NCBI RefSeq assembly: GCF_000801335.2
Contig: NZ_JSEH01000020.1
Coordinates: 1-64,000, forward strand
DNA: 64,000 nt
Direction: 5' to 3'
Source: Desulfovibrio sp. TomC
GTDB taxonomy: Bacteria > Desulfobacterota > Desulfovibrionia > Desulfovibrionales > Desulfovibrionaceae
In this document: positions 1-64,000 of the stretch, one piece after another
Position numbering within the stretch: position 1 is the first letter of the stretch
How the letters are laid out: every line of letters starts with the position of its first letter
Program-made: the position numbers and the translations under genes
The notes under the pieces: model-generated
Told to the model about the DNA's origin: nothing
What the model saw: the letters and a program-made list of their open reading frames with translations, nothing else
The model's database searches: none

Positions 1-167
1 GCCGGGTGACGCCCATCCCCTCGTCGGCCTATCCGCAAAAGGCCAAACGCCCGCCCTACTCGGTGCTCGACAACAGCAAGCTGGCGGCGGCCATCGGCCG
101 CACGCCCCGGGCCTGGGGAGTGACTGTACGGGAATACGTCTACGAGCAGGAGCAGGCGTCGAACTGA
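1..167 (+). CDS. rmlD: dTDP-4-dehydrorhamnose reductase, C-terminal fragment
   Basis: Only the last 54 or so codons are inside the window; the reading frame starts at base 3 and stops with TGA at 165-167. The visible peptide runs TPIPSSAYPQKAKRPPYSVL, then DNSKL and a closing RAWGVTVREY. This matches the end of RmlD/RfbD proteins, where a Pro-rich 'YPxxAxRPxxSxLD' segment precedes a final helix. The enzyme makes dTDP-L-rhamnose by NADPH reduction in the cytoplasm. The call rests on the C-terminal signature only, because the NAD-binding part lies outside. Its end overlaps the convergent kinase gene by 28 bases. Confidence 0.75.
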   Translation, partial: RVTPIPSSAYPQKAKRPPYSVLDNSKLAAAIGRTPRAWGVTVREYVYEQEQASN

Positions 168-1630
168 TCCAGCGCCGGCATCAGGGGCAGGGTAAAGCAG
201 AAGGCCGCACCCTGCCCCGGGTCGGATTCCACCCAAATGCGTCCGCCGTGGGCCACGGCAATGCCTTCGGCAATGGCCAACCCCAGACCGAGGCTTTTTT
301 CCCCGGCTGTGGGCCGGGCCGACAGGCGTTCAAAGGGCTTGAACAGTCGATGCCGCTCCTCAATGAGGATGCCCGGCCCCTGATCGCTGACCCGCACCAC
401 CACCTCGTTTTGGGCCAAGAACAACGTGAGACGCACCAGACTTTTCGCCGGCGAAAACTTGATGGCATTGGAAAGCAGGTTGTCGAGCAACCGGGCCATG
501 AGGTCGGGATCAAACAGCATGACCGGCAGATCCGGCACCCGGGCCTCGACCCGGATCCCCTTGCCGGCAGCCGTGGCTTCGGCCAGCCTGACCCGTTCCA
601 TGATCAGGGCGTCGAGATGCGAGGCCGCCAGCGCCGGCTCCAGGTGGCCTGTTTCCAGGCGGGTGAGGTCCTGCATGTTGGCGGCCAGGGTACACAGCCG
701 GCGTCCGGCCTGGCTGATCACCGCCGCCATCTCCCGGACTTCGCCCCCGATATCGCCGCATACGCCGTCGAGGATCAGATTGGCCGCGCCGACGATCCCG
801 CCGGCCGGGCTTTTCAGATCATGGGCCAGCATGGACAGAAACATCCGGCGCAGGCGCTCCAGACGCTTGATTTCAAGCATCCTTTCCACGGCCTCGACGC
901 CGTGCAGCACCCGGCAATACAGCTCCTCGCGCTCAAAGGGCTTATGCAGGTAGTCGTCGCCGCCGCTTTTGAGAAATTCCGCTGAAATGGACCGGGGAGC
1001 CTTGCCCGAAATACCGATGAGACAGATTTCGCGCTGGCGGAAACGCCGCCTGATGGTGCGGGTCAGCTCCACGCCGTTTTGTTCCGGCATGTCGTAATCG
1101 ATAATGACGGCAGTGATATCCGGGCGCTGTTCGAGGACAGCCAGGGCCATGGCCGCCGAGGCGACCATGTGGACGCGAAACTGGTAACGGCGCAGTTGAC
1201 GACGCAAAAAAAGCCGCATGAAAGCGGAATCTTCCACCACCAGGATGCGGGCCGAACGGTTTTTAAGCAGCCGGTCCACAAACCGCGCCACGGACTGCGG
1301 GTCCTCGGCCTCGGCCACGACAAAGTCGATGGCGTCCAGTTCCTGGGCCAGATCGCGGAACTGCGGCCGGTAGCGTTCGGCCACGGCCAGCCAGGGAATC
1401 GCGCCGCTGGCCGCTGCTGCCGCCAATGCCCGCACCGCCGTTTCAGACAGAGCCAGATCCACGACGCACAGGAGCACGAGGCCTCGATCCCCGGCGGCCA
1501 GCAAGGCCACGGCGGCGTCGGGATCACGGATCTGCACGGCCCCAAGCCCGGACAACATGCCGCAATGCCGCTCAACAGCGGCAGCCAAACTTGGATTATC
1601 GGAGACAAGGAGGATTCTCGGGTCGGACAT
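140..1630 (-). CDS. Receiver-linked histidine kinase (REC-REC-HisKA-HATPase)
   Basis: A soluble kinase of 496 residues with no membrane segment. The first ~115 residues look like a degenerate receiver. A second receiver (~128-245) is canonical, with ILVVEDSAF and a phospho-Asp in IIDYDMPE. A HisKA domain follows with phospho-acceptor His in MLAHDLKSP, then a HATPase_c domain with N box DNLLSNAIKFS and G boxes VSDQGPGI and LGLGLAIAEG. The kinase at the C-terminus with receivers in front suggests it relays or integrates a signal from another kinase. I place the start at MSDPRILLV because it opens the first receiver; the frame stays open upstream to 1717. The weak spacing of GGGGAG before this ATG leaves the start uncertain. 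It is convergent with rmlD and divergent from the glycosyltransferase. Confidence 0.85.
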   Translation of the reverse strand: MSDPRILLVSDNPSLAAAVERHCGMLSGLGAVQIRDPDAAVALLAAGDRGLVLLCVVDLALSETAVRALAAAAASGAIPWLAVAERYRPQFRDLAQELDAIDFVVAEAEDPQSVARFVDRLLKNRSARILVVEDSAFMRLFLRRQLRRYQFRVHMVASAAMALAVLEQRPDITAVIIDYDMPEQNGVELTRTIRRRFRQREICLIGISGKAPRSISAEFLKSGGDDYLHKPFEREELYCRVLHGVEAVERMLEIKRLERLRRMFLSMLAHDLKSPAGGIVGAANLILDGVCGDIGGEVREMAAVISQAGRRLCTLAANMQDLTRLETGHLEPALAASHLDALIMERVRLAEATAAGKGIRVEARVPDLPVMLFDPDLMARLLDNLLSNAIKFSPAKSLVRLTLFLAQNEVVVRVSDQGPGILIEERHRLFKPFERLSARPTAGEKSLGLGLAIAEGIAVAHGGRIWVESDPGQGAAFCFTLPLMPALDQFDACSCS

Positions 1631-1788
1631 GGCAGGTAATACGTCTCCCCGGTGGCGATATATAATCCTATCAAATGCCATGCTCCAGAGCAATGCAGCT
1701 TGCCTCAAAACAAACAAATTGAATACCTCGATAAACTAGGTAGTTGCCGCTTCTTGCCCACCATTTCCCATCTCGCTACACTCCCAGA

Positions 1789-2802
1789 ATGATTTCCGTT
1801 GTCCTGCCGGCCCGCAATGCCGCCGCCACCCTGCCCGCCGCCCTGGACAGTCTGGCCGGCCAGACCCTGGACGACTTTGAGGTCGTCATCGTGGACGACG
1901 GTTCCGACGACGGCGGGGCCACCCGCGCCGTTGCCGCCGCCTTTTCCGGCCGCGACAGTCGCTTTCGTCTGCTGTCCCGCCCCCACCGCGGCATCGTCGC
2001 CGCCCTCGAAGCCGGCATTGCGGCAGCTCGAGGCTGGGCCATCGCCCGCATGGACGCCGACGACCTCTGCCATCCCGATCGCCTGTTGCGTCAGGCCCGG
2101 CACCTCGACGCCAATCCGGCTGTGGGGCTGGTGTCGTGCCAGGTGGCCTTTGGCGGGGATGCCCGGGCCGCCCAGGGCTACCAGACCCATATTGACTGGT
2201 GCAACAGCCTGACATCGTATCAGGCGATCCGGTTGGGCATTTTCCGGGAATCCCCCCTGCCCCACCCTTCGGTGCTGTTTCGCCGGGAACTGATTGATCG
2301 CCACGGCGGCTACCGGGCTGGCGATTTCCCCGAGGATTACGAGTTGTGGCTACGCTGGCTGGAGGCCGGCGTGGTCATGGATAAACTGCCGCAGACGCTC
2401 TTGACCTGGAACGACCCGCCCGGACGACTTTCCCGGGTTGACTCCCGCTACCATACCGAGGCCTTCTTCCGGATCAAGGCCGGCTATTTGGCCCGCTTCC
2501 TGGCTCGGATCAATCCCTGCCATCCCCGGGTCATCGTGGCCGGGGCCGGACGCATCACCCGCCGCCGGGCCGAACGACTCCTGGACCACGGCATCGTCAT
2601 CGAGGCCTGGCTCGATATTGATCCCGACAAGGTGGGCAAACGCGTGGCCGGCCGGCCGGTCCTGCCTTGGGATGCCGTGCCCGGCCCGGAGGCCTGTTTC
2701 GTGCTGCCCTATGTGGCCTGCCGGGGAGCGACTGAAGAGATCCTCGACCGCTTGCAGTCCCGGGGCTTTGTTCTCGGACAAAACTGCCTGCCGGCCGCCT
2801 GA
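1789..2802 (+). CDS. Family 2 glycosyltransferase with C-terminal Rossmann-like domain
   Basis: The N-terminal 220 or so residues form a GT-A fold: ISVVLPARNAAATLPAAL opens it, VVIVDDGSDDGG follows, and the metal-binding DxD is in ARMDADDLCHP. An acceptor-side ED motif is in GDFPEDYELWLRWLEAG. From about residue 245 a second domain starts with HPRVIVAGAGRITRRRAERL, a Gly-rich nucleotide-binding-like loop followed by a helix, and ends near LQSRGFVLGQNCLP. The tail resembles the small Rossmann domain of sugar acyltransferases. The protein probably transfers a sugar to a surface polysaccharide; the substrate cannot be read. I use the ATG at 1789; the frame is open back to a TTG at 1744. Its upstream neighbour rmlD supports an envelope sugar context. 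Confidence 0.85.
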   Translation: MISVVLPARNAAATLPAALDSLAGQTLDDFEVVIVDDGSDDGGATRAVAAAFSGRDSRFRLLSRPHRGIVAALEAGIAAARGWAIARMDADDLCHPDRLLRQARHLDANPAVGLVSCQVAFGGDARAAQGYQTHIDWCNSLTSYQAIRLGIFRESPLPHPSVLFRRELIDRHGGYRAGDFPEDYELWLRWLEAGVVMDKLPQTLLTWNDPPGRLSRVDSRYHTEAFFRIKAGYLARFLARINPCHPRVIVAGAGRITRRRAERLLDHGIVIEAWLDIDPDKVGKRVAGRPVLPWDAVPGPEACFVLPYVACRGATEEILDRLQSRGFVLGQNCLPAA

Positions 2803-2905
2803 ATCGCGCTGCCGCCCTTGCTTTGCCCGCCGAAGTCTTTTAGGCAATTCCCTGACGGTGTTCGCCCTTTGGCACTTCGGCTCATTTTTTCCGGGAGAAC
2901 TTGGC

Positions 2906-6283
<3,378 letters not shown>

Positions 6284-6285
6284 GA

Positions 6286-6318
6286 AAGCCGACCGCCCGT
6301 TTCCACGGGTGTCGGCTT
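6286..6318. terminator. Hairpin between convergent genes
   Basis: AAGCCGAC (6286-6293) pairs with GTCGGCTT (6311-6318), and CCCGT with ACGGG inside. On the minus strand the hairpin is followed by a T-rich run, so it should stop the acetate channel gene; it may also slow transcripts from the hybrid kinase. Confidence 0.6.
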
Positions 6319-6377
6319 GGCGACGCACATGTCCGCCTAGGGGCGCATCCACGGGCGGCAGCGGCCAGGGGCCTCGC

Positions 6378-6932
6378 TCAACCCACAGGCAGCACCGTGC
6401 GACCGTATTTTTCGTTTAGCACCTCAGCCATGGCCAGATAGCAAGCGCTGGCCCCGCACAGGATACCCTCGTAGCCGGCCAAGCGGCCAATCGCTGCCGA
6501 TTCCAGCCAGTCCCGGGCAGCCAGCAGGAAAAAAAGCACGGTCAGGGAACCGAAGACGAATTTCAACACGAAGTTGCCGCCCAGGGTCCCCAGAAACATA
6601 AACAGGGTGAATATGCCCCAGAGAAAGAGAAACCAGCCCATAAAGGCCTCCGGGGTGGGCTCGGCCAGGCCAAGCTTGGGCAGCATGATAAGACCGCACA
6701 GCGTGAGCCAGAAGAATCCATAGCTGGCAAAGGCCGTCAGGCCAAAGGTGTTCCCCTTTCGAAATTCCAGGATGCCGGCAATGACTTGCGCCATGCCGCC
6801 GTAAAAAATGCCCATGGCCAGGACCATGGAGCCGATGGGAAACCATCCGGCGTTGTGGATGTTGAGTAAAATGGTGGTCATGCCGAAGCCCATGAGGCCA
6901 AGCGGTGCAGGATTGGCCAGTCTGGCATCCAT
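6378..6932 (-). CDS. satP: Acetate/succinate channel of the GPR1/FUN34/YaaH (SatP) family
   Basis: This 184-residue protein begins after a short polar N-terminus with NPAPLGLMGFGMTTILLN, the family signature NPxPLGLxxF. About six hydrophobic helices follow, with a mid-protein segment FGLTAFASYGFFWLTL typical of the family. SatP-type proteins are hexameric channels that move acetate and succinate across the inner membrane. The length matches E. coli SatP. An incomplete oxidiser such as a Desulfovibrio excretes acetate, so either uptake or release is possible. ATG 6932 is preceded by AAGGA at good distance; a longer reading to 7040 adds a non-family leader. It stands alone on the minus strand with a hairpin after it. 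Confidence 0.88.
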   Translation of the reverse strand: MDARLANPAPLGLMGFGMTTILLNIHNAGWFPIGSMVLAMGIFYGGMAQVIAGILEFRKGNTFGLTAFASYGFFWLTLCGLIMLPKLGLAEPTPEAFMGWFLFLWGIFTLFMFLGTLGGNFVLKFVFGSLTVLFFLLAARDWLESAAIGRLAGYEGILCGASACYLAMAEVLNEKYGRTVLPVG

Positions 6933-7054
6933 GATGTGCCGTCCTTCATGTGGGAGGTGGAGCCGGGCGTACCCGCCGCAGGACGCTTCGACCGGAAAGA
7001 CAGGCGGTAAAGACTTTTTCCCGGCCTGTAAAGCCGGCAATAGGCATGAACCGG

Positions 7055-7954
7055 TCAGCCCGTCTCGACCCGGTTGCGCCCGAGATCCTTGGCCGCATAC
7101 AGGGCATGATCGACGCGCGTCAGCAGGGTTTCCAGATCGTCGCCGGTCCGGGCCTCGACCACGCCGAAACTGCAGGTGATGGCGCCCACCTCCGCCAGAT
7201 CAATCCCCGCTATGGCCAGACGCAACTTCTCGGCCAGGACATAGGCCTCGGCCAGACGCATCCCCGGGCAGCTGACCAAGAATTCCTCTCCGCCCCAGCG
7301 TCCAACGGTCGCCCCTGTTGGCACGCCTTGTCGCAACATCCCGGGCAAAGCCCGGAGCACGGCGTCGCCGCGCAGATGGCCATAACGGTCGTTTATGGCC
7401 TTGAAATGGTCGATATCAAGCATGATCAGGCTGTAGGGGGTCCCCTCCTCGGCCCTCCCAGCCAATCCGGCCAGCAGCAAGGTCTCGACATGTTGGCGGT
7501 TGGCCAGTCCGGTGAGCATGTCGGTGGTGGAGAGGCGCACCAGTTCGAGATTGGTCAGGGCAAGGGTGGCATGGGCTTCGGCCAACTGGTTCTGGGTGGC
7601 CTTGAGCTGGGAGATGTCCACGGCAATGGCATAGCGCACCACCCGCCCGTCAGGCCAGGTCATGGCCCGCACCTGCATCTGGTACCAGCGGTCATCGGAT
7701 TCATTGAAATGCTCAAACACCCGGGTTTGCCCGTTGGGCCGCCCCTGGGCGGTCATCAGCTCCGGCAGATGGCACCAGGGACAGGGCGACTCGCGCTCAT
7801 AGAGGGCCAGGTGGCAACAGCGGCCGATATGGTTGCCAAAATGCTCGTGAAAGGCCTTGTTGCAGTAGATGATGCAGTTCGTGGCCGCGTCCACCACATA
7901 GATGCCAAACGGGATCAGGTCGAAATGGCTTTCAAACAGGGCATTCTCCATCAT
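7055..7954 (-). CDS. PAS-GGDEF diguanylate cyclase
   Basis: A soluble 299-residue protein. Residues 1-115 are a PAS domain (FDLIPFGIYVVDAATNCI) carrying a cysteine group, CC then PCPWC. A short coiled link ends in a GGDEF domain (~145-299) with STTDMLTGLANRQ, LIMLDIDHFKAINDRYGH and the active-site GRWGGEEFLV. An intact GGEEF motif predicts c-di-GMP synthesis. The PAS and link are close copies of those in the preceding histidine kinase, so the two genes arose by duplication and carry different outputs. The ATG overlaps the stop of the kinase as ATGA, so translation is coupled. It is the last gene of the five-gene sensory operon. The signal may be redox or metal state, judged only from the cysteines. 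Confidence 0.92.
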   Translation of the reverse strand: MMENALFESHFDLIPFGIYVVDAATNCIIYCNKAFHEHFGNHIGRCCHLALYERESPCPWCHLPELMTAQGRPNGQTRVFEHFNESDDRWYQMQVRAMTWPDGRVVRYAIAVDISQLKATQNQLAEAHATLALTNLELVRLSTTDMLTGLANRQHVETLLLAGLAGRAEEGTPYSLIMLDIDHFKAINDRYGHLRGDAVLRALPGMLRQGVPTGATVGRWGGEEFLVSCPGMRLAEAYVLAEKLRLAIAGIDLAEVGAITCSFGVVEARTGDDLETLLTRVDHALYAAKDLGRNRVETG

Positions 7955-9105
7955 GCGACAGCGACTCCGACCCGAGGCAGGGTGACGATGATGGTGGTGT
8001 GCCCGGGGACGCCGGCGTCAAGCGCGATGTCCCCTCCGTGGGCTTTGGCGGCCAGGGCGGCGGAATAGGCTCCAAGGCCGGTCCCTCCCCGCTTGCCCAC
8101 AGTGACATACTTGTCAAACATCCTGGAGCGTATCTCCGGCGGCACTTCGCCGACATTCGTGACGACAAGGCGGATGGCCTGCGGTCCGGGCTGGACATCC
8201 ACGGCCACGCGACCGCCGTCCGGCGAAGCCTCCAGGGCATTGACAAGGAGGTTTTGCAGCATGGGGCCAAGGAGCAGATCGTCGCCGGCGTATTCCACCC
8301 GGGCTCCGGCCGGCACTGCGCCCCCGGACAGAGTCGTCTCCAGGGTGCGTCCCCGGGAAATGGCCATGGCGCAAAGCCGGGCGCAGGTGCGGCTGGCCAG
8401 ATCCAGGATATCCAGAGGATGGGGGGTGAGGACGAAGGCGCCGGTTTCCAGGCGGTAGAGCACCAAGGACTGGTTGAGCATATCCAACATGGAATGGGCG
8501 GCCTGCTCAATGAGCCCCACAATATGGGCCGCCTCAGGCGGCAGATCGTAATTTTCCTGGAGCACCTGGGGCAGGCCGATAAGCGCGGACAGCGGGGCCT
8601 TGAGATCATGGCGGGCGATGCGCTCCACATGCTCACGCAAATCCATGTTCGCCATCAGGGCCGTATTCTGTCTGGCCAATTCCCGGTTGCGTATGGCCAA
8701 TTCGGCATGGGCCTCGGCCAGCCGGTTCTGCGTATCCTTGAGTTGCGAGATGTCCACGGCAATGGCGTATTTGACCACCCGGCCGTCGGGCCAGCCCATG
8801 GCTTTTTCCTGGATCTGGGCCCACTTCTCGTCGCGTTCGTTATAGTAATCGTAGATGGCGGTCTGGCCGTTTGGCATCCCTTCGGCAGTCAACACCTGCG
8901 GGATGCGGCAATGCAGACACGGGGCGTCATTGTCGTAAAGGACCTTGTAACACGCCCCCCCTTCCACTGGACCAAGGCTCTCCCGGTAGTGGCGGTTGAT
9001 GAAGACCAACTCGTACGTGGCCACGTCCACGACGTAGATTCCGAAAGGGATGACGTCGAAGTGCGTTTGCAACAGGGCGCTTTCGAGCATGGAGCCGCTT
9101 TGCAT
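7951..9105 (-). CDS. PAS-domain histidine kinase
   Basis: A cytoplasmic kinase of 384 residues. An N-terminal PAS domain (FDVIPFGIYVVDVATYEL) has a C-x10-C-x2-C cysteine pattern (ACYKVLYDNDAPCLHC). A helical link containing QNRLAEAHAELA leads to a HisKA domain with ARHDLKAPLSALIGLPQVL and a HATPase_c domain with LLVNALEASPDGG and GTGLGAYSAALAAKAHGG. The His in RHDLKAPL is the likely phospho-site. The start ATG overlaps the stop of the receiver gene as TGATG; a GTG one codon upstream is possible. The likely partner is the stand-alone receiver encoded just before it. The PAS domain is paralogous to that of the next gene. Confidence 0.92.
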   Translation of the reverse strand: MQSGSMLESALLQTHFDVIPFGIYVVDVATYELVFINRHYRESLGPVEGGACYKVLYDNDAPCLHCRIPQVLTAEGMPNGQTAIYDYYNERDEKWAQIQEKAMGWPDGRVVKYAIAVDISQLKDTQNRLAEAHAELAIRNRELARQNTALMANMDLREHVERIARHDLKAPLSALIGLPQVLQENYDLPPEAAHIVGLIEQAAHSMLDMLNQSLVLYRLETGAFVLTPHPLDILDLASRTCARLCAMAISRGRTLETTLSGGAVPAGARVEYAGDDLLLGPMLQNLLVNALEASPDGGRVAVDVQPGPQAIRLVVTNVGEVPPEIRSRMFDKYVTVGKRGGTGLGAYSAALAAKAHGGDIALDAGVPGHTTIIVTLPRVGVAVA

Positions 9106-9479
9106 CACAGGTATTTGGCCACAACGGTATCGAGGGTTTCAGCCAGTTTTTCCTGTTTGACGGGTTTGAGGATATAGCCTTTGGCCCCGGCCTCGATGGC
9201 GTCCATGACCATTTGTTCCTGGCCGTGGGAAGTGACGATGATAATGCAGGCCCCGGGGTGGTCGGCCAGGATGCGCCGGGTGGCCTCAATGCCGTTCATA
9301 TCCGGCATGGTGATGTCCATGGTGGTGACGTCCGGGGCCACCGCGGCGAAGCGCTCCACAGCCTGTTGGCCGGTGGTGGCCACGCCGGCCACCTCGTGGC
9401 CGAGGTCTTCCAGGAGCTTGGTCATTTTTTTCACGGTGAGGCCTGAATCGTCCACCACCAGAATGCGTAGGGATTTCAT
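9105..9479 (-). CDS. CheY-like single-domain response regulator
   Basis: A 124-residue receiver with no output domain. It shows all catalytic positions: acidic pair in ILVVDDSGL, phospho-Asp in TTMDITMPDMNG, Thr/Ser in IIIVTSHG and Lys in ILKPVKQEKL. Single receivers act by docking on targets or as phosphate carriers in a relay. Here it sits between a CheX-like phosphatase gene (3 bases away) and a PAS kinase gene (stop/start overlap), in the operon led by a CheA-like sensor. It is therefore the natural phospho-acceptor for that sensor or for the PAS kinase. ATG 9479 is the only sensible start. Confidence 0.93.
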   Translation of the reverse strand: MKSLRILVVDDSGLTVKKMTKLLEDLGHEVAGVATTGQQAVERFAAVAPDVTTMDITMPDMNGIEATRRILADHPGACIIIVTSHGQEQMVMDAIEAGAKGYILKPVKQEKLAETLDTVVAKYL

Positions 9480-9482
9480 GCC

Positions 9483-10004
9483 TTACTCCTTCACATACTC
9501 AAGTGCGTCGTCAAACAGTTCACCCGGGCCGATCAGATGGATGGCCAGAGCGCCGGCATCGGCGGTCAGCTCGGCCGAGGCGAATTTCGCCCCGCGGTGG
9601 CGCATGACCGACTTGGCCTCGGTGATGATGATGGGCGGGGACAAGGCGATGGAGGGGCCGTTGTTGGCCACGTCGGCCAGGGCATTGCCCACGATGATGT
9701 TGATAATGTCGCCGGCGGTCTCCTGCATGGCGTCCTCGCGCTCCTCCTCGGCAATGTCGAGGTCGGCGGTATAGGCGGCAAAGGCCGCTTCAATGAGCGA
9801 GGCATCGAAACTGTAGGCGAGATAGAGCTTCAGCTGGCCGGTGGCGCTCAAAATGGCGGTCAGGTGGCGCAGATCAAGCTTTTGCACATCATCGAAATGA
9901 AAGGCGGTCTCTGTGGTGGCAAGACCGAGTTCTTCGAGAAAAAAAGTACTGGTCCGTGCCGTCAGCGCGTCCAGAAAGGCTTTCACGTCCAGGTGTTCGG
10001 TCAT
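9483..10004 (-). CDS. CheX-like chemotaxis phosphatase family protein
   Basis: A 173-residue alpha/beta protein. The diagnostic part is the helix AGDIINIIVGNALADV, aligned with the CheX/CheC motif E-x2-N-x3-G, followed by a beta-rich half (LSPPIIITEAKSV). CheX removes phosphate from CheY, using the Glu and Asn of this helix. In this protein Asp stands where Glu is usual, while Asn and Gly are kept. A second motif copy of the CheC type is not seen. The gene starts inside the stop of the CheA-like sensor (ATGA) and ends 3 bases before the CheY-like gene, which makes CheY-P the obvious substrate. Activity is inferred; some relatives in signalling operons may have lost catalysis. Confidence 0.8.
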   Translation of the reverse strand: MTEHLDVKAFLDALTARTSTFFLEELGLATTETAFHFDDVQKLDLRHLTAILSATGQLKLYLAYSFDASLIEAAFAAYTADLDIAEEEREDAMQETAGDIINIIVGNALADVANNGPSIALSPPIIITEAKSVMRHRGAKFASAELTADAGALAIHLIGPGELFDDALEYVKE

Positions 10005-13000
10005 ACCATCTCCCGATCAATTTGACGCTGAGCGCCAGGCAGGGGCACGGTGACAATCAGACGCATTCCCTGGCCCGGCTGGCTTATTACAGAAGCATTG
10101 CCGCCAAGGCGCTCGGCCTCGGCCCGTACGGCGGCCAGTCCCACGCCCCGGCCGGAGAGGTCTCCGACGGTGCGGCGCGAGGTAAACCCGTCACAAAAAA
10201 GCAGTTCCCAAATGGCCCGGTCGTCCATGGCCGCCAGTTCTTCGGCTCCGGCCAATTCCAGCTCGAAGGCCCGCGAGCGCACGGCTTCCACATCCACACC
10301 CGGGCCGTCGTCGGCCACTTCAATGGTCACGCTTCCGTCCCCGGCCCGCACGCGGCAGGTCACGGATCCGGTCTCGGGCTTGCCGGCCGCCGTGCGCTCG
10401 TCAGGAGTCTCCAGACCATGGTCCACGGCATTTCGAAAGGCATGTACCAGAGATTTCGCCAAAGGGCCAAACCGGGTTGGATCAACCAGGACAGCATCCC
10501 CTTCCACGCCAAAGGGCGCCACGAGCTTGCCCCGGCCGGCGGCCAGTCGGGCGACCAGTCGGGGATAGGCCGACAGCAGTTTGCCAATGGGTACATGGCG
10601 CAGATCGCGGGCTGCGGTCAGCACCGCCTGATCGTCGGCCCCAAGGGGGAGCTCGTCCAGCCGGGTCAGCAGCCGTTCGGCCAGGGAGGCCAGGGCGGCG
10701 GCCAACTCCTCGCCGAGACATATTTCGCCGCGACGGTTAAAAAATTCCGGTCCCAGGGACTCGCGCACCACGTCAAGGTCCTTTTCCAGGGCTTCGTCCA
10801 CAGCCCGGTCAGCCAGCAGGGCCTGCACGGCGACGAGGTCCAAAACCGCCTCCCGGCCAAGCCCGGTCAATTGCGTCTCCAGGGCGTCCAGGGCCTTGGC
10901 CACAAAGGCGCATTCGAGCTGCAAAAAGAGTCCCTTGAAGGTGTGCACTTGGCGGTACACGCGATCCAGAGCCCCTCGGCCGTCGGCAGCGGCGGCCACC
11001 AACGCGGCCCCGGATTGCCGGAAATCGGCAAAACTGTCGATCACCGCAAAAAAGTCGTTCTGCTCCCGCACCGCCGCCACCACGCAGGCCAGCCGGTTGC
11101 GCTCCCGGGCCACGGCGTCCTTGAGGCGGGCCTCGCCGGTGACATCGGTGATGACGAACATAAGCTGCCCCCCTTCCAGGGGACGGTAGCCCAGGCGCAA
11201 GGACTGCTCGCCCCGGGTCACCTGCTTGGGCATAAGCGACAGATAGAGGTCCCGGCGGTAGACATCCGGTTCGTCGATGAGACGCCTGATGTTGACGCTC
11301 ATGGCCTGGCATTCGGCCGTATCCGGTGAAAACAGCAGTTCGGCCACGTTTTTCCCTGCGATAGCAACGCCAAACAGCACTTGGCATTCCTGGCTGTATC
11401 GGGGAGCAATCATCCCGTCGCGATCAACGGATAAAAACCCCTGGCCGGCATTGTCGAGCAGCGCCGCCATGTCGCGATTGGCGTCGTCCAGGGCTTCATG
11501 GGCCTGGCGGATGGCCCGGTTGAGCCGGGAGAGCTTGCGGTTCCACCAGACGATCAGGACAAAGACCAGGGCCGCCCCGGCCAACGCCTTCCAGAACTTC
11601 GTATAGTCGAAGCTTTCCTCGAAGGTGACGGCCACCCATTTTTTGATGATGGCGTCGGACTCTTCCTTGGATATGGCGTTGACGGCCTTTTGGAACAACG
11701 AGGCCAGTTCCGGCTCATCGTCCCGACTGGCGATGGACAGGTCAAGTTGGGCTTCCAGACGGCCGGCGATTTTCAAATCGCTGAAGTGGTCCTTGGCGAT
11801 GGCCTGGCTGATGGCCGGCACGGTGTCGATGTAGCCATAGAGTTTGCCGTCGGCCACCAGGCGCAGGCCCTCGGACACGCTTGGCACTTCCATCAGGTGC
11901 ATGTCCGGGTATTTGGCCCGCAGGATGTCCAGGCTGGCGTAGCCGTTGACCACCCCGAGCGTCTTGCCGGCCAGCCCGGCCGGATCGTCAATAAACGGCG
12001 TCTTGGCCCGGGTGGCCACGACCATGGGAAACCGCAGATAGGGTGAGGAAAAACGCAGATAGCCGCGGCGTTCCTTGGTTTCGCCGGCAGTGGCCAGAAA
12101 ATCGCAACGCCGGGAGCGCACGGCAGCCAGGCTCTGGCTCCAGGAACTCGTCGGCACAAGCACCATGGGCACGCCCAGACGTTCACTCATAAGTGTCAGG
12201 AAATCAGCGGAAATGCCCACATGCCGGCCATTTTCGTCGATGCGCTCGATCGGCGCCCAGTCCGGGTCCACACAATACGCCAGAGCCTTCTTGCGACCGA
12301 GGTAGTCGCGCTCCCGATCGGTCAGGGTCACGCCGGTGCGGCCGTCGTCCGGCTTGCCCATGACCGCAGACGCGCCTGCGCCGGCTGGGGTCGCGCCTTT
12401 GTAGATCGGCAGCCACTTGGCGAAAAGCGCGGCCTTCTCTGCATCGTCCACTGCCGCCTGGGCTTTTTGCAAAATAGTGGCCAAAAGCGGCCAGTCCTTG
12501 CGTACCAGGGAAAATATCTCGAAATTGTAGTCAAGCTGGCCGGAAATCTTGACGTTGGCCAGTCCCGCTCCGCGAATGGCATACGCGGCCACGGCCAGAT
12601 TTTCTACGGCGGCGTCGGCCTTGCCGACTGACACCAGGCCAAGCGCCTCGGCCGCGTCATTGGCCGGCAGCAGATCAATGCCCTTGCCGTGCTCCCGGAT
12701 GTATTCGTAAGCCGTACCGCCGTTGCCCGCCGCCACCCGCTTGCCGGCAAGGGATTCCAGGGAATAAACGGCTGCGTCGTCGCGGCTCATGATCGCCAGG
12801 GGAAATCGCAAAAACGGTCCCACAAAAAGCGCGTAATTGGCCCGATCCGGCGTCTTGCCCGTACCGTCGATCATGTCGATGCGCCGCTCGCGCAAAGCGT
12901 CCAGGACCTGCTGGAAATCATGGCCGTCGCCAACCAGGACAAACTGGAAGGCCAGACCGGTCTTCTGGGAAATCAGATTGTAATAGTCGTGAAAAAGCCC

Positions 13001-13213
13001 CTGCAACCGGCCGTCTTCATAGATGGACAGGGGCCGCCAGTCGGTGTCGCTGAACCGGATGACCGGATGCGCTTCGAGAAATGCTTTTTCTTCAGGCGTG
13101 AACTCAAGGACCGACGTGGCGGCCCGCGCCGGGGCGCTCCCCCCCCAAGCCAGACAGAGGATCAGGACGGCCAACAGCAGACGCCACATGGACGCACGAC
13201 AGCAAAAACTCAT
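10001..13213 (-). CDS. Membrane sensor kinase: two periplasmic binding domains, PAS, HPt and CheA-like ATPase
   Basis: A 1070-residue protein with an export signal (MWRLLLAVLILCLAWGG). Two SBP_bac_3 (solute-binding family 3) domains follow, ~40-270 (FSDTDWRPLSIYEDG) and ~300-520 (YCVDPDWAPIERIDENG). A TM helix (~540-556, ALVFVLIVWW) leads to a PAS domain (~575-690), then an HPt-like bundle with HTFKG (~756). Next come a CheA dimerisation-like stretch RDLRHVPIGKLLSAYPRLV and a CheA-type HATPase with HAFRNAVDHGLETPDERTA and GRGVGLAAVRAEAERLGG. This is not an ordinary HisKA kinase: the His-bearing module and ATPase resemble CheA P1 and P4, and no CheW-like domain follows. Amino acids or similar small ligands are probable signals. 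I use ATG 13213 with an upstream GGGGG; the frame extends to 13267. It leads the operon with CheX, CheY, PAS-kinase and PAS-GGDEF. Confidence 0.9.
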   Translation of the reverse strand: MSFCCRASMWRLLLAVLILCLAWGGSAPARAATSVLEFTPEEKAFLEAHPVIRFSDTDWRPLSIYEDGRLQGLFHDYYNLISQKTGLAFQFVLVGDGHDFQQVLDALRERRIDMIDGTGKTPDRANYALFVGPFLRFPLAIMSRDDAAVYSLESLAGKRVAAGNGGTAYEYIREHGKGIDLLPANDAAEALGLVSVGKADAAVENLAVAAYAIRGAGLANVKISGQLDYNFEIFSLVRKDWPLLATILQKAQAAVDDAEKAALFAKWLPIYKGATPAGAGASAVMGKPDDGRTGVTLTDRERDYLGRKKALAYCVDPDWAPIERIDENGRHVGISADFLTLMSERLGVPMVLVPTSSWSQSLAAVRSRRCDFLATAGETKERRGYLRFSSPYLRFPMVVATRAKTPFIDDPAGLAGKTLGVVNGYASLDILRAKYPDMHLMEVPSVSEGLRLVADGKLYGYIDTVPAISQAIAKDHFSDLKIAGRLEAQLDLSIASRDDEPELASLFQKAVNAISKEESDAIIKKWVAVTFEESFDYTKFWKALAGAALVFVLIVWWNRKLSRLNRAIRQAHEALDDANRDMAALLDNAGQGFLSVDRDGMIAPRYSQECQVLFGVAIAGKNVAELLFSPDTAECQAMSVNIRRLIDEPDVYRRDLYLSLMPKQVTRGEQSLRLGYRPLEGGQLMFVITDVTGEARLKDAVARERNRLACVVAAVREQNDFFAVIDSFADFRQSGAALVAAAADGRGALDRVYRQVHTFKGLFLQLECAFVAKALDALETQLTGLGREAVLDLVAVQALLADRAVDEALEKDLDVVRESLGPEFFNRRGEICLGEELAAALASLAERLLTRLDELPLGADDQAVLTAARDLRHVPIGKLLSAYPRLVARLAAGRGKLVAPFGVEGDAVLVDPTRFGPLAKSLVHAFRNAVDHGLETPDERTAAGKPETGSVTCRVRAGDGSVTIEVADDGPGVDVEAVRSRAFELELAGAEELAAMDDRAIWELLFCDGFTSRRTVGDLSGRGVGLAAVRAEAERLGGNASVISQPGQGMRLIVTVPLPGAQRQIDREMV

Positions 13214-13281
13214 GCAGCCCCCGTTTCGTTTCCAAGAAACGATACTCCAAGCCGCCACGAAACCCAACCTCTAATACCGGG

Positions 13282-14139
13282 CTATTCGTTGGGCTGCGAC
13301 AGTTGAAGCCGAATCTCGTGGGTCAGGCGGGCCGTCCCCCCGTCACCTCGAAAAGCCCCGAAAACCGGGGCGGCGTCGTCAGGATGCGGCGAGGCGGCCA
13401 ACACAATATGGCGATCGGCCACGGCCAAGCCGAGAGAAGGATCAAAGCCCCGCCAGCCGCCGCCGGGCAGGCACACCTCGGCCCAGGCGTGCAGATCCTG
13501 CTCGTCGCTGTCAGGATCGCCCTCGTGATAGCCGCTGGCAAACCGGGCCGGAATGCCGACATGGCGGCAGGCGGCCATAAAGAAGACCGTCAGGTCACGG
13601 CAGGAGGCTTCCCCGGCGGCCAGGACGGCGTCGGGATCAAGAATACCCGGTTCGAGGCGAACGCCGGTGCGCAGATTGGCGCTGATCCAGGAGAGCAGGG
13701 CCAGGGCAAAATCCTGGGGTGTGTCCGCGCCGTCCTGGCGCAAGCGTTCGGCCAGGGCCAAGGTGCGCCGTTGCTCCCCGGCCACCGGCTCCAGGCAGGA
13801 TGCAGCCACGGCAGCTTCGGCCCGGGTGAGCGGGATGGGCAACACGGCCCGGGGCGTCTCCACCAGATAGTCGAAGGGATTGCCCCGCAACGTCTCCACC
13901 ACGGCCTCGGTGGTCACGGCAAAATGGTCGGTGGTGTCGACAAACCAGACCATCAGCACCGTGTTGCCAAGGGCATCGGTCACAAGCGTCCGGCCGGCCG
14001 GCTCGGGGGTGATGGCGGCATGAAAGCGCAGGAGCCGCTGGCTGGCGTCGCCGCGCGGCACAAGTCGAACCTGATGCGGTTCCAAAAAGACGCGACACCC
14101 GTAGTCGTAGCGGGTGCGGTGCATGATACGGCAGATCAC
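13282..14139 (-). CDS. Transglutaminase-like cysteine peptidase family protein
   Basis: A soluble 285-residue protein. The N-terminal domain opens MHRTRYDYGCRVFLEPHQVR, the usual start of bacterial transglutaminase-family proteins. The papain-like core shows catalytic Cys in GEASCRDLTVFFMAACRH, His in DLHAWAEVCLPGGGWRG and Asp in FDPSLG. No signal peptide is seen, so it probably acts in the cytoplasm, cutting or remodelling peptide or isopeptide bonds. The start is a GTG at 14139. It lies 3 bases after the Anbu gene and is the last member of the ATP-grasp/alpha-E/Anbu cluster, so its substrate is probably the product of the ATP-grasp ligase. The next operon begins 68 bases downstream. Confidence 0.9.
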   Translation of the reverse strand: MICRIMHRTRYDYGCRVFLEPHQVRLVPRGDASQRLLRFHAAITPEPAGRTLVTDALGNTVLMVWFVDTTDHFAVTTEAVVETLRGNPFDYLVETPRAVLPIPLTRAEAAVAASCLEPVAGEQRRTLALAERLRQDGADTPQDFALALLSWISANLRTGVRLEPGILDPDAVLAAGEASCRDLTVFFMAACRHVGIPARFASGYHEGDPDSDEQDLHAWAEVCLPGGGWRGFDPSLGLAVADRHIVLAASPHPDDAAPVFGAFRGDGGTARLTHEIRLQLSQPNE

Positions 14140-14142
14140 GGT

Positions 14143-14907
14143 CTACTTTGACTCGGACAGGCAGCCGGTTTTCGCGCACACCTTGGTGAGTTTGGAAGCC
14201 ACATTGTCGATCCACTCCGAAGGCAGATTGTGGACCAACCCGCGCAGATGTTCCTGCCACCAGGAGGAGATGTCGGCCAGGTCTTCCTTCTCGTAGCGGT
14301 GCTGCACCATCTCAAGCCCCCCCCGGTTGTACAGCACCACGTCGATGGGAAAATCCACGTCCGAGGAGCTGATGCGGGTGGAGTCAAAGGCCAGACAACC
14401 GACTTTGAGCGCCATACGCAGCGGATCGGAATATTTGAGCGTCCGGTCGAGCACCGGCTTGCCGTAGCCGCCTTCGCCAATGATGTGGTAGGGCGTGCCC
14501 TGGTTGATCTCCACCCAGTTGCCTTCGGGATAGACCAGAAACAGTTTGTGGTTGGCGTCCGCCGTCATCTGGCCGCCGATGAGGACGTGAAGGTTGAAGC
14601 CCAGTCCTGACTCGGCCAAAAAGGCCTTGTCCTCGGTGGCCACCCGGCGCAACTCGGCGGCAAAGGCATTGACGACCTTGTAGAGCTTGTCAAAAGGCTT
14701 GTCGCAGGTCTCCAGCGCCTCTTCAAAATAGGTCAGGGTCTTGTCGCGCACAGAACGCAGCCCGGAGGTCATGAGAAAAAAAGCCCCATGCCCATTCTGA
14801 TAGATGGAGACCTTCTGGGCGCTCGTCAGTTCGTTGCCGGAGGTGATGCGCGTGTCGGCGATGCCGACAAGGCCGTCCTCTACCGTAATACCGAGGCAAA
14901 ATGTCAT
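14143..14907 (-). CDS. Proteasome-type peptidase (Anbu, ancestral beta-subunit family)
   Basis: This 254-residue protein begins MTFCLGITVEDGLVGIADTR, the start of the Ntn-hydrolase fold; Thr2 would become the N-terminal nucleophile after Met removal. Asp in IADTRIT and Lys in SAQKVSIYQNG fit the HslV/proteasome active site. The rest (FFLMTSGLRSVRDKTLTYFEE, and KVGCLAFDSTRISSSDVDFP) matches Anbu, a self-assembling relative of the proteasome beta subunit. Anbu genes are known to sit with a transglutaminase, an alpha-E protein and a circularly permuted ATP-grasp enzyme, exactly as here. No ATPase unfoldase gene is nearby. The gene starts 12 bases after alpha-E. The physiological substrate is unknown. 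Confidence 0.92.
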   Translation of the reverse strand: MTFCLGITVEDGLVGIADTRITSGNELTSAQKVSIYQNGHGAFFLMTSGLRSVRDKTLTYFEEALETCDKPFDKLYKVVNAFAAELRRVATEDKAFLAESGLGFNLHVLIGGQMTADANHKLFLVYPEGNWVEINQGTPYHIIGEGGYGKPVLDRTLKYSDPLRMALKVGCLAFDSTRISSSDVDFPIDVVLYNRGGLEMVQHRYEKEDLADISSWWQEHLRGLVHNLPSEWIDNVASKLTKVCAKTGCLSESK

Positions 14908-14919
14908 GGAGCTCTCTTG

Positions 14920-15894
14920 TCACTGTTGACTGGCGGCGTCAATAGCCGGAAACGTGGCGAAAAAGGTGGCGAATATGGCCTCGTCCACAAGGTTCATCCG
15001 GGTTTGCAGATTATCCGTAAATTCATGCAATCCCATGGCAAACACCTCTTCCACGCCGCTATAGGCCAGATCGCCGCACAGTAACCCGATACGCTTTTCC
15101 GCCGGATTGGCGAAATAGCCCAGGGGCGTGCCGGTAATGGCGTGCAGACACTGCTGGGCCTGTATGAGGCAGCACAGGAGCGAACGCGGGAAGTCATGGT
15201 CGAGCAGCAAAAACTCCACAATCCGCTCGGGCTGGATGCGGCCATGACGGCGACGGTAGGCCTCCAGGGCGCTGATGGCCTTTAAAAGCGCCCCCCACTG
15301 CACGTAGTCAAGGTTGGAGCCGACGTCAGACGGACGCGGCAGCAGGATGAAGTACTTCACATCAAGGATGCGCGAGGTTTTGTCCGCCCGTTCCAGAAGC
15401 CGGCCAAGGCGGAAAAAGTCCCAGGCCTCGTCATGGCTCATGGCGTCACCGGCAATGCCGCTGATGGTCAGATCGCGACGCTTGACCTCGTCGCAGAAGT
15501 GGTAGGGGTTATTGAGCACCGTTTCGTAGCTCCGGGCGGCTTCGCGCACCAGATGGTAAAACGTGTTGATCTGTTCCCACATCTCGGTGGGAATGATCTC
15601 GCGGATGGTGCGGGCATTGTCCCTGGCCCGGGCCAGGCAGTTGACGATGGAGTTGGGGTATTCCGGGTCAAAGGCCAGAAAGCGGATGACGGTTTTGCGG
15701 TTCTCGGCCAGGCCTCGGTCGGTGAAAAGCCCATGGTCGCCCATGGCCGAGACCAGCGGCATCCACTGCTCGCCCCTGCCGCCGGGCGTGTCCAGGGTCA
15801 GGTGCCAGTTGACGTCGAGGAACCGGGCAATATTCTCGGCCCGTTCCAGATAGCGGCTCATCCAGTAGATGGCTTCGGCCACGCGGCTTAGCAT
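14920..15894 (-). CDS. Alpha-E domain protein of the Anbu/ATP-grasp cluster
   Basis: A 324-residue, almost entirely helical protein. The start MLSRVAEAIYWMSRYLERAE is the recognised alpha-E opening, followed by NIARFLDVNWHLTLDT. The middle holds ARDNARTIREIIPTEMWEQI, and the end LQTRMNLVDEAIFATFFATF. The alpha-E domain has no assigned chemistry; it is found only near or fused to circularly permuted ATP-grasp ligases and is thought to support them. The gene sits 39 bases after the ATP-grasp gene and 12 bases before Anbu, so it is co-transcribed with both. The length matches the family. Confidence 0.92.
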   Translation of the reverse strand: MLSRVAEAIYWMSRYLERAENIARFLDVNWHLTLDTPGGRGEQWMPLVSAMGDHGLFTDRGLAENRKTVIRFLAFDPEYPNSIVNCLARARDNARTIREIIPTEMWEQINTFYHLVREAARSYETVLNNPYHFCDEVKRRDLTISGIAGDAMSHDEAWDFFRLGRLLERADKTSRILDVKYFILLPRPSDVGSNLDYVQWGALLKAISALEAYRRRHGRIQPERIVEFLLLDHDFPRSLLCCLIQAQQCLHAITGTPLGYFANPAEKRIGLLCGDLAYSGVEEVFAMGLHEFTDNLQTRMNLVDEAIFATFFATFPAIDAASQQ

Positions 15895-15933
15895 GCAGGC
15901 TCCTTGGATTCGATCATGGCAACGCGCCCGGGT

Positions 15934-17406
15934 TTACGATGCGACATCCGGATGCGGCTGGCCGGAACCGAGCACCCAGGTGTCCTTGCTGCCGCCGCCC
16001 TGGGAGGAATTGACCACCAGGGAGTCGCGCTTGAGCGCCACCCGGGTCAGTCCGCCGGGGATGACCCGGATGTCCTCGCCGTAGAGGATGTAGGGGCGAA
16101 GATCCACGTGGCGGCCCTCGAAGTGATCGTCCACGATGACCGGAGCCCGCGACAGGTTAATGGTCGGCTGGGCTATATAGTTGCGCGGATCGGCCTCGAT
16201 CTTGGCGGCAAAGGCCAGACGTTCCTCGGGTGTGGCTGCCGGGCCGACCAGCATGCCGTAACCGCCGGATTCCGCCGCCGCCTTGACGACCATCGTGTCA
16301 AGATTATCCAGTACATGGCGGCGCTGTTTGTCCTCCCAGCACAAAAACGTCTCGACGTTGTCGATCAGCGGCTGCTCGCCCAGGTAGTAGCGGATCATCT
16401 GGGGCACGTAGGCGTAGACCACCTTGTCGTCGGCCACGCCGGTGCCGGGCGCGTTGGCCATGGCCACCCGGCCGGCCTTGTAGACCTCCATGAGGCCGGG
16501 CACGCCAAGCAGCGAATCGGGCCGAAACACCTTGGGATCGAGAAAGTCCTCGCCCACCCGACGATAGAGGACGTCCACCCGCTCAAGTCCCTTGGTGGTG
16601 CGCATGTGGACGTAGCCGTCGACAACGACCAGATCGCGCCCCTCGACCAGCTCGATGCCGGCCTGCTGGGCCAGGAACGTGTGCTCGAAATAGGCGGAGT
16701 TATAGACGCCGGGAGTCAGGAGCGCGGCAGTCGGGCGGGCGCCGACCTGGGGCGCGATGGAGTGGAGCATGTCGAGCAGCAGCGGCGCGTAGTCGTCCAC
16801 CGACCGGATGTCGATGGTTTCAAATACCTGCGGAAAGGCGCGCTTCAAGATCCGACGGTTGGCCAGCACGTAGGATACGCCCGAAGGACAGCGCAGGTTG
16901 TCTTCGAGCACCATGAACCGCCCGGTCTCGTCGCGCACGAGATCGGAACCGGTGATGTGGCACCACACCCCGCGCGGTGGATTTAATCCCTGGCATTCCT
17001 TGAAATAGCCGGTGGAGGATTCCACCACCGACCGGGGCACCACGCCGTCAGCCATGATGCGGCCTTTATGGTAGACGTCGTCAATGAAAAGATTGAGCGC
17101 CTTGATGCGCTGGATCAGCCCTCGCTCCAGGGCATCCCATTCGGCGGCCTCGATGACCCGGGGGATGATGTCGAAGGGAAAGATCTTTTCCGTTCCCTCT
17201 TCGTGCCCGTACACGGTAAAGGTGATGCCCATATCGTAGAAGGCCTGTTCGGCCGCCGTCTGCCGGGCCAGGATCTCACCGGGCGGCAGAGACTCGATTT
17301 TCTCATGGAGCATCCGGCAACCGTCGCGGGGTTTGCCGTCGGTGGTGAACATCTCATCGTAAAAAGGGCCGGCGTCGTAGTTGTCGAAGTCCATTTTCGG
17401 GGGCAT
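15934..17406 (-). CDS. Circularly permuted ATP-grasp type 2 peptide ligase
   Basis: A 490-residue cytoplasmic enzyme. It opens with DNYDAGPFYDEMF and has PFDIIPRVIEAAEWDALERG, GVWCHITGSDLVRDE, FMVLEDNLRCPSGVSYV and a C-terminal Gly-rich SGGYGMLVGPAA, all typical of this family, in which the ATP-grasp halves are in swapped order. ATP-grasp ligases join a carboxylate to an amine through an acyl phosphate. The genomic link to a transglutaminase and an Ntn-hydrolase suggests a peptide tag or small peptide is made and later cut. ATG 17406 has AAGG eight bases upstream. It is the first gene of the four-gene minus-strand cluster and is divergent from an unrecognised gene 160 bases away. Confidence 0.92.
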   Translation of the reverse strand: MPPKMDFDNYDAGPFYDEMFTTDGKPRDGCRMLHEKIESLPPGEILARQTAAEQAFYDMGITFTVYGHEEGTEKIFPFDIIPRVIEAAEWDALERGLIQRIKALNLFIDDVYHKGRIMADGVVPRSVVESSTGYFKECQGLNPPRGVWCHITGSDLVRDETGRFMVLEDNLRCPSGVSYVLANRRILKRAFPQVFETIDIRSVDDYAPLLLDMLHSIAPQVGARPTAALLTPGVYNSAYFEHTFLAQQAGIELVEGRDLVVVDGYVHMRTTKGLERVDVLYRRVGEDFLDPKVFRPDSLLGVPGLMEVYKAGRVAMANAPGTGVADDKVVYAYVPQMIRYYLGEQPLIDNVETFLCWEDKQRRHVLDNLDTMVVKAAAESGGYGMLVGPAATPEERLAFAAKIEADPRNYIAQPTINLSRAPVIVDDHFEGRHVDLRPYILYGEDIRVIPGGLTRVALKRDSLVVNSSQGGGSKDTWVLGSGQPHPDVAS

Positions 17407-17566
17407 GAAGAGGCCTTGCTGCCGCCTGACGGCGGGTAAGTCGTGTGCCGGCCTGGGGTCCGCGCATCCTGGACCACTTCGACCTGATTACCGATTTTGT
17501 TAATAATATTCCAAGCCGCCTGTCAATCACCGCCAGGCGGCACAGTGCAAAAAACCTGGATCAACC

Positions 17567-18505
17567 ATGCCTGACACCACATTTTCGGACGTAGCGACAG
17601 CCATCGTCGACATCCTTGAAAGGGGCCTTCCCCAGGATGACGCCGTGGTCCACTTCATTGCCTCCACCTACGGCGACCTCCCGGACCAGGCGCTTGCCGC
17701 CCTGGTAGCCGACAGCGACGATCCCCAAGCCGCCTCCCTGCTCGAATTGCTGCTTTTCCCCGGTCCGGGCACAGCCCTGGCTTTGGAAGACGTCCTGGGA
17801 CAGGCCCGCCTTGACGCCGCCGACCTTCCGGCCCTGGCCCAGGCTGTGACCGCCCGCGCGTCCCGGGCTGTTGCCCGCATGCCAAGCGGCAGCCGCATCC
17901 CGCTGCCGCTTGCCCCGGAGAGCGTGCGTCGCCTGATCGACCGTCTGTCCCCGCACCGCAGCCTTCCGGCCGACCTGCGCGCCCGGTTGGAGACGCATTG
18001 GCCGGATCAGGCCCGGGAGCTGGCCGTCGTGGCCCGGCAGATCGGGCCGGACTGGACCCCGGCCGCCACTGCCTTTACCCAAACCCTGCTCGACAAATTG
18101 GCTCCGGCCACGTCCGACCCGGCCCCGGCGGTTGAAGCCGTGCGCTTTGCCCTGCGCTTCCTGGCCGACCAGCCGGCCGGCAGCCTGCCCCTGCCGGCCC
18201 TGTTTGCCCGGCGCAACCAGCTGGCCGCCCAGTTGCGCCGGGCCGCGCAGCAGGAAGAGGCCCTGGCCAAAAGCAATTACGAAACACTTATTTTAAGCGG
18301 CAACCGCCTGCCCTACCTCCACGCCCCGGACATCGCCCGGGAACTGGGACTGGCCGACGCCGTCATTGTGGCCATGACCGGCCGACCGGCCCCGGATGGG
18401 ACGGCCAGTTGCCAAAACCTGGGCGTTGTTGCCGGCCTGGAGGAACTGCTCTCGGTCTTTGACCGTCAGACAGAGAAGAACGACGGGGAATCCGGAGGCT
18501 TCTGA
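17567..18505 (+). CDS. Unrecognised Ala/Leu-rich helical protein
   Basis: A 312-residue soluble protein that I do not recognise. It has no signal peptide, no membrane helix and no cysteine-rich motif. Composition is high in Ala, Leu, Pro and Asp, and most of it should be helical (DPQAASLLELLLFPGPG; LRRAAQQEEALAKSNYETL). Two segments look most conserved: SNYETLILSGNRLPYLHAPD and an end of GVVAGLEELLSVFDRQTEK. The codon pattern and high third-position GC are like those of its neighbours, so it is very probably a real gene. It is divergent from the ATP-grasp cluster and convergent with the GAF-PAS kinase. A shared promoter region with the ATP-grasp gene is possible. No function is proposed. Confidence 0.75.
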   Translation: MPDTTFSDVATAIVDILERGLPQDDAVVHFIASTYGDLPDQALAALVADSDDPQAASLLELLLFPGPGTALALEDVLGQARLDAADLPALAQAVTARASRAVARMPSGSRIPLPLAPESVRRLIDRLSPHRSLPADLRARLETHWPDQARELAVVARQIGPDWTPAATAFTQTLLDKLAPATSDPAPAVEAVRFALRFLADQPAGSLPLPALFARRNQLAAQLRRAAQQEEALAKSNYETLILSGNRLPYLHAPDIARELGLADAVIVAMTGRPAPDGTASCQNLGVVAGLEELLSVFDRQTEKNDGESGGF

Positions 18506-18537
18506 GCGGAAGAAGCGGCTCTGGCCCCCCCCGGCGC

Positions 18538-20253
18538 TTAGGCGGAATGCGGGGCAGGGTCGCCGCTGTGCAGCGGCAGGCGGACGAACAGATGGGTACC
18601 CGCCTCCTCGCTTGAGGTCCAGTCGAGGTCGCCGCCGTGAAGCCGGGCGATGGTGCGGGCAATGTAGGCCCCAAGCCCGGTGCCGCCGGGCTTGCCGCTG
18701 GTGGCGTATTTGGTGGCGAAGCGGCGGCGGATCGCCTCGGGGATGACGCCGTGGTTGTGCAGCGTGACTACGGCGGCGCCCTCCCCGGCGGTCAGGGACA
18801 GGGTGACGGCCGTGCCCGGCGGGGCGGCTTCCAGGGCGTTGGTGAGGAGATTGGAAAATACCGTACTTAAGAGCCCGGCCTCGCCGGCCACCACCGGCCC
18901 GTGGCTGGAGCCGTTGCCGCCGTTGCTGCCAGTATGGCTGCCGTTGGCGACGTCCAGCCCCTGGCCCCAGACCAGGGCCAGATCCCGACGCCTGGCCAGG
19001 GGCGCGGCCACCTGGACCTGACGGCGCAGCAAGGGGACAAGGGCCACGGGCTTGGGCGCCAGTTCGTAGCGGCCCTGCTCGATCTTGCACAAATCGAGGT
19101 TGCGCCCGACCATTTCATTGAGTCCGGCGGCCGTATCCCGGATCACGGCAGCGATTTCCCGCTGCTTTTCCGACAGCTCCGATTCGGCCAGATGGGCTGC
19201 CAGCCCGGCAATGCCGGCCAGAGGGGAGCGCAGGTCGTGGCGCAGCATCTGCTCCACCCGGTCCCGGGCCTCTTCGGCGCGCACCCGGTCGGTCACGTCG
19301 TGAATGATGGAAAACAGCAGGTTGCGGCCCAGATACTCCACCGGTCCGGAATAGGCCTCCACTTCCCGCAACTCCCCGCTGGCCAGACGGTGCCGGAACC
19401 GGAAAAAGCCCCGGTGCTCGTCCTTGGCCCGGTCCATTTCCTGGCGCACCTGCTCCCGGGTCAGGGTGTTGATGTCCCAGATCGACAGCTGCTGGATGTC
19501 CTCAAGCGGGTAGCCGTAAAACTGGCAGGCCGCCGGATTGGCGTCCACGATGCGCCCGGAGGCCGGATCAATGAGGAGTTTGACGGCGATATTGGAAAAA
19601 AACATAGCCCGGTGACGGGCTTCCGATGCGGCCAGGGCCTCGGCCATTTCCTGATTGGCCAGCATGACGGCCACGCCTTGGGCCAGCCGTTCCAGCCGTT
19701 TCACCAGGGGCAGGTCCAGGCGGTCAGGCCGACGGTCATTGACCTGGAGCAGGCCCAGAGTCGTGCCGGCGGCGCGCAAGGGAACCAGGGCCACGGTTTC
19801 ATACCCGGCGGCGTTGCAGCGGTTGCGGGTGCCTACCGGCAAGCCGGCCAAGCCCGAACGGGCCAGCAACTGCGAGGTGGAGCCGGTAAAAAAACTGCCC
19901 TGGTCGGTAAAAAACGGCAATCTCGGATCATAGCGCCCTTCGAGCACTGCCCCGCACAGGCATTCCAGCACTGGCACTTGGTCCGGATCAATGTCCTCGT
20001 GCTTCGCATCGGCCTGTTGGCACAGCGAATTCTCCTCTGCCAGAAACGACGCAGCAAAGCCGTCAGCCGTGTAATACGGATAGTCGTCGCCGTGGCGCAG
20101 ACGGATGCCGACGGCCTGGCAACCGGTAACGCGACGCACAATGCCCATGACCACCGCCAACAGGGCGTCGCGGTCGGGTACGGCCGCCAGCAAGGCTGCG
20201 CCGTCCTCGAAATCCGCCACATGTGTGCTGCCTGTATCCGGTGCTGCGACCAT
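18538..20253 (-). CDS. GAF-PAS histidine kinase
   Basis: A soluble 571-residue kinase. A GAF domain covers ~13-190 (LLAVVMGIVRRVTGCQAVGI), a PAS domain ~205-330 (AVKLLIDPASGRIVDANPAA, CQFYGYPLEDIQ), then HisKA with MLRHDLRSPLAGIAGLAAHL and HATPase_c with NLLTNALEAAPPGTAV and GTGLGAYIARTIARLHGG. His in RHDLRSPL is the phospho-site. The region just before the N box contains a low-complexity Gly/Asn/Ser/His run (ANGSHTGSNGGNGSSHG). The ATPase domain resembles that of the PAS kinase at 7.9-9.1 kb. No receiver gene is adjacent, so it is an orphan kinase. AGGG nine bases ahead supports ATG 20253. Confidence 0.9.
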   Translation of the reverse strand: MVAAPDTGSTHVADFEDGAALLAAVPDRDALLAVVMGIVRRVTGCQAVGIRLRHGDDYPYYTADGFAASFLAEENSLCQQADAKHEDIDPDQVPVLECLCGAVLEGRYDPRLPFFTDQGSFFTGSTSQLLARSGLAGLPVGTRNRCNAAGYETVALVPLRAAGTTLGLLQVNDRRPDRLDLPLVKRLERLAQGVAVMLANQEMAEALAASEARHRAMFFSNIAVKLLIDPASGRIVDANPAACQFYGYPLEDIQQLSIWDINTLTREQVRQEMDRAKDEHRGFFRFRHRLASGELREVEAYSGPVEYLGRNLLFSIIHDVTDRVRAEEARDRVEQMLRHDLRSPLAGIAGLAAHLAESELSEKQREIAAVIRDTAAGLNEMVGRNLDLCKIEQGRYELAPKPVALVPLLRRQVQVAAPLARRRDLALVWGQGLDVANGSHTGSNGGNGSSHGPVVAGEAGLLSTVFSNLLTNALEAAPPGTAVTLSLTAGEGAAVVTLHNHGVIPEAIRRRFATKYATSGKPGGTGLGAYIARTIARLHGGDLDWTSSEEAGTHLFVRLPLHSGDPAPHSA

Positions 20254-20353
20254 TTATAGACCCTAGCACCAAGGCTCAAACAATCACAAGTGCTTTGCCG
20301 GTATTGGCAACAACGGGGCATCGCCCACGCAGGGCGGATGTTTGACACACACA

Positions 20354-20400
20354 CCTGTGCGCCGGCCCAAAGGGGACCCGTCTGCCGGCCGTCGCACAGG
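20354..20400. terminator. Hairpin between marR and the GAF-PAS kinase gene
   Basis: CCTGTGCG (20354-20361) pairs with CGCACAGG (20393-20400), with CCGGC/GCCGG inside. It follows the MarR stop on the minus strand. There is no T run, so it may be a pause or processing site rather than a strict intrinsic terminator. Confidence 0.35.
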
Positions 20401-20409
20401 AGGCTGCCT

Positions 20410-20823
20410 TTAAAAGCAGGTCATGATCCTGGAGAGCATGGCCGCGAACTGGCCAGCCTCGTCGGGCGACAGCGCGCACAGAATCTCCTGGGTGAGCTGG
20501 TCGTGAAGCTTGTGGTGTTCGGCAAAAAGTCGCCGCCCTTCGCTTGTCAGGCTCACCCGGATGGAGCGGCGGTCGGTTTCGTGGGGTTTTCGCACCACAA
20601 ACCCGCCCCGCTCCAGCCGGTCCGCCAGCACCGTCAGCGACCCGGTGGTGATGCCCATTTTGGCGGCCAGCTCGGTCATGCGCAGGTCGCCGTCAGCCCC
20701 GAGGATTTCCAGTGTGTGCATCTGGGGCAACGACAGGCCGGACTCCTTGACCACGCCGTGTTCCCAGGAGGAAAACTTCTCGTAGAACTCGATGAGCAGT
20801 CGGGTCAGCTGTTCGTTTTCCAT
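20410..20823 (-). CDS. MarR-family transcriptional regulator
   Basis: A 137-residue winged-helix protein. Helices up to LSLPQMHTLEILG form the dimer part; the reading head is LRMTELAAKMGITTGSLTVL followed by ADRLERGGFV; the wing is RKPHETDRRSIRVSLTSEGR. This is the canonical MarR layout and length. MarR proteins are ligand-responsive repressors. The gene lies 4 bases after the metal P-type ATPase gene and is co-transcribed with it, so it probably controls this operon in response to the metal or to oxidative stress. One Cys is present near the C-terminus (IMTCF). No operator can be assigned with confidence. Confidence 0.92.
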   Translation of the reverse strand: MENEQLTRLLIEFYEKFSSWEHGVVKESGLSLPQMHTLEILGADGDLRMTELAAKMGITTGSLTVLADRLERGGFVVRKPHETDRRSIRVSLTSEGRRLFAEHHKLHDQLTQEILCALSPDEAGQFAAMLSRIMTCF

Positions 20824-20827
20824 TGTG

Positions 20828-22735
20828 TCATGCCTCGGCGGCCTGCCTGTCGGGTTCGGCGGTCAGGGCCAGACTGGCCGAGGACAACACCACCACGATG
20901 GAGCCGATATTGTGAAAGAGGGCGGCCATGACGGGCGAAAGCAGGCCGTAGCCGCCGCCGAGGATGGCCACGGAATTAAAGACCAGCCCCAGGCCGATAT
21001 TGATGCTGATCATTCTGGTCATGCGCCGGCCAAGGTACACCAGAAACGGCAGGCGTCCAAGGTCGTCGTTGGCCAGGGCGATGTCGGCCGTCTCCAGGGC
21101 CACGTCGGAGCCGGCCAGGCCCATGGCCACGCCCACATTGGCCCGGGCCAGGGCCGGGGCGTCGTTGACGCCGTCGCCGACAAAGAACACCCGCCGGCCC
21201 TGCTCCTGCAATGCGTCCAGGATCTCCAGCTTGTTTTCAGGTTTGAGCCCGGACCAGACCTCGGTGACGCCAATCCCGGCGGCCATGGAGGAGACGGCCT
21301 TGTCGTGGTCGCCCGAGAGGATGCCAATCGTCGTGATGCCAAGGCCGCGCAAGGCGGCAATGGCCGCGCCCGCGTTGTCCCGGACCGTGTCGGACACGGC
21401 AAGCAGGCCCAAAATCCGGCCATTCCGGCGCACTACCAGGGCCGTGGCCCCACGCTCACGAATTTCGCTGAGGCCAACGGTGAGTTCGGGCGGCAAGGCG
21501 GAAACGCCGCCCATCATTTCCGGACTGCCCACTTCCACGGCCAGACCGTCCATCTCGCCGCGGACGCCCAGGCCGATTTCGGTGATCATGGCATCGGCCG
21601 GGCGCACCGCAAGGCCGGCGGTCCGGGCCGCGTCCATGACGGCCGTGGCCAGCGGATGGTTGCAATGGCACTCCAGGCAGGCGGCGCAGCCGATAACCCC
21701 GTCGGCCGTCTCCCCGGCTGCCGGGATGACGGCGTCCACCACGGGTCGCCCCAGCGTCAGCGTGCCGGTCTTGTCAAAAAGGACCGTATCGGCCCGGGCG
21801 GCCTCCTCAAGGTACTGGCCGCCTTTGACAAGAATGCCGCGTTTGGCGGCCCGGCCGATGGCGGCCACGGTGGCGGTCGGCGCGGCCATGAGCAGGGCGC
21901 AGGGACAGCCGGCCACCAACACGGCCACGGCCCGGTCGGCGTCGCCGCCAAGCAGCCAGGCCAAGGCGGCGCAGGCCAGCACCAGCGGCGTGAAATACGC
22001 GGCATAGCGGTCGACCACCCGGGCGGCGCGCGGCTTGCCGGCCTCGGCCGCCACCACCAGCCGCACGACCTTGCCGAAGGTGGAGTCTTCGCCGATCTTG
22101 CTGGCCCGGGCCACCACCCGGCCGGTATAGTTGAGCGTCCCGGTCAGGATGGTGTCGCCGGGCGCGCGCTGCCTGGGGAGCGATTCGCCGGTCAGGGCCG
22201 ATTCATCCACAGCGGTCACGCCCGATTCGATGACGGCGTCAACCGGTATGCGCTCGCCCGGGCGCACCAGCACCCGGTCGCCCACCCGGATGTCCGCCAC
22301 CGGCACAGTGCGCTCGGCCCCGTCGTCCGTGACCAACACCGCTTCCTGCGGAGCCAGCGAGGCCAGGGCCTCGATGGAACGCCGCGCCCCGTCACTGACC
22401 GCCTCCTCCACCAAGGCTCCAAGCGTCATGATAAAGCTCACGACGGCGGCGGTCAGGACCTCGCCCTGGAGCAGCGAGGCCACGATGGCGATGCTCACCA
22501 ATTCGTCCACATTGACCCGGCGGGAAAGGACTCCCTTCCCGGCTTCGATGACAATGGGCAGTCCGTTAACAGCCACCGAGCCAAGCCCGAGCACCAGCGC
22601 AAGCCACACCGGCCAGCCAGCCTGGCCGACGACAAACGCCGCCAATGCCAGTCCGCCGCCGGCCAGACAGACGGCAAAATCCTTCATGGAAAACAAACCC
22701 CGGTAATCACCGAGGTTGGAGAAACGACCGATCAT
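20828..22735 (-). CDS. Heavy-metal translocating P1B-type ATPase
   Basis: This 635-residue pump lacks an N-terminal HMA metal-binding domain. It has paired N-terminal helices, an actuator domain with LTGESLP, the metal-binding CPC in VLVAGCPCALLMAAPTATV, the phosphorylation motif LFDKTGTLTLG, the HP motif NHPLATAVMDAA and the hinge GDGVNDAPALARANVGVAMG. The last helices read HNIGSIVVVLSSASL rather than the DxG of the zinc pumps or HEG of the cobalt pumps, so the metal (Zn, Cd, Cu, Mn) cannot be assigned. Cysteines cluster around the HP motif (GCAACLECHC). GAGGAG lies just ahead of ATG 22735. A MarR gene follows 4 bases downstream. It probably exports a toxic metal. Confidence 0.92.
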   Translation of the reverse strand: MIGRFSNLGDYRGLFSMKDFAVCLAGGGLALAAFVVGQAGWPVWLALVLGLGSVAVNGLPIVIEAGKGVLSRRVNVDELVSIAIVASLLQGEVLTAAVVSFIMTLGALVEEAVSDGARRSIEALASLAPQEAVLVTDDGAERTVPVADIRVGDRVLVRPGERIPVDAVIESGVTAVDESALTGESLPRQRAPGDTILTGTLNYTGRVVARASKIGEDSTFGKVVRLVVAAEAGKPRAARVVDRYAAYFTPLVLACAALAWLLGGDADRAVAVLVAGCPCALLMAAPTATVAAIGRAAKRGILVKGGQYLEEAARADTVLFDKTGTLTLGRPVVDAVIPAAGETADGVIGCAACLECHCNHPLATAVMDAARTAGLAVRPADAMITEIGLGVRGEMDGLAVEVGSPEMMGGVSALPPELTVGLSEIRERGATALVVRRNGRILGLLAVSDTVRDNAGAAIAALRGLGITTIGILSGDHDKAVSSMAAGIGVTEVWSGLKPENKLEILDALQEQGRRVFFVGDGVNDAPALARANVGVAMGLAGSDVALETADIALANDDLGRLPFLVYLGRRMTRMISINIGLGLVFNSVAILGGGYGLLSPVMAALFHNIGSIVVVLSSASLALTAEPDRQAAEA

Positions 22736-23108
22736 AGAGACTCCTCAGCTTGGTTAAACAGATGAAGGGGCGTTACAGCAACTCAACCGAATAAAACGAA
22801 CAAGGGAGTGCCTCCGGCGGCCGGGGATGCAGCCAAAAGACGCCTCCGGCGGCCGGGGGGATGATCCCCCCGGACCCCTCAACGGGAGAAATTTTTCAAG
22901 GGGTTCTTGGCGCTGACCGATCATCCGGTCGACTGTGGACCGGGACGGCTGAAGCAAGACGCCTCAAGGGAACCTCCGTCTGCTTCGGCGGCTGAAGGGA
23001 TGCTCCCCCGCCCCCCTGATTCGCACGAGTTGCGAAAATCCTTAAACCAGTATTTCTTGAGTGTCAAATAATTTGATAAACAAAGATATTGCTTGAAAAA
23101 ACAAAAAA
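22736..23108. other. Non-coding stretch with repeat copies
   Basis: No convincing gene lies between the ATPase start and the GAPDH terminator. The part near 22736-22800 is the ATPase leader. Two neighbouring copies of the GCCTCCGGCGG repeat occupy 22810-22910. A weaker relative (GCTTCGGCGG) occurs near 22981-23000. The last 60 bases are AT-rich. Confidence 0.6.
22810..22910. repeat. Dispersed hairpin repeat, two tandem copies
   Basis: A short copy (GCCTCCGGCGGCCGGGG, 22810-22826) is followed by a full copy at 22842. In the full copy the constant arm GCCTCCGGCGG runs into a perfect hairpin, CCGGGGGGAT-G-ATCCCCCCGG, then ACCCCTCAACGGGAG and a tail TTTTTCAAGGGGTTC. Related copies are at 34876-34942, 36355-36400 (reversed) and 44809-44860. 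Confidence 0.8.
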
Positions 23109-23132
23109 GCGGGAGGGCCGAAGCCCTCCCGC
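23109..23132 (-). terminator. Intrinsic terminator of the GAPDH gene
   Basis: A perfect 10-bp stem, GCGGGAGGGC with GCCCTCCCGC and a four-base loop, is followed on the minus strand by TTTTTTGTTTTTT. It sits 31 bases after the GAPDH stop. Confidence 0.92.
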
Positions 23133-23163
23133 CGTGCAGACGAGGTTGAAAAATCCGGAAGCC

Positions 23164-24180
23164 CTAAAGACCCTTTTCGGCCATGAAGGCCACCAGATCG
23201 GCCACCCGGCAGGAATAGCCCCATTCGTTGTCGTACCAGGCCAGGATCTTGGCCATGTCGCCGCCCTGGACAAAGGTGTACTCGGCGTCAACGATGGAGG
23301 AGCGGGGATCGGCCTTGAAATCCGAGGACACCAGCGGCAGCTCGGAAACGCCCATGATGCCGGCCAGCGGTCCGGCGGCAGCAGTCTTCAGGGCGGCGCG
23401 CAAATCTTCGGTGGTGGTGGATTTCTCCAACTGCACCACGAAATCGACCAGGGAAACGGTGGGTGTCGGGACGCGCACCGAAAGCCCGGAAAATTTGCCC
23501 TTGAGTTCCGGAATGACCAGGGACACGGCCTGAGCCGCGCCGGTGGAAGTGGGGATCATGTTGCAGGCGGCGGCCCGGGCCCGGCGCAGATCCTTGTGCG
23601 GCAGATCGAGAATACGCTGGTCATTGGTATACGCATGGATCGTGGTCATGACCCCCTTGACGATGCCGAACTGCTCGTGGACCACCTTGGCCACCGGGGC
23701 CAGGCAGTTGGTGGTGCAGGAGGCATTGGAGAGGATGTGATGGGCGGCGGGATCGTAGCGATCCTGGTTGACGCCAAGCACGATGGTAAGATCCTCTTCC
23801 TTGGCCGGCGAGGTGATGATGACCTTCTTGGCTCCGGCATCGATGTGGGCCTGGCATTTGGGACCGGTGCGAAAGATGCCGGTGGCTTCGATGACGACGT
23901 CGATGCCAAGCTCGTTCCAGGGCAGGCCCCGGGGGTCGCGCTCGGCGTAATTGCGGATACGCCAATCGCCGACGACCATCACATCGCCTTCGACCGAGGC
24001 GGCCACGGGCAGCTTGCCGTAGTTGGTGTCATAGGACAGCAAATGGGCATTGGTGCCCACGTCGAAAAGGTCGTTTATGGCCACAACGTCCATGGCTTCG
24101 ACGTGGCGTTCGAGAATGGCTTTGAGTACCTGCCGGCCGATGCGGCCGAACCCGTTGATGGCGATACGTAGTTTTTGCAT
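23164..24180 (-). CDS. gap: Glyceraldehyde-3-phosphate dehydrogenase, type I
   Basis: A 338-residue glycolytic enzyme that oxidises glyceraldehyde 3-phosphate with NAD(P) and phosphate. The Rossmann start is [19 protein letters not shown], the active-site Cys is in [16 protein letters not shown], and the phosphate-binding and C-terminal segments [20 protein letters not shown] and [15 protein letters not shown] are intact. Asp is found at the coenzyme-specificity position ([10 protein letters not shown]), which favours NAD. It lies 11 bases after a GAF-domain gene, so the two are probably co-transcribed, and a strong terminator follows. The length is standard for the family. Confidence 0.97.
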
Positions 24181-24190
24181 GGGCCTGCTC

Positions 24191-24751
24191 CTACTCGTGC
24201 ATGGTGTATTCGTAGGCGGTCAATAGTTCGTAATCGGTCCGCAGGGCCTGATGCAGCCGGGCGTTTTCAATGGCCATGGCGCTTAAGTTGGCAATGGCCG
24301 TGGCAAAATGGATTTCGCTGGCTTCAAATTCGCGGATGTTGTCGCAGTACAGGCGCATGACGCCGATGGTGCGGCCCTCGACGGTCAGCGGCAGGGCCAT
24401 GACCGAGGTGATGCCTTCCTCGCGGGCGGCATCAGGATACTGGAAGCGAGGATCATTGCCGGCGTCCTTGATCTGGACGACCTTGCCGGTCAGGGTTTCC
24501 TGGTCGATTTTGCTCTTGGACACTTCCACGGTGCCCTTGCGCAGATAGCCTTTGCTTAAGCCGTACGACGTGCCGGACAGCAGGGTTTTGCCCTGGCGGT
24601 CAAGCAGCCGGATGGAGCAGGCCTTGGCCGAGAGCGCCTTGGTCGCCTGTTCGGCAATGGCATGGAGCACGGTGGCCGGTTCAAGACTCGAATTGATGCA
24701 CATGGCCACATCATAGAGGCTGCGATAGTAGGCGCATTCCTGTTCGCTCAT
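24191..24751 (-). CDS. GAF-domain sensory protein
   Basis: A 186-residue cytoplasmic protein made almost only of one GAF domain: [59 protein letters not shown] and [20 protein letters not shown]. There is no catalytic output. GAF domains bind small ligands or act in dimerisation. ATG 24751 follows a strong AGGAGG; the frame extends upstream to 24847 without domain content. It ends 11 bases before gap, and this linkage suggests a role tied to central metabolism, but nothing in the sequence shows how. Confidence 0.85.
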
Positions 24752-24930
24752 GATTCCCTCCTGCAAGGGTCTGTTGCACCCGGGCGGTGGACGATCCGCC
24801 AGCCGGGAAGATACCCATGCCGGCCTTTTGCGAAGGCCGGATGGCAATTGGGTGGCAGCATACGTATTTCGGATGAAAAGAAAAGATATTCGTAATACCC
24901 GAAAAGCGTCGGGACGAACGGCGCTTCGGC

Positions 24931-25998
24931 TCAGGCCCGGGGAGCTTCAAACTGGGCCACATTGTTGCGGCCGGAATGTTTTACCTGATACATGGCCGCG
25001 TCGGCAGCGCCGAGAAAGGCCTCGGCATCCATGCCGGGCGTCAGTTCAGCCACGCCGATGGAGACCGTAAACCGGATCGGCTCATCGGCCAACCTGCCAT
25101 CAATACGCGGCAAAAACTCATAATGCTGCACGGCCAGCCGGATGGCGTCGGCATGAAATTGAGCTTGGCTGCCGTCGATGTCGCACACGAGCACCAGCTC
25201 GTCGCCGCCAAAACGGGCGGCAAACCAGCCATGCCGGCCGGCATGGGCGTCGATGATCTTGGCCAGGGTGCGCAGGACGTCGTCGCCGACCACATGGCCG
25301 TAGACGTCGTTGATGGCTGTCTTGAAGTTGTCCACGTCGATCATCATGGCCGAGAGCGGCGCGTCTGTGGCCTTGGCCCTGGCGATGGAGGCGCGCAGGT
25401 GCTCTTCCAGGGAACGGCGGTTGTGCAGGGGGGCCAAAAGCGGATCCACCTGGATGATCCTTTCGAGTTGTTGGGCCTTGCGCTCCCAGGCTTGGGCCTC
25501 TTCCCGGTAGTGGACGAGCATGGAGGTGATCAGTTGGCGCAGGCGCGGGATCATCACCGCCGGGTCCTCGCCGCCGGCCAGGGTATCCATGGTTTCGCGG
25601 CCGAAACGGCCCACGAGCTTGGAGCGTTCCTGCTCCGAGGACAGGGTTTCTTCCAGGAAATCCGTAATGGACCGGGCCAGGGATTCGGAAGCGGCCTGCT
25701 CCGAAGCCAGTTGCTCCCGCATGGCGACCATGGGCAGATGATCGGTCAAAAACAGTTCCACGCCGCGCAGCAGCCGTTGCAGGTGGGCCTCGGAAGGATC
25801 GCGCCGGGCCAGCTCGGAAAAAACATACTCCTGCAGGCTCTTTTTGCGGGAATCATCAAAAATGGTGAATTGTCGCAGCAGATTGCGGACGAACAATAAG
25901 ACGGCCAGCCAGGATGCGTCGTTGCCGCAGCCTATCTTTTGCAATTCGCCGCAGATGTTGCGGATTTCGCATGGCGTCTCCTGACACCCAGTGCCCAT
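24931..25998 (-). CDS. GGDEF-domain protein, probable diguanylate cyclase
   Basis: A 355-residue soluble protein. The first ~190 residues are helical with an N-terminal group of four cysteines (positions 5, 10, 16, 24). A coiled region precedes the GGDEF domain, which has VDPLLAPLHNRRSLEEHLRA, AMMIDVDNFKTAINDVYGH and FAARFGGDELVLV. The signature reads GGDEL, a small departure from GGDEF/GGEEF; metal-binding Asp and the substrate region are kept, so activity is likely but not certain. No allosteric RxxD is obvious directly before the motif. AGGAG precedes ATG 25998. It is divergent from dksA. Confidence 0.85.
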   Translation of the reverse strand: MGTGCQETPCEIRNICGELQKIGCGNDASWLAVLLFVRNLLRQFTIFDDSRKKSLQEYVFSELARRDPSEAHLQRLLRGVELFLTDHLPMVAMREQLASEQAASESLARSITDFLEETLSSEQERSKLVGRFGRETMDTLAGGEDPAVMIPRLRQLITSMLVHYREEAQAWERKAQQLERIIQVDPLLAPLHNRRSLEEHLRASIARAKATDAPLSAMMIDVDNFKTAINDVYGHVVGDDVLRTLAKIIDAHAGRHGWFAARFGGDELVLVCDIDGSQAQFHADAIRLAVQHYEFLPRIDGRLADEPIRFTVSIGVAELTPGMDAEAFLGAADAAMYQVKHSGRNNVAQFEAPRA

Positions 25999-26249
25999 AA
26001 CTGTCTCCTTTGCCGGCACTCGCTCCGTCCTGGCTCCGCGGGCGTCGCCTCTTCCTTGCCTCCCTACCTTGCCGGCGCGTCAGGGGCAAGCGGCTCTTGG
26101 CCGGGACGCCGCCGGGCCTCCCGCTGCCGATGGAAGTCCCTGTGACATTTTGGCCTACCGGCCAATACCCCTTTACCTCTCCAAGACTTTGGATTAGTGG
26201 AGTCGATTTTCAAGCCGGAGCTGTTGAGCCGGCGGCCGAGGAGGACTTC

Positions 26250-26612
26250 ATGGATCCCAAGGACGTCGATTTTTTCCGCGAACTTTTAAACGGTATGCTT
26301 CAGGATATCCTCAAAAAGGGTGAAGAGACCATTGAGGATATGACTGATACCGTCGAGGTCTACGCCGACCCGGCCGACCGGGCCACGGCCGAATCCGACC
26401 GCGCCTTTACCTTGCGCCTGCGCGATCGGGAACGGCGGTTGATCAAAAAAATCAAGGAAGCCATCGAGCGCATCGATGACGGCACGTACGGCGAGTGCGT
26501 TGAATGCGGCGAGGACATCAGTGTCGCCCGGCTCAAAGCCCGTCCGGTCACCACGCTTTGCATCAAATGCAAAAGCCGTCAGGAAGCCGACGAGGACCTT
26601 CGGGGGGACTAG
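26250..26612 (+). CDS. dksA: DksA/TraR-family zinc-finger regulator
   Basis: A 120-residue protein with an N-terminal coiled coil (MDPKDVDFFRELLNGMLQDI) and a C-terminal four-cysteine zinc finger, CVECGEDISVARLKARPVTT then CIKC. DksA enters the RNA polymerase secondary channel and, with ppGpp, tunes rRNA and amino-acid promoters. The coiled-coil tip has DPADRA, close to the DxxDxA motif of functional DksA. Length is slightly under that of E. coli DksA. GAGGAGGA lies 6 bases before ATG 26250; the reading frame is open much further upstream but those codons are not DksA-like. The 250-base gap upstream serves as a divergent promoter region with the diguanylate cyclase gene. Confidence 0.93.
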   Translation: MDPKDVDFFRELLNGMLQDILKKGEETIEDMTDTVEVYADPADRATAESDRAFTLRLRDRERRLIKKIKEAIERIDDGTYGECVECGEDISVARLKARPVTTLCIKCKSRQEADEDLRGD

Positions 26613-26786
26613 TCGGCCCGCCGTCTGACGCGGTCGCAGCAGCAACGCCGACTCCCAAGCGGGAGCACGGCAATGCGGCTTCTGCGTCAGGCCGGTCTGT
26701 TGCGCCCCGGCGCGCCGCCCCGCGGTGTTCCGACCGGACTCCGCCGGCAGCCCGTTGCGTTGTCCGCCGGAGGGAGGCGAAAGCCC

Positions 26787-28319
26787 ATGGAGGCCGTTTT
26801 TTTTCGTTCGCTGGTTCGTGAGCTGATGGAAGCCCTGCCTGGCGCCCGGGTGGAAAAGGTGTTTCTGCCGGTGCCCAATGTGGCCACCCTGACCTTCTAT
26901 CTGCCGGCCGGCCGGGTGATCCCCGGCTGCGAGGCCAAAAAAACCGTCCATCTCCACGTCCGCTACGGCACAGGCCGGTATTTTCTTTTCCTGTCCGGCC
27001 AGAAGACCGCCCAGCCGGAACGTGCGCCATCGGCGGCCATGCGCCTGCGCAAATATCTGCGCGGCCGGCGCGTGCGGCAGGTGGTGGCCGACTGGCCCCG
27101 CCGTCGGCTCGTCCTCGCCTTTACCGGCGAAGGTCCGGCCCTGGCCCTTGATCCCCGCTCCTTCCCGGTCCTTATTGATGCCCCTGCCCCGGAGCAGCCG
27201 ACGCTGCCGGAACCCGCCTGGCCATCCCTTGAGGCCGCCGTCGGCGACCCTGATATCTGGCAGGCCCATCCCCAGCTTTCCCCGAATCTCCGCCGCCGTC
27301 TGATCGCCCTGCCGGCAACGGAACGCTCGACCGTCTACTCCCGGCTGGCTGCAGGCGCGGCCGACGGCTTTTTCCTGGAGCAAAAAAACGGCGAACCGCT
27401 GGCCCTGTGGCCCGTAGACTGGCCCGGCACGCTGCCGCGGACGCACACCGTCAAAGCCTTTGCCACGGCCTTGGAAGCCGCTGCCGCCTTCGGCCTGCCC
27501 CTGGCTTTTGGCGAGGTCTCAGGCCGCCGGGACGCCCCCGAGGTCGCAGCCGGGGTCGCCTCCCGGCGACGGCAGGCCCGGGCCATGGATCGCCTGGCCG
27601 CTGACGAAACCCGGATGCGGGCCTTTATTGCCCGCAAGGTTGACGCCGACGCCATTGCCGCCAACCTCCACACTTTGAATAAAACCGCTAAAATTCCAGA
27701 ACTTTCCCTGCCTACACCGGAAGGCGGCCGACAGACGCTGCGGCTTGATCCGGCATTGACCATCCTCGGCAACATGCAAAAGCTCTATCATTTGGCGGCT
27801 AAAGGCGAACGAGGGTTGGCCGCCATCGCCACCCGCCGTAGGGACTTGCAAGGCGCAAAAAAAGACTTACAAGGTCGGGAACACCGTCTGCAACACGCCG
27901 CCGTCAGTCCGAGTCCGTCAGGCAGCCTCAAGGGTGTCGCCGCGCATGTCTACCGCACCTCAGACGGCTTTTTGGCCCTGCGAGGCAAAAACGCCAAGGC
28001 CAACGACCAGCTCCTGCGCCTTGCCAGCCCCTTTGACCTGTGGTTCCACGCAGCCGACGGCCCGGGAGCGCATGTGATCCTGCGCCGTGACCATCCCGGC
28101 CGCGAAGTGCCGCGCCAAAGCCTTCTGGAGGCGGCAGGACTGGCCGCCCTGGCCAGCTGCGCCGCCGGCTCGGGCGCGGCCGACGTGTGGATGGCCCGGG
28201 TGGGCGATGTCCGGCGCGTCAAGGGCGCGGCTCCGGGGCAGGTGACGGTGTCGCGGATTTTGGAAACGGTGCGGGCGGCTGTGGACCCGACCCTGGAATC
28301 ACTGCGGGAACCAACATGA
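26787..28319 (+). CDS. NFACT family protein (RqcH/Rqc2-like)
   Basis: A 510-residue protein. The N-terminal NFACT-N domain starts MEAVFFRSLVRELMEALPGA, the family opening, and includes LALDPRSFPVL. A helical middle (~290-370) with LHTLNKTAKIPEL leads to the C-terminal NFACT-R/DUF814 domain: VYRTSDGFLALRGKNAKAND, SPFDLWFHAADGPGAHVILR and VKGAAPGQVTVSRI. Bacterial members (RqcH) bind stalled 50S subunits and recruit tRNA-Ala to add C-terminal alanine tails. The central coiled-coil is shorter than in RqcH of Firmicutes, so RqcH activity is likely but not proven. GGAGG precedes ATG 26787. It lies between dksA and phoH on the same strand. Confidence 0.88.
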   Translation: MEAVFFRSLVRELMEALPGARVEKVFLPVPNVATLTFYLPAGRVIPGCEAKKTVHLHVRYGTGRYFLFLSGQKTAQPERAPSAAMRLRKYLRGRRVRQVVADWPRRRLVLAFTGEGPALALDPRSFPVLIDAPAPEQPTLPEPAWPSLEAAVGDPDIWQAHPQLSPNLRRRLIALPATERSTVYSRLAAGAADGFFLEQKNGEPLALWPVDWPGTLPRTHTVKAFATALEAAAAFGLPLAFGEVSGRRDAPEVAAGVASRRRQARAMDRLAADETRMRAFIARKVDADAIAANLHTLNKTAKIPELSLPTPEGGRQTLRLDPALTILGNMQKLYHLAAKGERGLAAIATRRRDLQGAKKDLQGREHRLQHAAVSPSPSGSLKGVAAHVYRTSDGFLALRGKNAKANDQLLRLASPFDLWFHAADGPGAHVILRRDHPGREVPRQSLLEAAGLAALASCAAGSGAADVWMARVGDVRRVKGAAPGQVTVSRILETVRAAVDPTLESLREPT

Positions 28320-28413
28320 TCGCACGGTTTTACTTGTTCTTGCGGATGCGTTGTATTATTTGCGTGACCGGAGTGCGCGCAGGTTTCGGACCGCAAACGG
28401 GCGTTGTGACGTT

Positions 28414-29362
<949 letters not shown>

Positions 29363-29388
<26 letters not shown>

Positions 29389-31669
29389 GCGGGCCATGAA
29401 AGGCCCCTCCCCGGTCCAGTCGGCAAACGGGTTCACGGTTCCCGACTGGGCGCCGGGTTTTCTGTTTTTCCTGGCCGTCACCTTCACCTTGTGTTTCGTT
29501 GCCCGCCTGGGCCTTGACACCTCGGTGCGCCTTTTCACGGCCGGCGAGATCGCCACCCAGGACGTGGCCGCCGATCAGACCATGCAGATCGAGGACATGG
29601 AAGCCACGGCCCGTCGCCGCGAGCAGGTGACCGAGTCCCAGCCGCCGGTCTTTGACGTCAGCCCCCTGCCCTATGAGGCCCTGGCCAAAAACGTCGAGGA
29701 TATTCTCACTTCGGTCCGCGCAGCCGCTCCGGGCGAGGACCTGGAGAAACTGCGCTGGCAAATCGCTGAAAATCTCAATACCGAGATCGGCGGCGACATC
29801 ATCGAGGTCTGGCGGCAGGACGATTTTCGAAATCTCCTGCAAAAAGACGTATTGCCCTGGCTCAAGGAGAACTACGAACCGGGCGTTGTCAGCAACTCCT
29901 CGGTCTTTATGCCGTACAAAAGCGGCATCCTCCTGCGCGACCTGCCCTCGAAGATGGAAACGTTGCGCGTCGATACCCACGACATCAAAGATACCAAACA
30001 GATCAAGGACGACCTGGAGCATCTGCTCAAGGTCTCGCTCAACAAGCCCTTCCGTCTGCGAAAAGCCGTTTACACCCTGGTCTATCCGCTCATTGCCCCC
30101 AGCATGACGCTGAACCAGGACACCACCCAGGTCCGCAAGGCCGAGATCGCCCGGGCCGTGGAACCGCTCTATTATATCATTAAGAAGGGTGAGATCATTG
30201 TGCGCCAGGGCGAGCGGGTGGGACCGATCCAGCAACTCAAGCTCCAGGCGCTGTATTCCCACCGCAAGGGTCCCTACAACCTTCTGCGGGCCACGGGTCT
30301 GTTTGGCATGTGCCTTATGTTCCTGGCCGTGCTGTACGTCTCCCTGGAACGGGCCGGCATCAAGCGGATACGCAGTACGGACTGGGTGTTTCTCGGGGTG
30401 GTGCTGCTCATCTTCGGCATGCTGGCCAAGATGGCCGATGTGGTCACGCTGCCCGGCGGCGGCGGACTGCCGGAGGCAACGCGCTCGATCTATTTTGCCT
30501 TCAGCCTGCCCATGGCCGGCGCGGCCGGCATCCTGGCGCTCTTTTTCTCCAAGCGCCTGTGCATCTTCATAAGCCTCATCCTGTCCTTTCTGGCCGCCAA
30601 CATGGTGTACGCCGGCATTGGCGTCTTTTGCTATTATTTTGTCGGTTCGATGATCTACATCTATCTCATCAAGCGTTCGGAAACCCGCTCCCAGCTCTTC
30701 AAATCCGTGCTGCCGCTGCTGGCCGCGCTCTATGTCATGTGGGTTTCGGTCAATCTGATGGACTTAAACGACCCGTCGGTGGTCGGGGCGGGACTGGCCT
30801 TCGTCACCCTGTCCGCCTTCCTGTCGCTTCTGGCCGTGGTCGGCATCGCCCCGATCATGGAGCTTATTTTCGGCTACACCTCGCGTTTCCGGCTGATGGA
30901 ACTTTTAAACCTGGAGCAGCCACTGCTCCAGGAGCTCATGGTCAAGGCGCCGGGCACCTACCACCACTCGCTTATTGTCTCCAACATGGTGGAGGCCGGG
31001 GCCCGCAACATCGGGGCCAACCCGCTTTTGGCCAAGGTGGCGGCGCTCTACCACGACATCGGCAAGCTCAAAAACCCGCACTATTTCATTGAAAACATCT
31101 CCTGCAAGGAAAATCGCCACAACAAGCTCGCCCCGTCCATGAGCGCGCTGATCCTCATTTCCCACGTCAAAAAAGGCATCGAGCTGGCCCGGGAACATCG
31201 TCTGGGCGAGGCGCTGACCGATCTCATCGGCCAGCACCACGGCACCACGCTCATTGCCTACTTCTACCACAAGGCCAAGGAACTGGCCGAGGCCAAGGGC
31301 GATGATCCCATCCGCGAGGCTGACTACCGCTACCCCGGTCCCAAGCCCCAGTCCAAGGAGGCGGGACTGATTCTTCTGGCCGACGCCATCGAGGCCTCCA
31401 GCCGCACCCTGGTCGATCCGACGCCGAGCCGCATCAAGGGCCATATCCAAAACATCGTGCGCAAGATCTATACCGAGGGCGAACTGGACGAGTCGCAGTT
31501 GACGCTCAAGGACCTGACGCTTCTGACCGACACCTTCCACCGTATCCTGACCGGCATCTTCCACCAGCGCATCGAATACCCCAGCGCCAAGACGACCGAA
31601 AAAAACGGCAAGCACCGCGAAGAGCCTGCCTGCGCGTTGGACCCCAAGGCTGCGGAACACGCCGCATGA
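29363..31669 (+). CDS. pgpH: 7TM-HD family phosphohydrolase (PgpH-like c-di-AMP phosphodiesterase)
   Basis: A 768-residue inner-membrane protein. After a short cytoplasmic start and TM1 (FLFFLAVTFTLCFVARLGL) comes an extracytoplasmic 7TMR-HDED domain (~55-290), then a block of seven helices (~300-500) and a cytoplasmic HD domain with TYHHSLIVSNMVEAGARNIG, ALYHDIGKLKNPHYFIEN and LIGQHHGTTLIAYFYHKAKE. Members studied in Listeria hydrolyse c-di-AMP to pApA. HD residues appear complete. Gene order phoH-pgpH-ybeY is widely conserved. The first codons lie within phoH and the stop overlaps the ybeY start as ATGA. Whether this organism makes c-di-AMP cannot be seen from the window. Confidence 0.93.
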
Positions 31670-32094
31670 TAGGCCTTGCCCGGGGCGTGTTCGCCCCTGA
31701 TCTGCCGGCCTCCCGGCCCGAACTGGCCGCCCTGTGCCAGGCCATCCAGGAGGCCCTGGACCTCACGGGCCGGGAGTTCGATTTGCATGTGGCCGGCGAC
31801 GGCGCTATCGAAGCGCTTAACCGGGAGTTTCTGGGCCTGCCCGGTCCCACCAACATCTTAAGCTTCCCGGCCGAAGACCCGGATCGGCCGGACTATCTGG
31901 GCGAAATGGCGCTGAGCCTCGACGCCGTTTCCCGCGAGGCCTTCCTCTACGGCCAGCCGCCGGGCCTGCACATGGCAAGGCTCCTCGCCCACGGATTTCT
32001 CCATCTGGCCGGCCTGGACCATGGGCCACTCATGGAGTCGCTGACCGAAACGGCCGCCGAAGCCGCGGCCGACCGCCTGGGCCTAGCCGACTGA
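31666..32094 (+). CDS. ybeY: Endoribonuclease YbeY
   Basis: A 142-residue metalloprotein of the UPF0054 family. The zinc site is in HGFLHLAGLDH, the H-x3-H-x5-H signature, and the fold start shows LGLPGPTNILSFPAE, the usual 'TDVLSFP' segment with Asn for Asp. YbeY acts in 16S rRNA 3' end maturation and ribosome quality control, with PhoH/YbeZ as a partner. The ATG overlaps the stop of pgpH as ATGA. The protein is slightly short but complete. It is the last gene of the phoH-pgpH-ybeY operon. Confidence 0.95.
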   Translation: MIGLARGVFAPDLPASRPELAALCQAIQEALDLTGREFDLHVAGDGAIEALNREFLGLPGPTNILSFPAEDPDRPDYLGEMALSLDAVSREAFLYGQPPGLHMARLLAHGFLHLAGLDHGPLMESLTETAAEAAADRLGLAD

Positions 32095-32193
32095 CCAAGG
32101 CCCGCCCCCTCTTTTGGCGCTTTGGCGCGGCCGGCCGCCTCCGGCCGGACCGCCAGCCTGGACAGGGGACCGGGAGTCTTTTACGGTGGCCGG

Positions 32194-32625
32194 ATGGGAC
32201 ACCCGCCACTGGAAATCTTCGCCTTCGAGCAACGCACACCACTTGAACTGCCGCTCTATCTGGCCACGGTCTCGGCTGGTTTTCCCTCGCCGGCCGAGGA
32301 CTATATCGACAAGAAGCTCGACTTAAACGAGCACCTCGTGCGCCATCCGGCCGCCACCTTTTTCGTGCGCGTGGACGGCGATTCCATGCGCGACGCCAAT
32401 GTGGCCTCGGGCGACATTCTGGTGGTGGACCGGGCCGTGACGGCCAGGGACGGCCATATCGTCATCGCCGCCCTGGACGGCGAGCTGACGGTCAAGCGTC
32501 TGCGCCGCCAGGACGGCCGGCTCTACCTCGTGCCGGACAATCCCGACTACGCCGCCGTGGAAGTCTCCGCCGAAGCCTCCTTCGAGGTCTGGGGCGTGGT
32601 CACCTACATCATCCACAAGGCCTGA
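32194..32625 (+). CDS. umuD: UmuD-like SOS peptidase (LexA-type S24)
   Basis: A 143-residue peptidase S24 protein. A probable self-cleavage site Ala-Gly is in ATVSAGFPSPAEDYIDKKLD, the nucleophile Ser is in RVDGDSMRDANV and the general-base Lys in GELTVKRLRRQDGR. There is no N-terminal helix-turn-helix, so it is UmuD rather than LexA. After RecA-stimulated self-cleavage, the dimer joins UmuC to form DNA polymerase V. The chosen ATG 32194 is supported by the family start; the frame is open to 32122. umuC begins 3 bases downstream. No clear LexA box is visible in the 100 bases upstream. Confidence 0.93.
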   Translation: MGHPPLEIFAFEQRTPLELPLYLATVSAGFPSPAEDYIDKKLDLNEHLVRHPAATFFVRVDGDSMRDANVASGDILVVDRAVTARDGHIVIAALDGELTVKRLRRQDGRLYLVPDNPDYAAVEVSAEASFEVWGVVTYIIHKA

Positions 32626-32628
32626 TCC

Positions 32629-33909
32629 GTGCCCACGACCACCTTTGCCCTGGTTGACTGCAACAATTTCTATGCCTCGTGCGAACGGGTGTTCGCCCCG
32701 CATCTGGCCGGCCGGCCGGTGGTGGTGTTGTCCAACAACGATGGCTGCATCATCGCCCGCTCGGCCGAAGCCAAGGCCCTGGGCGTCCCCATGGGCCAGC
32801 CGGCCTTTCAGTGCCGGGACCTGTTCGCCCGGCACGGCATCGCGGTCTTTTCCTCCAACTACGCCCTCTACGGCGACATGTCGGCCCGGGTCATGGTCAC
32901 CTTGTCACGGTTCGCCCCGGCCATGGAAATCTATTCCATTGACGAGGCCTTTCTCGACCTGACGGGACTGCCCGGCGGGGCGGCGGGGCAGGCCCGGCGC
33001 ATTCGGGAGACGGTGGCGCGCTGGACCGGCATCCCGGTGTCCGTGGGTATCGGCCCGACCAAGACCCTGGCCAAACTGGCCAACCGGGCCGCCAAAAAGC
33101 ACCCGGCCTGCGACGGCGTCCTGGATTTTTCGACCCATCCCGACCCGGATGCGCTCCTGGAAAGTGTCCCGATAGAAGACGTCTGGGGCATCGGCCGTCG
33201 CTACGGGGCCATGCTGGCCGGGCACGGCATCCTGTCGGCCCGGGCCTTTCGGGACCTGCCCCGGGAGTTTGTGCAAAAACGCATGACTGTCCAGGGCGTG
33301 CACACCCAGCTTGAACTGCGCGGCTTTTCCTGCCTCGATCTGGAAAAGGCCCCGCCGGCTCCGAAAACGCTCATGTCCTCGCGCTCGTTTGGCCGGGCAG
33401 TGACCGTCAGGGACGAACTGGCCGAGGCCCTGGCCGAATACGTGTCCCGGGTGGCGGCCAAACTGCGGCGACGCGGGCTTGTCGCTTCCGGAATGCAGGT
33501 GTTCGTGCAGACCTATGCCGATGCCTCGGGCCGCCCGCCCTACGCCAATACCGCCTGTGCCGCGCCGCCGTCCCCGACCGATCACACCGCCACGCTGATC
33601 AGTCTGGCCGGCCGGGCGCTTGCCGACATCTTTCGGCCGGGCTGGCGCTACAAAAAGGCCGGGGTGATCCTCCTTGGCCTGGAATCCCGGGCCGGCCGCC
33701 AGCTCTCCCTCCTGGACGCGCCGGCTCCCGAAGCGGCCCGCAACGCCCGCCTCATGGCCGCCCTGGACGCCGTCAACGCCAAATGGGGGAAAGACACCCT
33801 GGCCCCGGCCGCCTGCGGCATTGGCAAGCTCTGGGCCATGCGCCAGGAGAAACGCTCCCCGCGCTACACCACGGTCTGGGACGAGCTGCCCGTGGCCAGG
33901 GCCGGCTGA
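32629..33909 (+). CDS. umuC: DNA polymerase V catalytic subunit UmuC
   Basis: A 426-residue Y-family translesion polymerase. It begins at GTG 32629 with ALVDCNNFYASCERVFAP, carrying the first catalytic Asp; the second acidic pair is in EIYSIDEAFLDLTGL. The thumb region has VSVGIGPTKTLAKLANRAAK and IEDVWGIGRRYGAMLAGHGI, and the little-finger domain RSFGRAVTVRDELAEALAEY. The C-terminal UmuC-specific tail with GKDTLAPAACGIGKLWAMRQ and YTTVWDELPVA is present, so it is UmuC and not DinB. It lies 3 bases after umuD and forms the usual operon. Confidence 0.96.
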   Translation: MPTTTFALVDCNNFYASCERVFAPHLAGRPVVVLSNNDGCIIARSAEAKALGVPMGQPAFQCRDLFARHGIAVFSSNYALYGDMSARVMVTLSRFAPAMEIYSIDEAFLDLTGLPGGAAGQARRIRETVARWTGIPVSVGIGPTKTLAKLANRAAKKHPACDGVLDFSTHPDPDALLESVPIEDVWGIGRRYGAMLAGHGILSARAFRDLPREFVQKRMTVQGVHTQLELRGFSCLDLEKAPPAPKTLMSSRSFGRAVTVRDELAEALAEYVSRVAAKLRRRGLVASGMQVFVQTYADASGRPPYANTACAAPPSPTDHTATLISLAGRALADIFRPGWRYKKAGVILLGLESRAGRQLSLLDAPAPEAARNARLMAALDAVNAKWGKDTLAPAACGIGKLWAMRQEKRSPRYTTVWDELPVARAG

Positions 33910-34118
33910 GAGGAACTGGACACGGGCCGGTCACACGGAGAGGCGGCCGGGATGTCCCACCGGCCTGGGCGGGTTTGCTCCGGGCTTGGACGTACGGTGG
34001 GCGGCCGCTCCCTGGCCTCGCCTCAGGGCCGTGTCCACCGGTCCCCGATCCGATGGTCCGGCAATCAATCCGGGGCGGCGTCGCCCGGTAACCGCAGCAA
34101 GTCCGAGGAGAAGTCGGC

Positions 34119-34835
34119 ATGGCCCTTTTCACCGTCGAAAACCTGATCGCCTTTCTGACGTTGTCGGCCCTGGAAATCGTCCTTGGCATCGACAACATCG
34201 TCTTTATCGCCATCATTTCCAATGCCCTGCCAGCCGAAATACAGTCCCGGGCCAGGAAGATCGGTCTGCTTTTGGCCATGGGCACCCGCATCCTGCTCCT
34301 TTTGGGCATCACCTGGGTCATGGGACTGACCGCGCCAATCTTTGCCGTGCTTGGCCATGTAGTCACCGGCCGCGACATCGTGCTTCTGGCCGGGGGCCTC
34401 TTTCTCATCGCCAAATCCACCTTCGAGATTCACGAAAAGATCGAACCGGACAAGGGGACGGAACACGTCGGCCGCAAGGTCCGGGGCTTTGCCGCCGCCG
34501 TGACCCAAATCGCCATCCTGGACATCGTCTTTTCCCTGGATTCGGTCATTACGGCTGTGGGCATGTCCGGGGAAATCGTGGTCATGGTGGCGGCAGTGGT
34601 GGCGGCGGTCCTGGTCATGATGCTTTTCGCCGACGCCATCAGCCATTTTGTGTCGCGCCATCCGACGATACAGATGCTGGCCTTGTCGTTTCTGATCCTC
34701 ATCGGCGTCTTCCTGGTGGCCGAGGGCCTGGGCCGACATATCGACCGGGGCTATATCTATTTCGCCATGGCCTTTTCCCTGCTTGTCGAGCTGCTCAACC
34801 TGCGGGCGCGCAAGGCCGATGCCGACGGACACTGA
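34119..34835 (+). CDS. TerC-family integral membrane protein
   Basis: A 238-residue membrane protein with about seven helices. It starts FLTLSALEIVLGIDNIVFIA, the TerC hallmark with acidic residues inside helices, and repeats the motif in ILDIVFSLDSVITAVGMSG. TerC relatives (Alx, MeeF/MeeY) export manganese or assist membrane metalloproteins. A GAGGAG site precedes ATG 34119. The gene is alone, with a 209-base leader after umuC and a hairpin repeat after it. I looked for a manganese riboswitch in the leader and did not find one. Metal export is inferred from the family. Confidence 0.92.
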   Translation: MALFTVENLIAFLTLSALEIVLGIDNIVFIAIISNALPAEIQSRARKIGLLLAMGTRILLLLGITWVMGLTAPIFAVLGHVVTGRDIVLLAGGLFLIAKSTFEIHEKIEPDKGTEHVGRKVRGFAAAVTQIAILDIVFSLDSVITAVGMSGEIVVMVAAVVAAVLVMMLFADAISHFVSRHPTIQMLALSFLILIGVFLVAEGLGRHIDRGYIYFAMAFSLLVELLNLRARKADADGH

Positions 34836-34875
34836 TCACACCATGAGGGTGGTGCAAAAAGAGGGCAGGGGAAGA

Positions 34876-34942
34876 GGCTTCCGGCGGCCGGGGGCCTCAG
34901 GCCCCCGGACCCCCAAATGGGAGAAGTTTTTCAAGGGGTTCC
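34876..34942. repeat. Dispersed hairpin repeat copy ahead of the methyltransferase gene
   Basis: Constant arm GCTTCCGGCGG, then the perfect hairpin CCGGGGGCC-TCA-GGCCCCCGG, then ACCCCCAAATGGGAG and the tail TTTTTCAAGGGGTTCC that ends exactly at the next ATG. The AAGGGG of the tail is the only ribosome site available to that gene. Confidence 0.8.
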
Positions 34943-35737
34943 ATGCGCGAACTGCACGGACATGATACGAGCCGGACGGCCCGGGCTGCCTTCCCGCGCG
35001 GGCTGACCCAGCCCGAAGGCGGGTTCCGCTTCGGCAGCGACGCCCTGCTCCTGGCTGCCTTTGCCGCAACGCTGCCCGGGACACGGGCCGCCGATCTGGG
35101 CACCGGTTGCGGAGCGGCCGGCCTGGGCTGGCTCTTGGCCGCCCCCGACCCGGCGGGCACAGTGCTCGGCCTGGACAAGGACCCGGCCATGGCGGCGGCC
35201 GCCGGACAAAACGCTGCGGCCCTGGGGCTGGCCGACCGTTTTACGGCCGGCTGCGTCGATGTCCGGGCCATCCGCGAGGCCGACCAGCCCGGCCCGGAGT
35301 CCTGCGATCTCATCTTGTGCAACCCGCCCTACCGCGACCCGGCTTCGGGACGCCGGCCGGCCGGGCAGGCCCGGGACGCTGCCCGGTTCGAGGTGGACGG
35401 CAGCCTGCCGGATTTTGCCGCCGCCGCAGCCTATCTCCTGGTCAACAAGGGGACGTTCGCCTGCATCCATCTGGCCGAGCGCCTGACCCACGTGACCGCC
35501 GCCCTGGCCGCCTGTCGCCTGGAGATCAAACGCATCCTGCCCATAAGCCCGCGGGCCGGCGTACCGGCCCGGCAGGTGCTCCTGGCCGCCAGCAAAAACG
35601 GCGGCCAGGGACTGGTCCTTGAGCCACCCCTGCTGCTCTATCAGGGGACCGGCCGCGATACCCGCCTGACCGGCGCCGCCCTGGCCTTTTGCCCCTTCCT
35701 GGCTTGCAACCCGGCCCCGGGCGAGGCTGCCAAATAA
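34943..35737 (+). CDS. N6-adenine tRNA methyltransferase-like protein (TrmN6/YfiC family)
   Basis: A 264-residue class I methyltransferase. N-terminal LTQPEGGFRFGSDALLLAAF is the family signature near the SAM site; motif I is ADLGTGCGAAGLGWLLA, and the catalytic NPPY is in LILCNPPYRDPASGRR. The E. coli relative methylates A37 of tRNA1-Val. A late segment RILPISPRAGVPARQVLLAA also fits the family. The start ATG 34943 directly follows a dispersed repeat whose AAGGGG serves as ribosome site. It is alone on the plus strand and ends in a hairpin shared with a convergent small gene. The exact tRNA target is not known. Confidence 0.87.
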   Translation: MRELHGHDTSRTARAAFPRGLTQPEGGFRFGSDALLLAAFAATLPGTRAADLGTGCGAAGLGWLLAAPDPAGTVLGLDKDPAMAAAAGQNAAALGLADRFTAGCVDVRAIREADQPGPESCDLILCNPPYRDPASGRRPAGQARDAARFEVDGSLPDFAAAAAYLLVNKGTFACIHLAERLTHVTAALAACRLEIKRILPISPRAGVPARQVLLAASKNGGQGLVLEPPLLLYQGTGRDTRLTGAALAFCPFLACNPAPGEAAK

Positions 35738-35739
35738 AA

Positions 35740-35763
35740 GAGGGGATGCCAAAGCATCCCCTC
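35740..35763 (-). terminator. Hairpin terminator for the small exported-protein gene
   Basis: GAGGGGATGC (35740-35749) pairs perfectly with GCATCCCCTC (35754-35763). On the minus strand TTTTATTT follows. It may also act on the plus-strand methyltransferase transcript. Confidence 0.8.
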
Positions 35764-35805
35764 GAGGCTGCAACGCGTCCTCCGTTGCCGCCTGCCCTCC
35801 CAAAA

Positions 35806-36054
35806 CTATTTTCTGCCGAAAAGCGTCTCCGGACGCGGACCGGCGTAGGCAGCAGCCTGGGGAACCTCCAGGCGGCGCTGGGACAGACTCGCCTCGGTCA
35901 ACCGGACCACCTCGCTTTGGGCTGCAGCCGTCACCGCCGGCGTCTCCCCGGACGTCTTGGCCTCTCTGGCCGGCAGCGCCGGCGGATCAGTCAGGTAACT
36001 GGCGGCCCCCAAAAAAGCGATGGCAGCGATGAGCAGCAGGCGTTTCATGTCCAT
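35806..36054 (-). CDS. Small putative exported protein
   Basis: An 82-residue protein that I do not recognise. Its N-terminus MDMKRLLLIAAIAFLGAASY is a good signal sequence or anchor, followed by a Pro/Ala/Thr-rich hydrophilic stretch and an end VPQAAAYAGPRPETLFGRK. The mature part would be about 60 residues with no cysteine. GGGGG lies against ATG 36054, and the in-frame ATG two codons later (36048) has better spacing and may be the true start. A convincing terminator follows, which supports that it is transcribed. Function unknown. Confidence 0.6.
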   Translation of the reverse strand: MDMKRLLLIAAIAFLGAASYLTDPPALPAREAKTSGETPAVTAAAQSEVVRLTEASLSQRRLEVPQAAAYAGPRPETLFGRK

Positions 36055-36437
36055 CCCCCGTAGTTGTCTACCGCAAGCGGCGTTCCAGGATATATCCTCC
36101 TAGGAGCCAGTATCGTGCCAACCATAGACACGCAAAAGACAAGCAATTACAAGGGGTAAATCTGCACTTTGGCGGACCGTGTCGCTGCTTACCAAAAAAT
36201 AGGAGGCATCCGGCAGGAAAATTGCCCATATTTCAAGAATTCGGTTTTCCGCCGGCAGCCCAACCCGTCGTCCTGCCGTCCTACGCAACCACGGGCGACG
36301 CAGAGGCGACACCGCCCGCCGATTTGGCAGCGTACCCGGGCAAATCAAACGAACCCCAGGCGGGATTCCAAAGGGCACTGCCCTTTGGCCGCCGGAGGCA
36401 TTCCCCTTTTTCACTGACACGCCCCGGTGCCGGCCCG
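36055..36437. other. Gene-free stretch
   Basis: No convincing coding sequence is visible. The left part is AT-richer and holds the promoter region of the small exported-protein gene. A reversed copy of the dispersed hairpin repeat sits at 36355-36400. Short open frames on the plus strand have no protein-like composition. Confidence 0.5.
36355..36400 (-). repeat. Dispersed hairpin repeat, reversed copy
   Basis: CCAAAGGGC (36368-36376) pairs with GCCCTTTGG (36380-36388) and is followed by CCGCCGGAGGC, the reverse complement of the constant arm. The stem sequence differs fully from the other copies but still pairs perfectly. It lies downstream of the AMMECR1 gene. Confidence 0.75.
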
Positions 36438-36989
36438 TTAAAAAACTTCCGCCTCGAACCAGAAAAGCGTCGTCTTCGGGTCCTTCCAGCAGCCCTGGGC
36501 CAAGCCGGCCTTGTGGCAGGTCTGGTCCAGAAACGTCTCCCGGTCCCAGCCCCACTCCACCGGCACCTGGGGCAGGAGCAGGCCGGAACGGCTCCCCTGG
36601 CGCACCAGCAGGCCATGGCGGCCCACCGTCACCAACGCCGGGTCCGGACAAGGGGCCAGGGGGCTTAGAATGGAGATTTCAATGGCCACATTTTCAAACT
36701 CCCGACGCGACAACGGCGGGAAGCGCGGATCGCCAAAGGCGGCCGCCTCGGCCATGCCGGCTATGGTCTCGTAAAGCGGCCGGTCGCCCACAATATGGCC
36801 GATGCAGCCCCGCAGGCGGCCGTCAATGGTCAGGGTGACGAACGCGCCAAACTGGCGACGAAGCGTCTCGGTCGGCGGCGGCGGCAAGGGCGGCTCGCGT
36901 CCGGCCAGACGGGCGACAATGACGAGCCGGACTAATTCCTTGAGGTAGTGCTTTTCATCCGGGGTCAGGGTGAAGTGGAAGGCATCCAT
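36438..36989 (-). CDS. AMMECR1-domain protein (AmmeMemoRadiSam system protein A)
   Basis: A 183-residue soluble protein consisting of one AMMECR1 domain. Diagnostic parts are GAFVTLTIDGRLRGCIGHIV, AAAFGDPRFPPLSRREFENV, AIEISILSPL and a C-terminal GCWKDPKTTLFWFEAEVF. In many bacteria and archaea this protein is encoded with a Memo-family protein and a radical SAM enzyme; neither is in the window. The conserved Cys in RGCIGH is present. ATG 36989 has CAGGAG seven bases ahead. A longer frame upstream overlaps the next gene and is not used. The biochemical role is unknown. Confidence 0.9.
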   Translation of the reverse strand: MDAFHFTLTPDEKHYLKELVRLVIVARLAGREPPLPPPPTETLRRQFGAFVTLTIDGRLRGCIGHIVGDRPLYETIAGMAEAAAFGDPRFPPLSRREFENVAIEISILSPLAPCPDPALVTVGRHGLLVRQGSRSGLLLPQVPVEWGWDRETFLDQTCHKAGLAQGCWKDPKTTLFWFEAEVF

Positions 36990-37069
36990 GGCGTCTCCTG
37001 GGGGTAGGACAACCGTTTGACTTGCCCCCAGTGTGCCTCCCGGGCGGCGTAGAGGCAAGGGCTTGTCCT

Positions 37070-37933
37070 TTAGGAACCGCAAAACTCCCCAAGCATGCTG
37101 TAAAACTCGCCGGGCATGGCCTGCATGAGAAAATGACAGTCCGTGGGAAAGGGGCGCATGGGAATGTCGTGTTCGCCAAGGAAGGCCAGGGTTTCCGGGG
37201 CCACGTCCCGGCCATAGGCGTAGAGTTTGGGGATGGTCAGGGCGCACAGGGCCTCGCCGGCGGCGTGGCTCCATTTGCCGGGCAGGGACCGGGCCGTGCG
37301 GCGAACGGCCATCACGGTCTGCAAAAAAGCCTCTTCCCGACAGAAGCGCAACGAGGCATAGTAATGCCGACAAAAAGGGAACCGGCCGAGGTAGTCGCGG
37401 AAAATGGTCTGTTCCCGAAACTCGGCGTACCACTCGTCAAAACGCCCGGACAAGCGGGCCGCCTCGGCATGGGCGGAAACAAACGCCCCGAAGCGCGTGA
37501 CCGAAGCTTCGGCCAGGACCAGCCCGGCCACTTCGCCGGGCGCCGCGTCGCGGCAGAAAAAGATGGCCGGGATGCCGCCCACGGAATGGCCGACGAGATA
37601 CAGCCGGCTGGGGCGCAGGCCATGCTGCTCGCCCAGATGGGCCAGCACGTCGCGCACGCGCCGGGTTGCCGCCTCCATGGAATAGTCCAGGGCAGCGGCA
37701 GAGCCGCCGTGCCCGGCCATGTCCGGAACGATGAGGCTGACATCGGCCAGATACCGGGTGGCAAAGGCGTCCTCGAAGGCCAGACGCGAATCGCCCAGGC
37801 CATGCAAGAAGACCACGGCCGGGGCACGCCCCTCGGCAACGCGGGCCGTGACATGTACCGATGCGTCAAAGGTCGGGACAAGCAGATCGAGCGGCTGCCC
37901 GCCGCGCCGGCCAAAGGAGATCGTTCTCGCCAT
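37070..37933 (-). CDS. Alpha/beta hydrolase
   Basis: A 287-residue cytoplasmic hydrolase. The oxyanion region is VVFLHGLGDSRLAFEDAF, the nucleophile elbow YLVGHSVGGIPAIFF gives Ser, and late segments include a catalytic-type Asp (AYGRDVAPETLAFLGEHDI) and a His in FPTDCHFLMQAMPGEF. The lid is long (~130-220) and holds several aromatic residues and cysteines. The family covers esterases, lipases and dehalogenases, so the substrate is not predictable. It is upstream of the AMMECR1 gene on the same strand, 80 bases away, and may share its transcript. Confidence 0.88.
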   Translation of the reverse strand: MARTISFGRRGGQPLDLLVPTFDASVHVTARVAEGRAPAVVFLHGLGDSRLAFEDAFATRYLADVSLIVPDMAGHGGSAAALDYSMEAATRRVRDVLAHLGEQHGLRPSRLYLVGHSVGGIPAIFFCRDAAPGEVAGLVLAEASVTRFGAFVSAHAEAARLSGRFDEWYAEFREQTIFRDYLGRFPFCRHYYASLRFCREEAFLQTVMAVRRTARSLPGKWSHAAGEALCALTIPKLYAYGRDVAPETLAFLGEHDIPMRPFPTDCHFLMQAMPGEFYSMLGEFCGS

Positions 37934-38056
37934 GATCGTAACCCAAACCTCACTTGATCTGACAGATAAATTACAATATTTAAGCTATTTGTACTCTTTG
38001 TCGCCCCGCCTGCGGGCCGTATCTGCCGCAACTCCTAACCGACAAAGGCGGTTTCC

Positions 38057-39832
38057 ATGAAGCTCTCCATTTCGGCGCGCCTTGTTCTCGGCTTTGGCCT
38101 CGTGCTCGCGGCCATGACCACCGGGGCGTTAGTCATGACCTTTTCCCTGGATGCCGTAAAGGATCGCGCCCTGACTCTCCGTACCCAAAACCTGCCCCTG
38201 GCCGACGAAGCGGCCCATATGCAATTTACAGCCGTCAACGTGCAGCAATTGTTCACAGACGTCGCTGCTACAGGCCATGAGGACGGCTTCGCCGATGCCG
38301 AAAAGGAGGCCAAGGCCTTCCGCGCCGGCGTGACCAAATTCCAGGATCTGGCCGCCCGTAGCGGCAACGCGGCTTTGCATCAGCAACTTGCGGCCGTCGC
38401 TCGGGATTTTGAAGCCATGTACGAGGCCGGCAAGCTCATGGCCAGGGTGTACGTCAAGGACGGCCGGGAAGCGGGCAATGCGGCAATGGCCGATTTTGAC
38501 GCCCGGACCGAGGCCTTGTCGGCCAGCATTGAGCCGCTCAAGGCCGCCCAGTTCAAGGAAACCGATACCCAGGTAACAGCCGTGGTGGACGCCCTGGCCT
38601 CGAACCTCCGCCTGCAATACGGTCTGGTGGGCCTTTCCCTGGCCATCTGCATCCTCTCGGCCTGGCTGGTTTCCCGCAGCATCCGTCGGCAACTCGGGGC
38701 CGAGCCCTGGCAGGTGGCGGCCGTGGCCCAGGATGTGGCGGCCGGACGCTTTGATGCGGTGCAAAAAACTTGCGCAGCCATCGGCTGCGACACCGGCGTG
38801 ATGGCCGACATGGCCGCCATGTCGGAAACGTTGCGCGAGTCCTTTGCCTCCGTCGAAACCCAGAAGGCAGCGGCCGAAGCCAAAACCGAGGAGGCTGAGG
38901 GCCATCGCCGCCGGGCCGAAGAAGCCATGGGACAGGCCGAGCAGGCCCGTCTGGCCGGCATGGCCGAAGCGGCCGACCGCCTGGAGGACCTGGCCGACGC
39001 CGTGGCCCGGGCCGGCAATGCCCTGACCGACCGCGTGGCCCAGGTCAACCGCGGCACTACCCGCCAGCATGAACGCACCACCGACACGGCCACGGCCATG
39101 GAGGAAATGAACGCCACCGTGGCTGAAGTGGCCCAAAACGCCGAACGCGCCTCCGAAAGCGCCCAGGCGGCCCGGGAAGGCGCGCGGGAAGGACTGGCCG
39201 CAACCGACGAGGTGGCCCGTTCCATTGACCGGGTGCGCCAACTCTCGGCCGGCCTGAAAACCAGCCTCGACGCCCTGGGCGAACGGGCCAAAGGCATCTC
39301 CAGCATTCTTGGGGTCATTTCCGATATTGCCGACCAGACCAACCTGCTGGCCTTAAATGCCGCCATCGAGGCGGCCCGGGCCGGGGATGCCGGCCGCGGG
39401 TTCGCCGTGGTGGCCGACGAGGTGCGCAAACTGGCCGAAAAGACCATGCAGGCCACGAGTGAGGTGGCCTCGGTGGTTTCGGCCATTGACAACGGCGTGC
39501 GCGACAACATGGCCGGCATGGACGCGGCGGGAACGGCCGTGGCCGACACCACCCGGCTGGCTGAAAATGCCGGCCAGTCCCTGCGCCACATTGTGACCAT
39601 GGCCGAGACAACCACCGAAGAGGTGCGTTCCATTGCCTCTGCCTCGCAGCAGCAGGCCACGGCCTCGGAAGAGATCAACCGCGCCCTGGCCGACATCAGC
39701 CTCATCGCCGAGGAGACCGCCCAGGGCATGACCGAAGCCGGGACGGAACTGGAGCGCCTGTCGGAGTCGGCCTCGCAACTGGCCGCGCTCATTGACGGGT
39801 TGCGCCAGGAATCCGCCGCTCTGCCCCGCTGA
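38057..39832 (+). CDS. Methyl-accepting chemotaxis protein
   Basis: A 591-residue transmembrane receptor. TM1 is near 8-30 ([20 protein letters not shown]) and TM2 near 190-212 ([20 protein letters not shown]); between them lies a mostly helical periplasmic sensor of ~160 residues of the four-helix type. The cytoplasmic part has a long coiled coil and the invariant hairpin tip [20 protein letters not shown] followed by [20 protein letters not shown]. It would bind CheW/CheA and control flagellar motion. No obvious CheR-tethering pentapeptide is seen at the C-terminus. It stands alone and ends at a strong bidirectional terminator shared with another chemoreceptor gene. Confidence 0.95.
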
Positions 39833-39845
39833 TCGTCAGGCATGA

Positions 39846-39879
39846 AAAAGCCCGGACCGCCATGGCGATCCGGGCTTTT
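39846..39879. terminator. Bidirectional terminator between two chemoreceptor genes
   Basis: AAAAGCCCGGA pairs with TCCGGGCTTTT around a short interior. A T-rich run follows on both strands (TTTTCTTGTTTT on plus; the matching A run gives T on minus), so it serves both convergent genes. Confidence 0.9.
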
Positions 39880-39895
39880 CTTGTTTTACGGGAAG

Positions 39896-42229
39896 CTAGT
39901 TGACGCCGCGTTCGAGGAAGAACGGCGCATATTTCTGGTCCGTGCCCTTGATATGGCCGACCAGCCAGTTCTTGAGAAAGTTCATGATCTCGGTGGTGAC
40001 TGCCGCCCGGTTTTCCCGGAAGTCGTTGCCAAAGGCAATGACTTTGTCCACGAAGGTCGTGTGCTCTTTGCGGTGGTTGAGATACCCCGGATATTTGTAC
40101 TTCTCCATGAGCTTTTCCTCGTAGCCGAAGTGTTCCACCGTGTAATTTCCCAGCTCCTCGATGATGGCCTGCAACTGGGCTTTGCCCTTGCCCGTGCGCA
40201 TGGCCTCGTGGAGATCGCAAATCATGCGCACCAGGACCTGATGCTGGCGGTCGACCTCACTTAAGCCTGTGGCCAGGGACTCGTCCCATTGGAGCAGCGC
40301 CACGCCGGAGCCGGCGGGCTTGGCGGCCGAAGCGGCGCGCGATTTGGCCGAGGGAGCCGGACGGGCAGCGGCAAGCGGACGTGCCGGCGGCAAGGCCTTG
40401 GCCGTCGTCGATCGGGACGCTGCCAGGGCCTTGACCGGGGTCGGCCGGGCAGCGGGCAGCGCCTTGGCTACGGCAGTCGAACGCGACCGGGAGACGGCCA
40501 GGGACCGGACCGGGGCCGAGGCATCGCCGGTCATCTGGCGGATGACGGCGTCGAGTTCGCTTGACAGTTCGGTCATGGCGGCCAGGGCCTCAGCGGCGAC
40601 GCCTGTGCCTTCGGCTGTTTCCCCGGCGATGGCGTTAACCTCCTCCACGGCCCGGTTGATTTCCTCGGAAGTGGCGGACTGTTCCTCGGAAGCCGTGGCA
40701 ATGGACTCCACCTGGGTGGACGTGGCCTCAACGATGCCGACGATTTCATCCATGAAACGTCCGGAATCGGCAGCCGCCCGGGTACTCTCTTCGATGCCGG
40801 TGGCGGCGGATTCGACAGCGGCGATATTTTCCCGGGCCTGTCCCTGGATGGAAACAACGGCATCGCCAACCTCTTTGGTGGCGGTCATGGTCTTTTCGGC
40901 CAGCTTGCGCACCTCGTCGGCCACCACGGCGAACCCGCGGCCGGCATCCCCGGCCCGGGCCGCCTCGATGGCGGCATTTAAGGCCAGCAGGTTGGTCTGA
41001 TCGGCAATGTCGGAAATGACGTTCATGATATGCCCGATGCTGTCGGCCTGCTGGCCAAGCCGGGTCATGGACTCCTTGAGTTCCAGGATGCGCTGGCGGA
41101 TGGATTCGATGGACTCAACGGCCGAGCGGACCCCGCGTGCGCCGATGACGGCCTTGTCTTTGGCCTCGACGGCGCTGGAGGCGGCGCTGGAGGCGTTTCG
41201 AGCCACTTCGAGCACCGTGGCGTTCATCTCTTCCATGGCGGTCGCCGTGTCCATCATGCGGTCGCGCTGCTGCTGCGCCCCCTGGCCCACGTGCTCGATC
41301 TGGCCCAGCAGACCGGCCGACTGTTCCATGACGCTGTCGGAAATGGCCCGGGCCTTGTCAGCCCCCTCATTGAGGCGGGCCAACAGCTCGGCCGTGCGGT
41401 TCTCCTGTTCCCTGGCCTCGGCCAGGGCACGATCGGCATCGGCGGCATGGCGTTCGGCCTCAAGACTTTTTTCGCCCACCTCGGCCACTTTGGCCTCAAG
41501 CGAGGCCACCATGCGGGCCAGGGCCTCGCGCAGGACGAGCAGTTCCGGCGGATAGGCGCCGGCAGCCACGGCCTTGAGATTGCCGCCGGCCACAGCGTCG
41601 GCATAGGCCTGGAGCCGGGACAACGGCTGCCGCAAGGTGCGGCCAAGCATGAAAAGCACCCCAAAAAAGACCAAAACGCAAAGGACCATCCCGCCAGCCT
41701 GGATGGTCATGAGCGTGGCCACGGCGTCTTCGGTTTCGGCCTGCAACCGGGCCACGGCCTTGTCCTGAGCCGTCACCAGGGCTTCGGAAGCGGCGACGAG
41801 GCGATCCGCCGAACTCCCGTCGCCCTTGGCCAAAATGGTTTCGACCTCTGTTTCAAAGGGCTTGGCCAACCGGCCCGCCTCATCCAGCAGCGTTCCAACC
41901 TCCCGGCTGGGGGGCTCAATGGTAAACGTCTTGCCGCTGGTATAGGCGCCGCCTTTGGCCAAAAGCGTCTGGGTGGCGGTAAATGCCGAAAGGGTCTTGC
42001 GAATGTCCGACGCCAGGGTTTCAGCAGCGGCCCCGCCCTTGGCCTGGTGGGCATAGGCCAGGACATTCTTGGCGATTTTTTGCACCTGCATCCGCTGCCG
42101 GCCGGCCAGGTTGATCACCAGCCCGTCCGTTTTCTGCTGGCTGGTAATGGACCAGGTGGCCCCGAACATCAGGAGAACAACGAGAAAAAGGATACCAAGC
42201 GAACCGAGTATCTGGGCACGAATGCTCAT
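39896..42229 (-). CDS. Chemoreceptor with C-terminal hemerythrin domain (DcrH-like)
   Basis: A 777-residue receptor. TM1 is near 8-28, followed by a PilJ-type periplasmic domain opening [20 protein letters not shown], then TM2 (~165-185) and HAMP. The signalling hairpin is [21 protein letters not shown] low-complexity Ala/Pro/Arg/Ser/Lys linker of ~60 residues joins it to a bacteriohemerythrin domain (~645-770) with the di-iron ligands in [49 protein letters not shown] and [10 protein letters not shown]. The design matches DcrH of Desulfovibrio vulgaris, which senses oxygen through hemerythrin. AAGGAG precedes ATG 42229. It would direct movement away from or toward oxygen. Confidence 0.95.
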
Positions 42230-42332
42230 CTGGATGTCTCCTTGGCCCTGGTGCGGCACTGCAAACAACAGGCGTTCGCCAGGGTCCTTTTCTTCGAGCA
42301 CGAGGCCACGGCCAAGTCAATGGTCATTTTAG

Positions 42333-43118
42333 TTACCGAAATAATGATGTTCCGGTCGAAAGAATCTGCTCCAGTTCGGCATCGCGCAGGGATAGCCGCC
42401 TGCGCAGGCGCACGATCTCATCGCCGGGATCGAACAGCGGGTAATCACTGCCAAAAAGGATGCGGTCCCGGGGATGGCCGTCGAAAATGCGCTGCAAGGT
42501 ATCGTCGTCGATGAAAGCCAGAGTACTGGAGGTATCAATATAGACATTTTTTCCGACAAGGTGCTCCACAGCATACTGCCAGTGGAGATACCCGCCCATA
42601 TGGGCCGCGATGACGGTGAGATCTGGAAAATCCCGCACAATGGCCGCCACCTTGGCCGGGCAGGAGTTATTTTCCTCGGGCGGCAGGCGGTCGCCGACAT
42701 GGAGCATGACGACGAAACGACCGGACAGGGCATCGAAAATCGGCCACAGCTTGCGGTCATCCAGGCGAAACCCCTGAAAATCGGCGTGAAACTTGATGCC
42801 CTTGATGCCGTTTCGCCACAACCGGTCGAGTTCCCGCTCGAAATCGGGATAGTCCGGATGCAGCGTCCCAAAGCTCAATATTGCAGCGTGTTCCCGGTTG
42901 ATGCCAATGGCCCAGTTGTTGGCCGGCACCACTTGCGCCGGAGCTGTGGCTGCGTTGTGGACCACCACCCGGTCCAGGCCGGCCCGCTTGGCCCGGGCCA
43001 GCAGATCGTCAATCTGACCGGTGCCGACCGGGGCAATGCCGTAATGGTTCTCAAGCTGGGCCAGGACCTTGTCCGCGATTTTCGGATGATAGGCGTGCGT
43101 ATGGATATCTATGAACAT
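42333..43118 (-). CDS. Amidohydrolase family 2 (TIM-barrel) protein
   Basis: A 261-residue cytoplasmic metal hydrolase. The HxH metal site is MFIDIHTHAYHPKIA, later ligands are in GIKFHADFQGFRL, VVMLHVGD and VIAAHMGGYLHWQ, and the metal-binding Asp is in ILFGSDYPLFDPGDE. The fold and size match the ACMSD/uronate-type amidohydrolase_2 family, which includes decarboxylases and lactonases. The substrate cannot be predicted. The gene follows the acyl-CoA thioesterase gene by 30 bases on the same strand. The ribosome site ahead of ATG 43118 is poor. Confidence 0.88.
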   Translation of the reverse strand: MFIDIHTHAYHPKIADKVLAQLENHYGIAPVGTGQIDDLLARAKRAGLDRVVVHNAATAPAQVVPANNWAIGINREHAAILSFGTLHPDYPDFERELDRLWRNGIKGIKFHADFQGFRLDDRKLWPIFDALSGRFVVMLHVGDRLPPEENNSCPAKVAAIVRDFPDLTVIAAHMGGYLHWQYAVEHLVGKNVYIDTSSTLAFIDDDTLQRIFDGHPRDRILFGSDYPLFDPGDEIVRLRRRLSLRDAELEQILSTGTSLFR

Positions 43119-43148
43119 AGGAGATTCTGCAAGGAAAGGGAGGAAGGG

Positions 43149-43583
43149 TTAGGCGGAGAAGAGGCCGCGCAGCCAATCCGGAACGGCCATGGGCCGTCCG
43201 TCGGTGGACGTGCAGGCATGCACGGTCTCGCCGGCCGCCAGGAGCGTTGCTGCCTCCGGCGGGCCAAAGACCTGATAAACGAAGGTAACCGAAGCCCGGC
43301 CCCAGGCGGCAACAGCCGCCCGGACCGTGATGTCCTCGTCGTAGCGGGCCGGCCGCACGTAACGAACGGCCATGTCGCGCACCGGCAGCCAGACGCCGCG
43401 TGCTTCCACCTCGGCGTAGCTCATGCCGCGTTCACGGATAAACCGTCCCCTGGCCTGTTCGAACCAGTGGGGATAATGGCCGTAATAGGCATAGCCCATG
43501 CGGTCGGTCTCGCCGTAGGACACGGTGAGCCGAAGCCTTGTGTCGGGGGTTGGAAAGTCCTCGGGTTTGAGGATGACGGCCAC
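43149..43583 (-). CDS. Acyl-CoA thioesterase, YbgC/4HBT family
   Basis: A 144-residue hot-dog fold protein. The catalytic region is VSYGETDRMGYAYYGHYPHW, with the Asp of the 4HBT family in TDRMG and the family tyrosines following, then FEQARGRFIRERGMSYAEVE. Later segments VRDMAVRYVRPARYDEDITV and ASVTFVYQVF complete the domain. These enzymes cleave short-chain or aromatic acyl-CoA. The start is a GTG at 43583, eight bases after the ApgM stop; no ATG in range covers the domain. It is in a run of minus-strand genes with ApgM and the amidohydrolase. Confidence 0.88.
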   Translation of the reverse strand: MAVILKPEDFPTPDTRLRLTVSYGETDRMGYAYYGHYPHWFEQARGRFIRERGMSYAEVEARGVWLPVRDMAVRYVRPARYDEDITVRAAVAAWGRASVTFVYQVFGPPEAATLLAAGETVHACTSTDGRPMAVPDWLRGLFSA

Positions 43584-43590
43584 GGCGGTC

Positions 43591-44799
43591 TCAGCCCCTG
43601 GCCCAGGCCGTCGCCTGGGGCAACAGCGTATGCCCGGGTTCGACGAGCAGGCCCGTTTTCGCGGCTTCCCGTTCGCTAAAGGCCGTAGCCCCGTTGGCGG
43701 CGATGCCCTGCTTCCAGAACACAAACGGCACCGGGTCGCTGGTGTGGGTGCGAATGGCAATGGGCGTCGGGTGGTCGCAGGCGATGACAAAGGCGGCTTG
43801 ATCCCCCAGGGCCTCGAGCATGGGGACCACCACCCGGGCATCGAACCGGGCAATGGCCTCGGTCTTGGCCGCTGCGTCGCCGCCATGGCCGCACTCGTCC
43901 GGGGCCTCGACATGGACGAACACGAAGTCCCCTCTTTCCAGATAGGCCAAGGCGGCTGCGACCTTGCCCTCGTAGTTGGTATCAAGGAGTCCCGTGGCTC
44001 CGGGCACCTCCAGGACGTCCATGCCGGCCGCCCGGCCCAGACCCTTGACCAGATCCACCGCCGAGACCACGGCCCCGCGAAGCCCGAAGGCGGCGGCAAA
44101 ATCCGGCAATGCGAGCGCCCGGCCCTGGCCCCAGGGCCACACGGCATTGGCCTTGCTGCCATTGCCGTTCCCAGCCAGAAGACGTGCGGCGCAAGTGACG
44201 AATTCCCACAAGGCCGGCACGTTTTGCAACGCTGCGATATCCGGGGCAATCCCCTGGTCAGTGATATCATGGGGCGGGCGCACAAAAACCGTGGCTTCCT
44301 CCCGTCCCGCCGCACCCTTGGCCACCAGCAGATGGCGGTACTGCACCCCGGGATGGAGTTCGTACCCGGCCGGCAGGCAGGACTCGGCAAGCTTGTTGAC
44401 CAACCCGGTGGAAACAGCCGTGTCAATATGCCCGGCACTGTAATCGCGCATGAGCCCAGACTCGGCAAATTCGCTCACCGTCACGGTGTTGAGCCGAAAG
44501 ACCACATCGTCGGCCGACAGAGCCAAACCCAACGCCGCCGCCTCAATGGGACCGCGCCCGGTATGGTGGCTGGCCGGATCAAAGCCCAAAAGCGACATGT
44601 TGGCCACATCCGACCCGGGAGCCATACCGGTTGGCACGGTGCGGCAAAGGCCGACCCGCCCCGATCGGGCCAACCGGTCCATGGCCGGCGTATGAGCGGC
44701 CTCCATGGGCGTGCGCCCGCCCAAGGCGGAAATCGGCAGGTCGCCCATGCCGTCGGCGATGAGGAAGACGAGCTTGGGGGAGGTAGAGGAGATGGACAT
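43591..44799 (-). CDS. apgM: ApgM-family protein: phosphoglycerate mutase-like, possible homoserine kinase
   Basis: A 402-residue alkaline-phosphatase-fold protein. KLVFLIADGMGDLPISALGG holds the metal-binding Asp, TGMAPGSDVANMSLLGFDPA the nucleophile Ser, and later metal ligands are in VHVEAPDECGHGGD and VIACDHPTPIAIRTHTSDPV. This is the archaeal-type cofactor-independent phosphoglycerate mutase family (COG3635). Members found beside hom in Desulfovibrio-type genomes have been linked to homoserine phosphorylation (my recollection of published genetic work). Here hom lies 900 bases upstream on the same strand, with a terminator and a DJ-1 gene between. Both roles stay open. The GGAGG ahead of ATG 44799 belongs to a dispersed repeat. 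Confidence 0.88.
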   Translation of the reverse strand: MSISSTSPKLVFLIADGMGDLPISALGGRTPMEAAHTPAMDRLARSGRVGLCRTVPTGMAPGSDVANMSLLGFDPASHHTGRGPIEAAALGLALSADDVVFRLNTVTVSEFAESGLMRDYSAGHIDTAVSTGLVNKLAESCLPAGYELHPGVQYRHLLVAKGAAGREEATVFVRPPHDITDQGIAPDIAALQNVPALWEFVTCAARLLAGNGNGSKANAVWPWGQGRALALPDFAAAFGLRGAVVSAVDLVKGLGRAAGMDVLEVPGATGLLDTNYEGKVAAALAYLERGDFVFVHVEAPDECGHGGDAAAKTEAIARFDARVVVPMLEALGDQAAFVIACDHPTPIAIRTHTSDPVPFVFWKQGIAANGATAFSEREAAKTGLLVEPGHTLLPQATAWARG

Positions 44800-44808
44800 G
44801 CGGGGAGG

Positions 44809-44860
44809 TGCCTCCGGCGGCCAGAGAGAACCTTTTTGAAAAAAAGTTTCTCTCTGGACT
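44809..44860. repeat. Dispersed hairpin repeat copy between pfpI-like and apgM genes
   Basis: The constant arm GCCTCCGGCGG (44810-44820) adjoins the hairpin CCAGAGAGAA (44821-44830) / TTCTCTCTGG (44848-44857) with an AT-rich loop, then ACTCTC. On the minus strand it can act as a terminator-like hairpin for the DJ-1/PfpI gene, while its GGAGG is the best ribosome site for apgM. Confidence 0.7.
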
Positions 44861-44900
44861 CTCTTCAAAAACTTTTAACGGGCTTGACCGCGCAAACAGG

Positions 44901-45521
44901 TCAATAACGCCGCCGATTGTCAGTACGATACGGATATTCCATGTGTCGGGCCGTGGCCTGGGCGACGGCCTGGCCGTAATACTGCGCAACGATCCGAAAG
45001 GCCAGATCAATGCCGGCAGAAATGCCGGCCGACGTCAGGATGCGGCCGTCCGTGACCACATGGGAGTCGTCGTCGACCGTAATGGCCGGGAACAGGTCGC
45101 GCATCCATTGCAGGGAGGCAAAGTGGGTGGTGGCGCGTTTTCCGTCGAGCAGTCCGGCCTTGCCCAGCAGCATGGAGCCGGTGCACACCCCGGCCAGGGT
45201 CTCCACCCGGCTGCCGACGGTTCGCAGCCAATCAATGAGCGGCGCATTGTTGATGTGCGTCCGCACCCCCAGGCCGCCAGGGACGAGGAGCACGTCGGGC
45301 AACGGACAATCGGCAAGAAGCGTATCCGGCAAAAAACGCGGTCCGTTGGCGCAGACCACCGGCTCCAGCGTCTCGGCCGCCAGCACGATCTCAAAGGGCG
45401 ACGGGTCTTCCCGACGACGGGCTGCATCCAGACGGCAAGCGGACAGGACTTCGTAGGGACCACAGAAATCGAGCAGTTCCACGCCTGGGAAAATGAGGAT
45501 CGCTACTTTTTTTCGAACCAT
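44901..45521 (-). CDS. DJ-1/PfpI family protein
   Basis: A 206-residue single-domain protein. It opens VRKKVAILIFPGVELLDFCG, and the nucleophile elbow is LAGVCTGSMLLGKAGLLDGK, with Cys in AGVCTGS, followed by THFASLQWMRDLFP carrying the usual His-like partner. Glu in FPGVELLDFCGPYEV is at the position that activates the cysteine. The family contains chaperone/deglycase-like proteins, proteases and isonitrile hydratases; this branch resembles the N-terminal part of GlxA-type regulators but has no DNA-binding domain. ATG 45521 has AGGGG upstream. It sits between hom and apgM on the minus strand. Confidence 0.85.
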   Translation of the reverse strand: MVRKKVAILIFPGVELLDFCGPYEVLSACRLDAARRREDPSPFEIVLAAETLEPVVCANGPRFLPDTLLADCPLPDVLLVPGGLGVRTHINNAPLIDWLRTVGSRVETLAGVCTGSMLLGKAGLLDGKRATTHFASLQWMRDLFPAITVDDDSHVVTDGRILTSAGISAGIDLAFRIVAQYYGQAVAQATARHMEYPYRTDNRRRY

Positions 45522-45625
45522 GTCGGCCCCTGCCCCGAATCTGGGAATTGTCGCCAAACCAGACGAGCCGTAAGCGTCACTCCGGCCTGTTGCGCCCTAT
45601 GGCTTGCGAGGCGTCCGGATCAAGA

Positions 45626-45668
45626 GAAAAAGCCCGCGCCGGCTGGGACCGGGTCCGGCCGACGCGGG
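45626..45668 (-). terminator. Intrinsic terminator of the aminotransferase-hom operon
   Basis: CCCGCGCCGGC (45633-45643) pairs with GCCGACGCGGG (45658-45668), allowing one G-U, and is followed on the minus strand by CTTTTTCTC. It lies 14 bases after the hom stop. Confidence 0.85.
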
Positions 45669-45681
45669 ATGTCATGAGCCG

Positions 45682-46983
45682 CTACAACACCCGGAAATGG
45701 ACGGTGCCGGGTTTGATAAAAGCCATGGCGCCGGTGTCGGTCAACACGCCGGTGATGGCCCGGTTGGCGGCCTCGTGGGTCAAAAACACGATGGACACAT
45801 AGCCGTCCTCGGGCTCGCCCTTCTGCACGGCCTGGCGGATGGACACGCCGTGCTCGCCCATGGACTTGGAGATGGCGGCCATGACCCCGGGCTGATCCTT
45901 GACCGTGAAATGGATATAATGCGGGCTGATGAAATCATCGGGATCGACCAGCTCGGCCTCGGGCAACGGTTCGGTGCGAAAGCCGGTGTTGTTGGGGATC
46001 ATGCCTTCCCGGGCCAGGGCCAGGACATCGGCCAGGACGGCGCTGGCCGTGGGCAGATCGCCGGCCCCCTTGCCGTGGAGCATGATGGGGCCGGAGGCGT
46101 CGCCCTCGACGCGCACGGCATTAAAGGCCCCCTTGACGCTGGCCAGCAGGAATTCCTCGTGGACGAGCATGGGCCACACCCCTGCGGCCAGACGGCCGTC
46201 CAGGTCACGGACCTGCCCGATGAGCTTTATGGCATAGCCGAACTCACGGGCAAAACGGATGTCTTCGGGCGTAACGGCGGTGATGCCTTCGACCGGCAGC
46301 TTGTCCAGGGGCAAATTGCGGCCGTAGGCCAGCCGAATGAGCACAATGAGCTTATGCGCCGCGTCGTAGCCCTGAATGTCCAGGGTCGGATCAGCCTCGG
46401 CATAGCCCAGATCCTGGGCCTTTTTGAGCGCCGCGGCAAAGGGCAGGCCCTTCTCGCTCATGCTGGATAAAATGTAGTTGGCCGTACCGTTTAGGATGCC
46501 GATGATGCTTTTGATGCGGTTGCCGGCCAAAGACGACTTGAGCGTCTCGACAATGGGCACGGCTCCGGCGCAACTGGCTTCGTAATACAGCCCCAGGCCC
46601 TTGGCCGCGGCCAGGGCGAAAAGCTCGGGACCACGCTTGGCCAACAGCGCCTTGTTGGCCGTGACCACATGCTTGCCGGCCGAGAGCGCTTTGTGGATGA
46701 GCGCAAAGGCCGCATCAATGCCGCCCATGAGTTCGACCACGATGTCGATGTCCGGGTCGGTGACCAGGGCCTCGGCATCGGTGGTAAGGACGACCTCGGG
46801 ACCAAGGGTCACGGCCCGGGGCTTGGCCAGGTCGCGCACGAGCACCGTTTTGACGGCGACCCCACGGCCGAGCCGGGCGCTGATCCACTCGGCGTTTTGC
46901 TGCAACACGGCCACGAGGCCGGACCCGACAGTCCCGAGTCCGGCCAGTCCAATACGAACGGGGGCGACAAGTGCTTCGTTCAT
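45682..46983 (-). CDS. hom: Homoserine dehydrogenase with C-terminal ACT domain
   Basis: A 433-residue enzyme that reduces aspartate semialdehyde to homoserine. The NAD(P) site is [20 protein letters not shown]; the catalytic region shows [51 protein letters not shown] and [17 protein letters not shown]. An ACT domain follows from ~350 ([20 protein letters not shown]), suggesting feedback control, usually by threonine. The ATG overlaps the stop of the aminotransferase gene as ATGA, so both are made together. A strong terminator follows. It provides the branch point to threonine and methionine. Confidence 0.97.
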
Positions 46984-48152
46984 CCGGACAACGCCTTTTT
47001 TATGCCGCGAACGGCCTGATTGATGCGGTGACGGTTTTCCACCAGGGCAAAGCGGACGTAGTTGTCGCCGAAGTGCCCGAATCCAAGTCCCGGCGACACG
47101 GCCACGCCGCCCTCACGCAACAGGAGCTTGGAGAATTCCACGGATTTGAGATGCTCAAACGGCTCCGGGATTTTGGCCCACACGAACATGGTGGACTTGG
47201 GCGCGGGCACGTCCCAGCCGGCCCGGGCCAAGCCCTCAATGAGCGTGTCGCGGCGTTCCTGGTGCACGTCCATGATCTCGCGCACGCACTCCTGCGGGCC
47301 GTTTAAGGCCACGGTGGCGGCAATCTGGATGGGCTGGAAGATGCCGTAATCCAGATAGCTCTTGATGCGGGTCAGGGCGTGGACCATCTCGGGGTTGCCG
47401 CAGCAAAACCCGACGCGCCAGCCGGCCATGGAATAGCTTTTGGTGAGCGAGAAGAATTCCACGCCCACATCCTTGGCGCCCTTGGCCTGCAAAAAGCTCG
47501 GCGGCCGGTAGCCGTCGAAGCCGAAGTCGGCGTAGGCGAAATCGTGGATGACCATCATGTCGTGTTCTTTGCAGAACTCCACGATGCGCTCAAAAAACGG
47601 GACATCCGCCGTCACCGTGGTCGGGTTGTGCGGATAGGAGATAATGAGCAGCTTGGGCTGGGGCCAGGTCTGTTTGGTGGCGGCCAGCAGATCCTCGAAA
47701 AAATCCCGGTCGGAGCTGATGGGGATGCGCCGCACGTCGGCACCGGCAATGATGCAGGAGTACGGGTGGATAGGATAGGCCGGGTCGGTGGCGAAGACGA
47801 CATCGCCCGGGGAAAGCATGACCAGGGCCAGGTGGGCCAGGCCTTCCTTGGCTCCCATGGTGACCACGGCTTCGGTTTCGGGGTCGATGTCGACGTCGAA
47901 CCGGCGCTTGTACCAGCCGGAAATGGCGTTGCGCAGCCCCTTGATGCCCTTGGATGCGGAATACCGATGGTTGGCGGCCTTTTGGGCGGCCTCGACCAGT
48001 TTTTCGACGATATGGGGGGGCGTGGGCAGATCCGGATTGCCCATACCAAGGTCGATGACATCTTCGTTTCGCCGCCGCATCTGCATTTTCAGCTCGTTGA
48101 CGGTGGCAAAAACGTATGGGGGAAGGCGCTCCATACGCGCAAACTTTTTCAT
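46980..48152 (-). CDS. Class I/II PLP aminotransferase (AlaC/AspC-like)
   Basis: A 390-residue pyridoxal phosphate enzyme. It opens [20 protein letters not shown] and [20 protein letters not shown], the AlaC-subgroup pattern. The PLP lysine is in [20 protein letters not shown], and the cofactor-phosphate contacts are in [10 protein letters not shown] and [14 protein letters not shown]. The C-terminal Arg is in [14 protein letters not shown]. The subgroup includes glutamate-pyruvate aminotransferases and aspartate-family enzymes. Translational coupling to hom suggests it feeds the aspartate pathway, for example as an aspartate aminotransferase; the sequence alone favours an alanine-type enzyme. 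Confidence 0.9.
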
Positions 48153-48267
48153 GCCCTGGACTCCTTTTGAGGGGGCTCGTTAAGACGAAAGGTGAACATA
48201 TGCGCGGGGCCGGCCCCCTGTAAAGAGCGGAAACAGCAGGAGGTGCATGTTGGACCAGCTTTTTTTC

Positions 48268-48296
48268 TTGACCTCGGGCCAGCAAACCTTTACTTC
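48268..48296 (+). promoter_or_regulatory. Possible sigma-70 promoter of the tRNA-Ser gene
   Basis: TTGACC (48268-48273), a 17-base spacer and TACTTC (48291-48296) lie just before the mature tRNA start. The -35 is good and the -10 is weak. Confidence 0.4.
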
Positions 48297-48306
48297 GCCT
48301 TTTTGC

Positions 48307-48400
48307 GGAGAGGTGGCCGAGCTGGCCGAAGGCGCTCGCCTGCTAAGCGGGTAACGGGAGTAAATCCTGTTCGAGGGTTCGAATCCCTCCCTCTCCGCCA
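48307..48400 (+). tRNA. tRNA-Ser (anticodon GCT)
   Basis: The acceptor arm GGAGAGG (48307-48313) pairs with CCTCTCC (48390-48396), followed by G and an encoded CCA. The anticodon stem CTCGC/GCGGG (48335-48339, 48347-48351) frames the loop CTGCTAA, giving anticodon GCT (48342-48344), which reads AGC and AGU. A long variable arm (AACGGGAGTAAATCCTG region) confirms serine. The T arm GAGGGTTCGAATCCCTC is canonical. Confidence 0.97.
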
Positions 48401-48416
48401 GATATTTTGTTTTTTT

Positions 48417-48454
48417 GCGAAAAGCCGTCCAGCAATGGGCGGCTTTTCGCTTTT
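48417..48454 (+). terminator. Intrinsic terminator of the tRNA-Ser gene
   Basis: GCGAAAAGCCGTCC pairs with GGGCGGCTTTTCGC (one G-U) around loop AGCAAT, followed by TTTT. It begins 17 bases after the tRNA end. Confidence 0.9.
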
Positions 48455-48542
48455 ATGACCATGTGATGCGAAAAACGGTGATGCCATCGACCGAGTTGTC
48501 GACCGCCGTCCAAGACACAGCCCTCGACCCAGGGCGTTCTTC

Positions 48543-51296
48543 TTATTCCCGCAGCAACAGCAACGTCCCCGCGCTGGTCGCCATGGTGGCCGGCACGACG
48601 GCCGTGGCGTAGCCGCCGTCGCAGGCCGGGCCGGCAGCGCTTTCCATTCCGGCGTCAGACACGGCCGCGATGTGCCAGGATATCGGCCCCGGAGTCGTCA
48701 GCGTCCGGGCCAAGGTCAGTTCCCCAGCGGCCTGTTGGGCCACCAGGGCATAGGCCTCTCCGTTTCTGGACTCATAGACCCGCCAGCTGGCGATGCCGGC
48801 GGCCCGGGCCGGATCCCATCGCAGATTCCAGATCTTGTTTTCGGCGTCGGCGGCATAGGCCGTAAACCCGGTCGGGGCCGGCGGCGGCGTCGTGGCCGGT
48901 ACCGTGGCCGTGACTGTTGCGGTGGTCCCTGCGGCCAGATTGAGCCCAAGGGGGGTGACCGTGTAGCTCCGGTTGATGCCCCGGCCGGCGGTGGCATCCA
49001 CGAAGGGCGGGTCGCGCAGGATGAGGTCGTCCATGCCGCCCCGGCTTATACGGTAGACCCGGGCTCCGGCCGGTGGTGTCCAGTTGAGGGTGATCGCCTC
49101 ATAGCTTGTGGCGGCAGCCAGATCGGTGATGGGGGCGGGCGCGGCGGCAGCCGGCCCGGCCAGGGAGCCTTGCACGGGCGTTGACAGAGCGGTTTCCGTG
49201 CCGTCCACCACGGCACTGACCGCGAAATAGGCTCCGCTGGCCAGTCCCGGTTCGGTCGCGGCATAGAGGGCGTAGACTTGGCCGGCGATGGGTGTCGTGG
49301 TCAGGCGTGTGGTGATGGTGTCGGCGGTGTCGCCCTTGTAGACGTGGTAGCCAGAAAGGCCCCGGGTCTGGCCTGGCTGCCAGTGCAGCAGCATGGAAGT
49401 CGCTGCGGGCGTTGCCACGAGGCGGCTTGGGGCCTGGGGCGTGCCGGAGGCAAAGAAGGTGGTGGTGACAAATATACGACCGCTGATGGCGTCCATGATG
49501 GAAGCCTCGACGGTGTTTGAGCCGTAACTCAGGGCGCTGTCGTAGGGAATGCGCAGGCTGGCGGCTGCCTCCCCCCGAGAAATGAAGGCGTTGACCAGAC
49601 GGCCGTTGATGCGCACGTCCAGGGTTTCGGGTATAAATTTCGTATCGTAGCCCTTGTAGCTGAAGGTCACGAGCGGCGTACAGGAGGAGGTAAAGCTGCC
49701 ATCGGCGGGTGTGACAGTGAAGAACGGATAGTCGATGGTGCCTGGATAGGGCAGGTTGGTCACCTGCCCGAAGAAGGAAGTGTGGCTGACCTGGGTGCGT
49801 GGGGGCAGAAGTCGGGTCTGCTGGCTGGCGTTGACGGCCCGGCGGGTGCCGATGCGATTTTCCACGGTCATGGAGCCATTACTGTTGATGGCCATGGCCG
49901 CGTGGGCCGTGGGGCGCGAACTTGGCCTATTGCCCCGGCTGCCGGCGCGCATGGTCCGGGTTTCGGCGACAATGTCCTCGACGCTCGGGCGCGGAACGAA
50001 CCTTTGTGCGCCGTCACCGCCTGTGGCCCCATAGACTTTTTCCAGGCCGTATTCGATAATTTCTCCGCCGATTTTCTTGATGGGCCAGCTCGAACCAGGG
50101 GCAAAGAAATTGAAAAGCGCGTCTCCCAGGGTGTCCCAGACGTATTCCTTGGCATATTCGCGTGGATTATTGGTGCGTTCCTGGATGAAGTTGGTGAATT
50201 TGATGGTCCAGGCGACGTTATGGGTCAGGAGCGCCCCCTGCCCCACCTCGATAATGAGTTCGCCGGCCTGGGACTGGTCGTAGCCCGGTTCCAAGGTCAC
50301 CTCCCGGATCTGGCCATCGGCAAATTGCACCACAATATGGGGCAGCCAGACGGAATCATACCAGGGCACGGGGGCCATCTTGATCAGGTCGCCCTTGGCC
50401 AGGGGCCCGCCGTTTGAAAGCTCCGACCATTCCCCGCTGAGCTGGTTCTTGATCCACACACCCCGATCTGATTCTTCCACCCGGGCAAAAGGCACGGTAA
50501 CTTGTTGGGATATCGGGGGCGCTCCGCCGCCTTCGGCCGTGACCTTGGTCTTGATTGGACCGGTGTCGAAGGCCGCCAGGGGACAATACAACGTAAAACC
50601 GGCATAACTGGCGTAATAGTAGGCTTCGGGAGCCACGGTTTTCGGGTTGATTTCGACCGGCGACTCGGAGGTGAGGGTGTAGTTTTCCGGACCGATGGAC
50701 ACCAGTTCGGCGGTCAGGGCCGTAGCCCGGACATCGCTGACGCACAAGCGGGTGTACTCCAGCCAGGCATAGCGGAACGGGATAATGTTCAGCGTCAGAT
50801 AGCCCCCGGCAAAGGTCCCCGGTATCTCGAAGCCGCCGGAGTCCCGCAGTTCCAGGCGCACCTCCCAGATCCATGGCCAATGGTTCCAGCCGTCCTGGCC
50901 GCCGGTGTACCAGCTCTCGGAGGTGAACTCGCCCTCCTTGAGACCCGGGTTTGCCGTGTAATTGAGGGTAGGGGCGACAGTATACGGAGCCACGTCAAAA
51001 AAGGCCGTGCCCTGGACCGAACCGGTATAGACGGCAGTAACGGTGAATTTCTGCTTGCCCTGGGCCTGAAAACGGACCGAGGGCAGGTCGTTTTCCATCT
51101 TGTAGGCGATGGCGTCGTTCATGGCCATGTCGCCGTCGGGCTCCATGGTGATGACCAGTTTCCAGTCGTTGTTGACAAAGGGTACGGTCATGCTGTCGGG
51201 AAGGGCGCTTGCCGGCCAGACCAGGAGCAGGAGGACGGACAGGGCGGGAAGGAGCAGGAAGGCCGGAAGGTCGCACAGCGTGTTGCGGCCGTTCAT
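48543..51296 (-). CDS. Large exported protein with FecR-like middle and fibronectin type III-like repeats
   Basis: A 917-residue protein with a signal peptide (LLLPALSVLLLLVWPASALP). Residues ~35-280 are beta-rich with a Trp-rich patch (WYTGGQDGWNHWPWIWEV). Around 285-390 a FecR-like segment appears (VWIKNQLSGEWSELSNGGPL; VVQFADGQIREVTLEPGYDQ), then a region with PGSSWPIKKIGGEIIEYGLE. From ~620 three fibronectin type III-like domains follow (APSRLVATPAATSMLLHWQP; APITDLAAATSYEAITLNWT; PAPTGFTAYAADAENKIWNL). No anchor is seen, so it is probably secreted or periplasmic. GGAGG precedes ATG 51296. It stands alone; downstream lies tRNA-Ser. The function is not recognisable; surface binding or assembly is a guess. 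Confidence 0.8.
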   Translation of the reverse strand: MNGRNTLCDLPAFLLLPALSVLLLLVWPASALPDSMTVPFVNNDWKLVITMEPDGDMAMNDAIAYKMENDLPSVRFQAQGKQKFTVTAVYTGSVQGTAFFDVAPYTVAPTLNYTANPGLKEGEFTSESWYTGGQDGWNHWPWIWEVRLELRDSGGFEIPGTFAGGYLTLNIIPFRYAWLEYTRLCVSDVRATALTAELVSIGPENYTLTSESPVEINPKTVAPEAYYYASYAGFTLYCPLAAFDTGPIKTKVTAEGGGAPPISQQVTVPFARVEESDRGVWIKNQLSGEWSELSNGGPLAKGDLIKMAPVPWYDSVWLPHIVVQFADGQIREVTLEPGYDQSQAGELIIEVGQGALLTHNVAWTIKFTNFIQERTNNPREYAKEYVWDTLGDALFNFFAPGSSWPIKKIGGEIIEYGLEKVYGATGGDGAQRFVPRPSVEDIVAETRTMRAGSRGNRPSSRPTAHAAMAINSNGSMTVENRIGTRRAVNASQQTRLLPPRTQVSHTSFFGQVTNLPYPGTIDYPFFTVTPADGSFTSSCTPLVTFSYKGYDTKFIPETLDVRINGRLVNAFISRGEAAASLRIPYDSALSYGSNTVEASIMDAISGRIFVTTTFFASGTPQAPSRLVATPAATSMLLHWQPGQTRGLSGYHVYKGDTADTITTRLTTTPIAGQVYALYAATEPGLASGAYFAVSAVVDGTETALSTPVQGSLAGPAAAAPAPITDLAAATSYEAITLNWTPPAGARVYRISRGGMDDLILRDPPFVDATAGRGINRSYTVTPLGLNLAAGTTATVTATVPATTPPPAPTGFTAYAADAENKIWNLRWDPARAAGIASWRVYESRNGEAYALVAQQAAGELTLARTLTTPGPISWHIAAVSDAGMESAAGPACDGGYATAVVPATMATSAGTLLLLRE

Positions 51297-52067
51297 GGTA
51301 TGCCTCCAGGCACCACCGCAGACGCGGGAGGAGGTCCGCCTGGCTGCGGCAACAGGGTTGTTGTCTCGTCTGGACTATATTTGAAAATGTTACGCCGGTG
51401 CAAGCTGAAACGTCAAGAGGCGTTTCGCAGTTCCTGTCTGGCGTTGTATCATTTCAAAATGAAATAATATGTCCTTTAAACAGTTTCCATGAAACTGTTT
51501 AAAAGACAGACCAGGAGTCTCACTTTCTCTCACGGCAATGTTGCGCCTCATTTCACAGCCGGATTTTATGGCAAATCTGTATTACTGAGAGCGGGTTCTC
51601 TAGTCTCTCTTGTCCGATTTTGACGCGTACAGCCAGTGGTTTCGGCAACAATAGGCGGCAATCCCGTCCCCGGTCAGGCCCAGAATGCCCGGCAATGGGA
51701 GGGACACTCCTGTCGACGACTACGCTGATACGCCAGAAGCGATGAGCAGTCGCAGAATTGAAAGCCTTCGCGGAAATCAGCAACTTTGTCGGAGAACCGT
51801 CCCGACCCTTCAGGCTGCTTTTGCAGGACTGCGACGCACGTAATTATTCCCGCATTTCCCGCATCGTCGACCAACTCTCCATTCGGAAAATTTTTGCCCC
51901 CCCGCTAACCCACGCCCCGAACAACGCCTCCGCGTCAGCCACTGTCAGACATATCACTGTGCATCTTTGAACTTACAGGGAAAAATTCAGAGCAATGGAC
52001 GCACTCGATGGCACTGCAACGCTTTGTCACCGTTTGGTTTCTCCGATGGGGCGGTTTTATCGTCCCC
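51297..52067. other. Long gene-free, AT-richer stretch
   Basis: About 770 bases between two divergent exported-protein genes contain no convincing coding sequence on either strand. The left part holds two dyads: ATTTCA-AAA-TGAAAT (51451-51465) and TTTAAACAGTTTC-CAT-GAAACTGTTTAAA (51475-51503). The centre (51510-51970) carries short open frames without recognisable protein content, and its composition differs from neighbouring genes; it may be decayed DNA. Confidence 0.5.
51451..51503. promoter_or_regulatory. Two adjacent palindromes upstream of the FN3-like protein gene
   Basis: A 6-bp dyad with 3-base spacer (51451-51465) lies 9 bases from a perfect 13-bp dyad with 3-base spacer (51475-51503). 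Both contain a TTTC...GAAA core. They lie 155-207 bases ahead of the minus-strand start. They could be operator sites or a terminator hairpin. Confidence 0.45.
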
Positions 52068-52098
52068 TTGACGCCTATACCTTGGTCAATTATATAAT
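52068..52098 (+). promoter_or_regulatory. Sigma-70-type promoter of the metallopeptidase gene
   Basis: TTGACG (52068-52073), a 17-base spacer and TATATAAT (52091-52098) form a good vegetative promoter. The start codon is 55 bases further on, after AAGGAG. Confidence 0.6.
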
Positions 52099-52153
52099 AG
52101 TCACGTGTAGAACCTCTCTCGCCCCCTGCCGTTGCCATGTTAAGGAGTGCGTT

Positions 52154-54358
52154 ATGCGCATATCTCCTCTCCATTGTCCCAGGGAAAAAGTCTTCACTGG
52201 CTTGGCAACAGTCGTTTTCCTCTGCCTGCCCCTGATCTTGCCCGCCTCCCTTTGGGCAGACACCGACTCGGACATGCTCCTGTTGACCATGGCGTCGCAC
52301 ACTCCCCGAAGAGCCAAGACGAGCAAGGTGCTCGGCCCCCAGGGCGGCACACTTGCCGTCGCGGGGATATCCGTCTCCGTTCCGCCCGGGGCTCTCGGCT
52401 CGGACCGCGCTGTCACTCTGCAACAGGTTGATCCTTCCGGCTATTATGGCGCATCCGGCTCCCGAGCCTACAACCTGGAAATGGGAACCGGGGGGCATTG
52501 CCTGCCCGTGGCAGTGGCCATCACAGGCGTATCAGGGGGGGATCGGAGCATGGCCGTGGCCCTCGGCGATGTCCTGGATGACGGATCGGGCGTGGCAAGC
52601 CGCCCGCTTCCCAGGCTCGTCTCCGGCAACGTGCAAGGCGGAATCCTGCGCGTATCCATTCCTGCGACCGAAACCTGCGAAACTGCGGCCAGCACACGCG
52701 GCCTGAAACTCGCCTCCCCCGCCGTGGAATCCTTCAGCCTCGAGTTAGCTCCGGACTGGCTGACCACGCCGCGCGGACAATTCGTTGTCTACCACCCAAC
52801 AGCGCTGCTGGGTTCGGCACTCGTCGAGGACATCATACGCTACGCTCAGGAGGCCTCAAGGAAGCTCACGGGAATGGGCTTCGAATTCGCGGATACGCTC
52901 GACTTCCCCGTCACGATCAACCTTGTCCATGGCCTGGGCGCGCGAGACGGCGAGAGCGGCATCCCCCTGTACGGCAAGGCCTATGGATACCTCAACATCA
53001 ACCTTGACCGCTGCATTCCTGGAAACATGGACAACGTCAGGGCCACCGTCGGGCACGAATTCTTCCATCTTGTCCAGAACACGTATGATCCACGCTTCAG
53101 CATCGCCATCCGCCACCCCTCGGCCACGCCTTTCTTTCTATGGCTGGCCGAGGCCAGTTCCGTATGGTTCGAAGCCGGCATGCTGGACAATTCCGACTAC
53201 GTTTCGCCCGTGTTCACCCTGAACATTGATACCATGCGCAACGGGCTGGAAACCTACGGCAACGACAGGACCGGGGCGCAAAATCGGGGCTACTGGGCGT
53301 CGGGGTTCCAGCGCTACCTGAACAGCCAGCACACCGGCGGGCTGGTGCCCTTGATCTGGAGGAAGGTGCGGGCCCAGGGGGCAACTCCGAATGATTACAG
53401 CGACCTGCGCGCGGTGTTCGAAGCGCTCGCCTCCCCCGACAGCGTGGCTCAGGATTGGCGCTGCTACGTCGGCAAATTCATTTCAGGCAGCACCGGCTAT
53501 CCCGGCTGGCCCCAGCCGGCCAGCAACGCCACCTTGTACCCCGACGGCTCGACCGCAGTCATGACCCAGCCCTCGTTGGAACCCTTCTCGGCCCAAAAAA
53601 TTTCCATTATTTTCAGAAATGACGTCAGCCAGGACTTCCAAATCAGCGCATTGGCCCAGAGTCCGGTCATTTCCTTTTCCCTGTATCACGGCAAAGCCCA
53701 GGCCGGTCCCTTCCAATTCCTGGCGGATCTGGTTCCCGGTTCTCCCCGGACCGTGACGGCCAGCCATGGCGACATCTATCTGGTGGCCGTCGCCAACACC
53801 GACACGCAAGCCCCCTACCAGGCACCGGCCCAGGCCACGGTGCTGGTGGGGTCAAGCAGCCATGCGGACTGCGTCTGGTGCCCGGACGTACCAGCCAATG
53901 CCATTGTTGATTTAAAGCCAGATCTCAGCTTGATACGATGGACACACCCGACAGCGGGATATTTTATGGCCACCGCTTACTATTACGACCAACAATTACA
54001 GCATATACAAAGCGCTATATGCAATTGGGAGAATGGCTACCAACAGGCACAATACGATTACTACGAAGATGGAGCATTAATGATGCGAAGTTATTTTGAC
54101 CAAGAAGGCAAATATAACGGGCAGAAGATTGGTTACTACCAAAATGGCTACCCCTGGTGGATACACCCGTACGACCATGGTTATCTGGAAGGTCAGCTTC
54201 TTGGGTATTGGGATAATGGAAACATACGATACCGATACGACAGATACACCCATGGTGTCATGAGCGGCTACCTGACCACCTACGATGCGGGTGGCGCTTG
54301 TTTGTCTCGAGAAAGATGGGTGAATGGTTCACCCCAATACACTGAATCCTGCCCGTGA
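52154..54358 (+). CDS. Exported HEFFH zinc metallopeptidase with MORN-like C-terminus
   Basis: A 734-residue protein with a signal peptide (TGLATVVFLCLPLILPASLWA, of which the A-x-A end is LWA). Residues ~55-100 resemble a ZU5-like module (GGTLAVAGISVSVPPGALGS). A zinc-peptidase centre follows: GHEFFHLVQNTYDP near 300 (HExxH) and a downstream Glu in LWLAEASSVWFEAG. The last ~130 residues (605-726) are aromatic repeats such as YYDQQ, YDYYEDGAL and GYWDNGNIRYRYD, like MORN/YwqK variants. The 3' third of the DNA drops to about 42% GC (counted over 53941-54120), unlike the rest, so the tail was probably acquired separately. AAGGAG precedes ATG 52154. Substrate unknown; secreted peptidase is likely. 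Confidence 0.8.
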   Translation: MRISPLHCPREKVFTGLATVVFLCLPLILPASLWADTDSDMLLLTMASHTPRRAKTSKVLGPQGGTLAVAGISVSVPPGALGSDRAVTLQQVDPSGYYGASGSRAYNLEMGTGGHCLPVAVAITGVSGGDRSMAVALGDVLDDGSGVASRPLPRLVSGNVQGGILRVSIPATETCETAASTRGLKLASPAVESFSLELAPDWLTTPRGQFVVYHPTALLGSALVEDIIRYAQEASRKLTGMGFEFADTLDFPVTINLVHGLGARDGESGIPLYGKAYGYLNINLDRCIPGNMDNVRATVGHEFFHLVQNTYDPRFSIAIRHPSATPFFLWLAEASSVWFEAGMLDNSDYVSPVFTLNIDTMRNGLETYGNDRTGAQNRGYWASGFQRYLNSQHTGGLVPLIWRKVRAQGATPNDYSDLRAVFEALASPDSVAQDWRCYVGKFISGSTGYPGWPQPASNATLYPDGSTAVMTQPSLEPFSAQKISIIFRNDVSQDFQISALAQSPVISFSLYHGKAQAGPFQFLADLVPGSPRTVTASHGDIYLVAVANTDTQAPYQAPAQATVLVGSSSHADCVWCPDVPANAIVDLKPDLSLIRWTHPTAGYFMATAYYYDQQLQHIQSAICNWENGYQQAQYDYYEDGALMMRSYFDQEGKYNGQKIGYYQNGYPWWIHPYDHGYLEGQLLGYWDNGNIRYRYDRYTHGVMSGYLTTYDAGGACLSRERWVNGSPQYTESCP

Positions 54359-54724
54359 ACCAACCGGTGTGGCCTCCGCTCAAACGACTCCCAATCGTTT
54401 CCCGGGTCGCTTTAAATCGGATTTGTTTGCCGCAACATGGACGCCGACCAAGCTCGTTGTCGACCCACTTGTCAATCAAGGTGCCGACCAAGCTGGGCAG
54501 AATCGGGTCTTCATGAGATCGCCTCTGTTCAAAAGTCCGCCCCCTCTCCTGCCACCCAACTCTCTTCCCAGGCGCCGGGAAAAGCTCGGGACGCATCCTC
54601 TTGTCCTTCCTCGCTTCCTGCTTATCTCTTGAGCCATTGCGGATAAAAAAGAATGCCCGTCTCGCCATTGAACCCAATCGTTCGGGCTACGGCGTCGCCC
54701 AGACATGTCCGCCGGAGGTTTCGC
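54359..54724. other. Gene-free stretch with a short direct repeat
   Basis: No convincing gene is visible. GCCGACCAAGCT occurs twice (54443-54454 and 54483-54494). Minus-strand reading here gives peptides without family resemblance. A decayed mobile element is possible but I see no transposase motif or terminal inverted repeats. Confidence 0.4.
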
Positions 54725-55477
54725 GTGGCCACATTCGTGATCCATCCCATTGTCCTTGGCACCAAGGAATTCGACAAGGGCATGATGACCTATCAATTTG
54801 ACTACGGGACGCCCTACACCATTCCCATTTACGGCTGGTATCTGGAAGGCGGCGGCAAGCGGGTGCTGGTCGATACCGGCGAGATGCGGCCGGTGCAGTC
54901 GGCGGCCCGGGAGGCAGCCATTGGCGGGAAGATCCATACCCTGGATTCCGGGCTGGCCCAGTTTGGCCTGACCCCGGCGGACATCGACATCGTGGTGCAC
55001 ACCCATTTGCACAACGACCACTGCGAAAACGACGCCTTGTGCGAAAACGCGGTGTTCTACGCCCACGAGCAGGAACTTAAACACATACGCGACCCGCATC
55101 CGCTCGATTTCCGCTACAACGAGGAATACGTCGAAGACGTCCTCGAAGCCGGGCAGATGCAGCCCCTGACCAGCGACACGGAAATTTTGCCCGGTCTTCG
55201 GATGGTCCATACCCCGGCCCATACCGAGGGCGGCATGTCGGTCTTCGTGGACACCCCGGCCGGGCAGGCGGTCATCACCGGGTTTTGCGTCATCCGGGAA
55301 AACCTCTTCCCGCCCAAGGCCGTAACGGCCCGGGAAATGGAGGTTATCCCGCCCGGCACCTGCGTCAATCCCTACGCCGCCTACGACATCCTGCGCCGCA
55401 TCAAGTCCGCAGCCGACATCGTCATTCTCCTGCACGAACCGTCGTTCGCCACAGGCGCACCCATCGGGCGCAACTGA
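54725..55477 (+). CDS. MBL-fold hydrolase of the N-acyl-homoserine lactonase family
   Basis: A 250-residue metallo-beta-lactamase fold protein. The dinuclear zinc motif is VVHTHLHNDHCENDALCENA (HxHxDH), with further ligands in MVHTPAHTEGGMSVFVDTPA and Asp in RVLVDTGEMRP. The start GTG 54725 has GGAGG nine bases upstream; an ATG-less longer frame exists to 54653. The family includes AiiA/AttM lactonases that open N-acyl-homoserine lactone rings, but also other lactonases and hydrolases. No quorum-sensing genes are nearby, so the natural substrate is uncertain. No signal peptide. Confidence 0.85.
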   Translation: MATFVIHPIVLGTKEFDKGMMTYQFDYGTPYTIPIYGWYLEGGGKRVLVDTGEMRPVQSAAREAAIGGKIHTLDSGLAQFGLTPADIDIVVHTHLHNDHCENDALCENAVFYAHEQELKHIRDPHPLDFRYNEEYVEDVLEAGQMQPLTSDTEILPGLRMVHTPAHTEGGMSVFVDTPAGQAVITGFCVIRENLFPPKAVTAREMEVIPPGTCVNPYAAYDILRRIKSAADIVILLHEPSFATGAPIGRN

Positions 55478-55509
55478 CCCGCGTCGTGCGCCAACCTGCC
55501 CGCGCCGCC

Positions 55510-56835
55510 TTATTGCCGAGGCGTCGCGGGCGCTTGACGGGGAATGGCCACTGTCACTGTCAAGCCTGCCTCCCGGCCGTTCGTGGCCGCAATGCGGCCG
55601 CCGTGGGCGCGCACGATGGCTTGGCACAGGCTCAGTCCCAGGCCGAAGCCGCCGGTATCCCGGGTACGCGAAGCATCCACCCGGTAAAACGGCTCAAAAA
55701 TATGGGGCAGGGCTTCGGCCGGGATACCCGGACCATGGTCGGCCACAGTCAGCACAACCCATTCCCGCTCCCCAGCCAGGGCCACAGCGATCGGGGCATC
55801 GCCTCCCCGCGAATACTTGCAGGCGTTGTCCAGCAGATTGCGCACCACCATGGCCAGTTTTTCACCGTCAGCCATGACCCAGACCGGCTCTCCGGGCAGA
55901 TCGACCGTGACCCCGGGCAGTGTATCGGCGTACCGGGCGGCAATGACTCCGGTCAGTTCGACCAGATCAACCGGAGCCGCGTGCACTGAGCGGACCTCGT
56001 GGCGCAGCCGGGCCGATTCGAGGATGGACACCACCATGACTTCCATGTCGTCCACATCCTCGCGCATGGCCTCGGCCCGCTCCCGGTCCGGCAGCAGTTC
56101 CAGGGCGAGTTTGAGGCGGGTGATCGGCGTTCGCAGCTCATGGCCAACGTCGATGAGCAGCCGTTTCTGGGCGCAAAGCGTCGCCCGAAGGGCCGATGTC
56201 ATCTCATTGAAGGTCCGGCTCAGTTCCAAAAGCCCTCCGCCGCAGGTCTCCGGCACCTGATGGTCGTAAGCGCCGTCGCGAACCGCCGCCGCTCCCTCCG
56301 ACAACCAGCGCACCGGCCGCAGCAGCCAGCGCATGACGCCGTAGCCGGCCAGGACCACCACCCAGGTCAGGGCCAGGGACAGGACGGCAAACAGACGAAA
56401 GGACGCCAATTCGGGCTCGGTGGGAAAGCTGTCAAAGGTGAGCGTGCTCCCGTCGGCAGCGGTCACCACCATGCGCCGGTGGCCGTGGACCACCCCGCCC
56501 GAAACGCCGTCGCCAAGAGGCCGCAAGGTGAGGTAGGCCTCGGGAAAATCCCCTGGCCGGCCAACACTCCAGCCCTGCTCCCCGCCAACAGTGACCCGAA
56601 GGGGCAGGTCGGCGACCAGGGCCTGCGCCTTGGCCCTGTCCGGCGGACTCCCCACAGCCTCGGCCAGAAACCGGGCATAGCGGGCCATATGCCGGCTGTC
56701 GGCGGTGTCGGCCCGGCTGTGGAAACGAATATAGAGCAGCCAGGTGCCGCAGTTGATGACCACCACCATGCACAGCATGACCAGCCCCAGGCGGGTAAAG
56801 ATCGACTGCAGGTGGCGGCGCAGAAAATCAAGCAT
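55510..56835 (-). CDS. Sensor histidine kinase, CpxA-like
   Basis: A 441-residue membrane kinase. TM1 (~15-38, LGLVMLCMVVVINCGTWLLY) and TM2 (~150-172, LFAVLSLALTWVVVLAGYGV) enclose a periplasmic domain of ~110 residues. HAMP is followed by HisKA with LIDVGHELRTPITRLKLALE and HATPase_c with VRNLLDNACKYSRGGDAPIA, VADHGPGIP and GGFGLGLSLCQAIVRAHGG. The gene overlaps the end of the response regulator gene by 8 bases. I use ATG 56835; an ATG two codons earlier (56841) is possible. With the Spy/CpxP-like protein upstream the set resembles CpxP-CpxR-CpxA, so envelope or metal stress is the probable signal. Confidence 0.92.
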   Translation of the reverse strand: MLDFLRRHLQSIFTRLGLVMLCMVVVINCGTWLLYIRFHSRADTADSRHMARYARFLAEAVGSPPDRAKAQALVADLPLRVTVGGEQGWSVGRPGDFPEAYLTLRPLGDGVSGGVVHGHRRMVVTAADGSTLTFDSFPTEPELASFRLFAVLSLALTWVVVLAGYGVMRWLLRPVRWLSEGAAAVRDGAYDHQVPETCGGGLLELSRTFNEMTSALRATLCAQKRLLIDVGHELRTPITRLKLALELLPDRERAEAMREDVDDMEVMVVSILESARLRHEVRSVHAAPVDLVELTGVIAARYADTLPGVTVDLPGEPVWVMADGEKLAMVVRNLLDNACKYSRGGDAPIAVALAGEREWVVLTVADHGPGIPAEALPHIFEPFYRVDASRTRDTGGFGLGLSLCQAIVRAHGGRIAATNGREAGLTVTVAIPRQAPATPRQ

Positions 56836-57535
56836 GTTCATCCGCCTTGGCAATAAAGACATAGCCCGCGCCGCGCACGGTTTTGATAAAGATGGGGGCC
56901 TTGGCGTCGTCGCCGAGCTTCTGGCGCAGCCGGCTCATGGCAATGTCTATCGAGCGGTTGTAAACGTCGCTTTCCAGACCCCGCAAGGCGCGCAACAGCG
57001 CATCGCGGTCGAGTACCCGCCCGGCATTGCCGGCCAAGAGGGATAGGGCCTCGAATTCCATGGTGGTCAGCCCCAGGGGAACTTCGTCGAGAAAGGCCTC
57101 CCTGGCCCCCCTGTCCACCCGCAGCCGGCCAAAGGACAGACTCTCGCCAACCGACTGCGCCTGGGCCGGCTCGCCCCGGCGCAGCACCGCCTGGATGCGG
57201 GCCACCAATTCGCGCGGCTCAAAGGGCTTGGGCACGTAATCGTCGGCCCCGATTTCCAGCCCGGCCACCCGGTCGGCCACGTCGGTGCGGGCGGTCAGCA
57301 TGATAATGGGCGTTGCCCCGCGCCGGCGGATTTCCCGGCAGGCCTCAAAACCGTCGATGTCGGGTAGCATGAGGTCGAGGATGACCAGGGCCGGGGCAAA
57401 GGTCTCCAGGACGTCCAGCCCCTCCCGGGCATGGCCCACGGCTTTGACCTCAAAGCCAAAGGTGGCCAGATACTCGCGCAGGAGATCCTGGAGCCGCCTG
57501 TCGTCCTCGATAACCAAAATGCGTTTTGCGCCCAT
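56828..57535 (-). CDS. OmpR-family response regulator, CpxR-like
   Basis: A 235-residue transcription factor. The receiver (1-120) has ILVIEDDRRLQDLLREYLAT, phospho-Asp in LVILDLMLPDIDGFEACREI, Thr in IIMLTAR and Lys in YVPKPFEPRELVARIQ. The C-terminal winged helix (~135-230) has LTTMEFEALSLLAGNAGRVL, the recognition helix NRSIDIAMSRLRQKLGDD and the wing IKTVRGAGYVFIA. It is the partner of the kinase that follows, and the preceding Spy/CpxP-like gene 86 bases upstream is a likely target. GGGAG precedes ATG 57535. Confidence 0.95.
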   Translation of the reverse strand: MGAKRILVIEDDRRLQDLLREYLATFGFEVKAVGHAREGLDVLETFAPALVILDLMLPDIDGFEACREIRRRGATPIIMLTARTDVADRVAGLEIGADDYVPKPFEPRELVARIQAVLRRGEPAQAQSVGESLSFGRLRVDRGAREAFLDEVPLGLTTMEFEALSLLAGNAGRVLDRDALLRALRGLESDVYNRSIDIAMSRLRQKLGDDAKAPIFIKTVRGAGYVFIAKADEHA

Positions 57536-57621
57536 GGCGTCTCCCTAACCGGCCGGCCGTGGATGGTCGGGTTTGCGGCAGACTGTAAAAGCACCAGACA
57601 TGGTTGTGAACCCTAAAACGG

Positions 57622-58077
57622 TCACGGCAACGGCGCCTGACGCACCAGTCCCGCGCCCCGGCCCTGGCGTACCAGCCCGGCCAGACGCTGGCGCTGGACC
57701 GGGGTCAAAACGGCGTGGAAGGCCAAAAACCGGTCCCGGGCCAGGACATAGGCCCGCTCGGCCAGCCCCCGCTTTGCCGCATACAGATCGTTTAGGGACT
57801 CCCGGCCAACCCCGGGGGCGACCATGACCTCGGCCAGGGCGTCGCAGAACACGGCATTGCCGGCGGCCAAGGACGAAACGTCGTTGCGCTGCAAGGCCAG
57901 CGAGCAGGCCAGCATATGCCGCTGTTGCCCAGACAATTCCAGCGCACGCCGGGCCTGACGCAACGCTTCCAGGGGGGCAGGCGGCTCGCCCGGTCGCCCG
58001 GCCTCGTTCAAAAACAACTGCAAGCTGAGGCCGAAGCCAGCCAGAACCACGATCCACAAAACGACTGTCCAGTACAT
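57622..58077 (-). CDS. Spy/CpxP-like periplasmic protein
   Basis: A 151-residue protein with an N-terminal membrane segment (MYWTVVLWIVVLAGFGLSLQ) and a helical rest. The late LTPVQRQRLAGLVRQG matches the LTxxQ motif of Spy/CpxP/ZraP proteins, and an earlier segment ALELSGQQRHMLACSLALQR resembles the first LTxxQ-like helix. Such proteins chaperone periplasmic proteins and restrain the Cpx or Zra kinase. GGAGG precedes ATG 58077. The next genes are the response regulator and kinase, all on the minus strand. Two Cys are present. The assignment is by motif and context; similarity is modest. Confidence 0.75.
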   Translation of the reverse strand: MYWTVVLWIVVLAGFGLSLQLFLNEAGRPGEPPAPLEALRQARRALELSGQQRHMLACSLALQRNDVSSLAAGNAVFCDALAEVMVAPGVGRESLNDLYAAKRGLAERAYVLARDRFLAFHAVLTPVQRQRLAGLVRQGRGAGLVRQAPLP

Positions 58078-58175
58078 GGCGCACCTCCGCACGGCAGCGG
58101 CCGGGGAAACCGGCCAAGCCTGCCCTGAGGGTCTACCCGGCGGATCGGTTCCTGGCTTTTCCGGCCGGCAACGGT

Positions 58176-58218
58176 TTGTAACGAAATGTGTCGGCCGGGA
58201 CGCAACAGTCTGTTACAA
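58176..58218. promoter_or_regulatory. Inverted repeat in the divergent promoter region
   Basis: TTGTAAC (58176-58182) and GTTACAA (58212-58218) face each other 29 bases apart, between the Spy-like gene and the small PAS gene. They could be sites for the linked response regulator. The motif is short, so chance is not excluded. Confidence 0.35.
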
Positions 58219-58305
58219 TCCGTTTCACCCCGGAGAAGCACGACGGAGGCCATGTCGGCATTGTCCGGTCGCGGTCGAACCCGTGGCCGCACAAGGAGAC
58301 GCATC

Positions 58306-58683
58306 ATGGAACAAACATCCGTCACCCAGGAAATCCTCGACGCCTTCCACCTCATGTGGGATCTGCACCCCGGACCGGTCATGCTGGTGCGGGCCAACCG
58401 CGAAATCGTGGCCGTCAATGCCACGGGCAAGGAACTCGGCATCCCAGAGGGCAGCAAGTGCTTCACCCTGGCCGGACGCAACAGCCTGTGCAAAAACTGC
58501 AAAGGCAACGCCGCCCTGGCCGACGGCACGGCCAAGCGTTCCGGAACCTACTCTGAAAGCTACGGCGGCTTCGTTGACGGCTACTGGACGCCCCTGGTCG
58601 GGGTTCCCGGCCTGTTCCTCCACTACGCCAACAATATTTCCGAATACGTCCGCCCCGAGCTTCTGGTCCCGGCCGCAGACTGA
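58306..58683 (+). CDS. Small cysteine-containing PAS-domain protein
   Basis: A 125-residue cytoplasmic protein that is a single PAS-like domain: GPVMLVRANREIVAVNATGK, then GSKCFTLAGRNSLCKNCKGN and ALADGTAKRSGTYSESYGGF, ending FLHYANNISEYVRPELLVP. The cysteines are spaced C-x9-C-x2-C, close to those of the two PAS proteins at 7-9 kb. There is no output domain, so it would act by binding a partner. AAGGAG eight bases before ATG 58306 supports the start. It is divergent from the Cpx-like operon and ends in a very strong terminator, so it is a single-gene unit. Confidence 0.8.
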   Translation: MEQTSVTQEILDAFHLMWDLHPGPVMLVRANREIVAVNATGKELGIPEGSKCFTLAGRNSLCKNCKGNAALADGTAKRSGTYSESYGGFVDGYWTPLVGVPGLFLHYANNISEYVRPELLVPAAD

Positions 58684-58692
58684 CCCCCGAAC

Positions 58693-58746
58693 GCCCTAGA
58701 GAAAAGAGCCGGCCCCCGTTTGGGGACCGGCTCTTTTCTCTAGGGC
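58693..58746. terminator. Very long symmetric terminator hairpin
   Basis: GCCCTAGAGAAAAGAGCCGG (58693-58712) pairs perfectly with its complement at 58727-58746, with CCCC/GGGG inside and a short loop. The stem carries its own A and T runs, so a shorter GC stem followed by TTTT exists on both strands. It follows the small PAS gene by 10 bases. Confidence 0.9.
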
Positions 58747-58782
58747 GCGGCAAGGGCCGGCAGACCGACGGGCAGCGGCTGC

Positions 58783-58811
58783 GCGGGCAGGGTATCGGTC
58801 TCCCTGCCCGC
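58783..58811. terminator. GC-rich hairpin downstream of queC
   Basis: GCGGGCAGGG (58783-58792) pairs with CCCTGCCCGC (58802-58811). No T run follows on the minus strand, so its role as a queC terminator is uncertain. The rest of 58747-58984 shows no gene. Confidence 0.35.
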
Positions 58812-58984
58812 CCGGGGGAAGTGCCTCCTTGCGACCGCGCCGGCCACCGTGACGGTTTACTGTCCGGGCGCGGCTGGCCAAGTGTCGCGTTCGCAACAAA
58901 TCAGTCCGGTTTTTTGCGAAACGTAAAAACGCACCCGAACGAGTTTCGGCAGCGCGTGACAGCCAGGAAGGCTGCAGCGCGCGC

Positions 58985-59692
58985 TTACAGGCTTGGATGG
59001 TAGCGGGTGGGATCGGCCACGCCGGCTTCCTCGAAGCCCTTTTTGCGCAGCAGGCAGCTGTCGCAGCGGCCGCAGGCCAGACCAGCCGGATCAGGATCGT
59101 AGCAGGAATGGGTCAGACCGTAGTCCACGCCAAGGCGGGTCCCCAGGCGCACGATGTCGGCCTTGGACAGCCTTAAAAGCGGCGTGTGGATGCGGATATG
59201 AAGCCGCCCTTCCACCGCTTCCTTGACGGCCAGATTGGCCATGGCCTCAAAGGCGGCCACGAATTCCGGCCGGCAGTCGGGATAGCCGGAATAGTCCAGG
59301 GCGTTGACGCCGATAAAGATGTCGCTGGCCCCCAGGACCTCGGCCCAACCGAGGGCCATGGACAGGAAAATGGTGTTGCGGGCCGGCACGTAGGTGACCG
59401 GAATCTCGGACTCCATGGCGGCCGTGTCGCGGTCCTTGGGCACGGCGATGTCGGCGGTCAGGGCCGAACCGCCTATGGCCCCAAGGGGCAGGGGCAGGAT
59501 CAAATGGGCGTGGGGCGCCATGGCCTTGGCCACGCGCCTGGCCGCCTCGATCTCGACGATGTGGCGCTGCCCGTAGGCAAAGCTCAAGGCGCAGGGCAAA
59601 AAGCCCTGCTCCCGGGCCACAGCCAGACAGGTGGTGGAATCAAGGCCCCCGGAAAAAAGGACCACGGCTTTTTTCTGTGCTTGTGCGGTCAT
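58985..59692 (-). CDS. queC: 7-cyano-7-deazaguanine synthase QueC
   Basis: A 235-residue enzyme that turns 7-carboxy-7-deazaguanine into preQ0 with ATP and ammonia. The PP-loop is [20 protein letters not shown], followed by [20 protein letters not shown] and [20 protein letters not shown]. The C-terminal zinc site is [19 protein letters not shown], four cysteines in order. GAGGGAG precedes ATG 59692; a longer frame to 59878 lies inside queE. It is the last gene of queD-queE-queC on the minus strand, 10 bases after queE. Confidence 0.97.
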
Positions 59693-59702
59693 GGCCGCTC
59701 CC

Positions 59703-60335
59703 TCAGACGCCCCGGGCATCGGGGCTCCAGATGTATTTGTGCAGTTGCAGGGACAACCGGGCGCGCACCGTGTCGGCCAGCATCCAGGCGGCCAGCCTGG
59801 CCGGATCAAGGAGGCCCGGGACGGGCGAGAAATGGACCATGCGCCCGGTCCAGACCCGGGCGGCGATCTCCCGGGCAAAGTCGTAATCGGCCCGGTCGGT
59901 CAGGACGAATTTGACCTCGTCGCGGGGGCGCAGCCGGTCCAGGTTGGCGTAATCGTTTCGCCCCTCCATGCCGCTGCCCGGACATTTGACGTCCATGACG
60001 GCCACGGCCCGGGCATCGAGTCCTCGGATGTCCAGGCTGCCGTTGGTCTCGACCAGCACGGTCAGTCCGGCGTCGGCCAGGGCGGCCACGAGATGCGGCG
60101 TCTCAGGAGCCAGCAGCGGTTCACCGCCGGTAATCTCGACCAGCGGCAGGCCAAGGGCCATCAGCGCAGCCACGGCGTCGGCCACGGCCATGTCGGCAAA
60201 GGAGTCGCCGGCATAGCGCGTGTCGCACCAGGAGCAGGCCAGATTACAGCCGGACAGGCGCAGAAAGCCGCACGGCCAGCCGGCAAAGCTCGACTCGCCC
60301 TGGATGCTGGCGAAAATTTCGTGGACTTTCAGCAT
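59703..60335 (-). CDS. queE: 7-carboxy-7-deazaguanine synthase QueE (radical SAM)
   Basis: A 210-residue radical SAM enzyme that rearranges 6-carboxy-tetrahydropterin to 7-carboxy-7-deazaguanine. The start [20 protein letters not shown] is the QueE signature. The iron-sulfur motif is [17 protein letters not shown] with CxxxCxxC spacing, and [13 protein letters not shown] is the SAM-binding GGE. A late [10 protein letters not shown] and VKCPGSGM fit the family. The ATG overlaps the queD stop by 7 bases, and queC follows after 10 bases. Confidence 0.96.
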
Positions 60336-60706
60336 GGGTCGTTACGGTAGGCGGCGGACAGGCCCTTGCTTTCCTCGACCCGCACCTGAAGGACGCGCAC
60401 CCGGTCGTCGCCCAGACGAGCTTGCAACCGGCCGAAAATCCAGGCCGCCAGGACCTCGGCCGTTGGCGGCGACAGTTCGGGATGGTCGTTTAAGCAGGCG
60501 TGGTCCAGGCCGGAAAAGGCTTCGTTCATGGCGGCGCGCACGGCCATGAAATCGGCCACCATGCCGTCGACGAGACAGGTGGCCCCAAGTTCGGCCACGA
60601 CCTCGAAATTGTGGCCGTGCATGGCGGCGCACGGCCCGGGATGGTTGGGCAGGCGATGGGCGGCGCTAAAGGAACCGGAAACGGCAATGGTGTAAAGCGG
60701 GGCCAT
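60329..60706 (-). CDS. queD: 6-carboxy-5,6,7,8-tetrahydropterin synthase QueD
   Basis: A 125-residue member of the PTPS fold, converting dihydroneopterin triphosphate for queuosine synthesis. Zinc ligands are His in FSAAHRLPNHPGPCAAMHGH (three His), and the catalytic Cys is in PGPCAAMHGHN. The later VEESKGLSAAY contains the substrate-binding Glu. ATG 60706 has GGGAG upstream and fits the family length. It is the first gene of the queD-queE-queC operon, divergent from queF with 106 bases between. Confidence 0.95.
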   Translation of the reverse strand: MAPLYTIAVSGSFSAAHRLPNHPGPCAAMHGHNFEVVAELGATCLVDGMVADFMAVRAAMNEAFSGLDHACLNDHPELSPPTAEVLAAWIFGRLQARLGDDRVRVLQVRVEESKGLSAAYRNDPC

Positions 60707-60812
60707 AGGGGTCTCTCCCTGGTCATTGAACATCGGGGCCGGGAACGGTATGGAGGCGGGGCCTTCGTGTCAAGACAACCACGGCCCCACCCGGCCGTCA
60801 AGGAGACTTCCC

Positions 60813-61238
60813 ATGTCGCACCCGGTTCCCAAAGACGATGTCAGCACACTCAAAACCCTGGGCCAGGGGGCAACGGTCTACCCCCACACCGTCTCGCCCG
60901 GCCTGCTCGAGACCTTTCCCAACGCCTTCCCGGGCCGGCCCTATACCGTGACCTTTTCCAGCGACGAATTCACGAGCCTTTGCCCCAAAACCGGCCAGCC
61001 CGACTTCGGCACCATCTCCATCCGCTACGTGCCGGATGCACTGTGCATCGAATCGAAGTCGCTCAAGCTGTATCTGTTTAGCTACCGCGACGAAGGCGCC
61101 TTCATGGAAACCCTGACCAACCGCATCCTCGATGATCTCGTGGAGGCGGCCTCCCCCCTGGAAATGGAAGTGACCGGCGATTTCGCGGCCCGGGGCGGCA
61201 TCACCATCTCGGTCACGGCCACCTACCAGAAGCGCTAA
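60813..61238 (+). CDS. queF: NADPH-dependent preQ0 reductase QueF (type I)
   Basis: A 141-residue tunnelling-fold enzyme that reduces preQ0 to preQ1. The catalytic Cys is in FTSLCPKTGQPDFGTISIRY, and the QueF motif with Glu and Lys is IESKSLKLYLFSYRDEGAFM. The short length and single domain place it in the type I (YkvM) group. AAGGAG precedes ATG 60813. It is divergent from queDEC and completes the path to preQ1 in one place. No preQ1 riboswitch is evident. It is convergent with the YihY gene, overlapping by 4 bases. Confidence 0.96.
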   Translation: MSHPVPKDDVSTLKTLGQGATVYPHTVSPGLLETFPNAFPGRPYTVTFSSDEFTSLCPKTGQPDFGTISIRYVPDALCIESKSLKLYLFSYRDEGAFMETLTNRILDDLVEAASPLEMEVTGDFAARGGITISVTATYQKR

Positions 61239-62191
61239 CCACCCGGCCCGTTGCGGCCCGTCAGGCGGCCGGAGCGCAACCGGTCGATCCAGCCGGCCGG
61301 GGACAGCCGGCGGTGCAGGGCCGACGGGGCGTGGTCGCGCTGCCACAGATGCAGAAACCACGCCCCCAAAAGGACCAGCCAGGCGTTGTAATCAAGCCAG
61401 AGCAAAAAAAGCACCGCGCCGCTTAACGACCCGTAGACCAGTTCATAGCGGGGCAGGACCGCCACCAGTCTGGCAAAGGCCAGACTGACCCCCCAGCCGG
61501 CCGCGGCCAGCCCGGCCGAGACCGCGAGTATGGCCCGCAGCGGCCGCCGGCCCGGCAAAAAGAGCACATAGGCCGCAGCGAAGAGGCCGGTCAGGCAGCC
61601 CACGCCCCACAGCGCCGACCATTGGCGCAACAAGCTGCCCTGGGGCTCCAGGCGCGGCAGATAGGCCAGATACATGGCCGCTGTCACCGCGCCCACAAAG
61701 AGCACCCCGCCCACCCCGCCCCACAGCGCGCCCCAAACCCGTCCGACCAGGGAGACGGCCGGCGGCGGCGACTGACGCCACGGAAGGGCCAGGGCCCGGC
61801 GCAACGCGCCCAGAAACAACCAGGACGACCACAAGAGAAACAGCACGCTCTCCAGGGAAAACCCGGCCGAGGCCCACAACAGCCGCCGCGCCCGGGACAC
61901 CAGCACCTCGTCGATATAGGGGGTGATGGCGGCCAACTGGCGGCGAAGGGCCATCTGGCCGGTCCAGCTCTCGCCGGACACCGCCCCGCTCAGGGCCAGC
62001 ATGGCAAAAAGCAGCGGCACGGACGAGAGCAAGGCATAAAAGGCCAGGGCGGCTGCCTGGGTCGGACCGCCGGAGCGGAAAAAGGCGCTGATCGCCTCGC
62101 CGCCAAGCCGGGCAAGCTCCCGCAGCCAGGCGGCCACGAGCCGCCGTCGGAAAACCGGTCGCCTCACGGCCGGCAGTTCCCGGCCAGCCAC
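61235..62191 (-). CDS. YihY/BrkB-family membrane protein
   Basis: A 318-residue inner-membrane protein. The family opening is GGPTQAAALAFYALLSSVPL, followed by LFAMLALSGAVSG; five or six further helices include AGFSLESVLFLLWSSWLFLG and GSLSGAVLFLLWLDYNAWLV, the typical YihY C-terminal pattern (Y.S....F...W.Y..). It was once annotated as RNase BN, which is not correct for this family. The function is unknown. The frame starts at a GTG (62191) inside the phosphatase gene; a GTG at 62167 overlaps its stop by four bases and may be the true start. Confidence 0.88.
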   Translation of the reverse strand: MAGRELPAVRRPVFRRRLVAAWLRELARLGGEAISAFFRSGGPTQAAALAFYALLSSVPLLFAMLALSGAVSGESWTGQMALRRQLAAITPYIDEVLVSRARRLLWASAGFSLESVLFLLWSSWLFLGALRRALALPWRQSPPPAVSLVGRVWGALWGGVGGVLFVGAVTAAMYLAYLPRLEPQGSLLRQWSALWGVGCLTGLFAAAYVLFLPGRRPLRAILAVSAGLAAAGWGVSLAFARLVAVLPRYELVYGSLSGAVLFLLWLDYNAWLVLLGAWFLHLWQRDHAPSALHRRLSPAGWIDRLRSGRLTGRNGPGG

Positions 62192-63159
62192 TGGGACCAG
62201 CTCTGCCCGCGCCCGTCCGGATTGGCCATGGCGTAGTCGTAAAACCGGCGCAGGAAATCAAGCCGCTCCTGGGCCAGACGGTCGCGCGCCGGAGTTTGGC
62301 CGCCGGCCGTCCGGGTCAGGTCGGTGCCGCCCAGGGCCTTTTGCCGGGCCAGGATGGCGGCAAAGTCCACCTCCCGGGCGTTTTGCAGCATGTCGACGAG
62401 GCATAAAAACGTGGTGGTGCGCCCGGCGCCGCCCCGGCAATGAAAATGCAGCCAGGTCTGCGGGGCCAGCCCGCGGTAAAACCGCACGAACCGGTCCACG
62501 ACACCGTCACTGGGACGGGTGTGGTCGGAGACGGGCAGCCGGAAATAGCCCAGGCCCAGGGACGCGGCCGCCTCGGCCTCGGTGACGGCCGGCAGCGGTC
62601 CCAGGGTCAGGCTGTCGCTTCCGCCCTGGCCCTTTGCAGCGTCCTGGCCGGCATCTTTGTCCCGGGCCACAATCACTCCCGGCAACGCGTCAACGGCGGC
62701 CAGCAGCCCGGCCTCGGCCCCAGCCACGGCCACGGCTTCCAGCCCGGGATTGCCCTGATTGTCGGGGACACGCCAGGATACGGCCTCCCCGCCCAGAAAG
62801 CCGTGGGATTCCCGGCGCAGATCAACCACAGTCACCCGGCCGGGCAGATTGGCCTGTAATACGGCCAGTTGCGGCAGGGAAAACTGACTGCTGCCCGAGA
62901 CGCGCAACCCGTCCAGGCCCTGGCGGGACAGGGCCGGGCTGCCGGCAGGGACGGCCAGCGGAAAGGCGGCCGTGCGGAAACGGCGCGGCAGTTCGGACAG
63001 GGCCGGCGCGTCCAGGGTTAGCACGCCTTGCGTCGCCCCAGTCTGGGCCAAGGCCGGGGCAAGCCAGCCGGCCAGCAACGCCAGCCCCAGGCAACAGGCC
63101 CGCAGCAGCCGCAGGCATCCGGCAGATCCGAGCCGATATGTGGCTTCAGGCGTTTGCAT
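62164..63159 (-). CDS. Exported PTP-like inositol polyphosphatase (cysteine phytase-type)
   Basis: A 331-residue protein with a signal peptide (LLRACCLGLALLAGWLAPALA, cleavage after ALA). The protein tyrosine phosphatase loop is WLHFHCRGGAGRTTTFLCLV, HCx5R with Cys nucleophile. The general-acid region is SDHTRPSDGVVDRFVRFYRG and an upstream segment VVDLRRESHGFLGGEAVSW matches the PTP-like phytase family, which strips phosphate from myo-inositol phosphates. The export signal places it in the periplasm. GGGGGA precedes ATG 63159. It lies between an acid phosphatase and a YihY gene on the same strand. Confidence 0.87.
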   Translation of the reverse strand: MQTPEATYRLGSAGCLRLLRACCLGLALLAGWLAPALAQTGATQGVLTLDAPALSELPRRFRTAAFPLAVPAGSPALSRQGLDGLRVSGSSQFSLPQLAVLQANLPGRVTVVDLRRESHGFLGGEAVSWRVPDNQGNPGLEAVAVAGAEAGLLAAVDALPGVIVARDKDAGQDAAKGQGGSDSLTLGPLPAVTEAEAAASLGLGYFRLPVSDHTRPSDGVVDRFVRFYRGLAPQTWLHFHCRGGAGRTTTFLCLVDMLQNAREVDFAAILARQKALGGTDLTRTAGGQTPARDRLAQERLDFLRRFYDYAMANPDGRGQSWSQWLAGNCRP

Positions 63160-63228
63160 CACGAGTCCCCCGGACAGGTTTGTCTGCGCCGCCTGCCTGG
63201 CGGCGGCGATGCCCCCGACAGACGGCGG

Positions 63229-63927
63229 CTACTGCGGCAAGCCCAGGACCTGACGCACTTCGGCCCTGGCCTTGGCATAGTCCTCAAGAAAAGTCGGGGA
63301 CTGGAACAGGAAGGCGGCGATGACCGTGCCTGCGATCCGGCCGGCCACAACGTCGCTTGGATAATGCACCCCGCCGATCTCGCGGTTGAGCCGATACTGT
63401 TCGGCCCGATCATAAATCTGCACCTGCTTTTCCGGGACCATGTTGGCCAAAACAATGGACATGAGCGTGCCGAAGGTCGAGTGGCCGCTTGGGTAGGAGG
63501 CATTGCCGGGCTTTGGCACGCAGGGCGTGATGGCCGGGTTGGCGGCATAGGGTCTTGGCCGGTCCCAGTGCTTTTTGGCCGGCCCCAAAAGCTCGTCGCC
63601 ATTCTCCTTGACCGCCTTGAAAAAGGCGGCGGCCACGGGCAACTTTTCCGCCGTGAAATTCTCCCCGACGGCATCGGCGAACCGGAAGACGCTACGCTCG
63701 GCATCGGCCAGGGCAAAGGCCTCCATGTCCGGAGTCCGCTCTTTTTGCAGCATCAGCAACAGGTCCATCTCCCGCTGTTGCCGGACCGAGTCCAGGGCCG
63801 GGGGCGGCGGGAGCAGTCGGGCGAAATCGATCTGCTCGCGGCTGACGAACAGCGCCTCGCCGGACCAGCCGGTCTGGGGCAAGAGGAACAACAGAAGCAA
63901 TACAAACGGACGGCTCAAATGACGCAT
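63229..63927 (-). CDS. Exported class A acid phosphatase (PAP2, PhoN-like)
   Basis: A 232-residue protein with a signal peptide (PFVLLLLFLLPQTGWSGEA). The three phosphatase motifs are GPAKKHWDRPRPYA (KxxxxxxRP), NASYPSGHSTFGTLMSIVLA (PSGH) and REIGGVHYPSDVVAGRIAGT (last motif with His and Asp). The first motif ends before 'YAANPAITPCVPKPG', typical of class A nonspecific acid phosphatases of Enterobacteria. It removes phosphate from diverse organic phosphates in the periplasm. GGAGG precedes ATG 63927. The phytase-like gene follows 69 bases downstream. Upstream, 63928-64000 shows no gene. Confidence 0.93.
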   Translation of the reverse strand: MRHLSRPFVLLLLFLLPQTGWSGEALFVSREQIDFARLLPPPPALDSVRQQREMDLLLMLQKERTPDMEAFALADAERSVFRFADAVGENFTAEKLPVAAAFFKAVKENGDELLGPAKKHWDRPRPYAANPAITPCVPKPGNASYPSGHSTFGTLMSIVLANMVPEKQVQIYDRAEQYRLNREIGGVHYPSDVVAGRIAGTVIAAFLFQSPTFLEDYAKARAEVRQVLGLPQ

Positions 63928-64000
63928 GGGGAACCTCCACATGGGGACAACACGGGTACAAGATGCAACGGCAGCCTGACGGAAGGGATCGGATGCCTTT

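Follow-up and report, generated by a model that had tools for sequence, protein, structure and literature searches.

The sensor kinases BvgS and EvgS place tandem VFT periplasmic domains above a HisKA-HATPase-REC-HPt core and signal to a DNA-binding regulator, while the HoxJ/HupT systems that serve sensory [NiFe]-hydrogenases couple HisKA kinases to regulators of the NtrC type. Wsp and other ACF chemosensory systems combine an MCP and CheW with a REC-GGDEF protein. Berry, Andrianova and Zhulin (2023, PMC10542144) report a CheW domain in 100% of 13673 CheAs, describe CheA as sensor-less, and mention CheC/CheX fusions to F1 CheAs in Leptospirae; a survey published in BMC Syst Biol in 2010 (PMC2829493) demanded both P4 and P5. 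CheA surveys would miss the family described here because it has neither CheW nor HisKA and because Pfam frequently scores its HPt under the threshold. Our literature search, with subscription papers largely outside it, returned no paper that we recognised as describing a CheW-less receptor kinase–CheX–CheY module.

We detected a five-gene operon on the minus strand, from 13213 to 7055, in a window of 64,000 nucleotides from Desulfovibrio sp. TomC (Table 1). All five genes of a preliminary description of this DNA were recovered, as were the tight junctions it had noticed, with ATGA overlaps at R/X and K/G, a TGATG overlap at Y/K, and 3 bases at X/Y. Pfam matches also bear out its four genes downstream of the receptor as a CheX-like protein, a lone CheY, a PAS kinase and a PAS-GGDEF protein; the PAS of K is weak in Pfam (PAS_8, 0.13) and was aligned to that of G. 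The start codon of K is GTG, from which its length is counted, and ATG codons lie just downstream.

Table 1. Genes of the operon (window positions) and segments of the receptor kinase R (residues).
Feature	Position	Strand	Basis or remark
R: receptor kinase, 1070 aa	13213-10001	minus	ORF and Pfam
X: predicted CheX-family phosphatase, 173 aa	10004-9483	minus	Pfam CheX 3.4e-12
Y: stand-alone CheY-type receiver, 124 aa	9479-9105	minus	Pfam Response_reg 1.9e-29
K: PAS-HisKA-HATPase_c kinase, 385 aa	9108-7951	minus	Pfam HisKA 2.7e-8, and HATPase_c
G: PAS-GGDEF diguanylate cyclase, 299 aa	7954-7055	minus	Pfam GGDEF 7.6e-35, with PAS
R signal peptide, then two SBP_bac_3 domains	about aa 41-285 and 310-530		
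R TM helix	about aa 540-558		
R PAS-like module	aa 591-690		strand-helix order in structure model
R CheA-P1-like HPt	candidate phospho-His H757		profile and model
R short, probably P3-like hairpin	aa 835-869		helices 835-850 and 859-869 in model
R CheA-type P4	aa 871-1059		R C-terminus is P4

In R, Pfam recognised HATPase_c and a pair of SBP_bac_3 stretches, and structure comparisons agreed with the earlier picture of two solute-binding domains and a CheA-class ATPase; the TM helix of that picture is present as well. Neither CheW nor HisKA was matched by Pfam at E up to 1, as had been proposed, and Pfam revealed no REC in R and no match in residues 562-721. The preliminary description had also placed a PAS and an HPt in this receptor: the HPt holds, since its region matches the CheA P1 structure 1tqg by profile (4.5e-5) despite a Pfam Hpt score of 16.8 bits against a cut-off of 24.6, whereas the PAS is only PAS-like, as judged from the strand-helix order in the structure model. 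The model also shows a helical bundle around H757 and aligns residues 825-1059 with the CheA P3P4 structure 4xiv (rmsd 5.9), and the hairpin preceding P4 is probably P3-like. Structure-model alignments cover mainly residues 301-529 and 871-1060, and the arrangement of the domains is not readable from the model because its pTM is 0.37. The tandem periplasmic domains have BvgS as their nearest match and are shared with BvgS and EvgS, but the core of R is an HPt and a CheA P4, and its partner is a lone CheY.

X is by sequence a CheX family member and a conservative Asp variant, predicted to act as a CheY~P phosphatase. A single-sequence search of the PDB gave nothing at E up to 10, and a profile of 37 relatives matched the solved CheX structures 3hm4, 1xko and 3hzh_B. 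The acid-x2-Asn dyad that X has in common with the CheX phosphatases of T. maritima (1xko) and Borrelia (3hzh) is D99/N102, accompanied by P123-P124, and Asp stands where solved CheX has Glu. Across 66 rows (9 seeds and 57 ORFs, which overlap, with fused CheX excluded) the Asn is invariant and the acid position is Glu in 38 and Asp in 28. What sets this CheX apart from the known phosphatases, besides the Asp, is its place beside, and sometimes fused to, a CheW-less receptor kinase. Y has the acid pocket, Asp, Thr/Ser and Lys expected of a stand-alone CheY receiver; the predicted phospho-acceptor D55 and K105 occupy positions where Asp and Lys are conserved in 61/61 rows, and Y matches an archaeal CheY (2.5e-30) and T. 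maritima CheY (1.7e-29).

Full-length orthologues of R were found in 3 of 44 genera among 99 genomes of the family Desulfovibrionaceae: in all five genomes drawn from its own genus (its own included), in 3/3 of a second and in one of two of a third. At all eight inspected loci X, Y, K and G sit side by side, and they keep the same order except at L045, in the third genus, where a K-X-Y-G set lies divergent from R; neighbourhood comparison thus upholds the grouping of these genes, kept in the first two genera and rearranged in the third. Two of the second-genus genomes have an extra receptor after the set; it carries three SBP_bac_3 domains, which Pfam detects in L043 and similarity indicates in L044. 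The source genome itself encodes a second kinase of the family, with no Pfam-recognised sensor, adjoining a CheY and a CheX.

Scanning 84,980 species genomes with a PAS-HPt alignment gave 79 loci among the best 80 of 144 matches, distributed over Pseudomonadota (38), Campylobacterota (14), Thermodesulfobacteriota (13), Bacillota (4) and Zixiibacteriota (1), with two unlabelled and seven doubtfully Myxococcota, whose records say only 'Deltaproteobacteria'. The nearest named relatives in this set were Solidesulfovibrio and a Desulfovibrio sp., which makes Solidesulfovibrio the most probable genus of the window. Three loci recur under two labels (L038 = L053, L043 = L061, L046 = L073). Similar kits with other sensors are present in many, mostly flagellated bacteria.

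R shares with CheA a P1-type HPt, a P4 ATPase, probably a P3-like hairpin, and CheY and CheX partners, but it has no C-terminal P5/CheW, carries its own sensor domains and TM helix, and belongs to a separate P4 clade. A tree of P4 domains placed 84 family kinases apart from 21 CheAs across one branch (SH-aLRT 100, length 1.06); all 21 came from genomes with a family kinase and cover part of the CheA classes. Because the P4 domains split so cleanly, the family does not appear to have arisen through recent, local losses of CheW, and an origin of R by local CheW loss from an ordinary CheA was rejected within the classes sampled. Conservation of the catalytic residues is near complete (phospho-His 80/81, N-box Asn 81/81, G1 Asp 79/81). 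The region after P4 also distinguishes family kinases from CheAs, with tails of at most 31 residues in 71 of the 79 loci (best 80 of 144) against 132-160 residues in 11/11 newly fetched CheAs; among the 71, contig ends truncate L088 and L124, and the alignment of L115 covers part of P4. Seven of the eight longer tails are CheX fusions and the eighth, L067, is a split hit whose ATPase ends at residue 916 of 922. Pfam searches of 57 kinases at E up to 0.01 found HATPase_c in all 57, Hpt in 28 and CheX in 6, and CheW was not among the first 25 of the 31 families matched. None of the 147 family ORFs, a number that counts overlapping loci, was hit by our own CheW model, though it is weak and misses 6 of 12 first-set CheAs, these six having been assigned by P4 score and C-terminal tail. 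The kinase core of R is thus placed by sequence in a separate, widespread clade, and as CheA is recognised by its CheW and by the lack of a sensor of its own, we regard R as CheA-like in mechanism and not as a CheA.

Partner genes were counted within 4 kb of the kinase at the 79 loci (best 80 of 144). CheX was encoded separately at 57 loci and fused to the kinase C-terminus at seven (L070, L075, L077, L080, L095, L100 and L126, with that of L080 at 23.0 bits, under the cut-off of 27), giving 64/79, and a lone receiver of the CheY type was present at 60. All 57 separate CheX ORFs fell inside these 4-kb flanks, which total 543 kb, and the 417 kb of sequence farther out contained none, so the CheX-kinase linkage is beyond chance. 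Among the 15 loci where CheX was not found, four are on sequence that stops less than 1 kb from the kinase and 11 have at least 1.6 kb following; some of the 11 may be false negatives, as the model misses the divergent CheX at the second locus of the source genome. PAS-GGDEF proteins occurred at 29 loci, and at 17 an ORF carried this PAS but lacked GGDEF, 14 of these ORFs having a kinase domain. The full set, in which X, Y and G are joined by a PAS kinase, was seen at 10 loci, seven in Desulfovibrionaceae and three in Campylobacterota (L102, L106 and L130), and X and Y without G or K at 25.

We consider it likely that R is a CheA-like receptor kinase, not built for array docking, that drives a dedicated CheY reset by CheX. 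A small solute, amino-acid-like or an organic acid to judge from the SBP_bac_3 fold, would bind the tandem BvgS-like domains, and the signal would pass through the single TM helix to the conserved PAS-like coupler, a presumed substitute for control by CheW and P5. The CheA-type P4 would then phosphorylate H757 on the attached HPt, from which the phosphoryl group would move to D55 of Y, and X would dephosphorylate Y~P. This kinase–CheY–CheX logic is well supported by sequence, because domain content, catalytic residues, linkage and the CheX-kinase fusions all point to it. That part of the complete pathway envisaged in the preliminary description is thereby supported; its assignment of K and G as the outputs is more tentative, as both are without receivers and are missing from many loci. 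The probable targets of Y~P are the switch of the flagellar motor, K and G, or both.

K and G may form a second branch, in which a PAS with three cysteines would sense redox, a metal or a gas and contribute c-di-GMP. Their PAS domains are paralogous, K having the motif C-x10-C-x2-C ahead of its HisKA H167, and the three cysteines (residues 47, 58 and 61 of G) are kept in 46/46 rows, from which matches below 90 bits, including the PAS-GGDEF proteins of L070, L075 and L077, were left out. Such a pattern suggests a site for a metal, an Fe-S cluster or heme. The active site of G is GGEEF, and no RxxD I-site was seen in it. Because the equivalent of K at L121 is a HisKA-HATPase-REC protein (with an additional Hpt match below cut-off), K could also be a further phosphate donor to Y. 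The association of Che-type parts with an apparent diguanylate cyclase recalls Wsp and other ACF systems, but the operon encodes neither an MCP nor CheW, and its GGDEF protein lacks a REC.

Two other readings of this branch strike us as possible and on balance unlikely, to a similar degree. Under one, c-di-GMP and not the motor is the endpoint: by binding to K, to G or to the PAS domain of either, Y~P would adjust the activity of the diguanylate cyclase and the behaviour of cells on surfaces. The translational coupling of K and G in the window and the recurrence of PAS-GGDEF beside the kinases, with the full set at ten loci, agree with this, but no PAS-GGDEF was found within 4 kb at 50/79 loci, neither G nor K has a receiver here, and no Y-G fusion was noticed in passing. 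Under the other, K and G are an independent redox- or metal-sensing pair that is merely co-transcribed, and R-X-Y is the whole pathway. The 25 loci that have X and Y but neither G nor K would fit such independence, as would the three-Cys PAS, which K and G share and which is not seen in the PAS-like region of R; against it, the five genes recur together in Desulfovibrionaceae and Campylobacterota and stay together even where rearranged, at L045.

As for the output of R-X-Y, co-occurrence with FliM favours one linked to the motor. FliM was found in all 31 genomes of 32 loci hand-picked for spread and in 38 of the 41 genomes of the other 47 loci, or 67/70 with two genomes shared; the three misses are all metagenome-assembled genomes. 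Within the phylum of the window, FliM is present in 240/395 genomes and in 9/9 with a kinase of this family (hypergeometric P 0.011, for genomes that are not independent), and shared ancestry and habitat may account for this link. CheW is present in all 31 of the hand-picked kinase-bearing genomes, so canonical arrays are probably present alongside and probably there for R to talk to; a kinase-bearing genome free of chemotaxis genes was not encountered among them. These same figures would suit a role for R as a private input to ordinary chemotaxis, with a canonical CheA as the main kinase and R phosphorylating the general CheY pool or Y acting as a phosphate sink, as lone CheYs are able to do. 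The presence of CheX at 64 and a lone REC at 60 of the 79 loci suggests insulation instead, and R has no CheW domain for array docking, which together make such a role improbable. A degenerate hybrid kinase of the HisKA type, or a receptor that is inactive, is highly improbable as an account of R: the sub-threshold Hpt score is the one point in favour, and a degenerate HisKA kinase was rejected in view of the CheA-type P4, the CheA P1 profile match and the conserved residues.

The inputs of the relatives are diverse. Besides SBP_bac_3, Pfam identified NMT1 (seven matches, the best at 2.5e-52, with weak ones such as that in R itself included), dCache, HAMP, CHASE4 and extra PAS domains, and the kinases of L079 and L082 have Ser/Thr-kinase-AAA-GAF heads of about 1500 residues. 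At the six loci of another kind that were tested (L058, L060, L063, L065, L113 and L076), genes upstream of the kinase encode the small subunit of a [NiFe]-hydrogenase, with the large subunit confirmed at L058, L060, L065 and L076, which suggests that these kinases may sense H2. The proximity of hydrogenase subunit genes and a kinase resembles the HoxJ/HupT systems, but here the kinase is CheA-like and its partners are CheX and CheY.

We tentatively raise a broader possibility, to which we give clearly less than even weight, that CheW-less receptor kinases with a CheA core constitute a third taxis architecture across several phyla, one that would bypass arrays, control the motor through a dedicated CheY, which CheX, dedicated or fused, would reset, together with c-di-GMP, and freely swap inputs among solute-binding, Cache, Ser/Thr-kinase-AAA-GAF and NiFe-hydrogenase modules. 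The pattern is in any case wider than one window, with kits of kinase, CheX and CheY under varied sensors. With a phosphatase and a receiver to itself, this coherent clade would allow a direct test of whether CheA chemistry can run under transmembrane control in the absence of an array, and may offer a compact system in which the gain and adaptation of arrays can be compared with a simple receptor kinase.

One gene beside the five-gene operon in the window may offer a hint to what its receptor kinase binds. Members of the Gpr1/Fun34/YaaH family are acetate or succinate transporters, so the family gene lying beyond the PAS-GGDEF gene, which also adjoins the cassette in three of the four same-genus loci opened, may point to the receptor's ligand. 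On the other side, the 254-aa protein had no Pfam match; we take it to resemble an Anbu-type peptidase.

Features of the operon, its neighbours and related loci (coordinates within the window or locus)
Feature	Location	Position	Details
PAS-GGDEF protein G	Window	7055-7954	
PAS-HisKA-HATPase_c kinase K	Window	7951-9108	
Gpr1/Fun34/YaaH family gene	Window	6378-6944	Same strand as G, 110 bases downstream of it
Upstream neighbours of operon	Window	13282-17406	Same strand as operon; transglutaminase-like, 254-aa, Alpha-E and circularly permuted ATP-grasp proteins
Extra receptor kinase 3' of G, related genus	L043	12835-16839	Three SBP_bac_3 domains
Extra receptor kinase 3' of G, related genus	L044	2787-6695	
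Kinase, ~2000 aa	L079	4468-10389	Ser/Thr protein kinase, AAA ATPase and GAF joined to PAS-HPt-P4 core
Kinase, ~2000 aa	L082	4330-10467	Ser/Thr protein kinase, AAA ATPase and GAF joined to PAS-HPt-P4 core
Single chain, 1746 aa	L077	5677-10917	NMT1, three SBP_bac_3, HPt, CheA-type P4, CheX
Receiver near family kinase, C-terminal extension	L100	11092-11862	Clostridia
Receiver near family kinase, C-terminal extension	L122	3420-4301	Clostridia

The PAS domains of K and G each carry three invariant cysteines, which were kept in all 46 alignment rows scored at 90 bits or more. Among the related kinases, the single-chain protein of L077 is flanked by a PAS-GGDEF gene immediately before it and a lone receiver immediately after. 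The C-terminal extension of the two Clostridia receivers is a possible clue to the pathway's output: the L100 receiver gave a weak Pfam match to STAS (0.0056, under the cut-off), and the Pfam search of the L122 receiver gave no STAS.

Genes for the [NiFe]-hydrogenase small subunit were detected 5' of the CheA-like kinase at L058, L060, L065 and L076, where the large subunit was likewise confirmed, and at L063 and L113. In these loci, from Desulfurivibrio, Gallionella and genomes labelled Deltaproteobacteria, the hydrogenase genes also precede CheX and, at all six, a CheY; the loci could possibly represent an H2-sensing version of the kinase module.
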